From assembly GCF_003351105.1 (NCBI RefSeq), contig NZ_NKRG01000005.1:62001-126000 (forward strand): DNA of 64,000 nt, in the 5' to 3' direction. Position 1 is the first letter of the stretch; each line of letters opens with the position of its first letter. Under the pieces are notes generated by a model that saw only the letters and a program-made list of their open reading frames with translations, was not told the origin of the DNA and made no database searches. This stretch comes from Thermosipho africanus Ob7 (lineage in GTDB: Bacteria > Thermotogota > Thermotogae > Thermotogales > Fervidobacteriaceae). Shown here in pieces: positions 1 to 64,000 of this stretch. Both the position numbers and the translations under genes were made by a program.

Positions 1-870
1 GTTGTTAAAGAATATATTTCTAAAATTCTTTGGAAATATTTAGAGCTTGGTATTGATGGTTGGCGTCTTGATTGTGGGCAAGATTTGGGACCTGAAATGA
101 ATAGATTTATAACTGCGAAAGTAAAAGAATTTTCTTCGGAAAAATATGTTGTAAGTGAGCTATGGACGTATCCGTCGTATTGGAGTATGGTCGATGGAAT
201 AATGAACTATCACTTCAGAGAAAATGTAATTTCATATTTAAATGATAAAAATCCAAATTGTGGATTTTACATTGAAAAAGCATATAAAGAAACTGAAAAT
301 ATTCATGCATGTTGGAATATGCTTGATAGTCATGATAGCGAAAGGCTTTCTACAGTTTTAAGAGATAAATTTCAGAGAAAAGCTGCGGTTTTACTGCAAT
401 TTACATATCCTGGTGTTCCAGTAATTTATTATGGAACAGAAATTGGTATTGATGGCGGTAATGATCCAGAATGTAGAAAAACAATGGAGTGGGATAGAAA
501 GAAATGGGATAATGAACTAAGAGAATTCTATAAAAAATTGATTTATTTAAGAAAGAGAGAACCTGCTCTAAGATATGGTGGTTTTGAGCTTTTATCAAAT
601 GAGCCATTAATATTTATGAGAAAATCTCAAATGGTATTAGATAATATTATTGTTTATGTAAACAAAAATGATAAAGAAATTGAAATGGTAGTAAATGTTC
701 CTGATGGAAGAATATTAAGTGGAACAGAATTTGTTGATCTATTATCAGAAGAAAAATTTTATGTTTCTGGTGGAACACTAAAATTATATATGAAAGGTCG
801 CAGTTTTGGAGTGCTAAAGATAAATAATAAAATAGTCCGAAACTATGATCAATATAAAAGGATAAGATAA
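1..870 (+). CDS. GH13 alpha-amylase family glycosidase, C-terminal part
   Basis: This is the end of a glycoside hydrolase family 13 enzyme whose start lies left of the window; the frame is open from base 1. The retained half of the catalytic barrel shows the nucleophile motif GIDGWRLD (residues 17-24 as seen), the acid/base motif VVSELW, and the transition-state motif NMLDSHDSER. A short C-terminal beta domain follows (YVNKNDKEIEMVVNVPDG). The layout fits the cyclomaltodextrinase/neopullulanase subgroup that cuts alpha-1,4 glucan oligosaccharides in the cytoplasm, but the subgroup is inference because the N-terminal domain is not visible. The methyltransferase gene starts one base after its stop, so the two are probably co-transcribed. 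Confidence 0.88.
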   Translation, partial: VVKEYISKILWKYLELGIDGWRLDCGQDLGPEMNRFITAKVKEFSSEKYVVSELWTYPSYWSMVDGIMNYHFRENVISYLNDKNPNCGFYIEKAYKETENIHACWNMLDSHDSERLSTVLRDKFQRKAAVLLQFTYPGVPVIYYGTEIGIDGGNDPECRKTMEWDRKKWDNELREFYKKLIYLRKREPALRYGGFELLSNEPLIFMRKSQMVLDNIIVYVNKNDKEIEMVVNVPDGRILSGTEFVDLLSEEKFYVSGGTLKLYMKGRSFGVLKINNKIVRNYDQYKRIR

Positions 871-871
871 T

Positions 872-1576
872 ATGATGAAATCATATGAATACTATGACAG
901 AATAGCTTATATGTATGATGAAATGTATAATAACAAGAAATGGTTAACATTGCGAAAGGCTGTAGAGCATTATATGGATAAAATAATAAATATGAAAAGT
1001 GCTAGAGTTCTTGATGTTGGAAGTGGAACTGGTTATTGGCTTGAATATTTTTTAAATAAGGGTTTTTCTGTGTATGCTCTTGAGCCATCTTCAAAAATGA
1101 TAGAGTTTGCCAAGGAAAAGTTTAAAGATAAAGTAAAATACTTCAATACTACTATAGAAAGTTTTGACAGTGATGATAAGTTCGATATTTTAAATATTCA
1201 GGGAGATGTATTAAGTTATGTTGAAGACTTAGATTTAGTTATGAAAAAACTCTCTAATATTATTAACAAAGATGGATTGTTATTTGCGACGGTAGATAGT
1301 TATTACTATATGAGAAAGTTAGTGAAGAAATATGGAAGTAGACGTGAAATGGAAATATTTGAAAAGTATCATATAACTACTGTTGGTTCACAATACGGGG
1401 TTTTTAATTCTAGATGTTTTACATTAGAAGATATAAAAGAACTTGAAAAATATGGTTTTCAAGTTTTAGAAATTCGTGGTTGTGGTTATTCGGATAATTT
1501 AGAAAAAGAAATTGAAAAGTCATATAATATTGTGCTTGGAGAACATATTTATTTTTCACTACGATATTTAAAATAA
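872..1576 (+). CDS. class I SAM-dependent methyltransferase
   Basis: The protein has the Rossmann-type methyltransferase fold, with motif I VLDVGSGTGYW near residue 45, an acidic motif II (LEPSS), and a later NIQGDVLSYV stretch. At 234 residues it has the length of a stand-alone methyltransferase of the UbiE/COQ5-like superfamily. The substrate cannot be told from sequence. The start follows the stop of the GH13 gene by one base, with AAAGGAT upstream; ATG at 875 is an equally possible start. Its 3' end overlaps the convergent EamA gene by 28 bases. Confidence 0.8.
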   Translation: MMKSYEYYDRIAYMYDEMYNNKKWLTLRKAVEHYMDKIINMKSARVLDVGSGTGYWLEYFLNKGFSVYALEPSSKMIEFAKEKFKDKVKYFNTTIESFDSDDKFDILNIQGDVLSYVEDLDLVMKKLSNIINKDGLLFATVDSYYYMRKLVKKYGSRREMEIFEKYHITTVGSQYGVFNSRCFTLEDIKELEKYGFQVLEIRGCGYSDNLEKEIEKSYNIVLGEHIYFSLRYLK

Positions 1577-2385
1577 TTTACTCCCCAAACACCTAATATA
1601 ATAAGCGACATTCCAATAATATGATTAAAGGTTATTCTTTCGTGTCTAATAAAAAATCCAGCAATAACGGAGACAACAGTAGTTAAATTTGAAAATATTG
1701 ATGATTGAACAGGAGAAACTTTTGAAAGCATATAGTTTATTAAAAAGAATGCAATTGTTGATGAAAAAATGCCCAGGTATATGGCCGAGATAAAAACATT
1801 TTTATTTGATATTACATTATAATTTAATTCTCTGTTTATTAAAGCAAGAATTGTAAAAAAAATCCAACCAGTTATCATCATAACGAACGTTACTTCTTGT
1901 GGTGAAAATTCTTTAGAAAAATATTTTGATGCAAAATTGTAAAAAACAGCAGAAAACACAGCAAACAAGATTAAAATCTTTCCTTTAAATCCTTCATTAA
2001 CATTTAATCCCATTATTAGTAGTACACCAGAAAAACTTAAAAATACAAATAAGTAATTTATTTTGGGAACTTTTTCTTTCAAAATAAACGGTGATAAAAA
2101 TGTTATAAAAATTGGTATTGTAGCAATTAAAATTCCTGCTTCAGATGAACTAGCAAATTTTAAACCGTTTGTTTCAAAAATAAAATATAGAATCGGTTGA
2201 AAAAAAGCAACGATAAGTAATTTATATAATTTTTTGGTATTTTTAATCTTTATTATTTTTAAAGCAAATAATATTAAAAATGATAAAGATGCAAATAAAA
2301 ATCTTATTGATAGAAAGTTATATGGAGTTGTAAAATCAAGTGCATTTTTTGTAAATAAAAATGAAAGCCCGAAAATTACTGACAT
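1549..2385 (-). CDS. EamA/DMT-superfamily transporter
   Basis: This is an integral membrane protein with about ten predicted helices and two EamA repeats (the FGLSFLFTKNAL signature near the N-terminus, and a second repeat ending in GMSLIILGVWGVNYF). The family exports or imports small metabolites; the substrate is unknown. The ATG at 2385 leaves the first helix short. Codons upstream stay open to an ATA at 2412, which has GGAGAG seven bases before it and would add nine residues (IKVIISGIA), giving the usual family N-terminus. ATA initiation is therefore possible and is listed as a finding. It follows the NhaD-like gene and is probably co-transcribed with it. Confidence 0.82.
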   Translation of the reverse strand: MSVIFGLSFLFTKNALDFTTPYNFLSIRFLFASLSFLILFALKIIKIKNTKKLYKLLIVAFFQPILYFIFETNGLKFASSSEAGILIATIPIFITFLSPFILKEKVPKINYLFVFLSFSGVLLIMGLNVNEGFKGKILILFAVFSAVFYNFASKYFSKEFSPQEVTFVMMITGWIFFTILALINRELNYNVISNKNVFISAIYLGIFSSTIAFFLINYMLSKVSPVQSSIFSNLTTVVSVIAGFFIRHERITFNHIIGMSLIILGVWGVNYFKYRSEK

Positions 2386-2438
2386 TGCAATTCCTGAGAT
2401 TATAACCTTTATATTAACTCTCTCCTTTCGTTGTAATT

Positions 2439-3716
2439 TTATAATTTTAACAAAAGATATAGATAAAGTGATGATACTAATAGTCCTAATGTTGCAATTT
2501 TCATACCGAGTTTCATAAATTTAGCAAATTTTATTTTTCTATTAAAATTGTTTTCTATCATTCCAACTATAACCATATTTGATGCAGCACCACTAATAGT
2601 ACCATTACCACCAAAGCTTGCCCCTAAAGCTAGGGCCCACCATAGAAGATCGCTATTAGGAAAAGTTCCAACTAGTGCTTTTGCAATAGGTATGAAAATA
2701 GTTACAACTGGTACAGCCCCCATAAATGCTGCTAATATGCCTGACCCCCAAAGTACAATTAATATTAAAATATAGGGGTGTGAAGTAAAATTAAATATTA
2801 AATTTGTTATATCTTGAATAACATGAACATCTTCAAGTGCCTTTACAATTGCAAAAAGCCCTACAAAGAAGAATAGTGTATCCCATTCTATTTCACTTGA
2901 AATCTCATCAAAGTCTTTTTTTGATATCATTAACATTACTGCACTACCAGTTAAGGCTATAAGAGCAGCTTCATAATCGAGGTATTCATGTATGAAAAAT
3001 CCAACGATAACTAGTACGAAAATTAATAGTCCTTTTTTCAATAAATTATAATCAACTATGGCTTTTTTAGGATCGGATTCCATAACTATGTTTAATTTAT
3101 CTTTTTTTACAAGTTTGAGTTCTTTAAGAGTGTATAAAAAATACAAAATTGTTAGAAAAAGAGAAATTAATGAAGGAACAATCATAACTAGTAGAAATTT
3201 TAAAAAACTTGTTCCAGAAGCACTACCAACTAAGATATTTGGAGGATCACCTATCATAGTAGCAGTACCACCTATATTAGCTGCAAAAATCATAGGAAAT
3301 AAAAAAGTTTCTGGTTTTATTTCAATTTCCTGACAGATATATATAATAATTGGAGAAAACAGTAATAAAGTAGTTACATTATCTAAAACACTAGATAATA
3401 TTGCAACTGCTATTAATGTAGAAACAAATATATATATAAGATTTCCGTTAGACTTTTTAACTATATATATCGCTATTGCCTGAAATAATCCAGTTGTTTT
3501 AAGTATGCCTACAATTATCATCATTCCAAGTAAAATACCTAATGTATTAAAATCTATAAAGCTCCCAACATTAGACACACGCAAAGTATCTGAAACTTTA
3601 ACTAGAGAAATTAATAGGCCCATGCTAAAAGCGATTACTGCTTTGTTTCCTTTTCCAAAAATAATTAAATAATATGTCAAAAAGAAAATAACTAATGATA
3701 TGATTTTAGGAATCAT
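2439..3716 (-). CDS. ArsB/NhaD-type (SLC13-like) ion transporter
   Basis: This 425-residue polytopic membrane protein of the ion transporter superfamily has the conserved DNVTTLLLFSP motif near residue 112 and NIGGTATMIGDPPNI near residue 147, which form the substrate/ion site in ArsB, NhaD and dicarboxylate carriers. A second inverted half repeats the pattern (GALGASFGGNGT-like region near the C-terminus). It may be a sodium/proton antiporter, an arsenite pump or an anion carrier. The arsenite genes at 44 kb include a separate Acr3 pump, so arsenic is not the obvious substrate here. AAGGTG precedes the ATG. It diverges from hcp. Confidence 0.82.
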   Translation of the reverse strand: MIPKIISLVIFFLTYYLIIFGKGNKAVIAFSMGLLISLVKVSDTLRVSNVGSFIDFNTLGILLGMMIIVGILKTTGLFQAIAIYIVKKSNGNLIYIFVSTLIAVAILSSVLDNVTTLLLFSPIIIYICQEIEIKPETFLFPMIFAANIGGTATMIGDPPNILVGSASGTSFLKFLLVMIVPSLISLFLTILYFLYTLKELKLVKKDKLNIVMESDPKKAIVDYNLLKKGLLIFVLVIVGFFIHEYLDYEAALIALTGSAVMLMISKKDFDEISSEIEWDTLFFFVGLFAIVKALEDVHVIQDITNLIFNFTSHPYILILIVLWGSGILAAFMGAVPVVTIFIPIAKALVGTFPNSDLLWWALALGASFGGNGTISGAASNMVIVGMIENNFNRKIKFAKFMKLGMKIATLGLLVSSLYLYLLLKL

Positions 3717-3862
3717 ATTTTTACACCTTCTTGGAAAAATAATTCTGTATATTGTAGTTGTATTTTTTGGCTATTGTCTCATATGTTTGGTCCCAGATTT
3801 TACATCATTATTATACCATTATTATTTTTAGCAGATAGAAAATTTAAAAAACTTCTTTTTCC

Positions 3863-3904
3863 GTAACTAATGTTACAGACATTAGTAATTTAGTCTAGTA
3901 TAAT
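3863..3904 (+). promoter_or_regulatory. hcp promoter with Crp/Fnr-like palindrome
   Basis: TATAAT lies at 3899-3904, but no good -35 box sits 17 bases before it. Instead, the palindrome GTAAC-TAAT-GTTAC occupies 3863-3876. Its centre is about 41.5 bases before the start point expected from the -10 box, which is where class II Crp/Fnr activators bind. A second inverted repeat, ACTAATG/CATTAGT (3866-3886), overlaps it. HcpR-type Crp/Fnr regulators are known to control hcp genes in anaerobes; that this site is HcpR-bound is inference. Confidence 0.6.
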
Positions 3905-3943
3905 TAAATTGAAAACGCTACAATGAAAATGGAGGTGAAAGGT

Positions 3944-5602
3944 ATGTTTTGTTTTCAATGTTCTGAAGCATCAAAGGGTATAGGTTGTACAACAATTGGT
4001 GTATGTGGCAAAAAACCAGAAGTCGCTACACTACAAGATATGTTAATTTGGGTTACTAAGGGTCTTTCATATTGGAGCCTTAAAGCAAAAGATTTAGGCA
4101 TAAAAGATGACGAGGCAAATCTATTTGTTGCTGAAGCATTATTTGCAACAATTACTAATGTTAACTTTTCAGCAGAGAGAATTTCAAAATTTATTGACAG
4201 GGCAATTGAGCTTAGAGACAGAGTTAGAGAGAAGTTTTTAAAATCATATGAAGAAAAATATGGAAAGAAGTTTAACGAAGATATTCCAGAGGCTGCTGAT
4301 TGGTTTGAAAATGGTGGAAAAGATGTTTATCTTAAAAAAGGAGAGCAAGTTGGAGTTTTATCAGAAGAAAATGAAGATGTAAGGTCGTTAAAAGAGTTTT
4401 TAATTTATGGATTAAAAGGCATAGCAGCATATGCAGATCATGCATATATATTAAAATACACTAAAGATGAGATTTTGTATTTCATTGAAAAAGGTCTAGT
4501 AGAAACATTAAGAAAGGATATTACTGCTGATGAATTGCAATCGCTTGTTTTGGAAGCTGGAAAATATGCAGTTGAAGTTATGGCATTACTTGATCAAGCA
4601 AATACCTCAACTTTTGGGCATCCTGAAATTACAGAAGTGTATACTGGAACATATAATGCACCTGCAATTTTAGTTAGTGGACATGATTTACTTGACCTTG
4701 AAGAATTACTCAAACAAACTGAAGGAACAGGTATAATGGTTTATACGCATGGAGAAATGCTTCCTGCACATGCATATCCTAAGCTAAAAAAATATAAACA
4801 TCTTGCTGGAAATTTTGGTAGTGCATGGTGGAAACAAACAGAAGAATTTGAAGAATTTGGTGGAGCAATTTTAATGACTACAAATTGCTTGGTACCACCA
4901 AAAGATAGTTATAAAGATAGAGTATTTACAACGGGACTAGTTGGCTTTGATGGAGTATCTCATATTCCAAATAGAGTTGATGGACAACCAAAAGATTTTA
5001 CGCCTGTAATAAAAAAAGCTCTTGAACTAGGACCAATACCAGAGAGAAAAGGGAAGAAAATTATTATAGGTTTTGCAAGAAATCAGGTAGAGAAGGTATT
5101 AGATTCAGTTTTAAAAGCTGTAAACGAAGGAAAAATAAAAAAATTCTTTGTAATGGCAGGTTGTGATGGAAGATTGAGAGCAAGAGAATATTACACAGAA
5201 TTTGCACTAAAATTACCAAAAGATACTGTCATTCTTACAGCAGGATGTGCAAAGTATAGATATAACATGCTTGATTTAGGAGATATTGATGGAATTCCTA
5301 GAGTTTTGGACGCAGGACAATGTAACGATTCATACTCTTTAGCGGTTACTGCATTAAAACTTAAGGAAATATTAAATGTAGATGATATTAACGAACTTCC
5401 AATAGAATATAACATTGCTTGGTATGAGCAAAAAGCTGTAGCAGTTTTACTCGCACTACTTTATCTTGGAGTTAGAAAGATAAAACTTGGACCAGTACTT
5501 CCCGCATTTCTTTCCAAAAATGTTTTGAATGTTGTTGTAGAAAAATTCAATATTTCAACAATTTCAACTGTTGAAGATGATATGAAACAAATGCTTGCAT
5601 AA
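3944..5602 (+). CDS. hcp: hydroxylamine reductase (hybrid cluster protein)
   Basis: Hcp reduces hydroxylamine to ammonia in vitro and is linked to nitric oxide and nitrosative stress defence in the cytoplasm. The N-terminus has Cys3, Cys6, Cys15 and Cys21 (CX2CX8CX5C), the strict-anaerobe cubane pattern. Hybrid-cluster ligands are visible in [18 protein letters not shown] and QCNDSYS. The GGAGGTGA ribosome site at about 3931-3938 selects the ATG at 3944 (MFCFQCSEA), giving 552 residues; an upstream in-frame ATG at 3923 overlaps the ribosome site and is rejected. It is a single-gene unit with its own promoter and terminator. Confidence 0.96.
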
Positions 5603-5622
5603 GAATTTTTTATTCTAAAATT

Positions 5623-5650
5623 GGCGCTCGTTTTCGAGCGCCTTTTATTT
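5623..5650 (+). terminator. rho-independent terminator after hcp
   Basis: A perfect 8-bp stem GGCGCTCG/CGAGCGCC with a TTTT loop is followed by a T-rich tract. It separates hcp from the nad promoter that begins 11 bases further on. Confidence 0.92.
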
Positions 5651-5660
5651 TTTTATTATA

Positions 5661-5689
5661 TTGACAGATGTAATTTACAAGTGTAAAAT
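5661..5689 (+). promoter_or_regulatory. nadX-nadA-nadC promoter with operator palindrome
   Basis: TTGACA (5661-5666) and TAAAAT (5684-5689) are spaced by 17 bases. The inverted repeat TTTACA-AG-TGTAAA (5674-5687) covers the spacer and most of the -10 box, as expected for a repressor site. NAD synthesis genes in this order are known to be under the niacin-sensing repressor NiaR; assignment of this site to NiaR is inference. Confidence 0.7.
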
Positions 5690-5709
5690 TAAAAATGGAG
5701 GTGTTGAGA

Positions 5710-6444
5710 ATGAAGCCATTATTTCTAGGATTTGGAAATGCAGCAAATGTTATTTTAAAAGAGCTGGAAGGTTATATTCAAGATTTTTATTACTTTGATG
5801 AGAAAAATGTCGCAAGTTCTAATGGGAAAAAACTTGAAAAATTTTTAATTCCAAATGATTGTTCATTTGTAGTTGAATGTGCATCTGTTGAGGCGGTAAA
5901 AGAATATTATAGAGACATAATTATTTCAAATAAGGACTTTTACATTTTGAGTACAGGTGCTTTTGCTGATGAAAATTTTAGGAATGAATTTTTTAGATTG
6001 TTAAAAAATTCAACTTCTAAGATTTATATTCCTTCTGGAGCAATAGGTGGAATAGATGTAATTAATGCAATAAAGGAATATATTGAAAAGGTTGTTTTAA
6101 GAACTCGCAAACCTCCTAAAGCTTTTTCAAGGGACGATAAAGAAAAGGTGTTAATTTTTAGTGGAGATAGTATAGAGGCAATTAAGAGATTTCCAAAAAA
6201 TACAAATGTTTCTGTTACCCTTGCCCTTTCTGTGGGAGATTTTAGAAAAGTTCATGTTGAAATTTATTCTGATCCAAAAGTAGAAAAGAATATTCATGAA
6301 GTTGAAGTTGTATCAAGTGTTGGGAATTATAAATTTATTTTTTCAAATAATCCTTCAAATAATCCAAAAACAAGTTTATTAGCTCCATTATCTCTTGCAG
6401 CATTAATAAAGAAAAATTTTGAAAATGTTAAGATAGGAGGATAG
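5710..6444 (+). CDS. nadX: L-aspartate dehydrogenase
   Basis: NadX oxidises L-aspartate to iminoaspartate with NAD(P), the first step of NAD synthesis, and replaces the FAD enzyme NadB in Thermotogales. The N-terminal Rossmann motif FLGFGNAANVI and the conserved PSGAIGGIDVI segment (about residue 112) are visible. GGAGGTG precedes the ATG at 5710, so the 244-residue form is chosen over an upstream in-frame ATG at 5695. The gene is followed after three bases by nadA, which uses its product, so the assignment is supported by both sequence and context. Confidence 0.92.
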   Translation: MKPLFLGFGNAANVILKELEGYIQDFYYFDEKNVASSNGKKLEKFLIPNDCSFVVECASVEAVKEYYRDIIISNKDFYILSTGAFADENFRNEFFRLLKNSTSKIYIPSGAIGGIDVINAIKEYIEKVVLRTRKPPKAFSRDDKEKVLIFSGDSIEAIKRFPKNTNVSVTLALSVGDFRKVHVEIYSDPKVEKNIHEVEVVSSVGNYKFIFSNNPSNNPKTSLLAPLSLAALIKKNFENVKIGG

Positions 6445-6447
6445 AAA

Positions 6448-7359
6448 ATGGAGAAAATACAGGAAAAGATCAGAAAGCTTGCAAAAGAAAAAGGTTATAC
6501 GATTTTGGCACATAACTATCAAATAAAAGAAATACAAGAAATTGCAGATCACTTAGGTGATTCATTGCAGCTTGCAAGACTTGCAACTAAACTTAATGCT
6601 GAAAAAATTTTGTTTTTGGGTGTAGATTTTATGGCAGAAACTATAAAAATGTTAAATCCTGAGAAAAAAGTTATAGTTCCAGTGAAAGCAGCAACTTGTC
6701 CTATGGCAAATTCTTTGGACCCAGAAATGATTATTGAAGCTAAGAAAAAATATAACGCGCCATTTGTTATATATGTAAATAGTACGATGAAATCAAAAAT
6801 GTATGCAGACGTTGCATGTACTTCTGCTAATGCAGTAGAGATAGTTAAAAAATTAAATAGCGATGTAGTTCTTTTTGGACCTGACAAAAATCTTGCAGCA
6901 TATGTAGCCCGAAAAACTGGTAAAAAAGTTATTCCTGTGCCTGGAGAAACTGGCTACTGTTATGTGCATAATTATATAAAGATTGATGATGTTTTAAAAT
7001 TAAAACAGAAGTATCCAGATGCCAAGGTAATTTCACATCCGGAGGTTCCTGAAGAAATTCAAAAAGTATCTGATTATATAGGTAGTACTTCTCAAATGGA
7101 AAAAATTCCTGGAGAAATTGAAGATAAAAAATTCATAATTGTTACAGAAAAAGATATGGTTAATAAATTAAAAAATAAGTATAAAGAAAAAGAATTTATA
7201 CCAGTAGATACAGCTATTTGCAATAACATGAAGAAAAATACACTCAAAAATGTTTTAAAAGCTTTGGAAAATGAGGAGTTTGAAATAGAAATTGATAAAG
7301 AAATTGCAGATAAGGCAGTCTTGCCTATTAAAAAGATGTTTGAGCTAATGGAGGCATAA
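6448..7359 (+). CDS. nadA: quinolinate synthase
   Basis: NadA condenses iminoaspartate with dihydroxyacetone phosphate to quinolinate using an oxygen-sensitive [4Fe-4S] cluster. Characteristic parts are ILAHNYQ near residue 20, the cluster cysteines in AATCPMA, in the ETGYC segment and in TAICNNM, and a conserved HPEVP. The 303-residue length is usual for the thermophile type. It lies between nadX and nadC with three-base gaps, which marks one translationally linked operon. Confidence 0.96.
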
Positions 7360-7362
7360 TTT

Positions 7363-8178
7363 ATGGTAGAAAAGATTATTGAATGGATAAGAAAGGATGA
7401 AGGCCTTATTGATTTTTCAGCTTATCCTTTAAAAGGGAAAGTTGCAAAATCTATTATAATTTTAAAAGATTCCGCGGTTTTATCTGGGCTTGAACTTGTA
7501 AAAGAAGTTTTTAAAAGATTTAATATAGAATTTGAAACAAAATATGAAGATGGAATGTATGTAAATAAAAATAGTATAATTTTTACGTTAATGGGAGATG
7601 CATATTACTTATTGGTAATTGAGAGAAGTGTACTAAATCTTCTTTCACTTATGAGTGCTGTTGCAACAAAAGTAGCTAAGCTGTCTAAAAAAGCAAAAGA
7701 ATATAATATTGTGATTGCTGCTACAAGGAAAACTATACCTTTTGTTGGAGATCTGCAAAAGATTGCAGTTTTACATGGAGGAGGTAATACTCACAGATTG
7801 AATCTTTCTGATACTGTAATGATAAAAGATAATCATAAGAAGATATATAAAAGTATAAGGAAGGCTGTAGAAGCCGTAAAAGTTATAAAACCCTTTACAT
7901 CAAAAATAGAAGTAGAAGTAGAAGATTTTGAAGAATTGAGAGAATGTCTTGATTTAGAAGTAGATATTATTATGCTTGATAACTTCTCGCCAGAAGACAT
8001 AAAAGAAGCTATTAAAATTATTAAAGAAAAAAGGAAGGATATAATAATAGAAGTTTCTGGTGGAATTAACGAGAAAAATCTTGATGAATATTTAATAAAG
8101 GGCGTTGATGTTATCTCAATAGGAAAATTAACCAGTGAAGTTCAATATGTTGATTTTTCCATGGAAGTCATTGATTAA
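7363..8178 (+). CDS. nadC: nicotinate-nucleotide pyrophosphorylase (carboxylating)
   Basis: NadC turns quinolinate and PRPP into nicotinate mononucleotide. The TRKT-like segment (AATRKTIP), the HGGGNTHRLNLSD motif and the KDNH segment are the family's substrate-binding parts, and MLDNFSPE and the EVSGGI strand complete the barrel. The 271-residue length is standard. The ribosome site lies in the nadA stop region (GGAGG before TAATTTATG). Its last 11 bases overlap the end of the convergent broken GGDEF gene. Confidence 0.95.
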   Translation: MVEKIIEWIRKDEGLIDFSAYPLKGKVAKSIIILKDSAVLSGLELVKEVFKRFNIEFETKYEDGMYVNKNSIIFTLMGDAYYLLVIERSVLNLLSLMSAVATKVAKLSKKAKEYNIVIAATRKTIPFVGDLQKIAVLHGGGNTHRLNLSDTVMIKDNHKKIYKSIRKAVEAVKVIKPFTSKIEVEVEDFEELRECLDLEVDIIMLDNFSPEDIKEAIKIIKEKRKDIIIEVSGGINEKNLDEYLIKGVDVISIGKLTSEVQYVDFSMEVID

Positions 8179-9652
8179 TAATTGTTCTATCTCTCCCTAA
8201 ATTTTTGGCAATGTATAAGTTGTTATCAGCTTTTTTAATAATGTTTTTATAATCTTTTTCTCGTGGAACTTGACTTATAGCACCAATACTAATTGTAAGT
8301 TGAATGTTTTTTCCATCAATTAGTATTGGTGTTTTTTTTTACTTTCTTTCTAAGGTTTTCAAGAATTTCAAAGAAGTTTTCTTTATTCTGTGAGAGGTAA
8401 TATATTACAAATTCTTCGCCTCCGTATCTAAAAATGTTATCTGAAATTCTTTGAAAGCTTAATTTGAAAATTTCTGAAAGTTTTTCAGACAAGTATCACC
8501 TGCAAGATGCCCATGGCAATCATTTATTTTTTTGAAGTGATAAATATCTATAATTGCAAAATTGAGGTACATGTTTTCTCTTTTTGATAAGGAAAAATCT
8601 TTTGGAAATTTTTGATTAAATTCTCTTCTGTTGTACAAATTAGTTAACAGATCTCTTATTGAAAGTTCACTTAACATCTTGTTTTTTTCTTTAAGTTCAT
8701 TTGTTTTTTGAAAGATTATGTTCTCTATATTTTCAAGAGTATATTTTAATTTATTGCTAACGCTGTTGAAAGTATTTACGAAAACTTTAATTTCTTCTTC
8801 CATGCCTTCCTCAACCTCAACTGTTTCAAAGTGTTTTTCTGAAAATTTTGATAAAGTAGTGGATATTTTTTTTAGATAATACCCTATGTTTTTTGATAAT
8901 TTTTTTGATAAAAAGTATGAAATAAGTATTGCAACAAAAAACATTAGTAAATAGTATAAAACGTATGAAAAAGTATTCTTAGTAAATAGTATTTATCTTT
9001 TACTATATAAAAATTTTTCGTTTAAATCAAAAACTCCGAAACATTCAAGATTTGTAGTTTTTTTTATAATATCTTTTTCTGGATTATAACAAATATGGCT
9101 GTCTTTAATCATAAGTTGTGAGTCTAGTGAAAGATTATTTGATATTAAAAACTTTTGTATAAATTACCAAGATCTATTATCATTATATAGTAAGCGTTTT
9201 CAATTATGGATATTTTATTTTTTAAAATGTAATAGATTTCATTTTTATTTATATTGTAATTTTTGGATAAATCAATATTGTTATCGATTGGGTCAAAAAT
9301 GTAGTAAGGCTTATTATTAATATTAATGAAAACACCTTTAATAAATTCATTCTTGTTTATTAATTCATCAATGTTTTTTTAACTGATATATTGGAAAAAT
9401 TTTTAAGAATTTCATTTTGCCCAAATAAAAATACAAAATCGTTGCTGTAAATTACTTTATTATTATGTTGTATATATGGTTCGATAATATTAAAGTAAGA
9501 GTTAAAGTTCTTTGTTAAAAGAATTAATTCCTCATTTTCTCATTTATTATTGTTCTTGAGATTTCATATATTGATGTAATAATTAAAATAATAGATGCTG
9601 TTATAAAAATTGAAAATAAAAGTGCTCTAAAAATCTTTTTTTGTAAAGTCAT
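8168..9652 (-). pseudogene. broken membrane sensor with GGDEF (diguanylate cyclase) domain
   Basis: Reading through several frame breaks gives a sensor protein. It has an N-terminal membrane helix (MTLQKKIFRALLFSIF), an extracytoplasmic domain, a second helix near 8945, a HAMP-like linker and a GGDEF domain with IIDIYHFKKIND, HGHLAGD and RYGGEEF. Such enzymes make cyclic di-GMP. Breaks occur near 9548, 9380, 9162, 8985, 8485 and 8332. Each is repaired by adding one A or T to a homopolymer. The usual DxD metal motif reads DIY, a further sign of decay. The ATG at 9652 overlaps the stop of the upstream gene as ATGA, so both once formed a sensor pair. Confidence 0.8.
8281..8340 (+). terminator. 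terminator of the nad operon inside the convergent GGDEF gene
   Basis: A perfect 15-bp inverted repeat CACCAATACTAATTG/CAATTAGTATTGGTG (8281-8295 and 8317-8331) is followed at once by nine T. In the plus direction this is a terminator about 100 bases after nadC. In the minus direction the left arm encodes the conserved LTISIG strand of the GGDEF domain, so one sequence serves both purposes. Confidence 0.78.
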
Positions 9653-10553
9653 TTTATCAGTCCAATTATACTTAAGTATACATAATAATTTATAATGAAA
9701 TACCTTTTAAATAGCTTATCAAATTTCCCACTATTTTTGTAATAATCTAGAAACTTTTCAAATTGAGATGACAGTAATGTAGCATCTTTTGGGAAACAGA
9801 AAGAAAGATATTCAACTTCTTTTGTCAAAGGAAATATAGGTTTTAAATTTTGTTTCATAAATAAAGTATTATAATATTTTTAACAAAAGAAAATGAATCA
9901 ATAATTGTGAAATCTGCTTTGTTTTCAATGAGTTGTAAATATAAAAAGTATGGTGAGTAACTTGTATTTCTTTTTATTAATAAAATTTCAACTTGATCAT
10001 TGTTAACTTTACTTTTATTAATATAAACTAGTTCATTATTCTTGATTGTAACATTACTAATATAATAATCGATATTGTTTTCATTCAATATTTTTTGTAG
10101 AGTTTTAAAATAAGTAAAGTTTTCAAAAGTAATTATTTTTTTTCCAACTAAATCTTTGATATATTAGTAATTTCTTCATCTTTCCTGCCAATTAATATCT
10201 CAACATTTTCAACAAATTTGATCATAGTTAAAGTTTTACTTCTTTCTTCAGTTATAGTAATAATATCAGCGATCATATCAATGGAATTAAAAATTGTATT
10301 TTCAAAATATTTTGAAAACCCATCAACTATTTTAAATTCAGGGTTTACTCCAAGATATTTTGCAAATTCTGTGGCGATTTCATAGCAAAATCCAGGTTTT
10401 TCTTTGTTACTTGAAAAATAGACAACTTCACTTGGAATATTTCTAATTCCAATAGATATATTTCCTGTATCAAGTATTTTCATAAGAGGTTGAGAAAATC
10501 CAATAAGACTAAATAGTAAAAAAAACTGTAAAGGTATGAAAAATTTTTATAGA
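9649..10553 (-). pseudogene. broken periplasmic binding protein (SBP_bac_3-like) of the sensor pair
   Basis: The merged reading frames give a signal peptide (FFLLFSLIGFSQP) and a bilobed amino-acid-type binding protein: ISIGIRNIP at the first strand, PGFCYEIATEFAKYLG, a MIADIITITEERS hinge, then IDSFSF and a C-terminal EYLSFCFPKDATLL segment. Frame breaks lie near 10520, 10150 and 9857, again single A/T losses. The first codon is unclear: an ATA overlapping the GH1 stop (ATAA) has AAGGGG upstream, and no ATG is available. It would have sensed a ligand for the membrane GGDEF partner that follows with an ATGA overlap. Confidence 0.7.
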
Positions 10554-11872
10554 TTTATTTCCCCTTCTAAAAATTTTTTTAGCCATATTGCACTATCTTT
10601 TAAATATCTTTTTTGAGTAGTATAATCAGTGTATACTATTCCAAATCTTTTTGAATATCCTTCTGCCCATTCAAAATTATCCATTAAAGTCCAGATAAAG
10701 TATCCTTTTAAATCTACTCCATCTTTTATTGCTTTTAGAGCATTTTCAAAATGAGATTTTAAATAGTTTATTCTGTATGTATCATGCACTTTTCCATTTT
10801 CAATCTTGTCTGGACCAGCCATTCCATTTTCGGTTATATAAAGTGGGGTTTTGTATCTGTTATAAATCTTTAAAAGCATATCGTATAATCCTTCAGGATA
10901 TATCTCCCAACCCATTTCTGTTTTTTCTAGTTCACCTTCTATAGTTTTAAACATGAAAGGTTCCTCAGGAGCATATTTGACTAGTTGCCTAGTATAATAA
11001 TTTATTCCGAAAAAGTCGATCTTTTTTGAAATAATATCCATATCATTTTCGAAAATATCTATACCATTTCTCTGTAAAATTGCTCTTGCATTTTCTGGAT
11101 ACCTTCCAAAAATTATTGGATCATAAAACCATCCATTTGTTAATTCATCAACTAAAAGAGCGACATAAAAATCTTCTTCTGTTTCATCAGCAGGCTCTAC
11201 TTTAGTTGTAACATTTGTTATCCCTATTTTTCCGTCTTTTACTAGATCTCTAAATGCTTCTACAGAATATCCGTGAGCTCTTAGCAAGTTATGGGCAGCT
11301 TTAATAGCTTCTTGCAGATTTTTGTGTCCTGGGGCATGAATTCCATAGAAATATCCAAGAAATGAAGAACACCAAGGTTCATTTAATGTAATCCAGTGTT
11401 TTACTCTATCTCCAAAATTTTGAAATAATATTGATGAATAGTCTTGAAAATAAAGTGCTATGTCATCGTTTAACCATCCACCTTTTTCATATAAAAATAA
11501 CGGAAGATCCCAGTGATAGATTGTAATAAACGGAATTATATTATTTTCAAGTAATTTGTCAATTAGCTTGTTATAAAAGTCAATTCCTTTTTCGTTTTTT
11601 TCTTTTGTATTTTTCATAACTCTTGGCCAGGATATTGAAAATCTATAAGCATCAACCCCTATATCCTTCATTATTTTTATATCTTCTTCGTATCTATGAT
11701 AATGGTCACAAGCAACATCACCGTTTTCGTTATTTTTAATTTTTCCTGGAGTATGTGAAAATACATCCCATATTGAAGGAACCTTTCCATCTTCATTATA
11801 TGCGCCTTCTATTTGATAAGAAGCTGTTGCAACGCCAAAAATAAAATCTTTTGGAAAATCGTTTCTTTCCAT
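10547..11872 (-). CDS. bglA: GH1 beta-glucosidase
   Basis: This 441-residue enzyme is a complete cytoplasmic GH1 protein that releases glucose from beta-glucosides such as cellobiose and laminaribiose. The acid/base Glu165 lies in TLNEPW and the nucleophile Glu348 in ITENG; the N-terminal FPKDFIFGVATASYQIEG signature is present. It has no signal peptide. AGGTGA precedes the ATG. A TATAAT-like box on the minus strand at 11905-11910 sits inside the inverted repeat TATAGT/ACTATA (11897-11919), a possible operator. It is near, but not in, the large glucan operon and could share its products. Confidence 0.93.
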   Translation of the reverse strand: MERNDFPKDFIFGVATASYQIEGAYNEDGKVPSIWDVFSHTPGKIKNNENGDVACDHYHRYEEDIKIMKDIGVDAYRFSISWPRVMKNTKEKNEKGIDFYNKLIDKLLENNIIPFITIYHWDLPLFLYEKGGWLNDDIALYFQDYSSILFQNFGDRVKHWITLNEPWCSSFLGYFYGIHAPGHKNLQEAIKAAHNLLRAHGYSVEAFRDLVKDGKIGITNVTTKVEPADETEEDFYVALLVDELTNGWFYDPIIFGRYPENARAILQRNGIDIFENDMDIISKKIDFFGINYYTRQLVKYAPEEPFMFKTIEGELEKTEMGWEIYPEGLYDMLLKIYNRYKTPLYITENGMAGPDKIENGKVHDTYRINYLKSHFENALKAIKDGVDLKGYFIWTLMDNFEWAEGYSKRFGIVYTDYTTQKRYLKDSAIWLKKFLEGEINL

Positions 11873-11940
11873 TTTTTCACCTCATTTCTTTTTATTTATA
11901 GTTCTATTATATCACTATAACTTGAAAATTTTGTCTGCGT

Positions 11941-12021
11941 GTAGATATATTTATATGTAAAGTAAATTAATATTACAATTGATGATGTTATATGTGTTTG
12001 TTCAACATTTTTTTATATCAT
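11941..12021. repeat. intergenic repeat, copy A
   Basis: The gap between the GH1 and TSUP genes (11873-12090) holds the GH1 promoter and this segment. It starts with GTAGATATAT and ends with a 25-base box at 11997-12021 that begins TTTGTTCAACATTT. The same start and a 24/25 match to the box recur at 37115-37209. The function is unknown; it is not a palindrome and carries no gene. Confidence 0.5.
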
Positions 12022-12090
12022 ACCAATTCACAAAAATACAAAAAGAGGTAAAATTTAGTTAGGAATAAAAACAAAAAGGAGTTGACAAAA

Positions 12091-12855
12091 TTGCATTTAT
12101 CAATTTATGAATACTTATTTTTGTTTTTCATGATATTTTTAGCAGGTTTTGTAGATTCTATAGCAGGTGGTGGAGGACTTATCTCACTTCCTGCTTACTT
12201 ATTTTTAGGTATCCCTTCTCATAATGCACTTGCAACTAATAAACTCTCATCTTCAATTGGGAGTATATTTAGTACATTTAGATATGCAAAAGAAAGATAC
12301 GTTGTATTCGAAATTGGTATTATCTCGGCTATTTTTTCATTTTTAGGTTCTTTCTTTGGAGCTAGACTTGCTCTTTTAATTTCAGACTCTTATTTAAAAG
12401 TAATTATTTCTGTTTTAATTGTCTTTGCTGGTGCTTTTATGTTAATGAATAAAAGAAAAAAGGTAATTAGTAAAATTCCTAAAACTTCTTTTAAAAAGAA
12501 ATTTTTTATCTCAAGTTTTATAGGTTTTATTATTGGAATGTATGATGGTTTTTTTGGGCCTGGGACAGGTACTTTTTTGATAATTATGTACACTAGCTTT
12601 CTTTCATTTGATTCAATAAGTGCTAGTGCCACAGCAAAAATTGTTAATTTATCTTCCAACATCAGTGCACTTATAGCTTTTTTAATTAATGGTAAGGTAC
12701 TTTTTCATATAGGACTTCCTGCAGCATTTTTTGGAATTTTAGGAAATTGGATTGGTTCAGGGATAGCTATAAAGAAAGGAGATAAAATAATAAAACCAAT
12801 TGTGTTAGTAATATTATTTTTGGTAGTTTTTAAATCTTTAAGAGAGTTAATTTAA
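12091..12855 (+). CDS. TSUP family (TauE/SafE) membrane permease
   Basis: This is an eight-helix-type permease of the TauE/SafE family, whose members move sulfite, sulfoacetate, thiosulfate or related anions. The two family signatures GFVDSIAGGGGLISLPAYL (start) and GMYDGFFGPGTGTFL (middle) are clear. An in-frame TTG at 12082 touches the AAGGAG ribosome site, so the TTG at 12091 is preferred, giving about 254 residues. The gene stands alone; nothing nearby fixes the substrate. Confidence 0.86.
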   Translation: MHLSIYEYLFLFFMIFLAGFVDSIAGGGGLISLPAYLFLGIPSHNALATNKLSSSIGSIFSTFRYAKERYVVFEIGIISAIFSFLGSFFGARLALLISDSYLKVIISVLIVFAGAFMLMNKRKKVISKIPKTSFKKKFFISSFIGFIIGMYDGFFGPGTGTFLIIMYTSFLSFDSISASATAKIVNLSSNISALIAFLINGKVLFHIGLPAAFFGILGNWIGSGIAIKKGDKIIKPIVLVILFLVVFKSLRELI

Positions 12856-12919
12856 TAATTTTATTTTAATGCTCCTATTATGATATAATTTTAGTATCTT
12901 ATTTTTTGGAGGCGATATT

Positions 12920-13540
12920 ATGAAAAAAATCTTAGTTTTTTTATTACTTGTTTTTACTATATTTTTATTTTCATCAACAATAGATTATGTATTGGTTGTT
13001 CCAAGTGATGTCTTAGTTTCTGAAATCACTAGTTTAATTTACAGTTTAGAAAGTTATGATTTTAAAATTTCTCTTACAGATTATGGTTTGAGTAAAAAAA
13101 ATTATGAATATCTTTATTCGCCATACGATGAGTATTTTAAAAATCATATTTTGACGCTTTTAAGTTATTTTTCTAATAGAGATGTTAATTCTGATTATAT
13201 TTTGCCATTAGATTTTATATCTGAGTATCAAGTACAAGGTGACCTATATCTATATTCGGTATCTTTATTTGATTCGGATTTGAATTTGCTTTATAATGCT
13301 TTTAATAAAATAGCTTATGATTCAAATAATTCAATAAATTCTGAAGCCTTAACCATTTATAGTTATCTATCTAGTTTATTAAATTCAATGTTTGAGGATG
13401 ACTCTCCAAAAAACTATGACATAGACTATGTAGTAGCGTCGGTTTATATTGATACACACGATGAAGGTTATCTAGTTTTTGAAATTGGATTTATTTCTCA
13501 AAATAATAGAAAAATTGATTTAATATATTATACTTTTTAG
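12920..13540 (+). CDS. secreted protein of unknown function
   Basis: I do not recognise this protein. It has 206 residues, begins with a clear signal peptide (MKKILVFLLLVFTIFLFSS, cleavage expected near residue 19), and continues with a Ser/Tyr/Asp-rich region without Cys or known motifs. GGAGG precedes the ATG and a TGATATAAT box lies at 12881-12888, so it is likely expressed. The M20 peptidase starts 35 bases after its stop with its own ribosome site; a two-gene unit is possible. An exported peptide-related role would be a guess. Confidence 0.6.
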   Translation: MKKILVFLLLVFTIFLFSSTIDYVLVVPSDVLVSEITSLIYSLESYDFKISLTDYGLSKKNYEYLYSPYDEYFKNHILTLLSYFSNRDVNSDYILPLDFISEYQVQGDLYLYSVSLFDSDLNLLYNAFNKIAYDSNNSINSEALTIYSYLSSLLNSMFEDDSPKNYDIDYVVASVYIDTHDEGYLVFEIGFISQNNRKIDLIYYTF

Positions 13541-13575
13541 TTTATGAAAAGAATTTATAAAATAGGAGGTTGACT

Positions 13576-14970
13576 ATGGAACAAATTGTTGAAGATGCAA
13601 TTGATAAACTTGTTGATAAGTATTTTGATGAAGTATTAGAAAATCTTGAAAAAATAATTGAAATTAAATCGGTGATGGGACCGGCAAGTCAAGATGCACC
13701 ATTTGGAGTAGGGCCTGCTAAGGCATTGAGTGAAGCATTAAAAATTTCAAAAAAGTTAGGTTTTGAAACTAAAAATATTGACTTTTATGCTGGGCATGTC
13801 ACTTATGGTAATTCAGGAAAACTTTATGGAATATTAGGACACTTAGATGTAGTTCCTGAGGGAGATTTAGAAAAATGGGAAACAGATCCTTATAAACTTG
13901 TAATTAGAGATGGAAAAATGTTTGGAAGAGGAGTTTCAGATGATAAAGGACCAACTATTGGAGCATTGTATGCTTTAAAAATAGCATCTGAGTTGGTAAA
14001 AACTCCAAAAAACACTGTTAGGTTAATTTTTGGAACAAATGAGGAAAATGGTTCAAAATGTTTAAAATATTATTTTAAAAATGAACCATATCCAGATGCA
14101 GCTGTAACACCTGATGGGACATTTCCGCTTGTTTTTGCGGAAAAAGGAAATACAACTTATAAAATAAGTACTTATCTTAATAATGATTATAATACTAAAC
14201 TGATAAAGATGAAAGCGGGGACTGCAGTTAATGTTGTTCCGGAAGAATGTAACGTAGTTATAGAAACTGATAAGGTAAATGAAGTAGCTTATCTTGTTGA
14301 AAATTTTAATACAAAGTGTAAATTAAAATATGAAGTTAATGGAAATAGAATATCAATAACAACTATTGGAAAATCTGCACATGCTTCAACTCCACAACTT
14401 GGCCTAAATTCTATCGCATGTATGTTAAATCTTTTATCAAACATTGATTTTGGTAAGGATAATTTTGTAATAAGAGTTTTGAATGAAAAACTTGGTTTGG
14501 ATATTAATGGTATCCGCCTTGGTATTTATTCTAAAGATATTGCAAGTGGAGAACTTACCTGTAATTTAGGAACGATAAATATTGAAAATGGGGATTTAGA
14601 AGTCAAAATTAATATAAGGTATCCAATATTTATGAATATAGAAATGATTACTAATCAAATTAAAGAAGCTTTTAAAGAATTTGATCTTCTTCAAATTTCA
14701 CACAGTAAACCATTATATGTTTCTAAAGACAGTGAACTTGTAAAGATGTTACTTAAGGTGTATAGAGATGTTACTAAAGATGAAAAAGAACCTATAGCAT
14801 TGGGCGGAGGAACTTATGCTAAATCTGTACCTTATGGAGTAGCGTTTGGTGCAGTATTTCCAGGAGAAGATACAGGTATGCATCAACCTAATGAACATTG
14901 GTCGCTAGAATCTTATAAGAAATTTATTAGAATATATGCAAGATTGATTTATAAGTGGTTAACTGAATAA
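13576..14970 (+). CDS. M20 family dipeptidase (PepV-like)
   Basis: This is a cytoplasmic zinc dipeptidase of the M20A type. Metal and catalytic motifs are visible: GHLDVVPEG (His ligand and Asp), GRGVSDDKGP (bridging Asp), GTNEENGS (catalytic Glu pair), and a late His near MHQPNEH. A lid domain is inserted in the middle, as in PepV. Length is 464 residues. AGGAGG at 13564-13569 picks the ATG at 13576 over an in-frame TTG at 13570. It would finish peptide breakdown to amino acids. Confidence 0.88.
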   Translation: MEQIVEDAIDKLVDKYFDEVLENLEKIIEIKSVMGPASQDAPFGVGPAKALSEALKISKKLGFETKNIDFYAGHVTYGNSGKLYGILGHLDVVPEGDLEKWETDPYKLVIRDGKMFGRGVSDDKGPTIGALYALKIASELVKTPKNTVRLIFGTNEENGSKCLKYYFKNEPYPDAAVTPDGTFPLVFAEKGNTTYKISTYLNNDYNTKLIKMKAGTAVNVVPEECNVVIETDKVNEVAYLVENFNTKCKLKYEVNGNRISITTIGKSAHASTPQLGLNSIACMLNLLSNIDFGKDNFVIRVLNEKLGLDINGIRLGIYSKDIASGELTCNLGTINIENGDLEVKINIRYPIFMNIEMITNQIKEAFKEFDLLQISHSKPLYVSKDSELVKMLLKVYRDVTKDEKEPIALGGGTYAKSVPYGVAFGAVFPGEDTGMHQPNEHWSLESYKKFIRIYARLIYKWLTE

Positions 14971-14992
14971 AAATTTGCTTAAACCTGTTGAT

Positions 14993-15022
14993 CCTCTACT
15001 AAATTTAGTAGGGGATTTTTTA
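14993..15022 (+). terminator. terminator after the M20 peptidase
   Basis: CCTCTACTAAA pairs with TTTAGTAGGGG (one wobble pair) and is followed by ATTTTTTATTT. It isolates the peptidase gene from the glucan operon promoter. Confidence 0.85.
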
Positions 15023-15113
15023 TTTAAATGAAAAGTGTTTCTTTGCTTTAAACCAATGAAAATTAATTATTTATTATTTTTTTCGATGATTATATGGTAT
15101 TTAAATGGATTTC

Positions 15114-15242
15114 TGTAACGTTTTTCTATAATATTTTTTCAAAAAAAATGATTTCATGATTTTGTGTGTAACATGTTACATAGATATAATTTCATTAGAA
15201 ATTCTTAATTTGGCAATTTTACTAAAAAGATGCTTGTGTAAC
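15114..15242 (+). promoter_or_regulatory. promoter and operator of the glucan operon
   Basis: The gap 14971-15286 holds the peptidase terminator and this control region. TTGTGT (15162-15167) and TATAAT (15185-15190) are spaced by 17 bases. The perfect palindrome TGTAACATGTTACA (15167-15180) fills the spacer, a typical repressor position. Extra TGTAAC half-sites lie at 15114-15119 and 15237-15242. The LacI regulator encoded at 29124 inside the operon is the natural candidate; this pairing is inference. A leader of about 90 bases precedes the first gene. Confidence 0.72.
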
Positions 15243-15286
15243 AATTTTATTATTTTAAACACAATTTAATTGAAAGGAGTGGTAAA

Positions 15287-16699
15287 ATGAATAAAATTAG
15301 TGTATTATTTGGATTTTTAATGATATTTTTTGCAATTTTAGCATTTTCTGAAACAGTTGTTACAGTGGGAGTTTTTAGTTGGGATGTTCCTATATTTCAA
15401 CAAATAGCAGAAGAATTTGAAAAAGAAAATCCGGATATTAAGATCGAAATTGTTGAAATCCCATGGACTCCTGGTGATATTATAAATAGTTTATTAACCG
15501 CCAAAGCAGCATCTGGGGAAAAATTTCCAGATGTAATTGCTCAGTCGTGGGAGCCAATTGTCTATCCTGTATCACAAGGTTGGGTTTATCCATTAGATGA
15601 GTTTATTAAAAACGATCCTGATTATAATTATGTACCTGAATCTATACAAAATGCTTTCAAATTTTTAGGAAAGACATATGCTCTTGGTGAAAGGCTTCAT
15701 TTTAATACTATAGTTTTAAACCTTGATTTGCTTGAAAAATTAAACTTACCTGTTCCTAGTTATGATTGGGATATTAACACATTCATGTACCTTGCAAGAC
15801 GTGCAACAAACAGAGAATACTCTGGAATTGATAACTTATGGGAATTTGATGCATACATGGCAGCTGTTTTTAGTGATCGTACTACTTTCTGGAGTTTTGA
15901 TTTTAACAAAAAAAGATTTGATTTAATAAATGGTGGATGGCTTAAGGCTGTTGAAATTCAAGAAAAATTGAGAAAAATTCCTGGCCTTGATGCTTCTATG
16001 CTTTTTAATCAACAGCTAAGAGATCAGGGAGAACTGGATGATTATCAGAAAAAATTTGGGGAAGATACAGATGCATTTTTTGAAGGAAAAATTTTAATGG
16101 GCTTTAAAGGTACATGGGATTGGGACGAAGAAGGTTTAAAGTCACTTCCATGGAAAATGGATATGTATCCATTACCACATGATCATGAAATTGGGATGAG
16201 ACAACCTATTCACATTAACTACGCATTTATGACTTCTACAACTAAACATCCGAAAGAAGCATTCAAATTTTTGAAATACATAACTTATGATCCTAAAGGT
16301 GTTGTTGTTAAATTTAAATATGTTACCTCTGTAACTGATGCGATTGGTAACTCGTTTTGGTTTGTTCCTGCAACAATGCATCCAGAAGTTGTAAAAGAAT
16401 TTAAAGAAGCTAAATTCATCCCTAATGGAGTAAAATATATGCTTGAAAATCTTGATAAAACTGTTCAGGTTGATATGTGGAAAGTTATACCTGGATGGTT
16501 CCAGGCTATTAATGATGTAATGATTCCTACTGAAGAGAAAATTAGAAGTGGTGATGCAGAACCTACTGCTATAGCAGCAGAAACAGAAGAAAAACTTAAT
16601 GAAATAATAGAACAGGCATGGAATGAATTTATAAAGCAAGTTGAAGAAGTTCAAAAGAATTTTAGTAAACTTAGGAAAAAAATAGAAAGTGAAAAGTAA
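15287..16699 (+). CDS. ABC sugar-binding protein (family 1)
   Basis: This exported substrate-binding protein of the carbohydrate ABC uptake class 1 has a signal peptide (MNKISVLFGFLMIFFAILAFSE) and the usual bilobed sequence with VEIPWTPGDIINSLLTAKA, PDVIAQSWEPIVYP and PLDEFI. It is 470 residues, and the C-terminus is rich in Glu/Lys. It is first in the glucan operon and is separated from the next gene by a GC-rich stem-loop, so its message is probably made in excess. The likely ligand is a beta-1,3-gluco-oligosaccharide, inferred from the GH16 and phosphorylase genes downstream. Confidence 0.88.
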   Translation: MNKISVLFGFLMIFFAILAFSETVVTVGVFSWDVPIFQQIAEEFEKENPDIKIEIVEIPWTPGDIINSLLTAKAASGEKFPDVIAQSWEPIVYPVSQGWVYPLDEFIKNDPDYNYVPESIQNAFKFLGKTYALGERLHFNTIVLNLDLLEKLNLPVPSYDWDINTFMYLARRATNREYSGIDNLWEFDAYMAAVFSDRTTFWSFDFNKKRFDLINGGWLKAVEIQEKLRKIPGLDASMLFNQQLRDQGELDDYQKKFGEDTDAFFEGKILMGFKGTWDWDEEGLKSLPWKMDMYPLPHDHEIGMRQPIHINYAFMTSTTKHPKEAFKFLKYITYDPKGVVVKFKYVTSVTDAIGNSFWFVPATMHPEVVKEFKEAKFIPNGVKYMLENLDKTVQVDMWKVIPGWFQAINDVMIPTEEKIRSGDAEPTAIAAETEEKLNEIIEQAWNEFIKQVEEVQKNFSKLRKKIESEK

Positions 16700-16703
16700 T
16701 TTA

Positions 16704-16726
16704 GCCCCCCGAGTTACTCGGGGAGC
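16704..16726 (+). other. intercistronic GC-rich stem-loop after the binding protein gene
   Basis: CCCCGAG-TTA-CTCGGGG forms a 7-bp all-strong core, extended by flanking GC pairs with one mismatch. It lies just after the binding protein stop. No T tract follows, so it is more likely an mRNA-stabilising or partial attenuation hairpin than a full terminator. Confidence 0.65.
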
Positions 16727-16752
16727 TTTAATGATTAATAGGAGGTATTAGG

Positions 16753-19647
16753 GTGATTCGGCTTATAAAAATCATTGGTCTTATTTTTATTACTTTATTT
16801 GTAATATCTCTAATATTATTTTTATTTGGTCAGAAAAGCTATTATGAATTTTCTAATTACATTAAAAGTATCAAAAAAAATCAAATAAATGTTCAGATTA
16901 CTCCTGATGAAGCTTTAAGACGATACTTTTCATTTTATGAAAATTTGGAAAAAACACCAATTTATTCAGGAGAAATGGTTTTACATACTGATGAATCTAC
17001 AACCATTAATTTTTACTTAAAAAAAGGTGGAATTTTTAATATATTATTAGTTTACAAGATAGATTCAAATACAACCAACAACGGTTCTCTAGAAATTTCA
17101 AAGGAAGGTGAAGAAAGTTTCATAGGGCTTTTGGATAATTATGCATATTATGATAAATCACAGCTAATTTTGGACAGATATGGTAATGAAGTGGTACCTG
17201 AGCAATACAGGGTTGATATAGCATTGTACAGTGTGTTAAAAGATGCAAAAAGAATTATTTCTAAACCACTTACTTTTGAGTTTGTAAGTGGTAATAATAA
17301 GATTGTCTTAAAAAATTTAAAATCTGATATTACTATAAAAAGTATATATCTTTTAAAACAAGAGGAGTTATTAAATTATGAAGATTACATAAAAAATTAC
17401 GATAACTATTCTACAAAAGATTTAATGATAGAGGCTGAAGATTTAATTTTAAAGTCTGATTTTACATCAAGTATTGGAAATGAACAAACACCTGAAATAA
17501 CGCCATTTGAAATTACGAAAAAAAGACTTAATAACATTTTGGAAGATACATTCTCATCCTCTGGGCAGAAACTAATATGGATTTTTAATATAGATGAGCC
17601 AGGATTATACAAAATTGCTTTCAGATATAAACAAACTATTAACAAAGGTATTCCATCATTCAGAAACATAAAAATAGATGGGAAAATACCATTTAAAGAA
17701 TTTGAATTTTATCCATTTTATTATACAGGGTATAAATGGACTACTGTTACGCTTTCTGATGGTGTAAAGCCTTATTTTGTTTATTTAGATAAAGGGCTTC
17801 ATTTTCTAACTTTGGAAGTAGCAACTGGGCCCTTTGAAAAATACATTCAATTTTTACAAGAAAGCGTAAGAAAATTACAAGATATTGGTCTTGATATAAG
17901 AAAGTTAATAGGTAATAATTTTGATCCTAATAGAACATGGAATATAGAAAAATATATGCCTAATGTTGTTAGTGATTTGGAAAATCTTGCTGATGTTCTT
18001 GAAGATAAATATACATCTTTATTGGAAATACTTGGTGAGCAAGGAAGAGCATCAATTTCAGATATGATTGTTGCTGCAGAATTAATCAGAGAAATTATAA
18101 AAGAACCTGAAAGAATCCCGTTTTATTTGGATGTTTTAAGCGAAGGAGCAGCTTCAATTGCACAAAGATTGTCTAATCTTTCTTTGAATTTGAAGAAACA
18201 ACCTTTAGGAATTGACAAGATATTTATTTATTCAAACGATAAATTTGTTGAAAATAGTCAAAGCAAGTTCTTAATTAATTCATATGCTGAATTGTATAAA
18301 CTATTTTTGTCATTCACAAATAAAAATGAATATTATTCAGTGTATGAAAAGTCTTCAGATGATGAACTTTCAGTTTGGGTAAATAGACCAGTTCAATACG
18401 TTGAAACTCTTCAATATTTAATTGATTCAGATTTTACAAGAAAATATGGAATAAAAGTTAAACTTTCTATAATGCAAAACGAACAGAAATTAATTTTGGC
18501 AAGTGCAGCGGGAAATACCCCTGATGTAGCATTAGGAATAAGTAGCTGGATTCCTTTTGATCTTGCTATTAGAGGAGCATTATACCCATTATCTAATTTT
18601 CCAGACTTTGTTGACACTTTGAAAGATTATTATAATCTAGAAACTCTGCTACCTTATGTATTGGAAAATAAGATTTATGGAGTTACTGAAGCTCAAAATT
18701 TCTATGTTTTATTTTATAGAAAGGATATTCTAGAAAAGCTCGATATTCCAATTCCACAAACGTGGGAAGATGTGAAAAAAATTCTTCCTGAGATTCAGCG
18801 AAGAGGTATGAACTTCTTTATACCTATGTGTGAACAAACTACAAAATTTTTTAATACAACTGCTCCTTTCATCTTTCAAGCTGGAGGAAGAATATATACA
18901 AAAGATGGTTTAAAAGCTGCTATAGGTGAAGAAAAGGCTGTAAAAGGATTTGAATTGATGACAGAATTATTTTCTATCTATGGTTTACCAGAACAAGTAG
19001 CAAGTTTTTACAATAGTTTTAGATATGGTCTTATTCCAATTGGTGTTGCAGATTTTGCTAATTATATACTTTTGTCAAATGCAGCAGATGAAATTTATGG
19101 CCTTTGGGATATAGCACCTTCGCCTGGTATTATTAATGAAAAAAATGAAAATGTAAGATATCAGGTTGCAAGTGATAGAGCAGATGTAATATTCAAAAAT
19201 TCTAATAAAAAGGAACAAGCTTGGACATTTTTAAAATGGTGGCTTTCAAAAGAAACTCAAGTAAAATATGCTAGGATGCTTGTTAATAGATATGGACCAG
19301 AATATATGTTTAACACAGCTAATATTTCAGCATTTAATGAATTGGATTATTTTCCTGAAAATCACAAAAAAGTTATTTTGGAACAATGGAGATGGATAAA
19401 AGAGGTCCAAAGACATCCTGGTGGCTATATGACAGAGAGAGAAGTAAGTAATATATGGAATGCAGTTGTTATTGAGGGAAAAAGTTTAAGACCAACAATT
19501 GATAGAGCAGAAATATTAATTAATCGTGAACTTGAAAGAAAACTTGCTGAATTTGGTTATATAAAAAATGGAAAGATTATAAAAAAATTTCCTATTTATG
19601 ATTCAATTTATGAATTATTACGAGGTGGTTTGAATGAAGAAAATTAA
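16753..19647 (+). CDS. very large ABC binding protein with N-terminal anchor and beta-rich domains
   Basis: This 964-residue protein starts at a GTG after GGAGG. Residues 5-28 form a membrane anchor or uncleaved signal. About residues 70-400 look like two carbohydrate-binding-type beta domains (for example [16 protein letters not shown] and [15 protein letters not shown]) joined to a helical linker. Residues 540-940 are a family 1 binding protein ([55 protein letters not shown]). Binding proteins are usually 400-450 residues, so more than half is extra. The C-terminus overlaps the permease gene by 14 bases. It may hold polymer or oligosaccharide at the cell surface and feed the permease; that is inference. 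Confidence 0.8.
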
Positions 19648-20518
19648 AAAGTATATGCATTGGATATTATTATCACCTTATTTAACTTTATTTATAATTT
19701 TCATTTTGTTACCAATAATTGTTGCAATTTACCTTTCTTTTACATATTTTAATGCTATTCAATCTCCAAGATGGATAGGATTACAAAATTACGTAAATCT
19801 TTTTACAAGAGATGAGATTTTTATGCAAAAGGTTTTGCCAAATACAATTAAGTTTTCTTTAATTGTAGGTCCTGGTGGATACATTTTATCATTTATTCTA
19901 GCCTGGCTTGTAGCACAACTTACTAAGGTTCCAAGAACAATCTTTGCCCTGATTTTATATTCTCCTTCGCTGACAGCAGGTGTAACAATGGCAGTAGTAT
20001 GGAGGGTTTTGTTTAATGGTGATCAACAAGGTTATTTGAATGCACTATTATTAAAGTTAGGATTTATAGACAAGCCAATACAGTGGCTTCAGTCCCCTGA
20101 ATATTTATTGACTATTATGATAATAGTTTCATTATGGAGTAGCATGGGAGTTGGTTTTTTAGCGATGCTTGCTGGTATTTTAAATGTTGATGAAACATTA
20201 TATGAAGCTGCTTATATTGATGGAATAAAAAATAGATTACAGGAAATAATTTATATTACAATACCTGCGATGAAGCCACAGATGTTATTTGGTGCAGTTA
20301 TGTCGATTGTTCAAACTTTTACTACAGCTGGCATTGGAGTAGCTTTATCTGGTACAAATCCTACTCCACAGTATGCTGGTCAATTAATTGTCAATCACAT
20401 AGAAGATTATGGATTTTTAAGGTATGAAATGGGTTATGCAGCAGCAGTTTCAGTTGTTTTATTAATAATTATTTATTTGTTTTCTAAAATTGCATGGAAA
20501 TTATTCGGAGACAATTAA
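19634..20518 (+). CDS. ABC sugar permease, MalF type (first pair)
   Basis: This six-helix inner-membrane permease carries the EAA loop [20 protein letters not shown], which contacts the ABC ATPase. The N-terminus [19 protein letters not shown] is typical of the MalF/UgpA class. At 294 residues it lacks the large MalF periplasmic loop. It overlaps the 964-residue binding protein gene by 14 bases and is followed by its MalG partner, so these form one transporter. Confidence 0.9.
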
Positions 20519-20536
20519 TAGGGGAGTGGTGATACT

Positions 20537-21409
20537 TTGGCAGGATTTACACCTAAAACTAATCCAAAAAGATTTCATAAAAGTCAAATAAAATTTTATT
20601 TTATTTTAATTCCCATAGCAGCTTTTATGCTTTTACCAATTATTTTTATATTTTCTCAAGCCTTTAAACCAATAGACGAACTTTTTCTTTACCCTCCAAG
20701 GTTTTTTGTTAGAAAGCCTACTCTAAATAATTTTTACGAACTTTTTGCTGCAACAAAAGGTTCAACAATACCTGTGAGTAGATACTTGATGAATAGTATT
20801 TTAACTGCATTATTTACTGTTATTTTTACAATTATAATTTCGGTATTTGCAGGATATGCACTTTCAAAAAAAAGATTTAAAGCTAAAAATTTGATTTTTA
20901 CAATAAATAATTTAGCGCTTATGTTTGTTCCTGTTGCAGTAATTATTCCAAGATATTTAATTATTCAAAAACTTGGTTTAATTGATACTTTTATAATTAA
21001 CATTCTTTCTCTTCTTGCAATGCCAATAGGTATATTTCTAATTAAGCAATTTGTGGATCAAATACCTGATGCATTAATTGAAGCTGCTTTAATTGACGGT
21101 GCAAATGATTTTCAAATAATTTTTAATCTTATAATGCCACTTTTAAAACCTGCAATTTCTACGGTTGGTATTCTTGCATTTCAGGTTGCGTGGAATAGTG
21201 CGGATGCGTCAACTTATTTTATAAACAATGAGAATCTTAGAACTTTTGCATTTTATGTATCGAATTTAACAGCTGTTACGGGAAACACAATTGCTGGTCA
21301 AGGTATTGCAGCAGCAGCAAGTTTAATAATGTTTGTACCTAATCTTGTGCTCTTTATTTTCATGCAATCTAGAGTAATGAATACAATGGCACATAGTGGA
21401 TTGAAGTAG
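20537..21409 (+). CDS. ABC sugar permease, MalG type (first pair)
   Basis: This is a MalG/UgpE-class permease with the EAA loop [20 protein letters not shown] and six predicted helices in 290 residues. It starts at a TTG preceded by GGGGAGTGGTGA. The N-terminal [19 protein letters not shown] segment is the usual MalG loop entry. It pairs with the gene 18 bases upstream. No ATPase gene is in the operon, so a shared ATPase must energise it. Confidence 0.9.
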
Positions 21410-21424
21410 TTAGGAGGAATAATT

Positions 21425-23416
21425 GTGAGAAAGAGAATCATTAGTCTTTTTTTAATTCTAGCAATTTATATTATTGCTTCTAACAGTACATTTTATACAT
21501 ATACAATTGGGCAAAATAATAAATGGAAAATAACTCAGGATGCATATCTAGTGAGTGAAATTATTTTGGAAGATGCAGGACTTTATTATCCTGAAGATAT
21601 GTATTTAGAAGGTGGAAAACTTTATATTGCTGATTCTGGAAATGCTAGAATAGTTGTCTATGATTTAAAGACAAGAAAATATATTGAAGTTGGTGAATGG
21701 TCACTTTTTACTCCAACAGGTGTATTTGTTGACGATAAATACATTTATGTTGCTGATGCTGGGTTATCAGAAATTGTTATTTTTGATAAAGAAGGAAATG
21801 AAATAAGAAGAATAGGTAAACCAAAAAGTATATTGTTTGGTCAATACACAAAATTTAAACCAAAGAAAGTTGTCGTTGATAAAAGGGGGAATTTTTATAT
21901 TGTAAGTGAAGGGTCTTTAGATGGAATTATTCAGCTTGATAGAAATGGTGAGTTTTTAGGTTATTTTGGAGCAAATAAAGTAAGAATAACTGCTTTAGAT
22001 AAATTTATTGATTTATTTTATTCAAAGCAGCAAAAAGAAAGACTTCTAACGAGAACACCTAAACCATATTTTAATATAGCAATTGATGATAAAGGATTAG
22101 TATATACAATTACCCAAAAAGAAAGGGGAGATGCTATAAAGAAGCACAATACACTTGGAAACAATATTTTGTATTTATCTCGTTTAAATTTGATGGTGGA
22201 TGAGGAAAATTTTGTTGATATAACGGTTGATAAAGAAGGAAGAATATTTGCTTTAACTGAAACAGGACTTATTTATGAATATGATCAGGAAGGAAATTTA
22301 ATATTTTCTTTTGGTGGAAGGGCAATATCATATGACAAAAATGGTCTTTTTTCAGTAGCTTCATCAATTGAAGTTGATGAAGAGGGAAAGATATATGTTC
22401 TTGATAAAGAAAAAGGAATTGTTCAAGTGTTTAATCCAACTGTTTATGCTTTGAAGATACACAGGGCTTTGGATTTATATATGCAAGGTAAATATATTGA
22501 GAGTAAATCTATTTGGGAAGATGTTTTAAAATATGATGGTTATTCAAGTATCATTCATAATGGACTTGGGAAAGCATATTTTCAAGAAGGCAATTATAAA
22601 TATGCTGCTTTGCATTTTAAGGTTGCATATAATAAAAGAGAGTACTCTAATGCGTTTTGGGAAATAAGAAATCAATTTTTACAGAATAATATGAAAGCAA
22701 TATTAATAGTTTTGTTTTTAATATTTATATTTTATGAAATAGTGGGAAGAATTCTAAAATTGAAAAATTATAAATTAAAAATAACAATTAAAAATAAACT
22801 TTTGAGTGATATTTTTTATTTAAAAAATATTTTAAGACATCCAATTGATAGTTTTTATTATTTAAGAAAAGGAACTTATGGAAGTATTTTATCAGCGACA
22901 ATAATTTATGGTTTATTTGCTATAGTTGTAATTTTTGATTATATGGGAAGAAGCTTTTTGTTTAATCTAAATACTTCTGAAAGATCAGTTGGTTATGTTC
23001 TTTTATCTACAATTGTTCCAGTATTGTTGTGGGTATTTTCTAATTATCTTGTTAGTTCAATAACTGATGGGAGAGGAACACTTAAAAATATTTATATTTT
23101 TACTGCATATTCATTTGCACCTTATATAATTTTTCAACCTTTTATAATATTTCTTACATATATATTGACATATAATGAAAGCTTCCTTATAAATTTTGGT
23201 TCTTTCTTTATTATATCTTGGACACTTATTATTCTTTTTGTTGGTGTTAAAGAAACACATGATTATCACGTAAAAGGGACAATTGGCAGTATTCTATATT
23301 CTTTGATTTGGATTTTAGTAATTGTTCTTGTATTTTCAATAGTTTATATGTTATGGGATCAAATATTTGAAACAGTGTATGGAATAATTCAGGAGGTGTT
23401 ATATCGTGTCAGATAA
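21425..23416 (+). CDS. NHL beta-propeller, TPR and Yip1-like membrane protein
   Basis: The 663-residue protein combines three parts. After a signal or anchor (residues 4-20) come NHL-type repeats, for example YPEDMYLEGGKLYIADSGN and PTGVFVDDKYIYVADAG, in about residues 45-340; these should form an outward-facing propeller. A TPR-like stretch follows (ALDLYMQGKYIESKSIWEDV, about 345-415). A helix and then a Yip1-type membrane domain with about five helices end the protein (HPIDSFYYLRKG, TAYSFAPYIIFQP). It sits between two permease pairs and overlaps the next gene by 11 bases. NHL propellers often bind glycans or proteins; a role as transporter scaffold or polymer sensor is inference. Confidence 0.75.
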   Translation: MRKRIISLFLILAIYIIASNSTFYTYTIGQNNKWKITQDAYLVSEIILEDAGLYYPEDMYLEGGKLYIADSGNARIVVYDLKTRKYIEVGEWSLFTPTGVFVDDKYIYVADAGLSEIVIFDKEGNEIRRIGKPKSILFGQYTKFKPKKVVVDKRGNFYIVSEGSLDGIIQLDRNGEFLGYFGANKVRITALDKFIDLFYSKQQKERLLTRTPKPYFNIAIDDKGLVYTITQKERGDAIKKHNTLGNNILYLSRLNLMVDEENFVDITVDKEGRIFALTETGLIYEYDQEGNLIFSFGGRAISYDKNGLFSVASSIEVDEEGKIYVLDKEKGIVQVFNPTVYALKIHRALDLYMQGKYIESKSIWEDVLKYDGYSSIIHNGLGKAYFQEGNYKYAALHFKVAYNKREYSNAFWEIRNQFLQNNMKAILIVLFLIFIFYEIVGRILKLKNYKLKITIKNKLLSDIFYLKNILRHPIDSFYYLRKGTYGSILSATIIYGLFAIVVIFDYMGRSFLFNLNTSERSVGYVLLSTIVPVLLWVFSNYLVSSITDGRGTLKNIYIFTAYSFAPYIIFQPFIIFLTYILTYNESFLINFGSFFIISWTLIILFVGVKETHDYHVKGTIGSILYSLIWILVIVLVFSIVYMLWDQIFETVYGIIQEVLYRVR

Positions 23417-25646
23417 ATTGAAGATAGCCCTTTTCGGATTTATCTTAATTTCTAGTCTTTTGTTTTCAATAGGGAATGATTATCTTTCAAATAGATTTAC
23501 AAAACCTGATGAAAAAAATCGAGTTATAAATGATTTAAATACTGAGGGTTTTAAATTAATTGCTGAATCAGAAAAATTAGAACTCTGGTTTGATGAGAAA
23601 AATTATTCTATTAGGATTCTTAATAAAGAAAGTGGATATTTATGGGGATTAGTGGATTCGGAAAATTTATCAGGAATGAACAATATATGGAAAGGAATAG
23701 CATCTTCTGTTTTGACAATAGAGTATTTTGATGATAATGCATTAAATTATCTTTTAAGTATATCAGATAAAAGTGTAATAAAGAAATATTCAAAACTTGA
23801 GAATGGGATTAAAATAGAAGCAAATTATGAAAGTCTTGCTATAAAACTAAAACTATACATATATTTAAATGATGACCATATAGAATTTTACATTCCATAT
23901 GAAAGCATTGATGAAAAAGGTAATTTTAAACTAGCATCAATATATATTGCACCTTTTTTGGGTGCAGTGAGAGAAAATAAAAAATCTGGATATATTTTTA
24001 TCCCAGATGGTCCAGGAGCATTAATAAGATTTTCTAAATCATCTCTAAATTCAAGTATGTTTGAAAAAAGGATTTACGGAAAGGATTATAGTATTGATAA
24101 TCTCAGAGAAGTTAGCGACTTAAAAGCTAGTAGACCAAATGATTTTTTAAGAGAAGAGCCTTCAATTTATATGCCTGTGTTTGGAATAGTCCATGGTGTA
24201 AATCAAAATGCAATTTTTGGAAGAATTATTTCTGGTGCAGAGTATAGTTCAATAGTAGCTTACCCAAGTGGTGTAATAAGTCCTTTTTATTGGGCAAGTT
24301 TTAAATTTATTTATAGGCAAAAGTATTTACAACCAACAACTAGAAGCGGTAATGGAATCCAGGTTCCACAAAAATTAAAAAATAAATTGGACGTAAGGTA
24401 TAGAGTGTACTTTTTAACTGGTGAACAGGCAAGCTATGTTGGGATGGCAAAATTTTATAGGAATATCCTTGTAAAAGAAGGAGTTTTAGTTAAGAAACCA
24501 AAAAGTGGGAATATTCCTCTTTCTCTTGACTTTGTAGTTTCAGAGTTAGAGAAAAAAGTTTTGGGATTTAATTCTATAAAAGTAACAACATACAATTACA
24601 TCAAAGGATGTATTGATTACTTTAAGCATTTAGGCGTTAACAAATTAAATATCTTTTTAGAAGGTTGGCAAGAAAGAGGTCGGAGCGGAAATAAAATCTC
24701 AAAATTCTCTTTTGAAAAATCTGTTGGAGGGAAAGATGGACTTTTGAGTTTGTATAAGAAATTTAACGATAATGACATAAAAATATATCTTGTGGAGAAT
24801 GTTACAAAGGTAACTCAACAACAGATAAATATTAATAAAGAAGCAGGAACTAACCTATCTCAATCTTTGATATATGAAGATAAAAATAATAGAGATCTTT
24901 GGTTTTTTAGATCATACTATACAAATATAAAACTTTCAAGTGATTATTTAAAAGAAAAAGCTTTAAAAATGAATGAACTTGGAATTAAAAATTTAGCATT
25001 AAAGGAGTATGGAATAAAGTTGTATGGGGAATTACTAATAGATAACGAAATTTACAGAAATCAAGCCAAAGAATTGATAATAAAAACAATAGCAAATATT
25101 TCAAAAAATATAAATGTATCATTTTTTAATGCTAATGATTATTTATGGAAGTATACCAATTCGATAATTAATATTCCAATGAACAATAGTCAATATCTTT
25201 ATGAAACTGATACTGTTCCTTTTCTCCAAATTTTATTAAGTGGATACATAGAATATTTTGTTCCTTTTATGAACGATGGTTTTTTCTCAAAATTAGACGT
25301 TTTAAAAGCAATTGATTTTGGCGCATATCCAAATTTTATTTTAACTGAAATAGATAATTATTATTTAGCAAAAACTCCGCTTTTGTATTATCCCTCAACA
25401 AAATTTGAAGATTGGAAAAATAGTATAGTTGATATTTATAAAGAAATTAATAAGGCTTTAAAGCATGTTAGAGGCTTTTCTATTTCTGATAGAGATGTAA
25501 TTGCTCCAGGAATTGTCTTGGTAAGTTATGAAAATGGAGTAAGTTTTTTAATAAATTATACAGAGAATAAATATGAATATGGTAATTTTACGGTACTGCC
25601 AGAATCATGGATTTTGATTAGTAAAGGGGAAGATAAATATGAGTAA
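23406..25646 (+). CDS. DUF5696-type protein of the glucan transporter operon
   Basis: This exported 746-residue protein starts at a GTG inside the previous gene. It has an N-terminal anchor (about residues 5-22). A beta-rich part opens with KLELWFDEKNYSIRILNKES and GYLWGL, which I recognise as the start of the DUF5696 family. The middle (LNIFLEGWQERG near residue 419, then GGKDGLLSLYKKFNDNDIKI) reads like a TIM-barrel of a glycosidase-like enzyme, but I cannot point to a proven catalytic pair. It overlaps the next permease by eight bases. Activity on beta-glucan, or a role as an import chaperone, is inference. Confidence 0.7.
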   Translation: MSDKLKIALFGFILISSLLFSIGNDYLSNRFTKPDEKNRVINDLNTEGFKLIAESEKLELWFDEKNYSIRILNKESGYLWGLVDSENLSGMNNIWKGIASSVLTIEYFDDNALNYLLSISDKSVIKKYSKLENGIKIEANYESLAIKLKLYIYLNDDHIEFYIPYESIDEKGNFKLASIYIAPFLGAVRENKKSGYIFIPDGPGALIRFSKSSLNSSMFEKRIYGKDYSIDNLREVSDLKASRPNDFLREEPSIYMPVFGIVHGVNQNAIFGRIISGAEYSSIVAYPSGVISPFYWASFKFIYRQKYLQPTTRSGNGIQVPQKLKNKLDVRYRVYFLTGEQASYVGMAKFYRNILVKEGVLVKKPKSGNIPLSLDFVVSELEKKVLGFNSIKVTTYNYIKGCIDYFKHLGVNKLNIFLEGWQERGRSGNKISKFSFEKSVGGKDGLLSLYKKFNDNDIKIYLVENVTKVTQQQININKEAGTNLSQSLIYEDKNNRDLWFFRSYYTNIKLSSDYLKEKALKMNELGIKNLALKEYGIKLYGELLIDNEIYRNQAKELIIKTIANISKNINVSFFNANDYLWKYTNSIINIPMNNSQYLYETDTVPFLQILLSGYIEYFVPFMNDGFFSKLDVLKAIDFGAYPNFILTEIDNYYLAKTPLLYYPSTKFEDWKNSIVDIYKEINKALKHVRGFSISDRDVIAPGIVLVSYENGVSFLINYTENKYEYGNFTVLPESWILISKGEDKYE

Positions 25647-26490
25647 TAAAATTAAAGTAAAGACAAAAAGAGCGTTAATTGGATACTTGTTTTTTTCTCC
25701 TTGGCTGATCGGTTTTATAGTTTTTACAGCTTATCCTTTTTTCTACTCGCTATACCTAAGCTTTTTCAAAGTCAGATTCACTGTTTCTGGTGTTGAATCA
25801 ACTTTTGTTGGTTTAGAATTTTATAAATATGCATTTAGAGGTGACTTAACTTTTCCGATTAACTTTACTAATACAATTATAAACATTGTTTTATCAACGC
25901 CTTTGATTGTAATTTTTGCTTTAATTGTTTCTATTTTGTTGAATAATAAAATAAAGTTAAGAGCATTTTTCAGACTTTTATATTTTCTACCTGTGGTTAT
26001 TATAAGTGGGCCAGTTGTATCAGAATTAGTAGCAAATAATGCATCAAAAATTGTGGATCCTGGTAAATATTTTATCTATCAATTTTTCACAACACTTCCG
26101 GACAGAATTAGTTTTCCATTTTTATACATGTTTGATAATCTAGTACTTATTTTGTGGTTTTCTGGTGTTCAAATTTTATTTTTTCTAGCAGGATTGCAAA
26201 AAATAAGTCCCTCAATATATGAGGCGGCCAAAATTGATGGTGCAAATTCTTGGGTTATTTTTTGGAAAATTACATTGCCTTTGATTAGACCATTTATTTT
26301 AATTACTACTATTTATACTATAGTTGATCTTGCATCGTTTGCAAACAATTCTGTAAACACAAGCATAACTCAACATATGTTTGATATTGATAAGCCATAT
26401 TCATACTCAGCTGCTTTGTCATGGATTTATTTTGTATCAGTGATGATAATTATAGGTATTGCATTTTTACTATTAAGAAAGAAAGATTAA
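25639..26490 (+). CDS. ABC sugar permease, MalF type (second pair)
   Basis: This 283-residue six-helix permease has the opening RALIGYLFFSPWLIGFIVF and the EAA loop YEAAKIDGANSWVIFWKITL. It begins within the end of the DUF5696-type gene, so translation is coupled. It differs clearly from the first MalF-type permease of the operon, so it belongs to a second transporter or a hetero-arrangement and is not a recent duplicate. Confidence 0.9.
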   Translation: MSNKIKVKTKRALIGYLFFSPWLIGFIVFTAYPFFYSLYLSFFKVRFTVSGVESTFVGLEFYKYAFRGDLTFPINFTNTIINIVLSTPLIVIFALIVSILLNNKIKLRAFFRLLYFLPVVIISGPVVSELVANNASKIVDPGKYFIYQFFTTLPDRISFPFLYMFDNLVLILWFSGVQILFFLAGLQKISPSIYEAAKIDGANSWVIFWKITLPLIRPFILITTIYTIVDLASFANNSVNTSITQHMFDIDKPYSYSAALSWIYFVSVMIIIGIAFLLLRKKD

Positions 26491-26503
26491 ACGGGGTGAA
26501 AAA

Positions 26504-27406
26504 ATGAGAGGATCTTTTTATTACAAATACATAAAAACTCCAACTGCAAAATTAGTTTTATATGTTTTATTAATTGGTATTGGATATGCATACTTGTATC
26601 CATTACTTTACATGATAACTACCAGTTTTATGAGTGTAGAAGATCTTGTTAATCCAACAATTAGGTGGATACCTGTACATCCAACTCTTGATAATTATAA
26701 ATTAGCTTGGGAAGTTTTGGATGTATCAAAGACATTAATTAACAGTATTTATCTTTCAGTGGTGCCTGCGTTGATTCAAACCTTTAGTACTGCAATAATT
26801 GCATATGGGCTTCAGAGGTTTGATATTCCTTTAAAAAAGTTTTGGCTTTTCTTAGTTCTTGCAACATTTTTGATTCCAGCTCAGACCACACTTGTCACTA
26901 AGTACATGCTTTTTAGTAAGTTAAAGCTTGTCGGAACCCCGCTTGCCTCATTTTTACCTGCACTTTTTGGTCAGGGAATAAAAAGTGCAATTTTTATATT
27001 GCTTTATTATAATTTTTTTCAAATGTTACCAAAAGCTTTTGATGAGGCAGCAGAGCTTGATGGAGCTGGTCCTTTTAGAATTTTTTGGACTATAATGCTT
27101 CCACTTTCAATTCCAGCATTAGTAACAACTTTTATCTTTTCTCTTGTATGGTATTGGAATGAAACGCTTATTTCAGGTCTTATTTTGGGAAATTCAATTA
27201 AAACACTTCCAATTGCTTTAAGAGATTTTATATGGAGATATGCCCAGATGTTTCCATCATCGACAGGAAATTCAGTTAACAGGATTAATGAAGGAATACG
27301 TCTTGCCGCAACTTTTATAACAATTTTACCATTACTTATTACTTATTTATTCTTACAAAGGCAATTTGTGGAAAGCCTTGAAAGAACAGGAATAACTGGT
27401 GAATGA
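26504..27406 (+). CDS. ABC sugar permease, MalG type (second pair)
   Basis: This 300-residue MalG-class permease has the EAA loop FDEAAELDGAGPFRIFWTIM and the TTSFMSVEDL loop of the family. GGGGTGA precedes the ATG. It pairs with the MalF-type gene 13 bases upstream. The GH16 gene begins 10 bases after its stop, which ties import to secreted glucanases. Confidence 0.9.
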   Translation: MRGSFYYKYIKTPTAKLVLYVLLIGIGYAYLYPLLYMITTSFMSVEDLVNPTIRWIPVHPTLDNYKLAWEVLDVSKTLINSIYLSVVPALIQTFSTAIIAYGLQRFDIPLKKFWLFLVLATFLIPAQTTLVTKYMLFSKLKLVGTPLASFLPALFGQGIKSAIFILLYYNFFQMLPKAFDEAAELDGAGPFRIFWTIMLPLSIPALVTTFIFSLVWYWNETLISGLILGNSIKTLPIALRDFIWRYAQMFPSSTGNSVNRINEGIRLAATFITILPLLITYLFLQRQFVESLERTGITGE

Positions 27407-27416
27407 AGGTGATATT

Positions 27417-28247
27417 ATGAGAAAAGTATTAATATTTACATTAACAATTATTTTATTTATTTTTGTCTCTTGTAAGTTAATAGATTCTGATGGTGACAAC
27501 TGGAAGCTTGTTTGGTCACAGGATTTTGATGATTATTTAATAGATAAAAATGTTTGGAATTTTGAGGTTGGAAATGGTCATTTAAAAAAAATTCCAGGTT
27601 GGGGTAATGGAGAGCTTGAATATTACACTAATGGACAAAACTCCTATATAGAAAATGGATATTTAGTTATTGAAGCAAGAAAAGAAAAAGTTAGCGATTC
27701 ATATGGAACATATAACTATACTTCAGCGAGAATGACAACTCAAGGAAAATTTCAAGTAAAATATGGAAAAGTAGAAGTTCGTGCAAAATTTCCATATGGA
27801 AAAGGATTGTGGCCAGCAGTTTGGATGTTGGGCGAAAATATTAATAAAGTGGGATGGCCTAATTGTGGTGAAATAGATATAGTTGAGTTTCTTGGACATG
27901 AACCAAATAAAATTTATGGTACAGTTCATGGGCCGGGATATTCAGGGAGTGAAGGTATTTCTAATATTTATATAACAAAATCTCCAAATTTTACAGAAGA
28001 TTTTCACACTTTTGAGATAATTTGGAATGATGAAAGAATTGAATTTTATGTTGATGGAAAAATTTATCATTCTGTTTCAAAGTCATTTGTGTTAAGCAAA
28101 GGCTACAATTGGGTGTTTGATAAACCATTTTATTTAATAGTAAACCTTGCAGTAGGAGGATACTGGCCTGGATATCCAGATGAGACGACTAAATTTCCTG
28201 CTAAAATGTATGTTGATTATATTAGAGTTTGGAAAAAAGAAGAATAA
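27417..28247 (+). CDS. GH16 endo-beta-1,3-glucanase (laminarinase), lipoprotein
   Basis: This enzyme cuts beta-1,3 (and mixed beta-1,3/1,4) glucan outside the cell. The catalytic signature GEIDIVEFLG gives Glu152 as nucleophile, Asp154, and Glu157 as acid/base. The N-terminus IILFIFVSCK contains a lipobox-like end with Cys19, so the protein is probably lipid-anchored. AAGGTGA picks the ATG at 27417 over an in-frame ATG at 27399. At 276 residues it has one catalytic domain and no carbohydrate-binding module. A paralogue follows directly. Confidence 0.92.
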   Translation: MRKVLIFTLTIILFIFVSCKLIDSDGDNWKLVWSQDFDDYLIDKNVWNFEVGNGHLKKIPGWGNGELEYYTNGQNSYIENGYLVIEARKEKVSDSYGTYNYTSARMTTQGKFQVKYGKVEVRAKFPYGKGLWPAVWMLGENINKVGWPNCGEIDIVEFLGHEPNKIYGTVHGPGYSGSEGISNIYITKSPNFTEDFHTFEIIWNDERIEFYVDGKIYHSVSKSFVLSKGYNWVFDKPFYLIVNLAVGGYWPGYPDETTKFPAKMYVDYIRVWKKEE

Positions 28248-28271
28248 AAAGATTTATTGTGAGGTGATTAT

Positions 28272-29111
28272 ATGAAAAAGGTATTAGTTATTTTTCTTTG
28301 TCTTGTTTTAATTTCGATTTTTTTTGCAAATGGAGGCGAAGAGATGGGACAATCTGAATGGAAGTTAGTTTGGTCTGAAGAATTTAACGGAGATAAATTA
28401 AATACTGAGGTTTGGAAGTTTGATATTGGAAATGGACATTCTAGATGGAATCCAGGTTGGGGTAATGCTGAACTTCAATATTATACCGAAGGAAAAAATA
28501 TGTACCTTGAAAATGGATATTTAGTTATTGAAGCAAGGAAAGAGAAGATTAGAGATTCATATGGTGAATATTATTATACTTCTACGAGGATAAATACTGA
28601 AGGAAAATTCAAAATAAAATATGGAAAAATAGAAGTTCGTGCAAAATTTCCGTACGGTAAGGGATTGTGGCCGGCCGTATGGTTGTTAGGGACAAATTAT
28701 AGATATGTGGGTTGGCCGATGTGTGGTGAAATAGATATTGTTGAATTTTTAGGACATGATAAATATACAGTTTATGGAACAATTCATGGCCCAGGATATA
28801 GTAAGGATAAAGCAAAATCTTGGAAATATAGACTGAAAATTGAGGAACCAGATTTTACAAAAGAATTTCATAGATTTGGTGTAATATGGGATAAAGAAAA
28901 AATTTCTTTTTATGTGGATGATACGGTTTATTACACAGTTACTAAAAAAGCTATTTTGAGTCAAGGATATCCATGGGTTTTTGATAATTATTTCTTTATA
29001 ATAGTAAACTTAGCAGTAGGAGGATACTGGCCTGGATATCCAGATAATACGACCAAATTTCCTGCTAAAATGTATGTTGACTATATTAGGATTTGGCAAA
29101 AAAATGAATAG
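28272..29111 (+). CDS. GH16 endo-beta-1,3-glucanase (laminarinase), second copy
   Basis: This is a tandem paralogue of the preceding enzyme with the same signature GEIDIVEFLG (Glu153, Asp155, Glu158). It has a signal peptide (VLVIFLCLVLISIFFANG) without the lipobox Cys, so it is likely released and not anchored. The two genes share a nearly identical DNA stretch around the C-terminal AVGGYWPGYPD segment (about 28149 and 29014). The anchored and free forms may act on short and long glucan respectively; that is inference. The LacI gene starts 12 bases after its stop. Confidence 0.92.
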   Translation: MKKVLVIFLCLVLISIFFANGGEEMGQSEWKLVWSEEFNGDKLNTEVWKFDIGNGHSRWNPGWGNAELQYYTEGKNMYLENGYLVIEARKEKIRDSYGEYYYTSTRINTEGKFKIKYGKIEVRAKFPYGKGLWPAVWLLGTNYRYVGWPMCGEIDIVEFLGHDKYTVYGTIHGPGYSKDKAKSWKYRLKIEEPDFTKEFHRFGVIWDKEKISFYVDDTVYYTVTKKAILSQGYPWVFDNYFFIIVNLAVGGYWPGYPDNTTKFPAKMYVDYIRIWQKNE

Positions 29112-29123
29112 AAGGTGGTTTAT

Positions 29124-30125
29124 GTGGCAGGAATCAGGGATGTTGCAAGAGAGGCAAATGTTTCAATAGCTACTGTATCAAGAGTTATTAATGGTAGTGA
29201 TAAAGTTTCAGAAGAAACGCGTAAAAAAGTTTTGAGGGCAATGAGAAAATTAAACTTTAGACCTAAACCATACTTTGGTAATAACGAAGTGTTTTTTAAA
29301 ACTATTGGTGTATTAGTTCCAGATATAAGAGGATATCACTATAGCGATATCGTTATGGCTATTGAAAGTTGTGCTTTTGAAAATGGTTTTGACGTTATTC
29401 TTTCAATTCCAAAGGCGGATATTGATAATGAAAAACACATTCTCGAAAAATATTTTAAAAGAAAGATTGATGGAATAATAGTTGCAGAGCTTTTAGGAGG
29501 AGAAAACTATATCGAAAAGTTTTTGAAAAGTGGGATTCCATTGGTAGTTCTTGATTTTAGTGTGGAAGAAATAAATTTTGACGTTGTAAATGTTGATAAT
29601 ATGATGGGTGCATATAATGCAATAAAGTATTTATATGAAAACGGTCATAGAAAAATACTTTTTATCCCAGGCCCTGAATGGTCTCCAGCAGCTAATGAAA
29701 GAGAAAAAGGAGTAAAAAGATTTTTGGAAAGTGTGGATGATTTAGAGATATATTATACAAATATAAGAGGATATAATTCTCAAGATGGTAAAGATGCTAT
29801 ATTTGAATATCTTACTAAAAATAGTTTAAACTTTACTGCAATTTTTGCTGTTAATGATTGGACAGCTATTGGAGCGATAGATGCTTTGCGGATAAAAGGT
29901 ATAAAAGTGCCAGATGATGTATCAATTATAGGCTTTGACGATGCACCTTTTCTTGATTATATTGAACCTAAATTGACAACAGTAAGACAACCGAGATGGG
30001 AACTAGGTTATACTGCTGCACAGATTTTGATAGAAAGAATTACATCTAAAAGATCTAGACTTCCTAGAAATGTTGTTATTCCGCCTGAGTTAGTTATAAG
30101 GGAATCTGTAAAAAAAATTAAATGA
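29124..30125 (+). CDS. LacI family transcriptional regulator
   Basis: The N-terminal helix-turn-helix and hinge (IRDVAREANVSIATVSRVING) and a ribose-binding-like effector domain (VSIIGFDDAPFLDYIEPKLTT) are complete in 333 residues. GAAGGTGG at 29111-29118 supports the GTG at 29124 (MAGIRDVA) over an in-frame GTG at 29115, which overlaps that site. It is encoded in the middle of the glucan operon and probably represses it through the TGTAACATGTTACA palindrome at 15167-15180; the effector would be a glucan oligosaccharide. This last part is inference. Confidence 0.9.
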   Translation: MAGIRDVAREANVSIATVSRVINGSDKVSEETRKKVLRAMRKLNFRPKPYFGNNEVFFKTIGVLVPDIRGYHYSDIVMAIESCAFENGFDVILSIPKADIDNEKHILEKYFKRKIDGIIVAELLGGENYIEKFLKSGIPLVVLDFSVEEINFDVVNVDNMMGAYNAIKYLYENGHRKILFIPGPEWSPAANEREKGVKRFLESVDDLEIYYTNIRGYNSQDGKDAIFEYLTKNSLNFTAIFAVNDWTAIGAIDALRIKGIKVPDDVSIIGFDDAPFLDYIEPKLTTVRQPRWELGYTAAQILIERITSKRSRLPRNVVIPPELVIRESVKKIK

Positions 30126-30137
30126 GGTGGTGAAAAA

Positions 30138-31028
30138 ATGAGGGTTGAATTAAGTAGAGTTATTCATGGTTTAATGAGAATTAAAAGTTGGAAATATACC
30201 ACAGAAGAATTGTTAAGTTTGATTTATAAGTTAATAGATTTAGGTGTTACAACATTTGATCTTGCTGATATCTATGGAGATTATGAGGCTCAAGAAATTT
30301 TTGGAAGAGTACTAGAAAAAGATCCTTCTTTAAGGAAAAAAATTCAGTTAATTTCAAAAGTTGGTATTGTTTTACTTTCAAATAAGCATCCTAATGTGTA
30401 TGTAAAACATTATGATACATCAAAAAAGCATATTATAGAATCTGTGGAGAAGACTCTGAAAGATTTGAGAACTGATTATATAGATGTTCTTTTGATTCAT
30501 AGGCCAGATCCATTGATGGATGTGGAAGAAATTTCTGGAGCATTTGAAAAATTAAAGGAAAGAGGAATGGTACTGTCTTTTGGTGTTTCAAATTTTTATC
30601 CAAGTCAAATGTCTTTATTTGTTGAAAAATTATCATTGCCTTTGCTTTACAATCAGATTGAAATCTCACTATGGAATGTAGATTCTTTTTTTAACGGAAC
30701 TTTGGATTATTGTCAAGAAAAAGGTATTTTACCAATGGCTTGGTCCCCAGTTGCTGGTGGAAGATTGTTTAAAGAAGAAGATATAAGAAAAGATGATAGG
30801 GTTTTAAGAATTCATAATGCACTTGTTGAGGTTGCAAAAAATCATTATACAACTCCTGAGCATATAGCATATGCATGGCTTTATAAGCATCCTTCAAAAA
30901 TTTACCCTGTTGTAGGTAGTGGGAATTTTGAAAGAATAAAAACAGCTGTTGAGGCTTTAAATATAGAACTTGATAGGCAAGAATGGTTTTATTTATTGAA
31001 AGCTTCAAGAGGAATAGATGTATTATAA
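30138..31028 (+). CDS. aldo/keto reductase
   Basis: This is a cytoplasmic NAD(P)H-dependent oxidoreductase of the AKR superfamily, close in layout to YdhF-type proteins. FDLADIYGDYEAQEIFGRVL holds the Asp and Tyr of the catalytic tetrad, LISKVG the Lys and LLIHRPDP the His; the FGVSNF and PLLYNQIEIS segments are also typical. It is 296 residues. It lies between the regulator and the phosphorylase in the glucan operon, so it may act on a sugar or sugar-derived aldehyde, but the substrate is not known. Confidence 0.88.
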   Translation: MRVELSRVIHGLMRIKSWKYTTEELLSLIYKLIDLGVTTFDLADIYGDYEAQEIFGRVLEKDPSLRKKIQLISKVGIVLLSNKHPNVYVKHYDTSKKHIIESVEKTLKDLRTDYIDVLLIHRPDPLMDVEEISGAFEKLKERGMVLSFGVSNFYPSQMSLFVEKLSLPLLYNQIEISLWNVDSFFNGTLDYCQEKGILPMAWSPVAGGRLFKEEDIRKDDRVLRIHNALVEVAKNHYTTPEHIAYAWLYKHPSKIYPVVGSGNFERIKTAVEALNIELDRQEWFYLLKASRGIDVL

Positions 31029-31050
31029 AAATGTATGAGAGGTGATAAAA

Positions 31051-34000
31051 TTGAAAAAATTTGACTTTGTGATTGAAAACTATTCAAAGCAAAAATTATT
31101 TTCAAGTTTTTTACCAGGAATTGCCGGGAAAAATGGAATACCTTTATGGGTATTCTATGTGAATAGGGGACAGTGTATAGCAAGTTTTGGGATTGAAAAT
31201 AAGGCAAATTCAATTCTCGAATTTAAACCTGCCGGGCAGAGTCATACGGATACTCCGCTCAAAGGATTTAGAACATTCATAAAAGTTGACGGTAGATATT
31301 ATGAACCATTTTCTGAGTTAACTAATTTCAAAAGGGAAATGAGAATTAATAAAAATAGCCTTGAAATTGAGGAAAGAAACAATGAATTGGGTTTGAAGGT
31401 AAAAGTTATTTATTTTGTCCTTCCAAATGAAGATTTTGCAGCTTTAGTAAGAAGAGTAGAAATTGAAAATGAAGATAAATATGAAAAACATATTGAGATT
31501 ATAGATGGTCTCCCCGAGGTTATTCCTTATGGTGTTTCAAATGGTCTTTACAAAGAAATGGGATATACTGCACGTGCATGGATGCATGTATACAATTATG
31601 AAAAAAAGGTACCGTTTTATAGTGTGAGGACAACAATTGGTGATCTTGAAATTGTAGAAGAAATTAATAATGGTTATTTTTATTTTGCATCAAGTGGAGA
31701 TGAGTTACTTGAGGTAATATACGATAAAAATGTCTTATTTGGTAATTCAACATCACTCCAAGTTCCGCTTGTATTTAAAGAATTAGGAATTAAAGAAGTA
31801 CTAAGAAAAGAACAATATGATGAAAATCTTCTCCCAAGTGCTTTTGGAGTTTTTGAGAGAAAACTAAAAGATAAAGTAGTAATTAATAGCATGATAGGTT
31901 TTTCTAAAGAGAAAGGACTGATAAATAATAATATCAATACTCTTAAAAAGGATGAGTATATCATTTCAAAAAAAGAAGAAGCAGACTTAATTGTTGAGGA
32001 ATTGGTTAGTGAAATAAAAACAAAAACCTCCAACAAGTTGTTTGATAAGTATTGTGAGCAGAATTATCTTGATAATGTATTAAGAGGAGGATATCCATTA
32101 GTTTTTGAAAATAAAGATGGTAAGGTAGTTTATCATATATATTCAAGAAAACATGGAGATTTAGAAAGAGATTATAATTTTTTCGTATTAGAGGCAAAAA
32201 AATATTCTCAAGGTAATGGTAATTTCAGAGATGTTGCACAAAACAGAAGGAATGATGTTATCTTTCATCCAGAAATAGAGGATTTTAATTTAAGCATGTT
32301 TGTGAATTTAATACAGGCTGACGGTAACAATCCATTGGTTGTTAAAGGAACAAGATTTAAATTTGAAGGTGACCCCTCGATATTAGATGGTGTGAATGAA
32401 GAATTAAAGGAATTTATTTTAAATAATTATTTTACTCCAGGGGAAATTCTTGAAAAACTTAAGGATAAGAACGTTAATGAGGATGAATTTGTTTCGAAAA
32501 TTTTTTATCATTCTTCTCAGCATGAACAAGCGGAATTTGGGGAAGGTTACTGGATTGATCATTGGACTTATTTAATGGATTTAGTTGATACTTATAAAGA
32601 AATTTATCCAGATAAATTACAGAAAACATTATTCGAGAAGTTTGAATATAAAATATATGACAGTCATGCATATGTCAAACCAAGAAAAGAAAAGTATAAA
32701 TTATATAAAGGAAAGGTAAGGCAAATTGCTGCAGTTGGAGAATCTCATGAAAAATTAAAAATAATTCAAGAAAGAGGTCACAATTATTTGACAGATAGAA
32801 ACGGTAATATTTATAAAACAAATATGTTTGAAAAGCTATTATTACTTGCTGTAAATAAATTTGCGACACTTGATCCTTATGGAATGGGCTTGGAAATGGA
32901 AGCCAACAAACCAGGATGGAATGATGCTTTAAATGGGCTTCCAGCACTCTTTGGTTCTGGAATGAGCGAGACTTTTGAGTTGAAAAGATTAATTAATTTT
33001 ATGTATGAAGAACTAAAAAAATACAATAAAGATATTGAAGTTTTTGAAGAGTTGCAAGAATTCATTCAAAAAATAAAAGTGGAACTTGAAAATTATTTTA
33101 ATGACAATGATCAGTTTATATACTGGGACAATGTTTCAAATGCAAAAGAAGAATATAGAAGTAAGGTATTTTATAGTATAACAGGAAATAAAAAGAAGAT
33201 TTCAAAAGTTGAATTATTAGCAATTTTAAAGAAGATGATAAAAAAGCTTGATGAGGGAATTGAAAGGGCTAAAAATTACGGAAAAGGTATATATCCTACC
33301 TTTTTTACTTATGAGCTTGTCGATTATGAAGTTATAGATGGTGTAATTATACCTAAGAAATTTGAGGTTAATGTTTTACCTTATTTTCTTGAAGGAATTG
33401 TTAGAGCATTTAAGGTTATAGATAAAGACGAGAAGAAAAAATTATATGATTTTGTAAAGAATTCAAATATTTATGATAAAAAACTAAAGATGTACAAAAC
33501 TTCTGAGAGTATTTTAAATCAACCCTATAGTATTGGTAGAATAAGAGCATTTACACCTGGTTGGCTCGAAAATGAATCTGTTTTCATGCATATGGAATTT
33601 AAGTATCTACTTGAATTAATTAAATCGGATATGCTTGAAGAGTTTTATGAAGATATAAAAACAGCACTTCCACCTTACATGGATTATAAGGTGTATGGTA
33701 GAAGTATTTTAGAAAATTCTTCGTTTATAGTGAGTAGTGCAAATTCAAATCCAAATCTTCACGGTCAAGGTTTTTATGCACGCCTTAGTGGTTCAACGGC
33801 AGAATTTTTAAGTATGTGGAAGTACATGTTCATAGGTGATAAATTATTTACACTTGAAAATAATGAACTTACATTTACCTTTGAACCGAAAATAAATAAA
33901 GAATTCTTTGAAAACGGTGTAATTGAATTCAAACTATTTTCAAAGACTAAAGTAAAATATGTTAATCCTCAGTTAAAAGAAAAGATTGGCAGAATTGAAG

Positions 34001-34110
34001 TTTTTGTAGATGGTAAAAAATTTGAGATACATGGGAATAAAATAAAAGGAGAATTGGCTCATAAATTGAGAAATAAAAAAATAGACGAAGTTATATGTTA
34101 TTTTGAATAA
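31051..34110 (+). CDS. large beta-glucan oligosaccharide phosphorylase (GH94/GH149/GH161 group)
   Basis: This cytoplasmic enzyme of about 1019 residues belongs to the inverting phosphorylases that split beta-linked gluco-oligosaccharides with phosphate to give glucose 1-phosphate. PGWNDALNGLPALFGSG holds the expected catalytic Asp; GQGFYARLSGSTAEFLSMW is the C-terminal phosphate-site region; PAGQSHTDTPLKGFRTF lies in the N-terminal beta domain. The length exceeds classical GH94 cellobiose phosphorylases (about 800) and fits the GH149/GH161 beta-1,3-glucan phosphorylases. Context with two laminarinases favours beta-1,3 substrates. AGAGGTG picks the TTG at 31051 over an in-frame GTG at 31042. 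Confidence 0.85.
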   Translation: MKKFDFVIENYSKQKLFSSFLPGIAGKNGIPLWVFYVNRGQCIASFGIENKANSILEFKPAGQSHTDTPLKGFRTFIKVDGRYYEPFSELTNFKREMRINKNSLEIEERNNELGLKVKVIYFVLPNEDFAALVRRVEIENEDKYEKHIEIIDGLPEVIPYGVSNGLYKEMGYTARAWMHVYNYEKKVPFYSVRTTIGDLEIVEEINNGYFYFASSGDELLEVIYDKNVLFGNSTSLQVPLVFKELGIKEVLRKEQYDENLLPSAFGVFERKLKDKVVINSMIGFSKEKGLINNNINTLKKDEYIISKKEEADLIVEELVSEIKTKTSNKLFDKYCEQNYLDNVLRGGYPLVFENKDGKVVYHIYSRKHGDLERDYNFFVLEAKKYSQGNGNFRDVAQNRRNDVIFHPEIEDFNLSMFVNLIQADGNNPLVVKGTRFKFEGDPSILDGVNEELKEFILNNYFTPGEILEKLKDKNVNEDEFVSKIFYHSSQHEQAEFGEGYWIDHWTYLMDLVDTYKEIYPDKLQKTLFEKFEYKIYDSHAYVKPRKEKYKLYKGKVRQIAAVGESHEKLKIIQERGHNYLTDRNGNIYKTNMFEKLLLLAVNKFATLDPYGMGLEMEANKPGWNDALNGLPALFGSGMSETFELKRLINFMYEELKKYNKDIEVFEELQEFIQKIKVELENYFNDNDQFIYWDNVSNAKEEYRSKVFYSITGNKKKISKVELLAILKKMIKKLDEGIERAKNYGKGIYPTFFTYELVDYEVIDGVIIPKKFEVNVLPYFLEGIVRAFKVIDKDEKKKLYDFVKNSNIYDKKLKMYKTSESILNQPYSIGRIRAFTPGWLENESVFMHMEFKYLLELIKSDMLEEFYEDIKTALPPYMDYKVYGRSILENSSFIVSSANSNPNLHGQGFYARLSGSTAEFLSMWKYMFIGDKLFTLENNELTFTFEPKINKEFFENGVIEFKLFSKTKVKYVNPQLKEKIGRIEVFVDGKKFEIHGNKIKGELAHKLRNKKIDEVICYFE

Positions 34111-34127
34111 TTTAAGGGGGCATAATA

Positions 34128-36287
34128 ATGGATATTGAAAAAATAATTTCACAAATGACAGTTGAAGAAAAGTTAAAACTTTTAGTGGGAGTAGGACTCC
34201 CAGGAATGTTTGGAAATAAGTCATCTAGAGTACCAGGTGCAGCGGGTGAAACTCACCAAATAGAAAGGTTAAAAATACCTTCTACTGTTCATGCTGATGG
34301 CCCGGCAGGTTTGAGAATAGATCCTGAAAGAGAAAATGACAGTAATAAATATCATGCAACTGCATTTCCTATTGCTTCGATGCTTGCTTCTACTTGGAAT
34401 AAAGAGATTTTGTTTGAAGTTGGAAAAGCAATGGGGAATGAAGCTAAAGAATATGGAGTTGATTTTTTGCTTGCTCCGGCAATAAATATTCATAGAAATC
34501 CTTTGTGTGGAAGAAACTTTGAGTATTATTCAGAGGATCCCATTTTGACAGGTGAACTTGCATCTGCTTTTGTAGAAGGTGTTCAGTCAGAGGGTATTGG
34601 AACAAGCTTAAAACATTTTGCTGCAAATAATCAAGAAACAAATAGAATGAAGATAGATACTATTGTATCAGAAAGAGCATTAAGAGAAATTTATTTGAAA
34701 GGATTTGAAATTGTAGTGAAAAAAGCAAAGCCATGGACGGTTATGAGTGCTTACAATAAATTAAATGGAAAATATTGCTCTCAAAATAAATGGCTTTTAA
34801 CAAAGGTTTTGAGAGAAGAATGGGGATTTGAGGGTTTTGTAATGAGTGATTGGTTTGCTGGTGATAATCCTGTTGAACAAATAAAAGCAGGTAATGATTT
34901 AATTATGCCTGGCAAAACTTACAATGTTTTTAAAGATAGAAAAGATGAAATTAAAGAGTTGAAACAGGCATATGAAAAGGGTGAAATTACTGATGATATT
35001 ATTAACGAAAGGGTAAGGACAATTTTAAATATTTTGATGAAGACTCCATCATTCAAAGGATATAAATATTCTAATGCTCCAGATTTTGAAAAACATGCTA
35101 GAATTTCTTACAATGCTGCTTCTGAAGGAGTTGTTCTTTTGAAGAATAACGATGTATTACCTTTTAGTGCTGATGCAAAAGTTTCAATTTTTGGAACAGG
35201 TCAGATTGAAACTGTAAAAGGTGGATTTGGTAGTGGAGATACACATCCAAGGTATACTATAAGTATTTTTGAAGGTTTTAAAGAAAAAGGAGTTAAAGTA
35301 GATGAAAAAATTGGAAATTTCTATAAAGAGAAAGTATTTGAACTTAGAAATGGAAATTATAGGCCAAATTATGTCAATGAGTTTAATTTAAAAATTCCTC
35401 CAAAACTACCAGAAGATATTTTGGATGAAAGTATGATTGATGAAGCTTCTGAAACAAATGATTTAGCTATTATTGTAATTAGTAGAATTTCTGGTGAATT
35501 TGTTGATAGAAGGGCTGTAAAAGGAGATTATTATTTAAGTGATGATGAACAAAAGCTTATAGAAAATGTGTCTAAAAAATTTCATAGTAAAGGAAAGAAG
35601 GTTATAGTGTTACTTAATATAGGTGGTCCTATAGAAATTGCAAGCTGGATTGAGTTGGTGGATGGATTACTACTTATCTGGCAGCCGGGGCAAGAAGCTG
35701 GAAGAGTTGTTGCAGATGTTTGTTTGGGGACTGTAAATCCTTCTGGAAAGCTTCCAACAACTTTTCCAAAGGATTATCAGGATATTCCTTCAAAGTCGTT
35801 TCCTGGCAAACCAGTTGAAAATCCATTAGAGGTAGTATATGAGGAAGATATTTACGTTGGTTATAGGTATTATGATACATTCCAAATCGATCCATTATTT
35901 GAGTTTGGATATGGCCTTTCATATACTAAGTTTGATTACAAAAATTTGATTGTGAAGCATGATGATGAAAATATCGAAATTTGTTTTGAAATTGAAAATA
36001 GTGGTAATGTTGAAGGTAAAGAAATTGCTCAGGTTTATGTTAAAGCTCCTAAAGCAAGGTTAGATAAACCGTTCCAGGAATTGAAAGGTTTTTATAAAAC
36101 GAAAATGTTAAAACCAGGCGAAAAAGAAGAAATATCAATAAAGATTGCATTAAGAGATTTAACTAGTTTTTGTAAGGATAAATGGGTACTTGAAGAAGGA
36201 GAATATAGAATAAGAGTCGGAGCTTCATCAAGAGATATAAGGTTAGAAGAAAAAGTATTTTTAAAAGAAAAAGTATTTAATTTATAA
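34128..36287 (+). CDS. GH3 beta-glucosidase
   Basis: This 719-residue GH3 enzyme has the standard order: a barrel with substrate Asp in HADGPAGLRID, the KHFAANNQE motif, and nucleophile Asp241 in GFVMSDWFAGDNP; an alpha/beta sandwich; and a C-terminal fibronectin III-like domain (VEGKEIAQVYVKAP). It has no signal peptide, so it works in the cytoplasm on imported gluco-oligosaccharides. It is the last gene of the glucan operon and is followed by a strong terminator. Confidence 0.94.
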   Translation: MDIEKIISQMTVEEKLKLLVGVGLPGMFGNKSSRVPGAAGETHQIERLKIPSTVHADGPAGLRIDPERENDSNKYHATAFPIASMLASTWNKEILFEVGKAMGNEAKEYGVDFLLAPAINIHRNPLCGRNFEYYSEDPILTGELASAFVEGVQSEGIGTSLKHFAANNQETNRMKIDTIVSERALREIYLKGFEIVVKKAKPWTVMSAYNKLNGKYCSQNKWLLTKVLREEWGFEGFVMSDWFAGDNPVEQIKAGNDLIMPGKTYNVFKDRKDEIKELKQAYEKGEITDDIINERVRTILNILMKTPSFKGYKYSNAPDFEKHARISYNAASEGVVLLKNNDVLPFSADAKVSIFGTGQIETVKGGFGSGDTHPRYTISIFEGFKEKGVKVDEKIGNFYKEKVFELRNGNYRPNYVNEFNLKIPPKLPEDILDESMIDEASETNDLAIIVISRISGEFVDRRAVKGDYYLSDDEQKLIENVSKKFHSKGKKVIVLLNIGGPIEIASWIELVDGLLLIWQPGQEAGRVVADVCLGTVNPSGKLPTTFPKDYQDIPSKSFPGKPVENPLEVVYEEDIYVGYRYYDTFQIDPLFEFGYGLSYTKFDYKNLIVKHDDENIEICFEIENSGNVEGKEIAQVYVKAPKARLDKPFQELKGFYKTKMLKPGEKEEISIKIALRDLTSFCKDKWVLEEGEYRIRVGASSRDIRLEEKVFLKEKVFNL

Positions 36288-36307
36288 AAACTTGAATGAA
36301 AAAATGT

Positions 36308-36350
36308 AAATCCCCATCTCTCATTATGAAAGATGGGGATTTTTGTTTTT
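36308..36350 (+). terminator. terminator of the glucan operon
   Basis: AAATCCCCATCT (36308-36319) pairs with AGATGGGGATTT (36331-36342), followed by TTGTTTTT. It closes the transcription unit that begins near 15197 and also faces the convergent DUF2202 gene. Confidence 0.92.
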
Positions 36351-36370
36351 AAAGTCTTAATAATTTTTAT

Positions 36371-36982
36371 TCAAAATTTTAAAATTTCTCTAAATCTTTC
36401 CAATGATATAAATTGTGGAGTATAAGTTTTGCCGAGTTTATCAAGGTTTTTTATGAACGATCTCATATGATTTTCTGATCCTTTCATTAGATTGTTGTAA
36501 ATAAATTTGATATCTTCATTATCAGTACTTTTTAATAATTCTTCTAAATCAAAAATATCTAGATCTTCAATTGTTGCTCCTACTTTTAAAGCATCGCTTA
36601 ATGATTTTTCTCCAAGTGATAAAAGTTCATTAAATAAATTTTGCAGTTCTTCATTTTTAAATACTCCAATATTTTCAAAATCTTCATCAGTTATTGGATC
36701 TTTAAGATTATACTTTTCAATTAAAGTTTTTACTGCATCCATATGAGTTTGCTCAGATTGCGCAATGTTATAAAACACTGGTAAGTCCCATGTTTTATAT
36801 AATTCCAAATAAACATCTCTTGCTAATTTTTCTTCTTCCCTCATCTGCATTATACCCTCTACTTCACTTGCAGAAAGTGTTTCATATGGTAAAGAATTTA
36901 CCTGTTTATCCACAGTTAAATTTCCAGCAAATAAAACAATTGATAAAAAATTTAAAACTGCAAAAGCTATTACTTTTTTCAT
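36371..36982 (-). CDS. exported DUF2202 ferritin-like protein
   Basis: The protein has a signal peptide (MKKVIAFAVLNFLSIVLFAG) and a four-helix DUF2202 domain. Likely di-metal residues lie in MREEEKLARDVYLELY, IAQSEQTHMDAV, and GSENHMRSFI. Such domains are ferritin-like; metal binding outside the membrane is inference. AAAGGAG selects the ATG at 36982 (203 residues) over an in-frame start 13 codons upstream. The promoter carries four 11-bp-phased repeats (37041-37084), which suggests control by a PhoB/OmpR-type response regulator, perhaps in envelope or metal stress. Confidence 0.82.
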   Translation of the reverse strand: MKKVIAFAVLNFLSIVLFAGNLTVDKQVNSLPYETLSASEVEGIMQMREEEKLARDVYLELYKTWDLPVFYNIAQSEQTHMDAVKTLIEKYNLKDPITDEDFENIGVFKNEELQNLFNELLSLGEKSLSDALKVGATIEDLDIFDLEELLKSTDNEDIKFIYNNLMKGSENHMRSFIKNLDKLGKTYTPQFISLERFREILKF

Positions 36983-37026
36983 GTTAATCACTTCTCCTTT
37001 TATGATATTTTTCGTTGACAATTTTA

Positions 37027-37084
37027 ATCTTACACTAAAAAGCTTAATGAATACTTAAAAATTACTTAGGATTTACTTAGAAAT
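37027..37084 (-). promoter_or_regulatory. promoter with four direct repeats at 11-bp spacing
   Basis: CTTA on the plus strand (TAAG on the transcribed strand) begins at 37043, 37054, 37065 and 37076, exactly one per 11 bases. On the minus strand the last repeat ends about 10 bases before a TAAGAT -10 box (37032-37027), and no -35 box is seen. This is the layout of PhoB/OmpR-family activated promoters. The regulator is not in the window. Confidence 0.6.
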
Positions 37085-37114
37085 GGATTAAAAAAATAAA
37101 AAATATCAAAAAAC

Positions 37115-37209
37115 GTAGATATATATTATATGAGTAGGATAAAATTAAGAGAAAACAGAAAATTCAAGTAATATACCATATATATTTGTTCAACATTTGT
37201 TTATATCAT
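37115..37209. repeat. intergenic repeat, copy B
   Basis: This second copy of the segment at 11941-12021 starts GTAGATATAT, with variable middle sequence, and ends in the box at 37185-37209, which matches copy A in 24 of 25 bases. It lies between the DUF2202 promoter and the LacI remnant. No gene or palindrome is seen in it. Confidence 0.5.
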
Positions 37210-37228
37210 TCAAAAAATGAAAAACTAA

Positions 37229-37256
37229 AAAAGTTGGCTAAAACTAGCCAACTTTT
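37229..37256 (+). terminator. 12-bp perfect stem-loop before the LacI remnant
   Basis: AAAAGTTGGCTA-AAAC-TAGCCAACTTTT is a perfect inverted repeat with a T4 end. No gene reads into it from the left on the plus strand, so it may terminate a small transcript or a gene removed by the deletion that truncated the next reading frame. Confidence 0.6.
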
Positions 37257-37313
37257 CCATAAAAATTATATTTTTCAACTATAAAGTTCTTTTACAAACA
37301 GTTATATTGCTAT

Positions 37314-37754
37314 GTGAATGGACCTTTAAATTCATATGGATTTAAAGGAAGATTTGATGGGTACACAAGTGCAATGGAAGAAGCTGGACTTCTTCCAAAA
37401 TATTATGAATATGACGACATTAAAGATAACATGTCTGATGTAATAGATTTTATGCTTAGAAAGAACGAAAAACCCGAAGCGATCTTTGCGTCAAATGATA
37501 TAACTGCAATGAGGGTGATAAGGGAACTGAAAAAGAGAAATTTCAAAGTTCCAAAAGATGTTTCAGTTATAGGATTTGATGACATTATAAGTGCAGAGAG
37601 TTTTGATCCACCTTTGACTACTTTAAAAGTTTTTAAAGATGAAATGGGCTCACTAGCTGCTAAGAGAATATATGAACTTTTGGTGGGACATGACATACAT
37701 CCAATAATGATGTCTCTATTCACAAAATTTATTAAAAGAAAGAGTTCTATTTAG
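37314..37754 (+). pseudogene. LacI family regulator, 5'-truncated remnant
   Basis: Only the C-terminal half of a LacI-type effector domain remains: YVNGPLNSYGFKGRFDGY, EAIFASNDITAMRVI and VSVIGFDDIISAESFDPPLTT. The DNA-binding domain and the first half of the effector domain are missing; family similarity starts near 37302 and the sequence before it is AT-rich with no coding look. A GTG at 37314 could start translation, but the product could not bind DNA. It must once have regulated the permease and glycosidase genes that follow 11 bases later. Confidence 0.85.
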
Positions 37755-37765
37755 GAGGGATTTAT

Positions 37766-38644
37766 TTGGTTTCTAAATTAAGAAAAAGAGAAAATTATCT
37801 TGGGTGGGGATTTTCTTCCATCTACTTAATATACACAGCAATTTTTTGGGGTTATCCCTTTGTCTGGTTAGTAATTCTTTCATTTTCTAAATGGAATTTT
37901 TTTGGTTCACCGCGACCGGTGGGATTTAGAAATTTTATAAGGCTTTTCAGTGATCCAATTTTTTGGAGAATTTTTTTAAATACAGTTAATTTTATGGTTT
38001 ATTTCATTCCGATGGTACTTGGTTTGTCATTACTTTTTGCGCTTGCATTATACAGAGTAAATATATTTAGAACTTTTTTTGCTTTAAGCTTTTTGATAGC
38101 AAATGTCTCATCTGGTGTTGCATATTCGATTCTTTTTTCTAATCTTTTTTCAGAGAGTGGTCCAATAAATAGTTTTTTATATAAAAATTTTGGTATTACT
38201 GTTCCTTGGTTTAGTGATCCGCAACTTGCTCTTCTTTCAATTGCAATAATGGTAACATGGAAGTTTGTTGGTTATTATGGATTGATTTTATTTGCAGGTT
38301 TAAATGCTATTCCAAAATCTTTATACGAGGCAGCCGAACTTGACGGAGCTACTAACTGGCAAAAGTTTTGGAAAATAACATTTCCATTAATTAATCCTGC
38401 ATTAACTACAGTTCTTGTTTTTGCTGTTAATTTAACATTTGGAATATTTACAGAACCTTATATGATAACAGGTGGAGGCCCTATGAGAAGGACTCTTACG
38501 TTTATGATGCATATTTATACAACGGCTTTTCAGAGAATGGATCCTTCATATGCGGCAAGTTTGGCTGTAGTCACAGGGCTTCTAAGTTATGGTTGTGTTT
38601 TGCTTGTTCGTTTTTTAGTTGAAAGAGAGGTGTCTCTTGTATGA
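37766..38644 (+). CDS. ABC sugar permease, MalF type
   Basis: This 292-residue six-helix permease has the EAA loop YEAAELDGATNWQKFWKITF and a typical MalF entry (FSKWNFFGSPRPVGFRNF). It starts at a TTG with AGGAGGG before it. Its gene overlaps the MalG partner by four bases (ATGA). No substrate-binding protein gene lies upstream, where one is normally found; it was probably lost together with the front of the LacI gene. Confidence 0.9.
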   Translation: MVSKLRKRENYLGWGFSSIYLIYTAIFWGYPFVWLVILSFSKWNFFGSPRPVGFRNFIRLFSDPIFWRIFLNTVNFMVYFIPMVLGLSLLFALALYRVNIFRTFFALSFLIANVSSGVAYSILFSNLFSESGPINSFLYKNFGITVPWFSDPQLALLSIAIMVTWKFVGYYGLILFAGLNAIPKSLYEAAELDGATNWQKFWKITFPLINPALTTVLVFAVNLTFGIFTEPYMITGGGPMRRTLTFMMHIYTTAFQRMDPSYAASLAVVTGLLSYGCVLLVRFLVEREVSLV

Positions 38645-39471
38645 AAAAAACTAAGAAAAAGAAATTTCCGTACATTACTTTCACATTATTATTTTTAGGT
38701 TCTATAATATGGATTTACCCATATTTCTGGCTTCTTTTTTCATCTTTTAAGCCAACAAGTGAAATTTATACACGCTTTTGGCCTACAAAATTTACATTAG
38801 AGCATTATAAATTTATATTTTTGATGTCAGATAAACTTCAAAGACCTTTCTTTAGAGCACTCTTAAATAGTATATTCATCTCAGTTACTATTACCTTTTC
38901 TGTAATTGTTTCCTCGGCATTTTTTGGATATATTTTATCTAAAATTCGATTTAAGGGTAGAAAAGGTGTTTTTAATTTTATTCTTTTTCAAATGCTTTTT
39001 CCTGGATTTATGTTTATAGTTCCGTTATTTGTTTTAATAAAAACTCTTGGATTGTTAAACACATATTCAGCAATAATTTTACCTTCTATAATAAGTGCTT
39101 GGGGAAGCTTTATGTTTGCCCAAACATTTAAATCAATTCCAAATGATTATATTGAAGCAGCTAAGATAGACGGAGCAAATACTTTTTGGATTGTAACAAG
39201 AGTCATGTTTCCACTAGCACGTTCCACAGCATCTATTGTTGGCTTATTTACATTTATAGGTGCATGGGATAACTTCATGTGGCCTTTAATTGTTATGAAA
39301 GATTACAATAAAATGCCGTTATCGGTTTTGCTTGCAAGTTTCAACCATGAATATAGTAGTTATGTTGGACCAATACTTGCTGGTTCAGTAATTCAAACAA
39401 TACCTATGGTTTTAATTTTCTTAATTTTTAGAAAATATTTCTTGCAGGGAATTTCAGTATCTTTAAAATAA
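38641..39471 (+). CDS. ABC sugar permease, MalG type
   Basis: This MalG-class permease of 276 residues has the EAA loop IEAAKIDGANTFWIVTRVMF and the loop SSFKPTSEIYTRFWPTKF. Its start overlaps the stop of the MalF partner. Together with the GH130 and GH4 genes downstream it forms a glycan uptake and breakdown locus without its own ATPase or binding protein. Confidence 0.9.
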   Translation: MKKTKKKKFPYITFTLLFLGSIIWIYPYFWLLFSSFKPTSEIYTRFWPTKFTLEHYKFIFLMSDKLQRPFFRALLNSIFISVTITFSVIVSSAFFGYILSKIRFKGRKGVFNFILFQMLFPGFMFIVPLFVLIKTLGLLNTYSAIILPSIISAWGSFMFAQTFKSIPNDYIEAAKIDGANTFWIVTRVMFPLARSTASIVGLFTFIGAWDNFMWPLIVMKDYNKMPLSVLLASFNHEYSSYVGPILAGSVIQTIPMVLIFLIFRKYFLQGISVSLK

Positions 39472-39493
39472 GTTGATGAGAGGAGGAATTTAT

Positions 39494-41807
<2,314 letters not shown>

Positions 41808-41811
41808 TTAT

Positions 41812-43896
41812 ATGAAAAAGATTTTAATTTTTATTTTTTTATTTTTTGGAGCATTTTTATTTTCACAAATTAATACAAATCACTTGGAGTTTTTAGGAGA
41901 AGATTTTGTATTAAATGGAGAAATGGTGAGAGGATATTTTGTATATGCTGATAAAACTTCAGATGGTTATAGGAAAATTCCTGCAAAAGGAGAAGGGGAT
42001 ATATGTGTTGATGATGTTTCAAGAGCAGTTGTTACATATGTTGAAATGTATGAATTTACTCGAGATAGTAAATATCTTGATTTAGCAAAAAAAGCAGCAA
42101 AATTTATTGTTCAAATGCAAGATTATGACGGAGACTTTTATAATTTTGCATATGTTGATGGTACTATAAACAAAACTGGTATAACAAGTTCAAAGCAGCA
42201 TTCATGGTGGGCTGTTAGGGCATTTTGGGCTTTATCAAAAATTTCAAAATATGATTTTACATTTCTTGAAAATGCTAAGAAGGGTTATGAGTTATTATCC
42301 AACTATGTTGATGCTGGATTGTTAAATGGAGTGGGCGATCAGACATCAGTTTACATTCTTGGTTTGTGTGCATTAAATGATTTGGGAATTAATGTTAAAA
42401 ATGAAATCAGGAATTCTGCAGATGCCATATTGGGACTTTATCAGTATGGATTTTTTAAAACTTATAAAGATAAAATACTCTGGCATGGATGGGGAAATAG
42501 GTATGTGGAAGCTCTTGTAGAAAGTTATAGAGTTTTAAAAGATAAAAAATATTTAGAATACGCAAAAAAAGCTCTTGAAATAGAAGGGCCAATTTTCTTG
42601 TCTACGGGGTTTATATATGAAATTTCAGACAAAGTAAAACTTTTTCCTGAACTTTCTTATGCAGTTGAAAGTATTACAGTTGGAGCAATAAAATATTATC
42701 TCGAAACAAGAGATGAAGAAATAGGTGTTTTAGCCTCCCTCATGGCAGGATGGTACAAAGGGTTAAATAGGCTTGGAAAACCTATGTATGGTCCAAATAG
42801 TGAAGGATATGATGGAATGGAATTTGCTCATATAAACTACAATGCAGGTGCTGAATCAACTATTTCAGCAGTTAGAACAATGTTATTTTTAGAAATTATG
42901 CCCGATAAATTAAAAAAATTATCGGAAGGAAAGCTCTTAAAATCATATCCCTTACAAGTTTTGGAAGCAGAAGCTGGTGACTGGGGATTATCCGATGTTC
43001 AAGTTTTGGTTGATGCTAAATTTGGTGGTTCAAGCGCTCTTTCATTTGAAGATAATGTAAGACTCAAGTTCAATGTTTCTCCTGGAGTTTATGATGTTAT
43101 AATAGTTGGAAATGGTGGATACGATTGTACGGTTTCATCTGGTTATGATAAAGTAACTGGATCTTTAAATGGAAGTTATGTTCATCTTGGTGAATTAAAG
43201 CTAGATCAGTTTAGGGTTATATTAAAAGGGGCAGGAATTATTGATCAAGTAGTTTTAATTCCTGAAAAAATAGGAGTTTCAACATCTGATATTTCTGCTT
43301 TTTACGAAAACGGGAAATTAACACTCAAAATAGAAAAAGTAGAAATTAGAGATTTTGAAAACAAAACGGAAAGTTTTTTAACATTCAAAAAATATGACAA
43401 TTTTATCTTGTTTAATCTTGAAAATGTTTTGAACAACAATGGAATAGCTGATTCAATAAATGAAAAAGGAAATTTTGATAATCTTGGATCAGTTCTTGGG
43501 AGTTATCTTCCACAAGAGATAATAGAAAAGATAAAGAATTATAAAGTACCATTTAAAATACATGAAAATGGAAATGACAATATAAGGTGTAATGGACAAG
43601 TTTTAAAATTTGAAAAAACATTTGTGAAAAACTTATATCTTTTAGTTGCTGCAAATCATGGAGATTATAATGTAATCTTTAAAGTTAATGGCAAAGATTT
43701 TGAAATGAAAATTCCTGATTGGTGTTCTGAAAAAATTGATATTATTTCAGATTATAGATTTGTTTTGACAGGAGAAAAACAATTTATTAAATGTGGTTTA
43801 AAAATTATTAGATTTGAGATAAATGGCATAATAGAAGAAATAATTCTTCCAAACGAAGTAAATGTTCACGTGTTTGCTATTACAGGAGAGTGGTAA
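41812..43896 (+). CDS. secreted alpha/alpha-toroid protein, possible new glycosidase
   Basis: The 694-residue protein has a signal peptide (MKKILIFIFLFFGAFLFSQ). Residues 50-370 look like a six-hairpin (alpha/alpha) barrel: DICVDDVSRAVVTYVEMYE, FIVQMQDYDGDFYNF, KQHSWWAVRAFWAL and FAHINYNAGAESTISA. The rest is beta-rich (about 380-694) and resembles carbohydrate-binding or fibronectin-like modules. I do not recognise a named family. Asp/Glu and Trp-rich loops in the barrel are as in glycosidases and lyases of this fold. It starts four bases after the GH4 stop and ends the locus, so a role in opening the same glycan outside the cell is likely but unproven. Confidence 0.65.
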   Translation: MKKILIFIFLFFGAFLFSQINTNHLEFLGEDFVLNGEMVRGYFVYADKTSDGYRKIPAKGEGDICVDDVSRAVVTYVEMYEFTRDSKYLDLAKKAAKFIVQMQDYDGDFYNFAYVDGTINKTGITSSKQHSWWAVRAFWALSKISKYDFTFLENAKKGYELLSNYVDAGLLNGVGDQTSVYILGLCALNDLGINVKNEIRNSADAILGLYQYGFFKTYKDKILWHGWGNRYVEALVESYRVLKDKKYLEYAKKALEIEGPIFLSTGFIYEISDKVKLFPELSYAVESITVGAIKYYLETRDEEIGVLASLMAGWYKGLNRLGKPMYGPNSEGYDGMEFAHINYNAGAESTISAVRTMLFLEIMPDKLKKLSEGKLLKSYPLQVLEAEAGDWGLSDVQVLVDAKFGGSSALSFEDNVRLKFNVSPGVYDVIIVGNGGYDCTVSSGYDKVTGSLNGSYVHLGELKLDQFRVILKGAGIIDQVVLIPEKIGVSTSDISAFYENGKLTLKIEKVEIRDFENKTESFLTFKKYDNFILFNLENVLNNNGIADSINEKGNFDNLGSVLGSYLPQEIIEKIKNYKVPFKIHENGNDNIRCNGQVLKFEKTFVKNLYLLVAANHGDYNVIFKVNGKDFEMKIPDWCSEKIDIISDYRFVLTGEKQFIKCGLKIIRFEINGIIEEIILPNEVNVHVFAITGEW

Positions 43897-43916
43897 TTAA
43901 AATATAAAAAAATTTT

Positions 43917-43947
43917 ATTCCCGCACATATGTGCGGGAATTTTTTTT
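43917..43947 (+). terminator. terminator of the GH130/GH4 locus
   Basis: The perfect palindrome ATTCCCGCACAT/ATGTGCGGGAAT is followed by seven T. The last two T of the tract are also the first two bases of the ars -35 box (TTGACA, 43946-43951). Confidence 0.93.
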
Positions 43948-43990
43948 GACATATATAGGAATAAAAGTTATAATTATATTACCATATGGT
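43946..43990 (+). promoter_or_regulatory. ars promoter and ArsR operator
   Basis: TTGACA (43946-43951) and TATAAT (43969-43974) have the ideal 17-base spacing. The palindrome ACCATATGGT (43981-43990) covers the expected start point, and a further CATATAG follows. A repressor here would block initiation; ArsR encoded directly downstream is the natural ligand-responsive repressor. Confidence 0.75.
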
Positions 43991-44012
43991 CATATAGTTA
44001 AGAGGTGGTTTT

Positions 44013-44357
44013 ATGATTGAAGTTATAGAAATTATAAAATTATTTTCAAATGAAACAAGGGCAAGGATACTATTTTTAATTTCTAATACAGAAGTATGTA
44101 ATTGTGATATTGAAAATGTTCTTAATATAACCCAATCTAATGTTTCAAAACATTTAAAACAGGCTGAGTTTTTGAATTTAATTAATAAAAGAAAAAATTC
44201 ATATTGGACTTACTATAGTTTAAACCAAGAGATGTTAAAAAGATATAGCTTCATAAATGAGATATTAAAAGAATTGGCTAAAATTGAACCATTTAAAAAT
44301 GATTTAAAAAAAATGAATGAGTATTTAAAAAATCCTGGTAGATGTGAAAGGAGGTAA
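44013..44357 (+). CDS. arsR: ArsR family arsenite-responsive repressor
   Basis: This 114-residue winged-helix repressor has the metal-sensing pair in EVCNCDI (Cys34 and Cys36, the alpha-3 CxC type of ArsR) and the recognition helix TQSNVSKHLKQAEFLNLI. Arsenite or antimonite binding would release it from the operator at 43981-43990 and induce the operon. The Acr3 gene follows at once. Confidence 0.9.
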   Translation: MIEVIEIIKLFSNETRARILFLISNTEVCNCDIENVLNITQSNVSKHLKQAEFLNLINKRKNSYWTYYSLNQEMLKRYSFINEILKELAKIEPFKNDLKKMNEYLKNPGRCERR

Positions 44358-44358
44358 A

Positions 44359-45399
44359 ATGATGAAAAAGAAAATGAAATTTTTTGAAAAGTATCTTAGT
44401 ATTTGGGTAGCTCTTTGTATAATTGGTGGATTTTTACTTGGGAAAATTTTTCCTCAAGTTCCAAAAACTCTAAGCAAATGGGAATATGCAAATGTGTCAA
44501 TTCCAATTGCAATTTTAATTTGGTTAATGATTTATCCTATGATGCTGAAAATAGATTTTTCAAGTATTAAAAATGTAGGGAGAAATCCAAAAGGACTTAT
44601 AATTACTCTCACTGTTAATTGGTTGATCAAACCTTTTACAATGTACTTTATAGCCTATTTCTTTTTAAAAGTAGTTTTTGGAAATATAATTGGTGTTGAG
44701 TTATCATCTGAATATGTGGCAGGAGCTGTTTTGCTTGGAGCGGCACCTTGTACAGCTATGGTTTTTGTATGGAGCTATTTGACAAATGGAGATGCCTTAT
44801 ATACTCTTGTTCAGGTAGCTATTAATGATCTTGTAATATTGTTTGCTTTTGCTCCCATTGTTTCATTTTTGTTGAAAGTTGGAAATATTACAGTACCTTT
44901 CAAAACACTTATATTTTCAGTAGTTATTTTTGTTCTTATTCCTTTAATTGTAGCAATAATCACAAGGCATTATGTAATTAAGAATAAGGGAAAAGAATAT
45001 CTTGAAAGAAAATTCATTCCAAAATTTTCAACAATCTCTATTATTGGGCTTCTTCTGACTTTAATACTTCTTTTCTCCTTCCAAGGTGAGACTATAGAAA
45101 AGAATTTTATACACATCTTACTTATTTCAATTCCGTTAATTATTCAAACTTTTCTTATTTTTACCATTGGATATTTCTGGGCTTATTTTTGGAAAGTTCC
45201 ACATTCAATTGCTGTACCTGCTGCAATGATTGGAGCAAGCAATTTCTTCGAACTTGCAGTTGCAGTTGCTATTTCTCTCTTTGGAATGAACTCAGGAGCT
45301 GCACTTGCAACTGTTGTTGGAGTATTAGTTGAAGTTCCAGTAATGCTTACACTAGTTAAAATAGCAAATACAACGAGAAAGAAATTTAAAAAAGCATAG
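44359..45399 (+). CDS. acr3: arsenite efflux transporter Acr3
   Basis: This ten-helix protein of the BASS/Acr3 family exports arsenite. GAAPCTAMVFVWSYLTNGD holds the essential Cys of family members, and IGASNFFELAVAVAISLFG is the second conserved half. It has about 346 residues. AAAGGAGGT at about 44347-44355 supports ATG 44359 (or 44362), not the GTG at 44344. The ribosome site lies inside the end of arsR. Confidence 0.93.
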   Translation: MMKKKMKFFEKYLSIWVALCIIGGFLLGKIFPQVPKTLSKWEYANVSIPIAILIWLMIYPMMLKIDFSSIKNVGRNPKGLIITLTVNWLIKPFTMYFIAYFFLKVVFGNIIGVELSSEYVAGAVLLGAAPCTAMVFVWSYLTNGDALYTLVQVAINDLVILFAFAPIVSFLLKVGNITVPFKTLIFSVVIFVLIPLIVAIITRHYVIKNKGKEYLERKFIPKFSTISIIGLLLTLILLFSFQGETIEKNFIHILLISIPLIIQTFLIFTIGYFWAYFWKVPHSIAVPAAMIGASNFFELAVAVAISLFGMNSGAALATVVGVLVEVPVMLTLVKIANTTRKKFKKA

Positions 45400-45439
45400 G
45401 TATTGAATTGTGGTATAAATAATAATGGAGGTTGATAAA

Positions 45440-46219
45440 ATGATGAAAATAGCATTTATTTCAGATGTACATTCAAATTTAGAAGCCTTGGAAAGTGTTT
45501 TAGAAGATATAAAAAAGGAAAATGTTGATAAGATATTTTGCCTTGGGGATCTTGTAGGTTATGGGCCAAGTCCAAATGAGGTTATAGAAAAAATAAAAAA
45601 GGAAAATATTATTTCGGTAATGGGAAACTATGATGATGCAGTTGGGTTTGAAAAAACAAGTTGTGGTTGTTCTTATAATCCTGGAAGAGAAACTGAAGTT
45701 GGTGATGAATCATTATCATGGACAATTAAAGTAACAAGTAAAAATAACAAAGAATTTTTAAAAAATCTTCCAAAAAAACTTTCATTAGAAGTTGAAGGAG
45801 TTAAAATTTTACTTGTGCATGGAAGTCCTTTGAATCACTTATTGGAATATGTAAAACCATCTACCGATCCAGAAAGATTAAAATTAATTGCAGGATCAGT
45901 TGAAGAAGATATCATAGTTAATGGCCATACTCATTTGGCTATGGCAAAGCATTTGTATGGAAAAACAATTTTAAATCCTGGTAGTGTTGGTAGAACCAAG
46001 GATGGAAAACCAGGAGCAACTTATTTAATATTAGAAATTGATAAAGGTGTGTTTAGTTATAGATTTAAATTTGTCGAGTACGATGTTAAAAAAACCGTTG
46101 AAAAAATAGTTAAAGTGGGTCTTCCAATTGAACTTGCAACTGTTTTGGCTCTTGGTTCAACATTTAATATGGGACCATCAAAAAATAAAAAAAATGATCT
46201 AGGTATTTTTAAAGTTTAA
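45440..46219 (+). CDS. calcineurin-like metallophosphoesterase
   Basis: The YfcE/MJ0936-like phosphoesterase motifs are all present: SDVHSNLEALE, GDLVGYGP, GNYDD, LLVHGSP and NGHTH. These bind two metal ions. About 259 residues; GGAGG supports ATG 45440 (or 45443). An unusual Cys-containing stretch (KTSCGCSYNPGRE) lies after the GNYDD motif. It follows acr3 closely in the ars unit, so a role in arsenic or phosphate stress is possible; the substrate is unknown. Confidence 0.84.
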   Translation: MMKIAFISDVHSNLEALESVLEDIKKENVDKIFCLGDLVGYGPSPNEVIEKIKKENIISVMGNYDDAVGFEKTSCGCSYNPGRETEVGDESLSWTIKVTSKNNKEFLKNLPKKLSLEVEGVKILLVHGSPLNHLLEYVKPSTDPERLKLIAGSVEEDIIVNGHTHLAMAKHLYGKTILNPGSVGRTKDGKPGATYLILEIDKGVFSYRFKFVEYDVKKTVEKIVKVGLPIELATVLALGSTFNMGPSKNKKNDLGIFKV

Positions 46220-46235
46220 TGGTGGAGGTAAAATT

Positions 46236-47000
46236 ATGCCAAAATTTCAAAAAGGTGAATGGGTTTTAATAACAGGCGGTTCTTCAGGAATTGGTGAGGA
46301 ATTTGCATATCAACTTGCTGAAATGGATTTGAATTTGGTTTTAGTGGGAAGAAGTGAGCAGAGACTAGAAAGTGTGAAAAGAAAAATAGAAAGTGTTAAT
46401 AAAAATATTAGGGTTGAGACATTGTCTTTTGATTTATCAAACGATATGGAAGATCTTATTAAAAAATTAGATAATTATCCTATTGATCATCTAATTAACA
46501 ATGCAGGATTCGGTTGGTACGGAGAATTTGTTAATGGTAATAAAGAAATATATGAAAATATGATATCTGTAAACATTAAAGCATTAACGATTTTAAGTTA
46601 TCATTTTTCAAAAAAGTTTATTGAAAAAGGAAAAGGTGGAATAATAAACGTTGGTTCAGTTGCAGGATTCTTTCCTATTCCACACTTTGCAGTATATGGT
46701 GCGACAAAAGCCTATGTTTATAGTTTATCGTATGCACTCTGGGCTGAGCTAAAAAAACACAATGTTCATGTTATGTGTTTAGCACCTGGAAAGACAAAAA
46801 CTAGATTTTTTGAAAGAGCTAATATGCAGAATTCAGATAAAACAATGAGTGCAAAGAAAGTTGTCGAAGGAGCATTAAAAGCTTATTCAAAAAACAAACC
46901 ACTTTATATTCCAGGATTTTCCAATAAACTTTCCTATCTATTAGTAAGAAAAATTTTTAGTGATAAATCTATATCAAAGCTATTAGAAAAAAATTTTTGA
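46236..47000 (+). CDS. short-chain dehydrogenase/reductase
   Basis: This 254-residue classical SDR has the cofactor motif TGGSSGIGEE, the NNAG motif (LINNAGFGWYG), catalytic Ser in VGSVAGF and YxxxK in YGATKAYVYS. It is cytoplasmic and NADP(H)-type by the Ser-rich loop and following Arg (VGRSEQR). It is last in the ars transcription unit, 16 bases after the phosphoesterase; the substrate is unknown. Confidence 0.88.
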   Translation: MPKFQKGEWVLITGGSSGIGEEFAYQLAEMDLNLVLVGRSEQRLESVKRKIESVNKNIRVETLSFDLSNDMEDLIKKLDNYPIDHLINNAGFGWYGEFVNGNKEIYENMISVNIKALTILSYHFSKKFIEKGKGGIINVGSVAGFFPIPHFAVYGATKAYVYSLSYALWAELKKHNVHVMCLAPGKTKTRFFERANMQNSDKTMSAKKVVEGALKAYSKNKPLYIPGFSNKLSYLLVRKIFSDKSISKLLEKNF

Positions 47001-47016
47001 TTATATAATGTATTTA

Positions 47017-47049
47017 AAAAACGGGCTTATTTAAGCCCGTTTTTTTTTT
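47017..47049 (+). terminator. terminator of the ars operon
   Basis: AAAACGGGCTTA-TT-TAAGCCCGTTTT is a perfect stem followed by a long T tract (T up to 47049). Confidence 0.93.
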
Positions 47050-47111
47050 AAGTGTTTAATATAAATCGATAAAATTTTTATTATATAAAAAGTTTTAAAT
47101 TAATGTTAATT

Positions 47112-47154
47112 TTGAGAATTATTATCAATATGGTATAATTAGTTAGAACTAATT
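47112..47154 (+). promoter_or_regulatory. korAB promoter with Fur-like box and a second palindrome
   Basis: TTGAGA (47112-47117) and TATAAT (47134-47139) are 16 bases apart. TGAGAAT-T-ATTATCA (47113-47127) matches the Fur 7-1-7 consensus TGATAATNATTATCA at all but one position outside the free centre and overlaps the -35 box. A separate perfect repeat AATTAGTT-AG-AACTAATT (47137-47154) covers the start point. Two regulators may therefore act here. Fur binding is inference from the match. Confidence 0.6.
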
Positions 47155-47169
47155 AAAAGGGGTGATTAT

Positions 47170-48840
47170 ATGAAAGAAATTTTTTCAATAGTACTTAGCG
47201 GAGCTGCTGGTCAAGGAGTGCAAACTGTTGAAAATTTATTTACAAATATTGCCAAAAACTCTGGCTACTATGTATTTGCAACAAAAGAATATATGTCAAG
47301 AGTAAGAGGTGGAAATAATTCTACTGAAATTGTTATTTCTTCAAAGCCTGTTAGGGCATTTAGAAGAAAGATTGACCTATTAGTTGTTTTAAATTCAAAT
47401 GCTATTGAAAGATTGCGTGATAGAATAGACGATGAAACAATAATTATAGGAGAAGAAAAATTCATAAAAGGTGAAAAAAATGCTATCTTTGTGCCTTTAA
47501 TTGATATTTCCAAGGAGTTTGGAAGTATTATTTATGCAAATTCTGTTGCTGCAGGAATATTGTCTGGAATAATTAATGCTGATATGGAAGTTGTTAAAAA
47601 TACAGTAAAACAATATTTTTCAGAAAAAGGAGAAAATGTTATTCAAAGTAACCTAAATTCAATTTTAAAGGGCTTTGAAATTGGTAAAGATTTGAATATT
47701 AATTTTGAAATTGAAAAAAACAATGATGTTAAGAAGCATATGTTATTTAATGGTTCAAAAGCAGTTGCTAATGGAGCGGTTGCTGGTGGCTGTAATTTTA
47801 TATCATCTTATCCAATGTCTCCTGCTACTGCTGTATTTACTGAACTTGCAAAAATGTCTAAAGATAAAAAAATAATTGTGGATCAGGCTGAAGATGAGAT
47901 TGCTGCTGCAAATATGGTTATAGGGGCTTGGTATGCTGGTGCACGTGCACTTGTTTCTACTTCTGGTGGTGGTTTTGCGTTAATGGAAGAAGCAATCAGC
48001 TTATCTGGAATGATTGAAACACCGATAGTTGTTCATTTAGGTCAAAGGCCAGGCCCGGCTACTGGGCTTCCTACAAGGACAGAACAAGGTGATTTGAATT
48101 TAGTCCTATATGCAGGCCATGGTACATTTCCAAGAATAATTCTTGCCCCTTCAACTCTAGAAGAAGCTTTTTACTTGTCTGCTCAAGCTTTTAACTTTGC
48201 AGACAAATTTCAAGTTCCAGTATTTATTTTAACAGATCAATATTTTTTGGATACATATTATAACGTTGAAAAGTTGCCAAGTGTTGAAGTTCATAGATAC
48301 ATTGTTGAAACTACAAAAGATTATAAAAGATATGAACTTACTGAGAATGGAATTTCTCCTAGAGGAATTCCTGGATATGGAGAAGGTGTAGTTAGAGTTG
48401 ATAGTGATGAACACGATGAATACGGACATATAACTGAAAGTCCAAAAGTTAGAGTAGATATGGTAAATAAAAGAATGAAAAAGTTAAATGAAATTTTAAA
48501 AGATTTTATTTCACCAGTATTGTGTGGGAATAAAGATTATGAATATCTTTTTGTTTCTTGGGGTTCAACTTCTCAAATTTTAAAAGAAGCGATAGAAGAA
48601 TTAAATAATGAAAAAATTGCTATGTTACATTTTCCTCAGGTTTATCCTCTTGCAAGAAAGGTTGAAGATTATTTGAAAAAGGCTAAGAAAGTTATTTTTG
48701 TTGAACAAAATGCTACTGGGCAATTTGCAGATTTAGTTAGAATGGAATTTGGTATTGACACGTCGAATAGGATTTTGAAATACGATGGATTTCCATTCTC
48801 TGTAGAAGAGTTGAAAGAAAAGATTGGGGAGGCGTTATAA
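47170..48840 (+). CDS. korA: 2-oxoacid:ferredoxin oxidoreductase, fused gamma-alpha subunit
   Basis: The 556-residue protein joins the gamma domain (residues 1-185, [12 protein letters not shown] and [11 protein letters not shown]) to the alpha/transketolase-like part ([46 protein letters not shown]). With KorB it oxidises a 2-oxoacid with coenzyme A and reduces ferredoxin, using thiamine diphosphate. The exact acid (2-oxoglutarate, pyruvate or branched-chain) cannot be told. GGGGTGA precedes the ATG. A close paralogue lies at 62332-64000 on the other strand. Confidence 0.9.
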
Positions 48841-49637
48841 TGTTGAACGTAAAATTATATGATATTCCTGATGCTGATATTGCTTGGTGTCCAGGCTGTG
48901 GTAACTTTGGAATACTTAATGAATTAAAAACTGCACTTTCTGAATTAAACTTAAAGCCTAATCAAGTTGTTATTGTTTCAGGTATTGGTCAAGCAGCAAA
49001 GATGCCTCAGTACGTTAATGTGAATATGTTTAATGGTTTACATGGTAGAACTCTACCAGTTGCAACTGGAATAAAATTGACAAATCCTTCCCTAGTTGTA
49101 ATTGCCGAAAGTGGTGATGGATGTACATATGGAGAAGGAGGTAATCATTTTATTCATACAATAAGGAAGAATCCTAATATCGTTAATATAGTTCATGACA
49201 ATATGATATATGGATTAACAAAAGGTCAAGCTTCACCAACAACTCCAAAAGGCGTAAAAACGACATTACAATTTGATGGAGTTTATATTGATCCATTTAA
49301 TCCGATTGCTGTTGCAGTTGCTTTGAATGCATCATTTGTTGCCAGAACGTTTATGGGTTATACAGAATTAACTGTAGAATTAATTAAAAAAGCAATTAAC
49401 CATAAGGGATATGCTTTGATAGATATTTTACAACCGTGTGTTACTTTTAATAAATATAATACATATCAATGGTACAAAGAAAATACATATATTCTTCCAG
49501 AAGATTATGACCCAACTGATAGAAAAAAAGCTTTTGAGATTGCTATGGATACTAGTAAATTAGCACTTGGTCTAATTTACAAAAATGATTCAAGAGATGT
49601 ATATGAAGATTTTCATCCAAGGATAGAATTATTCTAA
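48840..49637 (+). CDS. korB: 2-oxoacid:ferredoxin oxidoreductase, beta subunit
   Basis: The beta subunit binds thiamine diphosphate ([20 protein letters not shown], then [18 protein letters not shown]) and a [4Fe-4S] cluster through Cys17 and Cys20 in WCPGCGNFG and further Cys, including LQPCVTFN. It has 265 residues and starts in a TAATG overlap with korA, so subunits are made in equal amounts. The copy at 61535 is about 87% identical by hand count. Two heme-type genes follow in the same direction. Confidence 0.92.
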
Positions 49638-49652
49638 AGGAGAGAGATTATA

Positions 49653-50027
49653 ATGGTTGAATTTCTAGGCTGGTTCAATGTATCACTATTAGTATTTAAC
49701 TTTAGTTCATTTCCTCTAAGGCTTTTAAATCAAAAACTAAAAAATGGCAAATTAACATTTTTAATAAGATTTTTAAAAAAATATCACAAAATAACAGGTA
49801 TTTTTTTGGTAATAAGTGGTTTTATACATGGTTTTTTAGCATTAGGATATAATTTTTATTTTCATACAGGTAGTTTATTATGGTGGATGATTATTTTGAT
49901 GTTCTTATTTTATTTATTAGGAAAATTGAAATTTTTAAAACGTAAGTGGATTTACTTTCATAGAAGCTTAGGTGTATTATTGGTTGCATTTTTATTAATT
50001 CACTTATTAAATCCTTGGCTATTTTAA
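49653..50027 (+). CDS. small ferric-reductase-like bis-heme membrane protein
   Basis: This 124-residue protein has about four helices. Two of them carry exact HX13H pairs: His45/His59 (HKITGIFLVISGFIHG) and His103/His117 (HRSLGVLLVAFLLIH). This is the spacing that holds two b-hemes across the membrane in ferric reductases, NOX enzymes and MsrQ. It starts 15 bases after korB and is followed closely by a secreted cytochrome b5 protein, so electron passage through the membrane is likely. I do not know a named family this small that matches; heme binding is inference from the pattern. Confidence 0.7.
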   Translation: MVEFLGWFNVSLLVFNFSSFPLRLLNQKLKNGKLTFLIRFLKKYHKITGIFLVISGFIHGFLALGYNFYFHTGSLLWWMIILMFLFYLLGKLKFLKRKWIYFHRSLGVLLVAFLLIHLLNPWLF

Positions 50028-50047
50028 TTTTTGAAGGAGGGGTAGTT

Positions 50048-50875
50048 ATGAAAAGGTTATTTAGTGTATTCTTAATTTTTATTGTGTTTTTAGGCTTTTC
50101 TTTATCATTGGAAGATATGTTAAATAATGAAAATATGTTTGTTATATCATATGAGAGTCTTACTAAGAATGATGGTGAAAATGGAATTTCTTGGGTTTCA
50201 GTAAATGGATTAGTATACGATTTAAGCGATGTAAAAGCTTGGGTGGGCGGTGTGCATGCAAATGGACGATTTAAAGCAGGGAAGGAATACACTTATGAAA
50301 TATATTCTATTTCACCACATGGAAAAGCTATAGTTGAAAAATACAAGCCTATTGGAATATTAGGTTTTACTATTGAAGATTTAAAGAAATTCAATAGTAA
50401 AAAATTTTTAATTTCATATGAAGGAATAGTATACGATGTAACTAATTCAAAAACTTGGAAAGAAAAAATAGGTTTTAATTTGGAAGATAAGGAAGTAACA
50501 TATTTTATAAAAGAGAAAAAATATTCAGACTTTACAACTTGGGATAATATTTATCAAGTAGGTCTTTTAATTATTCCTTACAGAGATTTAAGTATGTACA
50601 ATGGTAAAAATGGTATGAAAGCATATGTAGCAGTTGAAGGAAAAATATACGATGTAACATATTCAAAAAGATGGAAAAATGGAAACCATATGAATAAACA
50701 CTCGGCAGGCGAAGAGTTAACATATGAAATAATAAAATTTTCTCCACATGGAATGAAAAAATTAGATAATGTATTTAAAATAGGATACTTAGTTTTTCAA
50801 AAAAATGAAAATTATACAATAAAGGAAAATAAAGTTTTTAAAAATGGTTATTTAATAGGTTACATTATAAAATAA
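50048..50875 (+). CDS. secreted protein with three cytochrome b5-like domains
   Basis: After a signal peptide (residues 1-20) come three tandem b5-like repeats. Repeats 1 (about 35-107) and 3 (about 183-251) share VNGLVYDLSDVKAW / VEGKIYDVTYSKRW, an AG(K/E)E turn and SPHG; candidate heme ligands are His70 with His91, and His214 or His218 with His234. Repeat 2 (about 116-178) keeps EGIVYDVTNSKTW but has lost the His residues. GAAGGAGGGG picks the ATG at 50048. Next to the bis-heme gene it could pass electrons outside the membrane; this is inference. Confidence 0.75.
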   Translation: MKRLFSVFLIFIVFLGFSLSLEDMLNNENMFVISYESLTKNDGENGISWVSVNGLVYDLSDVKAWVGGVHANGRFKAGKEYTYEIYSISPHGKAIVEKYKPIGILGFTIEDLKKFNSKKFLISYEGIVYDVTNSKTWKEKIGFNLEDKEVTYFIKEKKYSDFTTWDNIYQVGLLIIPYRDLSMYNGKNGMKAYVAVEGKIYDVTYSKRWKNGNHMNKHSAGEELTYEIIKFSPHGMKKLDNVFKIGYLVFQKNENYTIKENKVFKNGYLIGYIIK

Positions 50876-50885
50876 AACAAATTTA

Positions 50886-50924
50886 CTCCCCCTTTTTATA
50901 TATCAAAGGGGGAGAATTTTTTTT
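50886..50924. terminator. bidirectional terminator between cytochrome b5 and 2H genes
   Basis: CTCCCCCTTT (50886-50895) pairs with AAAGGGGGAG (50905-50914) and is followed by AATTTTTTTT. The convergent 2H gene ends at 50928, and an A-rich flank on the left gives a partial T tract for the minus direction too. Confidence 0.88.
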
Positions 50925-50927
50925 ATG

Positions 50928-51620
50928 TTATTTTTTATACATATCCATATTTTCAAAAATAACATACTCTAAGTTTTTAAAATTTATCGCTATTTCAAGA
51001 TCGGCATTAATTTGAACTAATGTGTTGTATATTTTTCTTCTAATTTTATCATTATAATCAATTGGCAAATAATATCCTAATGTTACATGTGGAATGTAAA
51101 AGTCATTTTGTTTGATCAAAGTATCAAATTTTTTTCTAGTATTTAATAGTAGATTTAATTCCTCTTCATTTGTTGGAGAAAACATTATTCCAATGGCTGA
51201 GCCACCATTGTAGAGACCTAAAGATTTCATCTTGATTTTTTTACTTGATTTTATTTCTTCTAGTATTTTTCTTGCCTTCTCTTTATTGTTCATTATACAA
51301 TTTTCAATTTCTTTAGTTATATTATAATTGCAAAGATCATGTAATGTCATATGAAAATATTTTTCTGATAAAGGGGGTGCTAAATAATTGCCTAATTTAG
51401 AATATAATTTTTTTTGAATATTTAAAACCTTTTTTTTATCTTCTTCTTCTTCTTCCAAGAAAAAAATAATTGTATCTCCCTTGAAATCCTTATAGTTACC
51501 TTTTTCATCTACCTTAAGAAAAAGTTCATTTTTTGGATTCCATTCTTTTAGTAAATTAACCAATGAGTTTTCCTTTAATTCTTTTAACTTTTCGATATAT
51601 TTATTAAAATTTAGTTTCAT
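50928..51620 (-). CDS. 2H phosphoesterase superfamily protein (RNA ligase-like)
   Basis: The protein shows two HxT motifs of the 2H phosphoesterase fold, FHMTLHDL (middle) and IPHVTLGYY (C-terminal). These act on 2'-5' or cyclic phosphate bonds in RNA or nucleotides. An acidic run (EEEEEDKKK) lies before the first motif. GGAGGTG supports the ATG at 51620, giving 230 residues; a longer frame reaches 51776 but lacks a ribosome site. The exact substrate is unknown. Confidence 0.78.
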   Translation of the reverse strand: MKLNFNKYIEKLKELKENSLVNLLKEWNPKNELFLKVDEKGNYKDFKGDTIIFFLEEEEEDKKKVLNIQKKLYSKLGNYLAPPLSEKYFHMTLHDLCNYNITKEIENCIMNNKEKARKILEEIKSSKKIKMKSLGLYNGGSAIGIMFSPTNEEELNLLLNTRKKFDTLIKQNDFYIPHVTLGYYLPIDYNDKIRRKIYNTLVQINADLEIAINFKNLEYVIFENMDMYKK

Positions 51621-51897
51621 AATACACCTCCATAAAAGAAAGTTTTTTTCAAATTTTAGAATATAATGGAGATTATTTCCATAAAATTGAAATAAATAAT
51701 ATTTTTTTACAAAATTTAAATATGGTATTATCGAGTTGAAGTTGACCATAACTTTATTAGAAAAACTATCTATCAATATTTTGAAAAAATACTAGATGAT
51801 TATAAAGAATCTTGTAATTATTTTAACATATTTGACAATAAAATTTGTTTTCAAAGTAATTGTATAATTCTAACTTATTCCATGAGGAGGTGGGGTT

Positions 51898-53104
51898 ATG
51901 AAAAGATTATTTGTTTTGTTATTAGTAATTACAGTTATTATGGCTTTTAGTGTTGAAACGTTGGTTGTTAGTTCAAGGCTTTGGACTCCTCCAACAGAAA
52001 AAGAATTTATTTTAAATGAGATTATCAAGCCATTTGAGGAAATGTATAACGTTAAAGTTGTTTTCCAAACAATGGATGATGAAACAATGTTAAAACAAGT
52101 AAAAGTACAAAAGGAAACAGGAAAAATTACTACTGATGTTATTATTGCTTATGCCACTAAAATGCCAGAGTGGGTTGAAAATGGTTTAGTAGTAGACCTT
52201 TCACCTTATGTTAGCAAATGGACCGATAGGCACTTTTCTAAAGGTTTTGATTCCATGACTGTTTTTAATGGTAAAAGATATTTCCTCCCTGTTGGAGCTG
52301 ATGTATATCTTACGCTCATTAATAAAAAAGCGTTGCAATATAAGCCAGCTGACGTTGATGTTCAGAATCTTACCTGGGAGCAGTTAGCTGAATGGGCAAA
52401 TTTAGTTGCTCAAGGTGAGGGAGAAGGTAAATTTGCTGTAACTGGTGTTCCTATGAAATCACTCATTTACCAAATAGGTGCAATTTCTTTATCATATGGT
52501 GGTCATTGGCCAAATTTAGATAATCCTGGAGCAGTTGCTGCATGGTATTTGATTTATAAAATGAAAGATGCATTTTCACCTGCAGTAAAAACATACGATG
52601 ATACAAGACCTCCAATGAAAAGAGAAGAAACTTGGATGACTGTTGCACATTGTGCTCGTGTTGGTGAAGTTTATAAGAGCAATCCAACTCAATTTATTAT
52701 TGCCCTGCTCCAAAAGGACCTGCAGGTATTGGTTCAATTGCTGAACAAGTGGTCTTGCAATTGTCAATGGTACAAAACATTTTGATCTCGCTTTAAAGTT
52801 CTTAGAATATATGACAAGACCTGATATCATGGTTAAATCTCATAAAGGAACAGGTGGATTTATCCCTCCAGTTGATGAAGCAATCAAGTATTTAGGAAAT
52901 GATGAACAAGATGAAGTTATTAAAAATGCTATTAAAGTTATGAATCAGGGAGTTCTTTCTTACATTGCACCAATTTGGAAAGATTGGGGACAAGTAAAAC
53001 TTGTCTATGATGAACTTTTTAAAAAGATGATTCTTGAAGAAGGGAAATTGGATGTTGATATGCTTGAACTTTATCAACTTCAAATTGATGCACAAAGAAA
53101 ATAA
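51898..53104 (+). pseudogene. ABC sugar-binding protein with two frameshifts
   Basis: The first 270 codons encode a normal binding protein with signal peptide (MKRLFVLLLVITVIMAFS), TDVIIAYATKMPEWVENG and VDLSPYVSKWTDRHF. At about 52707 a C is missing (GCCCTGCT where GCCCCTGCT restores APAPKGPAGIGS), and at about 52743 a G is missing (GCTGAACAAG). After that the third frame gives SGLAIVNGTKHFDLALKFLEYMTRPD and continues intact to 53104. Product length would be about 402 residues. All other genes of the locus are intact, so a recent mutation or sequence error is more likely than long decay. GGAGGTGGGG precedes the ATG. Confidence 0.85.
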
Positions 53105-53116
53105 AAATAAATTTTT

Positions 53117-53133
53117 GGGGGCTGCATGCCCCC
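53117..53133 (+). other. intercistronic GC-rich stem-loop after the binding protein gene
   Basis: GGGGGC-TGCAT-GCCCCC is a perfect 6-bp G/C stem 12 bases after the binding protein stop, with no T tract behind it. It has the same position as the stem-loop at 16704-16726 in the glucan operon and may protect the binding protein message or lower downstream expression. Confidence 0.65.
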
Positions 53134-53158
53134 TTATTTAAATGAGAGGTGATAAATT

Positions 53159-54028
53159 TTGACAAAGACTTTTTCAAAAAAATGGATTCCATATTTTCTT
53201 ATTGCCCCAACGTTAATCTACTATATAATTTTTTGGTTAAGGCCAGTTGTTTCTGCAATTTACTATAGTTTTTTTGACGACAATAATGTCTTTACAATTA
53301 ATAATTACTTGACAATTTTTAGAGATGAGTACTTCAAAAAAGCAGTTATTAATACTTCTATTTTTGTAGTCATATCGGTAACTCTTGAATTTGTTGTTGC
53401 TCTTGGGCTTGCATTGATAATTAACAAAAAATTTAAAGGTGCCCAAGTTTTATTGTCTATAGCACTAATCCCTATGGCACTTCCTGCTGTTGCAGTAGGT
53501 GCAATGTGGTCAAGTGGTTTTGCCACATATGGATGGGTTAACAGTTTGTTATACCATTTAGGATTGATTTCTGCGGATGGTAAAATTGCTTTTTTAGCTG
53601 GGAATGATTTTCAATCGTTAATGTTGATAATTCTTATTGACGCGTGGCAAGTTATTCCTTTTATGATGGTTATTCTTCTTGCTGGACTTCAAGGTCTTTC
53701 TAAAGAAGCAATAGAAGCAGGATACATTTTTGGTGGTTCAAGATTTTCAGTTTTAAGAAAAATAACTTTGCCTATGCTTAAACCAAGTATTCAAACTGCT
53801 TTAATTTTAAGAATAATATCCGCAATTCAAGTGTGGTTAATAATAGTAATGATTTATGGCTATAGAAGAATTCCTGTGTTACTAGAAGAAGTGGTATTTT
53901 ATGAGGAACAATTATTAGGTTTCTATAGAGTTGCTCTTGCCTACTCTGTTATTGTTGCTGCAATTGTTTCTGTTGTTTCAATAATTTATTTGAAAGTCTC
54001 TGGCGCCTTTGAAAGGGAGGAGCAATGA
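53159..54028 (+). CDS. ABC sugar permease, MalF type
   Basis: This 289-residue six-helix permease has the entry IPYFLIAPTLIYYIIFWLRP and a variant EAA loop (IEAGYIFGGSRFSVLRKITL, with Gly for the second Ala and no Asp). It starts at a TTG after GAGAGGTG. The next gene begins one base after its stop with the ribosome site inside this gene. It belongs with the unusual MalG-type gene and the ATPase downstream. Confidence 0.88.
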   Translation: MTKTFSKKWIPYFLIAPTLIYYIIFWLRPVVSAIYYSFFDDNNVFTINNYLTIFRDEYFKKAVINTSIFVVISVTLEFVVALGLALIINKKFKGAQVLLSIALIPMALPAVAVGAMWSSGFATYGWVNSLLYHLGLISADGKIAFLAGNDFQSLMLIILIDAWQVIPFMMVILLAGLQGLSKEAIEAGYIFGGSRFSVLRKITLPMLKPSIQTALILRIISAIQVWLIIVMIYGYRRIPVLLEEVVFYEEQLLGFYRVALAYSVIVAAIVSVVSIIYLKVSGAFEREEQ

Positions 54029-54029
54029 T

Positions 54030-55310
54030 ATGAGAGTAAATAAAATTTTAAAACAAACACTTTTTTATCTTGTTGTTGCTGGAATTATTCTTGTAATATT
54101 AACACCGATATACTTTTTAGTAGTAATTTCACTAATGTCGGACCAGGAAGCTTACGATTGGCCTACTCAATTAGTACCTTCTTTTTTTAATAATTATAAA
54201 CTTGAAATAGTTGACGGAAAATTTTTGATCAGCGTTTATAGTTCTGCAAAGAAAAAATATTCTACACTAATTAAAACAAATGATTTTGAAGAATTGCAAA
54301 AATTTGTAAGGAATAAAACAAATTCAACTATAAAGAAAGAAATATTTGATATTCAGGTTAAAAAGTTAAATGAGTTGATAAGTAAAAACAGTGAAGAAAT
54401 AAGTAATTTAAGAAATAAAATTGCAAGTTTAGAGTCTAAATTAAATACAGTAACGGTTAACCTAGTAAGATATAAAACTCAATTAGAAAAGGCAAAAAAA
54501 GCTAATATGAATAATTTGATTTCAATAATTAATGAGAAAATTATTGAATTTGAAAATGAAAAGAGAGAATATGAAAAACAAATAAAAGAGTTGAATGAAA
54601 GACTTGATGAAATAGGCTCTGTAAAATTTTCAGTTTCTAAGCATTTATTTGATAATTATGTTAATTTTTTCAGAGTAACAAGTGATGCTCTTCCTGCCCT
54701 ATTTAGAAGTATTCAAGTAGCAATTTTAACTGTTCTTATTTCCTTAACTATTGGTGGAATGGCAGGTTATGCATTTGCAAGGTATAATTTTAAAGGGAAG
54801 AATTTGCTGAAATTGAGTGTTCTATTTGTAAGAATGTTTCCAGGAATTTCAATTGCAATGCCAATGGTTATAATTCTCATAAATATGGGATTTTATGATA
54901 AACCTATTGGTCTTTCATTAGTTTATTCTGTTGGGCAAATTGGAATGACAATATGGATAACAGCAAGTATTTTTATGGGAATTTCTAAAGAGTTAGAAGA
55001 AGCTGCTATGATATTTGGGACCACAAGATGGGGAGCATTTTTTAAAGTTACATTACCTCTGGCACTTCCTGGATTGGCAGCAAGTGCAATGTATGCCTTC
55101 ATAGGTAGTTGGTCTGAGACTGCACAAGCAATTGTTTTAACTCAGTTTAATCCTACCTTCCCAGTTGTTGTCTATCAAACACTTGTAGGTGCAAAAGGAT
55201 TAATAAATTTGACTGCTGCTGGAGGTGTTTCACTTGCACTTCCTGCTGTTATTTTTACCCTGATTATTAGAAGGTACATTTTGCAAATGTGGGGCGGAGT
55301 AAAAGTATAA
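54030..55310 (+). CDS. MalG-type permease with inserted extracytoplasmic coiled coil
   Basis: The core is a MalG-class permease (AGYAFARYNFKGKNLLKLSV, EAA loop LEEAAMIFGTTRWGAFFKVT, C-terminal IIRRYILQMWGG). The usual 270-300 residues are expanded to 426: about 150 residues between helix 1 and helix 2 form a charged domain (38-95) and a long coiled coil (about 98-195, with EISNLRNKIASLESKL and EFENEKREYEKQIKELNERL). By topology this insert faces outside. GGGAGGAG picks the ATG at 54030. It may contact the binding protein or cell wall; MalF P2 loops are a known parallel, but not this one. Confidence 0.85.
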   Translation: MRVNKILKQTLFYLVVAGIILVILTPIYFLVVISLMSDQEAYDWPTQLVPSFFNNYKLEIVDGKFLISVYSSAKKKYSTLIKTNDFEELQKFVRNKTNSTIKKEIFDIQVKKLNELISKNSEEISNLRNKIASLESKLNTVTVNLVRYKTQLEKAKKANMNNLISIINEKIIEFENEKREYEKQIKELNERLDEIGSVKFSVSKHLFDNYVNFFRVTSDALPALFRSIQVAILTVLISLTIGGMAGYAFARYNFKGKNLLKLSVLFVRMFPGISIAMPMVIILINMGFYDKPIGLSLVYSVGQIGMTIWITASIFMGISKELEEAAMIFGTTRWGAFFKVTLPLALPGLAASAMYAFIGSWSETAQAIVLTQFNPTFPVVVYQTLVGAKGLINLTAAGGVSLALPAVIFTLIIRRYILQMWGGVKV

Positions 55311-55338
55311 AAACAATTATAAAAAGGAGAGATGATAC

Positions 55339-56436
55339 ATGGCTACACTTGAGCTTATAAATCTTTCAAAAAGATATGGAAAGAATGTTTGGGGAGCAAA
55401 AAATGTAAATCTTAAAGTAAATAATGGAGAATTCATAGTTTTTCTAGGGCCATCTGGATGTGGAAAGACAACTACTTTAAGAATGATTGCAGGGCTTGAA
55501 GAAGTTACTGAAGGAAAAGTGATTATTGATGGAAAAGACGTAACATATTTAGAGCCTAGAAAGAGAGAAGTTAGTATGGTTTTTCAAAGCTATGCGGTTT
55601 GGCCTCATATGACAGTATATGATAATATTGCCTTTCCATTAAGATTAAGAAAAATGCCTATGGATGAAATTGATAAAATTGTTAAAGAAGTTGCTGAGAT
55701 GGTAAAAATCGAAGAACTTTTAAAAAGATTTCCTTCCCAATTATCCGGTGGACAAAGGCAAAGAGTTGCACTTGCTAGAGCTCTTGCAGTAAAACCAAAA
55801 ATATTTTTAATGGATGAACCACTTTCAAATTTAGATGCGAAATTAAGAGTTAAAATGAGAACAGAGTTAAAAGCAATACATCATAGAACAGGAGCTACTA
55901 CCATTTTTGTTACACATGATCAATCAGAAGCAATGTCTATGGCAGATAGAATAGTTGTTATGAGAAATGGTAAAATAGAACAAGTTGGAACTCCAGATGA
56001 TGTTTACTTTTACAGTGCGAATGTATTTGTCGCTGGTTTTATTGGAACACCACCTACAAATTTCTTTAAAATGAATATAGTTAGAAATAATGGAGAAATA
56101 CATTTGAAAAATAACTATATTGATATTAAAGTACCAGAAAAAATTAAACACGTAATTGAAAAATACAATAAAGACGAGATAATTGTAGGAATACGTCCTG
56201 AAAATTTACTTATAACTGATGATGAAAAAAGTGCTATTTTTAGGGAGAAAATTTTAGTTGTTGAACCTCAAGGTTCTCATCAAGTTATTGCAGTTGAATT
56301 GGGAGATCAAATTGTAAAAATCGTTGCACCAGCTTTCCCAAAATATTCTGCTGATCAAATCATTAAGGTAACATTGGACCATGAAAGAATGATGCTGTTT
56401 GATGTTGATACAGAAAGTAGATTGGAGGGAATTTGA
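55339..56436 (+). CDS. ABC sugar transporter ATPase (MalK/UgpC type)
   Basis: The ATPase has Walker A GPSGCGKTT (about residue 37), Q-loop MVFQSYAVWPHMTVYDN, signature LSGGQRQRVALARALA, Walker B FLMDEP with D-loop SNLDAKL and the H-switch VTHDQ. A C-terminal TOBE domain (about 240-365, IRPENLLI) is as in MalK. It is the only ABC ATPase in the window, while there are four permease pairs, so it may also energise the glucan and GH130 loci. Its stop overlaps the glycosyltransferase start (TGATG). Confidence 0.94.
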   Translation: MATLELINLSKRYGKNVWGAKNVNLKVNNGEFIVFLGPSGCGKTTTLRMIAGLEEVTEGKVIIDGKDVTYLEPRKREVSMVFQSYAVWPHMTVYDNIAFPLRLRKMPMDEIDKIVKEVAEMVKIEELLKRFPSQLSGGQRQRVALARALAVKPKIFLMDEPLSNLDAKLRVKMRTELKAIHHRTGATTIFVTHDQSEAMSMADRIVVMRNGKIEQVGTPDDVYFYSANVFVAGFIGTPPTNFFKMNIVRNNGEIHLKNNYIDIKVPEKIKHVIEKYNKDEIIVGIRPENLLITDDEKSAIFREKILVVEPQGSHQVIAVELGDQIVKIVAPAFPKYSADQIIKVTLDHERMMLFDVDTESRLEGI

Positions 56437-57743
56437 TGAAAGTTGCACTGGTTCACTATAGAGCTGGTTTAATGGACGGAGTATCACTTGAAATGGAAAA
56501 ATGGAGAAAGGTATTGAAAAGGATGGGTCATGAAGTTGATATAGTAGCAGGGAATAATAAAGAAGGAGTAGATGTTGTAGTTCCATCAATTGGCTTTGAA
56601 AATCCAAAGTATAGATTAATAAATAAAAATGCTTTTGAAAAACTTGAAGATTTTGATATCAATGGATTATTGAATATAATTTTTGAAGAAAGTGATAAAG
56701 TGTATAATGACATTTTTCACGTTCTTAAAAAATATGATGTAATTATTCCAAATAATATTTGGTCTTTAGGAGCTTTTTTGCCATCAGTGATTGCTCTCTT
56801 TAGATTTGCTAAAGAGCATCCAGAAAAAATATTCATAGGGCATCACCACGATTTTTGGTGGGAAAGAAAATATTTTTTAAATTATACAGATGAAAAGATT
56901 AAAGAACTTTTAGAAATGTATTGTCCTCCACTTGGTGATAATATAAAGCATGTTGTGATAAATTCACTTGCTAGGAATGCTCTATATTTGAAAAAGAATG
57001 TTGAATCTACAATTGTACCAAATGTAATGGATTTCAATGAACCTCTATTTACAAATGAAGATGTAAATTTAAAAATAAGAGATGCATATAATATATCTGA
57101 AAATTCGATTGTTCTACTTCAGGCTACTAGAATAACAGAAAGAAAAGCAATTGAATTAGCAATTGAGCTGGTTAATCAGATGTCAAAACTTTCTAAAAAA
57201 TATGTTGGTAAAAAATTATATAATGGGAAAATATTTAATGGAGAGATAATTTTAGCATTTTCTGGAATGTGTGAAAGTGAAAATTATAAATACAAATTAT
57301 TAGATTTGGCATTTAAATATGGTATTCGTACAGTAGATCTATATCCTAATGTTGAAAATAAAGTATGGACTTTTTGGGATTTGTATAGTATTGCAGATGC
57401 TATTACATATCCATCTATTCTTGAAGGTTGGGGAAATCAATTGCTAGAAGCAATTATGGTAAAAAAACCTATAGTTTTATTTGAATACAAAGTTTTTGAA
57501 TCTGACATAAAAATGTCTGGACTAAAATATATTAGTCTTGGAAATAGTTATTTCAAAAAAGATGGTTTGGTTAATGTTGATGAAGAAGTTGAAATAAAGG
57601 CTGCTGAAGAATTGTTTGAAATTTTGTTTGATAAAGAAGCGTATGAAAAAACTGTTAATGAAAATTTTGAAATTGGTAAGAAATTTTATAGCTTGGAGAG
57701 TTTACAAAAAATTATTCAAGGTATTTTAAATGATAAAGTATGA
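56436..57743 (+). CDS. GT4 family glycosyltransferase
   Basis: This 435-residue GT-B enzyme has an N-terminal VALVHYRAGLMDGVSLEMEKW segment and the C-terminal nucleotide-sugar region with LLQATRITERKAIELAIEL and the E-x7-E motif in PSILEGWGNQLLEAI. A retaining transferase is expected, with unknown donor and acceptor. Placed between an ABC importer and an RpiR regulator, it may act on an imported glycoside or compatible solute; mannosylglucosylglycerate synthesis in Thermotogales uses GT4-type enzymes, but I cannot show that here. The start overlaps the ATPase stop. Confidence 0.82.
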   Translation: MKVALVHYRAGLMDGVSLEMEKWRKVLKRMGHEVDIVAGNNKEGVDVVVPSIGFENPKYRLINKNAFEKLEDFDINGLLNIIFEESDKVYNDIFHVLKKYDVIIPNNIWSLGAFLPSVIALFRFAKEHPEKIFIGHHHDFWWERKYFLNYTDEKIKELLEMYCPPLGDNIKHVVINSLARNALYLKKNVESTIVPNVMDFNEPLFTNEDVNLKIRDAYNISENSIVLLQATRITERKAIELAIELVNQMSKLSKKYVGKKLYNGKIFNGEIILAFSGMCESENYKYKLLDLAFKYGIRTVDLYPNVENKVWTFWDLYSIADAITYPSILEGWGNQLLEAIMVKKPIVLFEYKVFESDIKMSGLKYISLGNSYFKKDGLVNVDEEVEIKAAEELFEILFDKEAYEKTVNENFEIGKKFYSLESLQKIIQGILNDKV

Positions 57744-57772
57744 ATTTAATAAGGAAGGTGAATAGAAAAGAT

Positions 57773-58612
57773 ATGGAAGATGTTAAATTAGGAATTATTG
57801 AAAAATTAAAAGCTATTTATGACCAATTAAAACCTGCTGAAAGAAAAATTGCAAGATATATTATCAACTATCCAGATGATGTAATACATCATTCGATAAG
57901 TGAGTTATCTGAACTTGCAAAAGTAGGAGAAGCAACTATTTCCAGGATTAGTCGAAAACTTGGATATAAAGGGTTTCAAGCATTAAAAATAGAACTTGCA
58001 AAAGAACTTTCTTCGATATCATTTGAAGAAACTAAAACTAATTCTGTAATTTCAGAAGTTATTGAATCATTGAATAAATTATCAAAGATTATAAATGAAA
58101 ATGAAATAACACAAATTGCAAAAAAAGTAATTGAATCAAATAAAATATTCTTTTTTGGTGTAGGTTCTAGTGGTGTAGTAGCTGAATATGGAGCATTATT
58201 ATTTACAAGAGGAGGATTCTTTGCAAATTATTATAACGATCCTCATATGCAAGTTATAAGTGCAGCAGGGATGGATAATCAAACAGTAGTTTTTGGAATT
58301 TCCTCAAGTGGAAATATTAGAGATACAGTTAAATCTATGAAAGTTGCAAAAGATTCAAAAGCATTCACTGTTGCTATTACAGGAGGGTATGAATCGAAAA
58401 TTACTGAAGTTGTGGATAAAACTATCTATATTCCTCCTGCCGGATTAGAACGTGGTATGCCAAAAATTTCTCCGATTGTTTCTCAGATTTCAATTCTTCA
58501 TATGATTTTTGAAGAAGTTTTATCTTTGAAAAAAGAAGCTATAGAGATTATTAAAAAGGCTAATACAACTTTGAAAACGAAAAAATATTTAAGTAAAAAT
58601 GAAAAAATTTAA
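57773..58612 (+). CDS. RpiR family transcriptional regulator
   Basis: An N-terminal HTH_6 domain (LKPAERKIARYIINYP, VGEATISRISRKLGYKGFQALK) is joined to a SIS sugar-phosphate domain (FFFGVGSSGVVAEYG, FGISSSGNIRDTVKSMKVAK). The family senses sugar phosphates and controls sugar genes; the upstream ABC and GT4 genes are its likely targets. ATG 57773 has AAGGAAGGTG upstream; a longer start at 57740 overlaps the GT4 stop (ATGA) and would add 11 residues. Which start is used is uncertain. Confidence 0.88.
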   Translation: MEDVKLGIIEKLKAIYDQLKPAERKIARYIINYPDDVIHHSISELSELAKVGEATISRISRKLGYKGFQALKIELAKELSSISFEETKTNSVISEVIESLNKLSKIINENEITQIAKKVIESNKIFFFGVGSSGVVAEYGALLFTRGGFFANYYNDPHMQVISAAGMDNQTVVFGISSSGNIRDTVKSMKVAKDSKAFTVAITGGYESKITEVVDKTIYIPPAGLERGMPKISPIVSQISILHMIFEEVLSLKKEAIEIIKKANTTLKTKKYLSKNEKI

Positions 58613-58687
58613 ATTTTATATTTAGCCTTTTTCAAAATGCATCGCTTGTAACAAAAATTATATATTTACAAGCATACTGATTCTTCT

Positions 58688-58715
58688 AACCGTGCTTTTG
58701 CACGGTTTGTTTATT
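58688..58715 (+). terminator. terminator after the RpiR gene
   Basis: AACCGTGC-TTTT-GCACGGTT followed by TGTTTATT. It is the first of three perfect stem-loops in the gene-free stretch 58613-59018. Confidence 0.85.
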
Positions 58716-58753
58716 ATAACTACATAAAAGATAAAATATGTGTAATAATGAAA

Positions 58754-58783
58754 GGGCTTTGGTATAATACCAAAGCCCGTTTT
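58754..58783 (+). terminator. second stem-loop with T tract
   Basis: GGGCTTTGGTA-TAA-TACCAAAGCCC, an 11-bp perfect stem, is followed by GTTTTTGTTT. It lies 38 bases after the first terminator with no gene between, so it would end a separate short transcript or act as backup. Confidence 0.8.
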
Positions 58784-58838
58784 TGTTTATACTATGGCAT
58801 AAAATGATTTTACAATTACAAAATTTTTCTAGAAAAAC

Positions 58839-58870
58839 AAATGCAATATAAGAAACATTATATTGCATTT
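58839..58870. repeat. third stem-loop before the AlkD-like gene
   Basis: AAATGCAATATAA-GAAACA-TTATATTGCATTT is a perfect 13-bp inverted repeat followed by ATTTATTT. It is AT-rich and could be an operator or a weak terminator. The rest of 58871-59018 holds a TGATATAAT promoter box at about 58962-58970 and no gene. Confidence 0.55.
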
Positions 58871-59018
58871 ATTTATTTGCTCATTTTTCATAAAAAATCT
58901 TATCAATTTGAGTTCAAAATGGCATAGGAAGATGAAAATTATTTAATTATAGGATTCCTCATGATATAATCTATTTATAATTAAAAACAAAAATTTTCAT
59001 ACGAAAAGGGGTAAAAAT

Positions 59019-59714
59019 ATGGAAAGAATTGAATATTTAAAAAAAGAACTGGAAAATTACATTGAAGAGGAAAAATCAAAATTTTTACCTAAATTTTTTC
59101 ATGCATATCCTGGTGGTTATGGAGAAGGAGACAAATTTCTTGGAATTCGTGTTCCTTATCTGAGAAAAATTGCAAAAAAATACCGAAATCTTACTTTTGA
59201 AGAAATTGAAAAACTTTTGAAATCCGAATATCATGAGCATCGTCTTACTGCAGTATTTATCCTTATACATAAATTTAAAGAAGATTCTGAAAAGGTTGTT
59301 AATATATACCTTCGTAACATTGATAAAATTAACAATTGGGATCTTGTTGATTCTTCGGCGCCACACATTTTAGGTCAATACTTAAATAATAAAGATAGAC
59401 AAATCTTGTACGAATTTGCAAAATCTAATAATTTGTGGCGACAGAGAATCGCAATTATAGCAACTCATTATTTTATCAAAAAAAACGATTTTAAAGATGC
59501 TATTAGTATTGCTGAAATTTTAATTAACCATAAACATGATTTAATACATAAAGCTGTAGGATGGACATTGAGAGAAATTGGAAAAAGAGACAAAAATCTG
59601 GAAATAGAGTTTTTGAAAAGATATTACAAAGTAATGCCCCGTACAATGCTTAGATACGCTATTGAGAAATTTCCCGAAAATGAACGAAAAAATTTTTTGC
59701 GTGGAGAATTTTAG
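59019..59714 (+). CDS. AlkD-like DNA alkylation repair protein
   Basis: This 231-residue HEAT-like repeat protein belongs to the AlkC/AlkD superfamily of DNA glycosylases that remove 3-methyl and 7-methyl purines. Family landmarks are GEGDKFLGIRVPYLRKIAKK, INNWDLVDSSAPHILG (catalytic-region Trp and Asp), LWRQRIAIIATHYFI, HKAVGWTLREIGKRD and MPRTMLRYAIEKF. It is a single gene with its own promoter; AAAAGGGG precedes the ATG. Confidence 0.9.
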   Translation: MERIEYLKKELENYIEEEKSKFLPKFFHAYPGGYGEGDKFLGIRVPYLRKIAKKYRNLTFEEIEKLLKSEYHEHRLTAVFILIHKFKEDSEKVVNIYLRNIDKINNWDLVDSSAPHILGQYLNNKDRQILYEFAKSNNLWRQRIAIIATHYFIKKNDFKDAISIAEILINHKHDLIHKAVGWTLREIGKRDKNLEIEFLKRYYKVMPRTMLRYAIEKFPENERKNFLRGEF

Positions 59715-59906
59715 AAAAATGAAGTTTTAACAGACGTACAATTTCATGTATTTTATCCTCCATTCTTATACAAAGAAACTTCTTCAAATCGTTTATTTAT
59801 GAGGTTTTAAAGATACTCTTTTTATTTTCGATTTTAAGATGTGTTTCTTTTAGGTTATATATTTTTATATATTTCTATATTTTGAAAAGGCCTTATTTTT
59901 GAAAAT

Positions 59907-59937
59907 AAAAGGTAGTTCGCAAAACGAACCTCCTTTT
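59907..59937 (-). terminator. terminator of the minus-strand korAB2 unit
   Basis: AAAAGGTAGTTCG and CGAACCTCCTTTT pair with an internal two-base mismatch. In the minus direction the stem is followed by ATTTTC. The stretch 59715-59955 has no other feature that I can see. Confidence 0.6.
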
Positions 59938-59955
59938 ATCTGCGCCATGAGTATT

Positions 59956-60370
59956 TTATTCTATTTCTATTAAAAAACCAATTTTAAATACATTTTTGTA
60001 GACAAAATTGTCATTAGTATCTAATTCGTTTAGTAATTCTATTTTTCAGTGTGTAAAATATCATATACATTAGCATTTACTTCAACATAAATTTTTATTT
60101 TGTCATTTTATTGGACATTTTTAATTCTTCAGGTGTAATACCTAAAATTCCTGAAACCTTTGTTCCTTCAACTTCAACTTTTCCGCAAGGAAAATTGTAC
60201 GTATAATTAGTATTTATAATCTTTACTGGTTGAATTTTGCTATCAGTAATTTTTTCTGCCTCTCTAAGATGGTATGCAAAATAAAGCACAATTTTATTAA
60301 TTGATTCCCAATTATCTTCACCTAGAGTTCCATTATCATACTTGTATATAAAATCCTCTTTACTCTTTTA
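59956..60370 (-). pseudogene. small gene of unknown function with two frameshifts
   Basis: Merging three frames gives one continuous protein of about 130 residues: EDFIYKYDNGTLGEDNWES, YFAYHLREAEKITDSKIQPV, KVEVEGTKVSGILGITPEEL, then IKIYVEVNANVYDILHTEK and ELLNELDTNDNFVYKNVF. Breaks near 60108 and 60048 each need one extra A in an A run (A4 to A5 and A5 to A6). No ATG is found at the front; a GTG at 60289 lies inside the protein. I do not recognise the family. It directly follows a small membrane protein gene. Confidence 0.6.
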
Positions 60371-60641
60371 GTTGATATATTTTATCTACAAATCTCACTA
60401 AAAAAGTATTAAACATTAATGCTTCTATAATTCCAAATATAAACCCTATTACATAAAATAATAGCGGCATACCAATAATAGCTAAAAATGCTAAGAATGT
60501 TCCCATATTAACTGAACCAGTTTTCAGTAAATCATAAATTAAACCACCAATAGAATAAATAAAACCTGACAATATACCTAATGGAAAAAATAATAAAGCT
60601 TGTAATTTCGCCATTTTAAATATATTTATCTTTTTATGCAT
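60360..60641 (-). CDS. small membrane protein, DUF3566-like
   Basis: This protein of about 93 residues has two long helices (FFPLGILSGFIYSIGGLIY and LLFYVIGFIFGIIEALMF) joined by MGTFLAFLAIIGMP. The IGMPLLF-GFIFG pattern resembles DUF3566-type transmembrane proteins of unknown role. AAGGATGGGG supports the ATG at 60641, which overlaps the stop of the EamA gene (ATGCATAA). Confidence 0.65.
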   Translation of the reverse strand: MHKKINIFKMAKLQALLFFPLGILSGFIYSIGGLIYDLLKTGSVNMGTFLAFLAIIGMPLLFYVIGFIFGIIEALMFNTFLVRFVDKIYQLKE

Positions 60642-61512
60642 TTTCCCCATCCTTTATTTTCTTTATATTTTCAATTACTGGGGCAATGCCTACAAAAATA
60701 AATCCCAGTACCTTTATTATATTAAATATCTCACCAAATATAAGATAAGATAATAAACTAGCAAAAACAATTTCAAGAGGCATTATAATTGCTAAAGAGT
60801 GTGATTCCAATTTTTTTAAAGCAAAGAAGTTCAATGTTAATGGAACAAATGTTGAAAAAATTGCTAACATAAAACCGTAGTTTAAATATTCATACTTTAT
60901 AGAAAACAATTCTTTTGTAATTAGAGAAAAAAATAAATAATAAAGGGCTGTACCAAAAAATGTATAAAAAACATTTTCTATTGTACCTGAATTAATTTTT
61001 TTAATTCTTCTACCAGTTATAGTAATAAATAAAGCATTCAAACTAGAAGATCCTAAAACTATTAAAGTGCCTATAATTATAGTGTTATCATTAACAAGAT
61101 TTGCTTCTCCTATGTTAGCTAAAACTACTCCAATAAATGAAATGAATATAGAAATAATACTGAGAAAATTTATTTTATATTTATGGAAAACCCATTGAAA
61201 GATCAAAACAAAAATTGGATTAGTAAAAAATATCACTGTTGCAAAAGCGGGATTTAAAAAATTAAGCCCGTAAAAAAACAAATAAGCTGCTATACCATAA
61301 TTTAAAACTCCCAAAAAACCAAAGATCAAAAAATATTTTATTTTGAAACTTTTCTTAAAAATCAAAAATATAATAAGCGATATAATAAAAGAGATTGAAA
61401 ATCTAATAAACAAAATTTGAGTTGGTGTTGCACCCAAAACATATGATAACTTCCCAAATAGTGAAGTTACTGATGACGAAAGTGATGATAAGATTGCAGC
61501 TAAGAAGTGCAT
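60634..61512 (-). CDS. EamA/DMT-superfamily transporter
   Basis: This 292-residue, ten-helix exporter-type permease has two EamA repeats (LFGKLSYVLGATPTQILFIRF and the C-terminal PLEIVFASLLSYLIFGE signature). The substrate is unknown. AGGAGGAAAG precedes the ATG. It follows korB of the second copy by 22 bases on the same strand. It is only distantly similar to the EamA protein at 1549. Confidence 0.87.
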   Translation of the reverse strand: MHFLAAILSSLSSSVTSLFGKLSYVLGATPTQILFIRFSISFIISLIIFLIFKKSFKIKYFLIFGFLGVLNYGIAAYLFFYGLNFLNPAFATVIFFTNPIFVLIFQWVFHKYKINFLSIISIFISFIGVVLANIGEANLVNDNTIIIGTLIVLGSSSLNALFITITGRRIKKINSGTIENVFYTFFGTALYYLFFSLITKELFSIKYEYLNYGFMLAIFSTFVPLTLNFFALKKLESHSLAIIMPLEIVFASLLSYLIFGEIFNIIKVLGFIFVGIAPVIENIKKIKDGENA

Positions 61513-61534
61513 ATCTTTCCTCCTATATTGTCAA

Positions 61535-62332
61535 TCAAAATAATTTTATTTTTGGTTGAAAATCTTCATATACAGCCTTTTCCGAATTTTTGTATATTAC
61601 ACCCAATGCTAGTTTTTCAGTATTCATTGCTATTTCAAAGGCAGCATTTTTATCAGTGGGATCATAATCATCTGGTAAAATGTATGTATTTTCTTTATAC
61701 CATTGATATGTATTAAATTTATTAAAAGTCACACAAGGTTGAAGTATGTCTATTAATGCATATCCTCTATGTTGAATAGCCTGTTTTATTAGATCAACTG
61801 TAAGATCGTTATATCCCATAAATGTTCTAGCTACAAAAGATGCATTTAATGCAATAGCAACAGAAATTGGATTAAATGGCTCAACAAAAACTCCATCAAA
61901 TTGCAAAGACGTTACCACACCTTTAGGGGTAGTAGGAGAAGCTTGCCCTTTAGTCAGTCCATATATCATATTATCATGAACTAAATTAACTATATTAGGA
62001 TTCTTTCTAATAGTATGTATAAAATGATTTCCTCCTTCACCATATGTACATCCGTCACCGCTTTCAGCAATAACAGTTAAAGAAGGATTTACTAATTTTA
62101 TTCCAGTTGCTACCGGAAGAGTTCTTCCATGAAGACCGTTAAACATGTTAACATTAATATACTGTGGCATTTTTGCTGCTTGTCCAATACCAGAAACAAT
62201 AACTACCTGATTAGGTTGTAAATTTAATTCTGATAATGCTGATTTTAATTCATTTAAGATCCCAAAATTACCACAACCTGGACACCATGCTATGTCTGAA
62301 TCAGGTATATCGTATAATTTAACATTTAACAT
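61535..62332 (-). CDS. korB: 2-oxoacid:ferredoxin oxidoreductase, beta subunit (second copy)
   Basis: This is a 265-residue paralogue of the protein at 48840, with the same cluster motif WCPGCGNFG and thiamine diphosphate motif [20 protein letters not shown]. Most of the roughly 35 differences are conservative. It starts in a TAATG overlap with its alpha subunit. Unlike the first copy, it is followed by an EamA transporter and not by heme proteins, so the two copies have separate contexts and probably separate control. Confidence 0.92.
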
Positions 62333-64000
62333 TATAATTCCCCCTTAATTTTATCTGTTAATTCCTCTACAGAAAATGGAAATCCATCGTATTTCAGTAT
62401 TCTTTTAGAAGTATTAATTCCATATGTTTGTTTAACTAAATCAGCAAATTGTCCAGTAATGTTTTGTTCAACAAAAATCAATTTTTTTGCTTTTTTAAAA
62501 TATTTTTTAGAACTTTTTGGTAATGGATAAACTTGTGGAAAATGAAGTAGTGCAACTCTATTGTTTTCTAAATTTTCCAGAGCTTCTTTTAGAATAAGAG
62601 AAGTAGAGCCCCAAGAGACAAATAAATAATCATAATCTTTATGTCCATATAATACAGGTTCAATAGATTTTTCAATTATTTTATCAAGTTTTTTCATTCT
62701 TTTATTGACCATTTTGGTTCGTACTTCTGAACTTTCCGTTATATGGCCATACTCATCATGTTCATCACTATCAACTCTTACAACACCCGTTCCAAACCCT
62801 GGAATTCCGCGGGGAGAAATACCATCCTCTGTAATTTCATATCTTTTATAATTTTCGTCTGTTTTAACGATATGCCTTGTTAATTCAACATTTGGAAATT
62901 TTTCAACGTTATAAATAGAATCAAGTAAATATTGATCAGTTAAAACAAATACAGGTACTTGAAATTCATCAGCATAATTAAAAGCTTGTGCGGTCAAATA
63001 ATATGCTTCATCTAAACCAGATGGGGCAAAAATAATTCTTGGGAAACTACCATGTCCCGCATATAAGGCAAGATTTAAATCACCTTGTTCAGTCCTTGTT
63101 GGCAAGCCAGTGGCTGGGCCAGGTCTTTGAGCAAGATGTACAACAATAGGTGTTTCGATCATTCCAGATAAACTGATTGCTTCAGTCATTAAAGCAAAAC
63201 CGCCACCAGATGTTGAGACTAAACCTCTTGCTCCAGCATACCACGCTCCTATTACCATGTTTGCAGCGGCAATTTCATCTTCGGCTTGATCAACAATTAT
63301 ATTATATTCTTTTGAGGCCTTAGCAAGTTCAGTAAATACCGCAGTTGCAGGGGACATAGGGTATGAAGAAATAAAATTACACCCTCCGGCAATTGCACCT
63401 TTTGAAACAGCTTGTGATCCATTTATTAAATAATGATTTTTAATTTTTGGATTTTTCTTTATGTTAACTCTTAAGTTTAAAGACTTTCCAAAATTATATC
63501 CTTTAACAGTTGCTGTTATGTTTTTTTTGACTATTTCTGGATTTTTAGTAGAAAAGCAGTCTGAAACACATTTTTTTACTATTTCTAAATCTGCATCAAT
63601 AATACCAGATAAAATACCAGAAGAAACTGAATTTGCATATATTGGATTTCCAACATCTTTTGCTAATTGTAAAATTGGTACCGGTAATTTGTTTATTTCA
63701 TTTTTTACATAGGCTTCTTCTCCCAATATAAATGTTTTATTAGATATTCTATTCCTAAGTCTATCTATAGAGTTGTTGTTTAAAGTTACCAAAATATCAA
63801 TTTTATTTCTAAATGCCATAACAGGTTTAGAAGAAATCAATATCTCAGTAGAATTGTTTCCTCCTCTAACTCTTGACATATATTCTTTTGTTGCAAAAAC
63901 ATAATATCCAGATTCTTTTGCAATTTTAGTAAGTAGTTTTTCTACTGTTTGAATTCCTTGACCAGCTGCACCACTTAATACTATAGAAAGAGTTTCATTT
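62332..64000 (-). CDS. korA: 2-oxoacid:ferredoxin oxidoreductase, fused gamma-alpha subunit (second copy), partial
   Basis: The frame is open to the right edge and reads [20 protein letters not shown], so only the start codon and perhaps one residue are missing. [42 protein letters not shown] and [10 protein letters not shown] match the first copy at 47170. Gamma and alpha parts are fused in the same way. With the beta subunit it forms a second enzyme of the same class; the difference in substrate is not visible. Confidence 0.92.

Follow-up and report, generated by a model that had tools for sequence, protein, structure and literature searches.

The DUF2202 gene of Thermosipho africanus Ob7 is preceded by four copies of a short word spaced exactly 11 bp apart, which raises the questions of what reads this array and what the reader says about the gene behind it. 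DUF2202 is, to our knowledge, a widespread family of unknown function. We analyzed the locus in a 64,000-nt window (the whole stretch of DNA under study, to which all unprefixed coordinates refer), in the host genome, and across the class. The product of the gene matched Pfam PF09968 with an E value of 7e-61 and 205 bits against a curated cutoff of 22, which makes it a member of the family. A DUF2202 relative of solved structure, MJ0754 of Methanocaldococcus jannaschii (PDB 3q4n/3q4o; E value of 1e-63 for 3q4n), shares this protein family with the target gene but is archaeal. A literature search for “DUF2202” found no paper, and a search covering MJ0754, DUF2202, and two-component regulons of Thermotogales or Thermosipho returned nothing on the regulon described here. 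The features of the locus are as follows.

36374..36982, minus strand: DUF2202 gene, 203 aa, with a signal-like N-terminal segment, of a ferritin-like family; the target gene (profile match)
36987..37000, minus strand: ribosome-binding region AAAGGAGAAGTG of the DUF2202 gene (sequence)
37027..37032, minus strand: -10 hexamer TAAGAT, exactly 10 nt past the last TAAG (sequence and alignment of 40 arrays)
37043..37049, minus strand: half-site 4 (promoter proximal), CATTAAG, in place of a -35 element (sequence and alignment of 40 arrays)
37054..37060, minus strand: half-site 3, TTTTAAG, 11 bp from half-site 2 (sequence)
37065..37071, minus strand: half-site 2, TCCTAAG, 11 bp from half-site 1 (sequence)
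37076..37082, minus strand: half-site 1 (distal), TTCTAAG (sequence)
37114..37207, minus strand: AT-rich element, GATATnAAAnAnnGTTGAACAAATATAT ... ATATATCTAC, at about 110 bp from the array on its upstream side (sequence comparison)
37229..37256, no strand assigned: terminator-like perfect inverted repeat (12 bp, 4-nt loop) at the edge of the intergenic region (sequence)

Translation of the DUF2202 gene starts at an ATG at 36982 (minus strand) after a short leader. An Rfam search of positions 34000 to 40500 matched no RNA family. On the other side of the intergenic region, a gene at 37314 to 37754 (plus strand) encodes a LacI-type sugar regulator without a DNA-binding N terminus (its Peripla_BP_3 match starts at profile position 27); it lies just upstream of an ABC sugar-transport operon and looks truncated.

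The preliminary description of this DNA had placed CTTA words on the plus strand at 37043, 37054, 37065, and 37076 and the -10 box about 10 bases away. All four positions are present in the sequence, and the gap, read on the minus strand, is exactly 10 nt after the last TAAG. Since DUF2202 is encoded on the minus strand, the biologically relevant reading of the array is as TAAG half-sites and not as CTTA: from 37082 to 37043 it reads TTCTAAG TAAA TCCTAAG TAAT TTTTAAG TATT CATTAAG, followed by 10 nt and then TAAGAT. The consensus half-site is TTCTAAG-N4, a 7-bp motif and a 4-bp spacer that together give the 11-bp period. An 11-bp period and a head-to-tail sense are traits of OmpR/PhoB-family boxes, and the array has both, being made of direct head-to-tail repeats of about 6 to 7 bp. 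It also occupies the -35 position at a fixed helical distance from the -10 hexamer, the arrangement of an activator-type box.

Within the window alone, the regularity of the array is only mildly improbable. Counting any nonhomopolymer 4-mer, we found one case of four copies at a spacing of 11 (0.06 expected) and two at spacings of 9 to 13 (0.33 expected). The case therefore rests on the whole genome and on its relatives. A search of the 1.93-Mb genome for the same array, as the preliminary description had proposed, found only two loci with at least three in-phase TAAG words, and each has four (0.0007 places with four copies expected): the DUF2202 promoter and one further locus, which precedes a gene for a 184-aa exported protein whose sequence shows an OB-like pattern. 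Both arrays thus have an exported-protein gene downstream, and both have the -10 element 10 nt on.

The two loci also share sequence farther upstream. Both four-copy arrays of the genome have, about 110 bp farther upstream, an AT-rich dispersed element made up of GATATnAAAnAnnGTTGAACAAATATAT and then ATATATCTAC; the two promoters may thus be duplicates of one another and not fully independent. This element occurs additionally at a third site without an array; the coordinates recorded for the element are 37114 to 37207 (minus strand), L005:9031-9110, L003:1381-1470, and about 11990 to 12020 of the window (minus strand). It is present in G001 too, even beside a decayed DUF2202 gene.

We then surveyed 103 genomes of the class with a three-copy TAAG pattern, using the reversed pattern as a control. 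The pattern gave about 60 matches, compared with about 12 for the reversed control, and 35 of the 103 genomes carried it. The preliminary description had made its reading hinge on conservation in orthologous promoters, and this held: orthologous DUF2202 promoters across the class keep the array or remnants of it, those of other genera having between two and four copies of the consensus TTCTAAG-N4. Upstream of 79 DUF2202 homologues from other phyla, we found none with two in-phase TAAG copies. When 40 nonredundant arrays were aligned on the last TAAG, 34 had four copies; the G of the half-site was invariant in the three proximal copies, the 4-bp spacers varied freely, and TTCTAAG was preferred in the distal copies. 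Nearly all had TAnnAT exactly 10 nt downstream (T, 93%; A, 95%; A, 95%; T, 100%). Four copies, free spacers, and a fixed TAnnAT are together the layout of an activator box that stands in for the -35 element.

Phased A/T-rich DNA that strengthens the promoter as an intrinsic bend or UP-like element, without being a protein site, could also give an array of this kind, since the region around it is A+T rich and an 11-bp phase could sum small bends. However, an invariant G in the three proximal copies next to freely varying spacers is not what bending would maintain, nor would bending be confined to a few genes or account for the boxes at a regulator operon described below. We regard this explanation as extremely improbable.

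The genes that recur behind class arrays encode DUF2202 and DUF2202-like proteins and the exported OB-like protein; further ones encode small SHOCT membrane proteins (PF09851), polyferredoxin, Fe-S proteins, and small cytoplasmic OB-like proteins. In one genome (L143 in G007, positions 4003 to 6580), the genes immediately before an array-bearing SHOCT gene encode a metal-transporting P-type ATPase and an ArsR-like regulator. Two near-identical four-copy arrays lie about 1.1 kb apart on G018:C122 (L307/L327); for these and for L153 (G009) there is no obvious start codon immediately downstream, and they perhaps serve small-RNA genes, as in the CiaR regulon. In close relatives, DUF2202 relatives at L052 (G001), L048 (G011), and L053 (G004) have in-frame stops or give short matches only, and in G001 the array upstream of the decayed gene is gone too, as if box and gene had decayed together. 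A three-copy match in G061 is probably due to chance; its TAAG words have other flanking bases, no recognizable target lies there, and G061 has no RR-B ortholog (see below) at the search threshold.

The preliminary description had proposed an OmpR/PhoB-type regulator bound as tandem dimers. The 11-bp period, the fixed -10 spacing, and the class-wide conservation of the array support such a reader, and three proteins encoded in the genome exceed the Pfam cutoff for the OmpR-family DNA-binding domain: RR-A, RR-B, and RR-C. The candidate that best fits the distribution of the box is the following.

G000:C2:88466-89116, minus strand: RR-B, an OmpR/PhoB-family response regulator

RR-B was found in 33 of the 35 array-bearing genomes, compared with 40 of the 68 others (Fisher test, 8e-5 by genome and 0.03 by genus; for RR-C, 0.31 and 0.49). 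Since the genomes are related, the by-genus values (0.03 for RR-B versus 0.49 for RR-C) are the fairer figures. At the search threshold, RR-B was not found in genera g7, g9, and g14. The array could instead be the Pho box of RR-C, a PhoB-like regulator whose gene sits inside the Pst operon and is accompanied by a kinase gene; DUF2202 would then belong to a phosphate starvation regulon. In favor of this, RR-C belongs to the right DNA-binding family, and Pho boxes likewise have an 11-bp period. The distribution of RR-C does not match that of the arrays, however: it was not found in array-bearing G014, G023, G052, G056, G064, and G070, and all seven genomes of genus g7, which lack arrays, have it. 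Moreover, the Pst operon of the host genome carries no array, although a Pho regulon would have its box at phosphate genes. We therefore rejected RR-C as the reader on its distribution, and a phosphate starvation box appears very unlikely. RR-A was rejected on the same ground: with its own kinase, it occurs in 103 of 103 genomes, with arrays or without, the array-less seven-genome genus g7 included.

Direct genomic links make a stronger argument for RR-B than the co-occurrence statistics do. A box with a correctly spaced -10 element lies directly upstream of the RR-B operon in five genomes of two families (G009, G018, and G019 in f1; G049 and G059 in f8), an autoregulatory arrangement that was found for RR-B. 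The array of G052 and of G064 separates an RR-B/kinase operon from a divergent DUF2202-like gene, and phylogeny places the regulator of these genomes inside the RR-B clade (support of 98/97). The recognition helix core VEVYxNY[LI]R[KR]K was present in 30 of the 30 RR-B orthologues examined. Several observations run against RR-B as the only reader. RR-B also occurs in genomes without three-copy arrays; G089 (a genome 87% complete) has several arrays and RR-B only as a stop-riddled fragment; and some arrays of genus g20 have another response regulator/kinase pair divergent from them. The broken RR-B of G089 and the second two-component system of g20 make an exchange of readers possible in that lineage. 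More broadly, the box might be read by the universal RR-A or, in some lineages, by another pair such as that of g20, so that readers differ by lineage; the operon directly divergent from an array-bearing gene in G050 and G089 encodes a response regulator and kinase, and this regulator falls outside the RR-B clade. Yet the recognition helix of the g20 regulator is a different one (DTRAVDMAIQRLRKK), and the regulator is absent from the host genome; on these grounds, together with its place outside the RR-B clade, it was rejected as a general reader. Own-operon boxes were found for RR-B, in five genomes of two families. We consider reading by RR-A or by such lineage-specific pairs unlikely. The evidence supports narrowing the earlier proposal from an OmpR-type regulator to RR-B as the candidate reader, and from sequence and conservation, the array is very probably a four-half-site activator box for this one OmpR/PhoB-family regulator, which is encoded in the genome and co-occurs with the box.

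Comparison with known systems is consistent with this assignment. CiaR, the regulator of the CiaRH system of Streptococcus, binds NTTAAG-N5-TTTAAG with the -10 element 10 nt from the last half-site and has the recognition helix VVEVYVSKVRKKL (PMC3091779). It resembles the system described here in being an OmpR-family regulator with a half-site ending in TAAG, an 11-bp period, and the same -10 distance. Judged on the recognition helix printed in PMC3091779 alone, RR-B (TVEVYINYLRKKL) is identical to CiaR at 8 of 13 positions in the host and at 10 of 13 in the G049 orthologue. The host half-sites TTTAAG and ATTAAG match NTTAAG, and the distal two have C at position 2 of the hexamer. The systems differ in that CiaR uses two half-sites and four are the rule here, in the distal TTCTAAG of the class arrays, and in targets and lineage. 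PhoP of Mycobacterium tuberculosis, one of the nearest structurally solved regulators, occupies 7-bp repeats separated by 4-bp spacers; it does so as a tandem dimer, and it binds three to four motifs more tightly than two (PMC4832192). It has the same 7-plus-4-bp geometry, and its higher affinity for three to four motifs offers a physical model for four half-sites; its motif (TCACAGC, versus TTCTAAG) and its targets are different. A similar helix with another motif means that helix likeness does not guarantee the same box. For BAS0540-BAS0541, a CiaRH-like system of Bacillus anthracis, predicted TTTAAG-N5-TTTAAG sites supported by electrophoretic mobility shift assay (EMSA) include its own promoter and that of an efflux protein gene (PMC4938410). 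These parallel the RR-B autoregulatory sites and the exporter sites described below, although that system has two half-sites and other targets. Overall, the RR-B system appears to work like CiaR and PhoP, which is not to say that it is CiaR.

We found no kinase gene beside RR-B in the host genome. A candidate partner is encoded elsewhere.

G000:C1:22772-23965: histidine kinase HK-B, downstream of an Hsp33-like gene (named from its sequence by eye) in the same apparent operon

HK-B scored about 130 to 300 bits against the kinases that adjoin RR-B in other lineages, whereas other kinases scored about 90 or fewer, and the box also precedes the corresponding Hsp33/HK-B operon in G014. A spacing-aware pattern (two TAAG words and a -10 element) matched four promoters in the host genome. 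Two have four copies and precede the genes for DUF2202 and the 184-aa exported OB-like protein. The other two have two copies: one precedes a SHOCT membrane protein gene and, after it, a second OB-like gene; the other precedes a five-gene operon for two outer membrane-type proteins, a MacA-like protein, and two MacB-like proteins (MacAB-TolC-like). In controls, single two-copy matches were near chance level, and it is thus the conserved ones that carry weight: the SHOCT/OB pair and its box are conserved in G001, G003, G012, and G014, and the MacAB-TolC-like operon and its box are conserved in G010. Profile searches against Pfam and PDB gave weak OB-fold matches for the exported OB-like protein (best E value, 0.0012; a minority of members), so the OB fold is a reading of the sequence pattern and not a firm assignment.

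We propose that HK-B, on sensing its signal, would phosphorylate RR-B, a pairing suggested by the kinase scores. Two tandem dimers of phosphorylated RR-B would then line up head to tail along a single helical face, covering the four TTCTAAG half-sites. In this arrangement, the final RR-B subunit would occupy the -35 place, 10 nt from the -10 element, and recruit RNA polymerase (class II activation), so that the array would serve activation rather than repression. If RR-B activates the array promoters, DUF2202 is one output of a small regulon.

The preliminary description had also suggested a stress context for DUF2202. The encoded functions of the other targets support this indirectly; phosphate, one of the signals it had put forward, is disfavored by the distribution of RR-C. 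A better fit than phosphate is envelope or redox stress, given that the targets encode exported OB-fold-like proteins, SHOCT membrane proteins, and an exporter of the MacAB-TolC-like type. The exported proteins, the exporter, the ferritin-like family, the Hsp33 link, and parallels in other bacteria all point to an envelope or redox stress signal. One such parallel is the VC1639 system of Vibrio cholerae, which activates VCA0732, an exported OB-fold protein of the YgiW/VisP type, on exposure to polymyxin (PMC5636140). The system described here would likewise have a response regulator activate an exported OB-fold-like protein in an envelope stress setting, but no Pfam membership in the VCA0732 family was detected for the OB-like proteins here. 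We give even weight for and against the fuller reading, in which a previously undescribed class-wide envelope/redox stress response uses a CiaR-like regulator, four-half-site promoters, and a kinase coupled to Hsp33, its core outputs being exported DUF2202, the exported OB-fold protein, SHOCT membrane proteins, and the MacAB-TolC-like exporter.

The candidate regulator, the box, and the putatively coregulated genes place an exported ferritin-like DUF2202 protein in a defined, envelope-directed regulon, in which its role is directly testable. For a thermophile lineage that branches deeply, the regulon is an apparent stress response, and its promoters with two or four half-sites provide a natural set for asking how tandem response regulator dimers set promoter strength.
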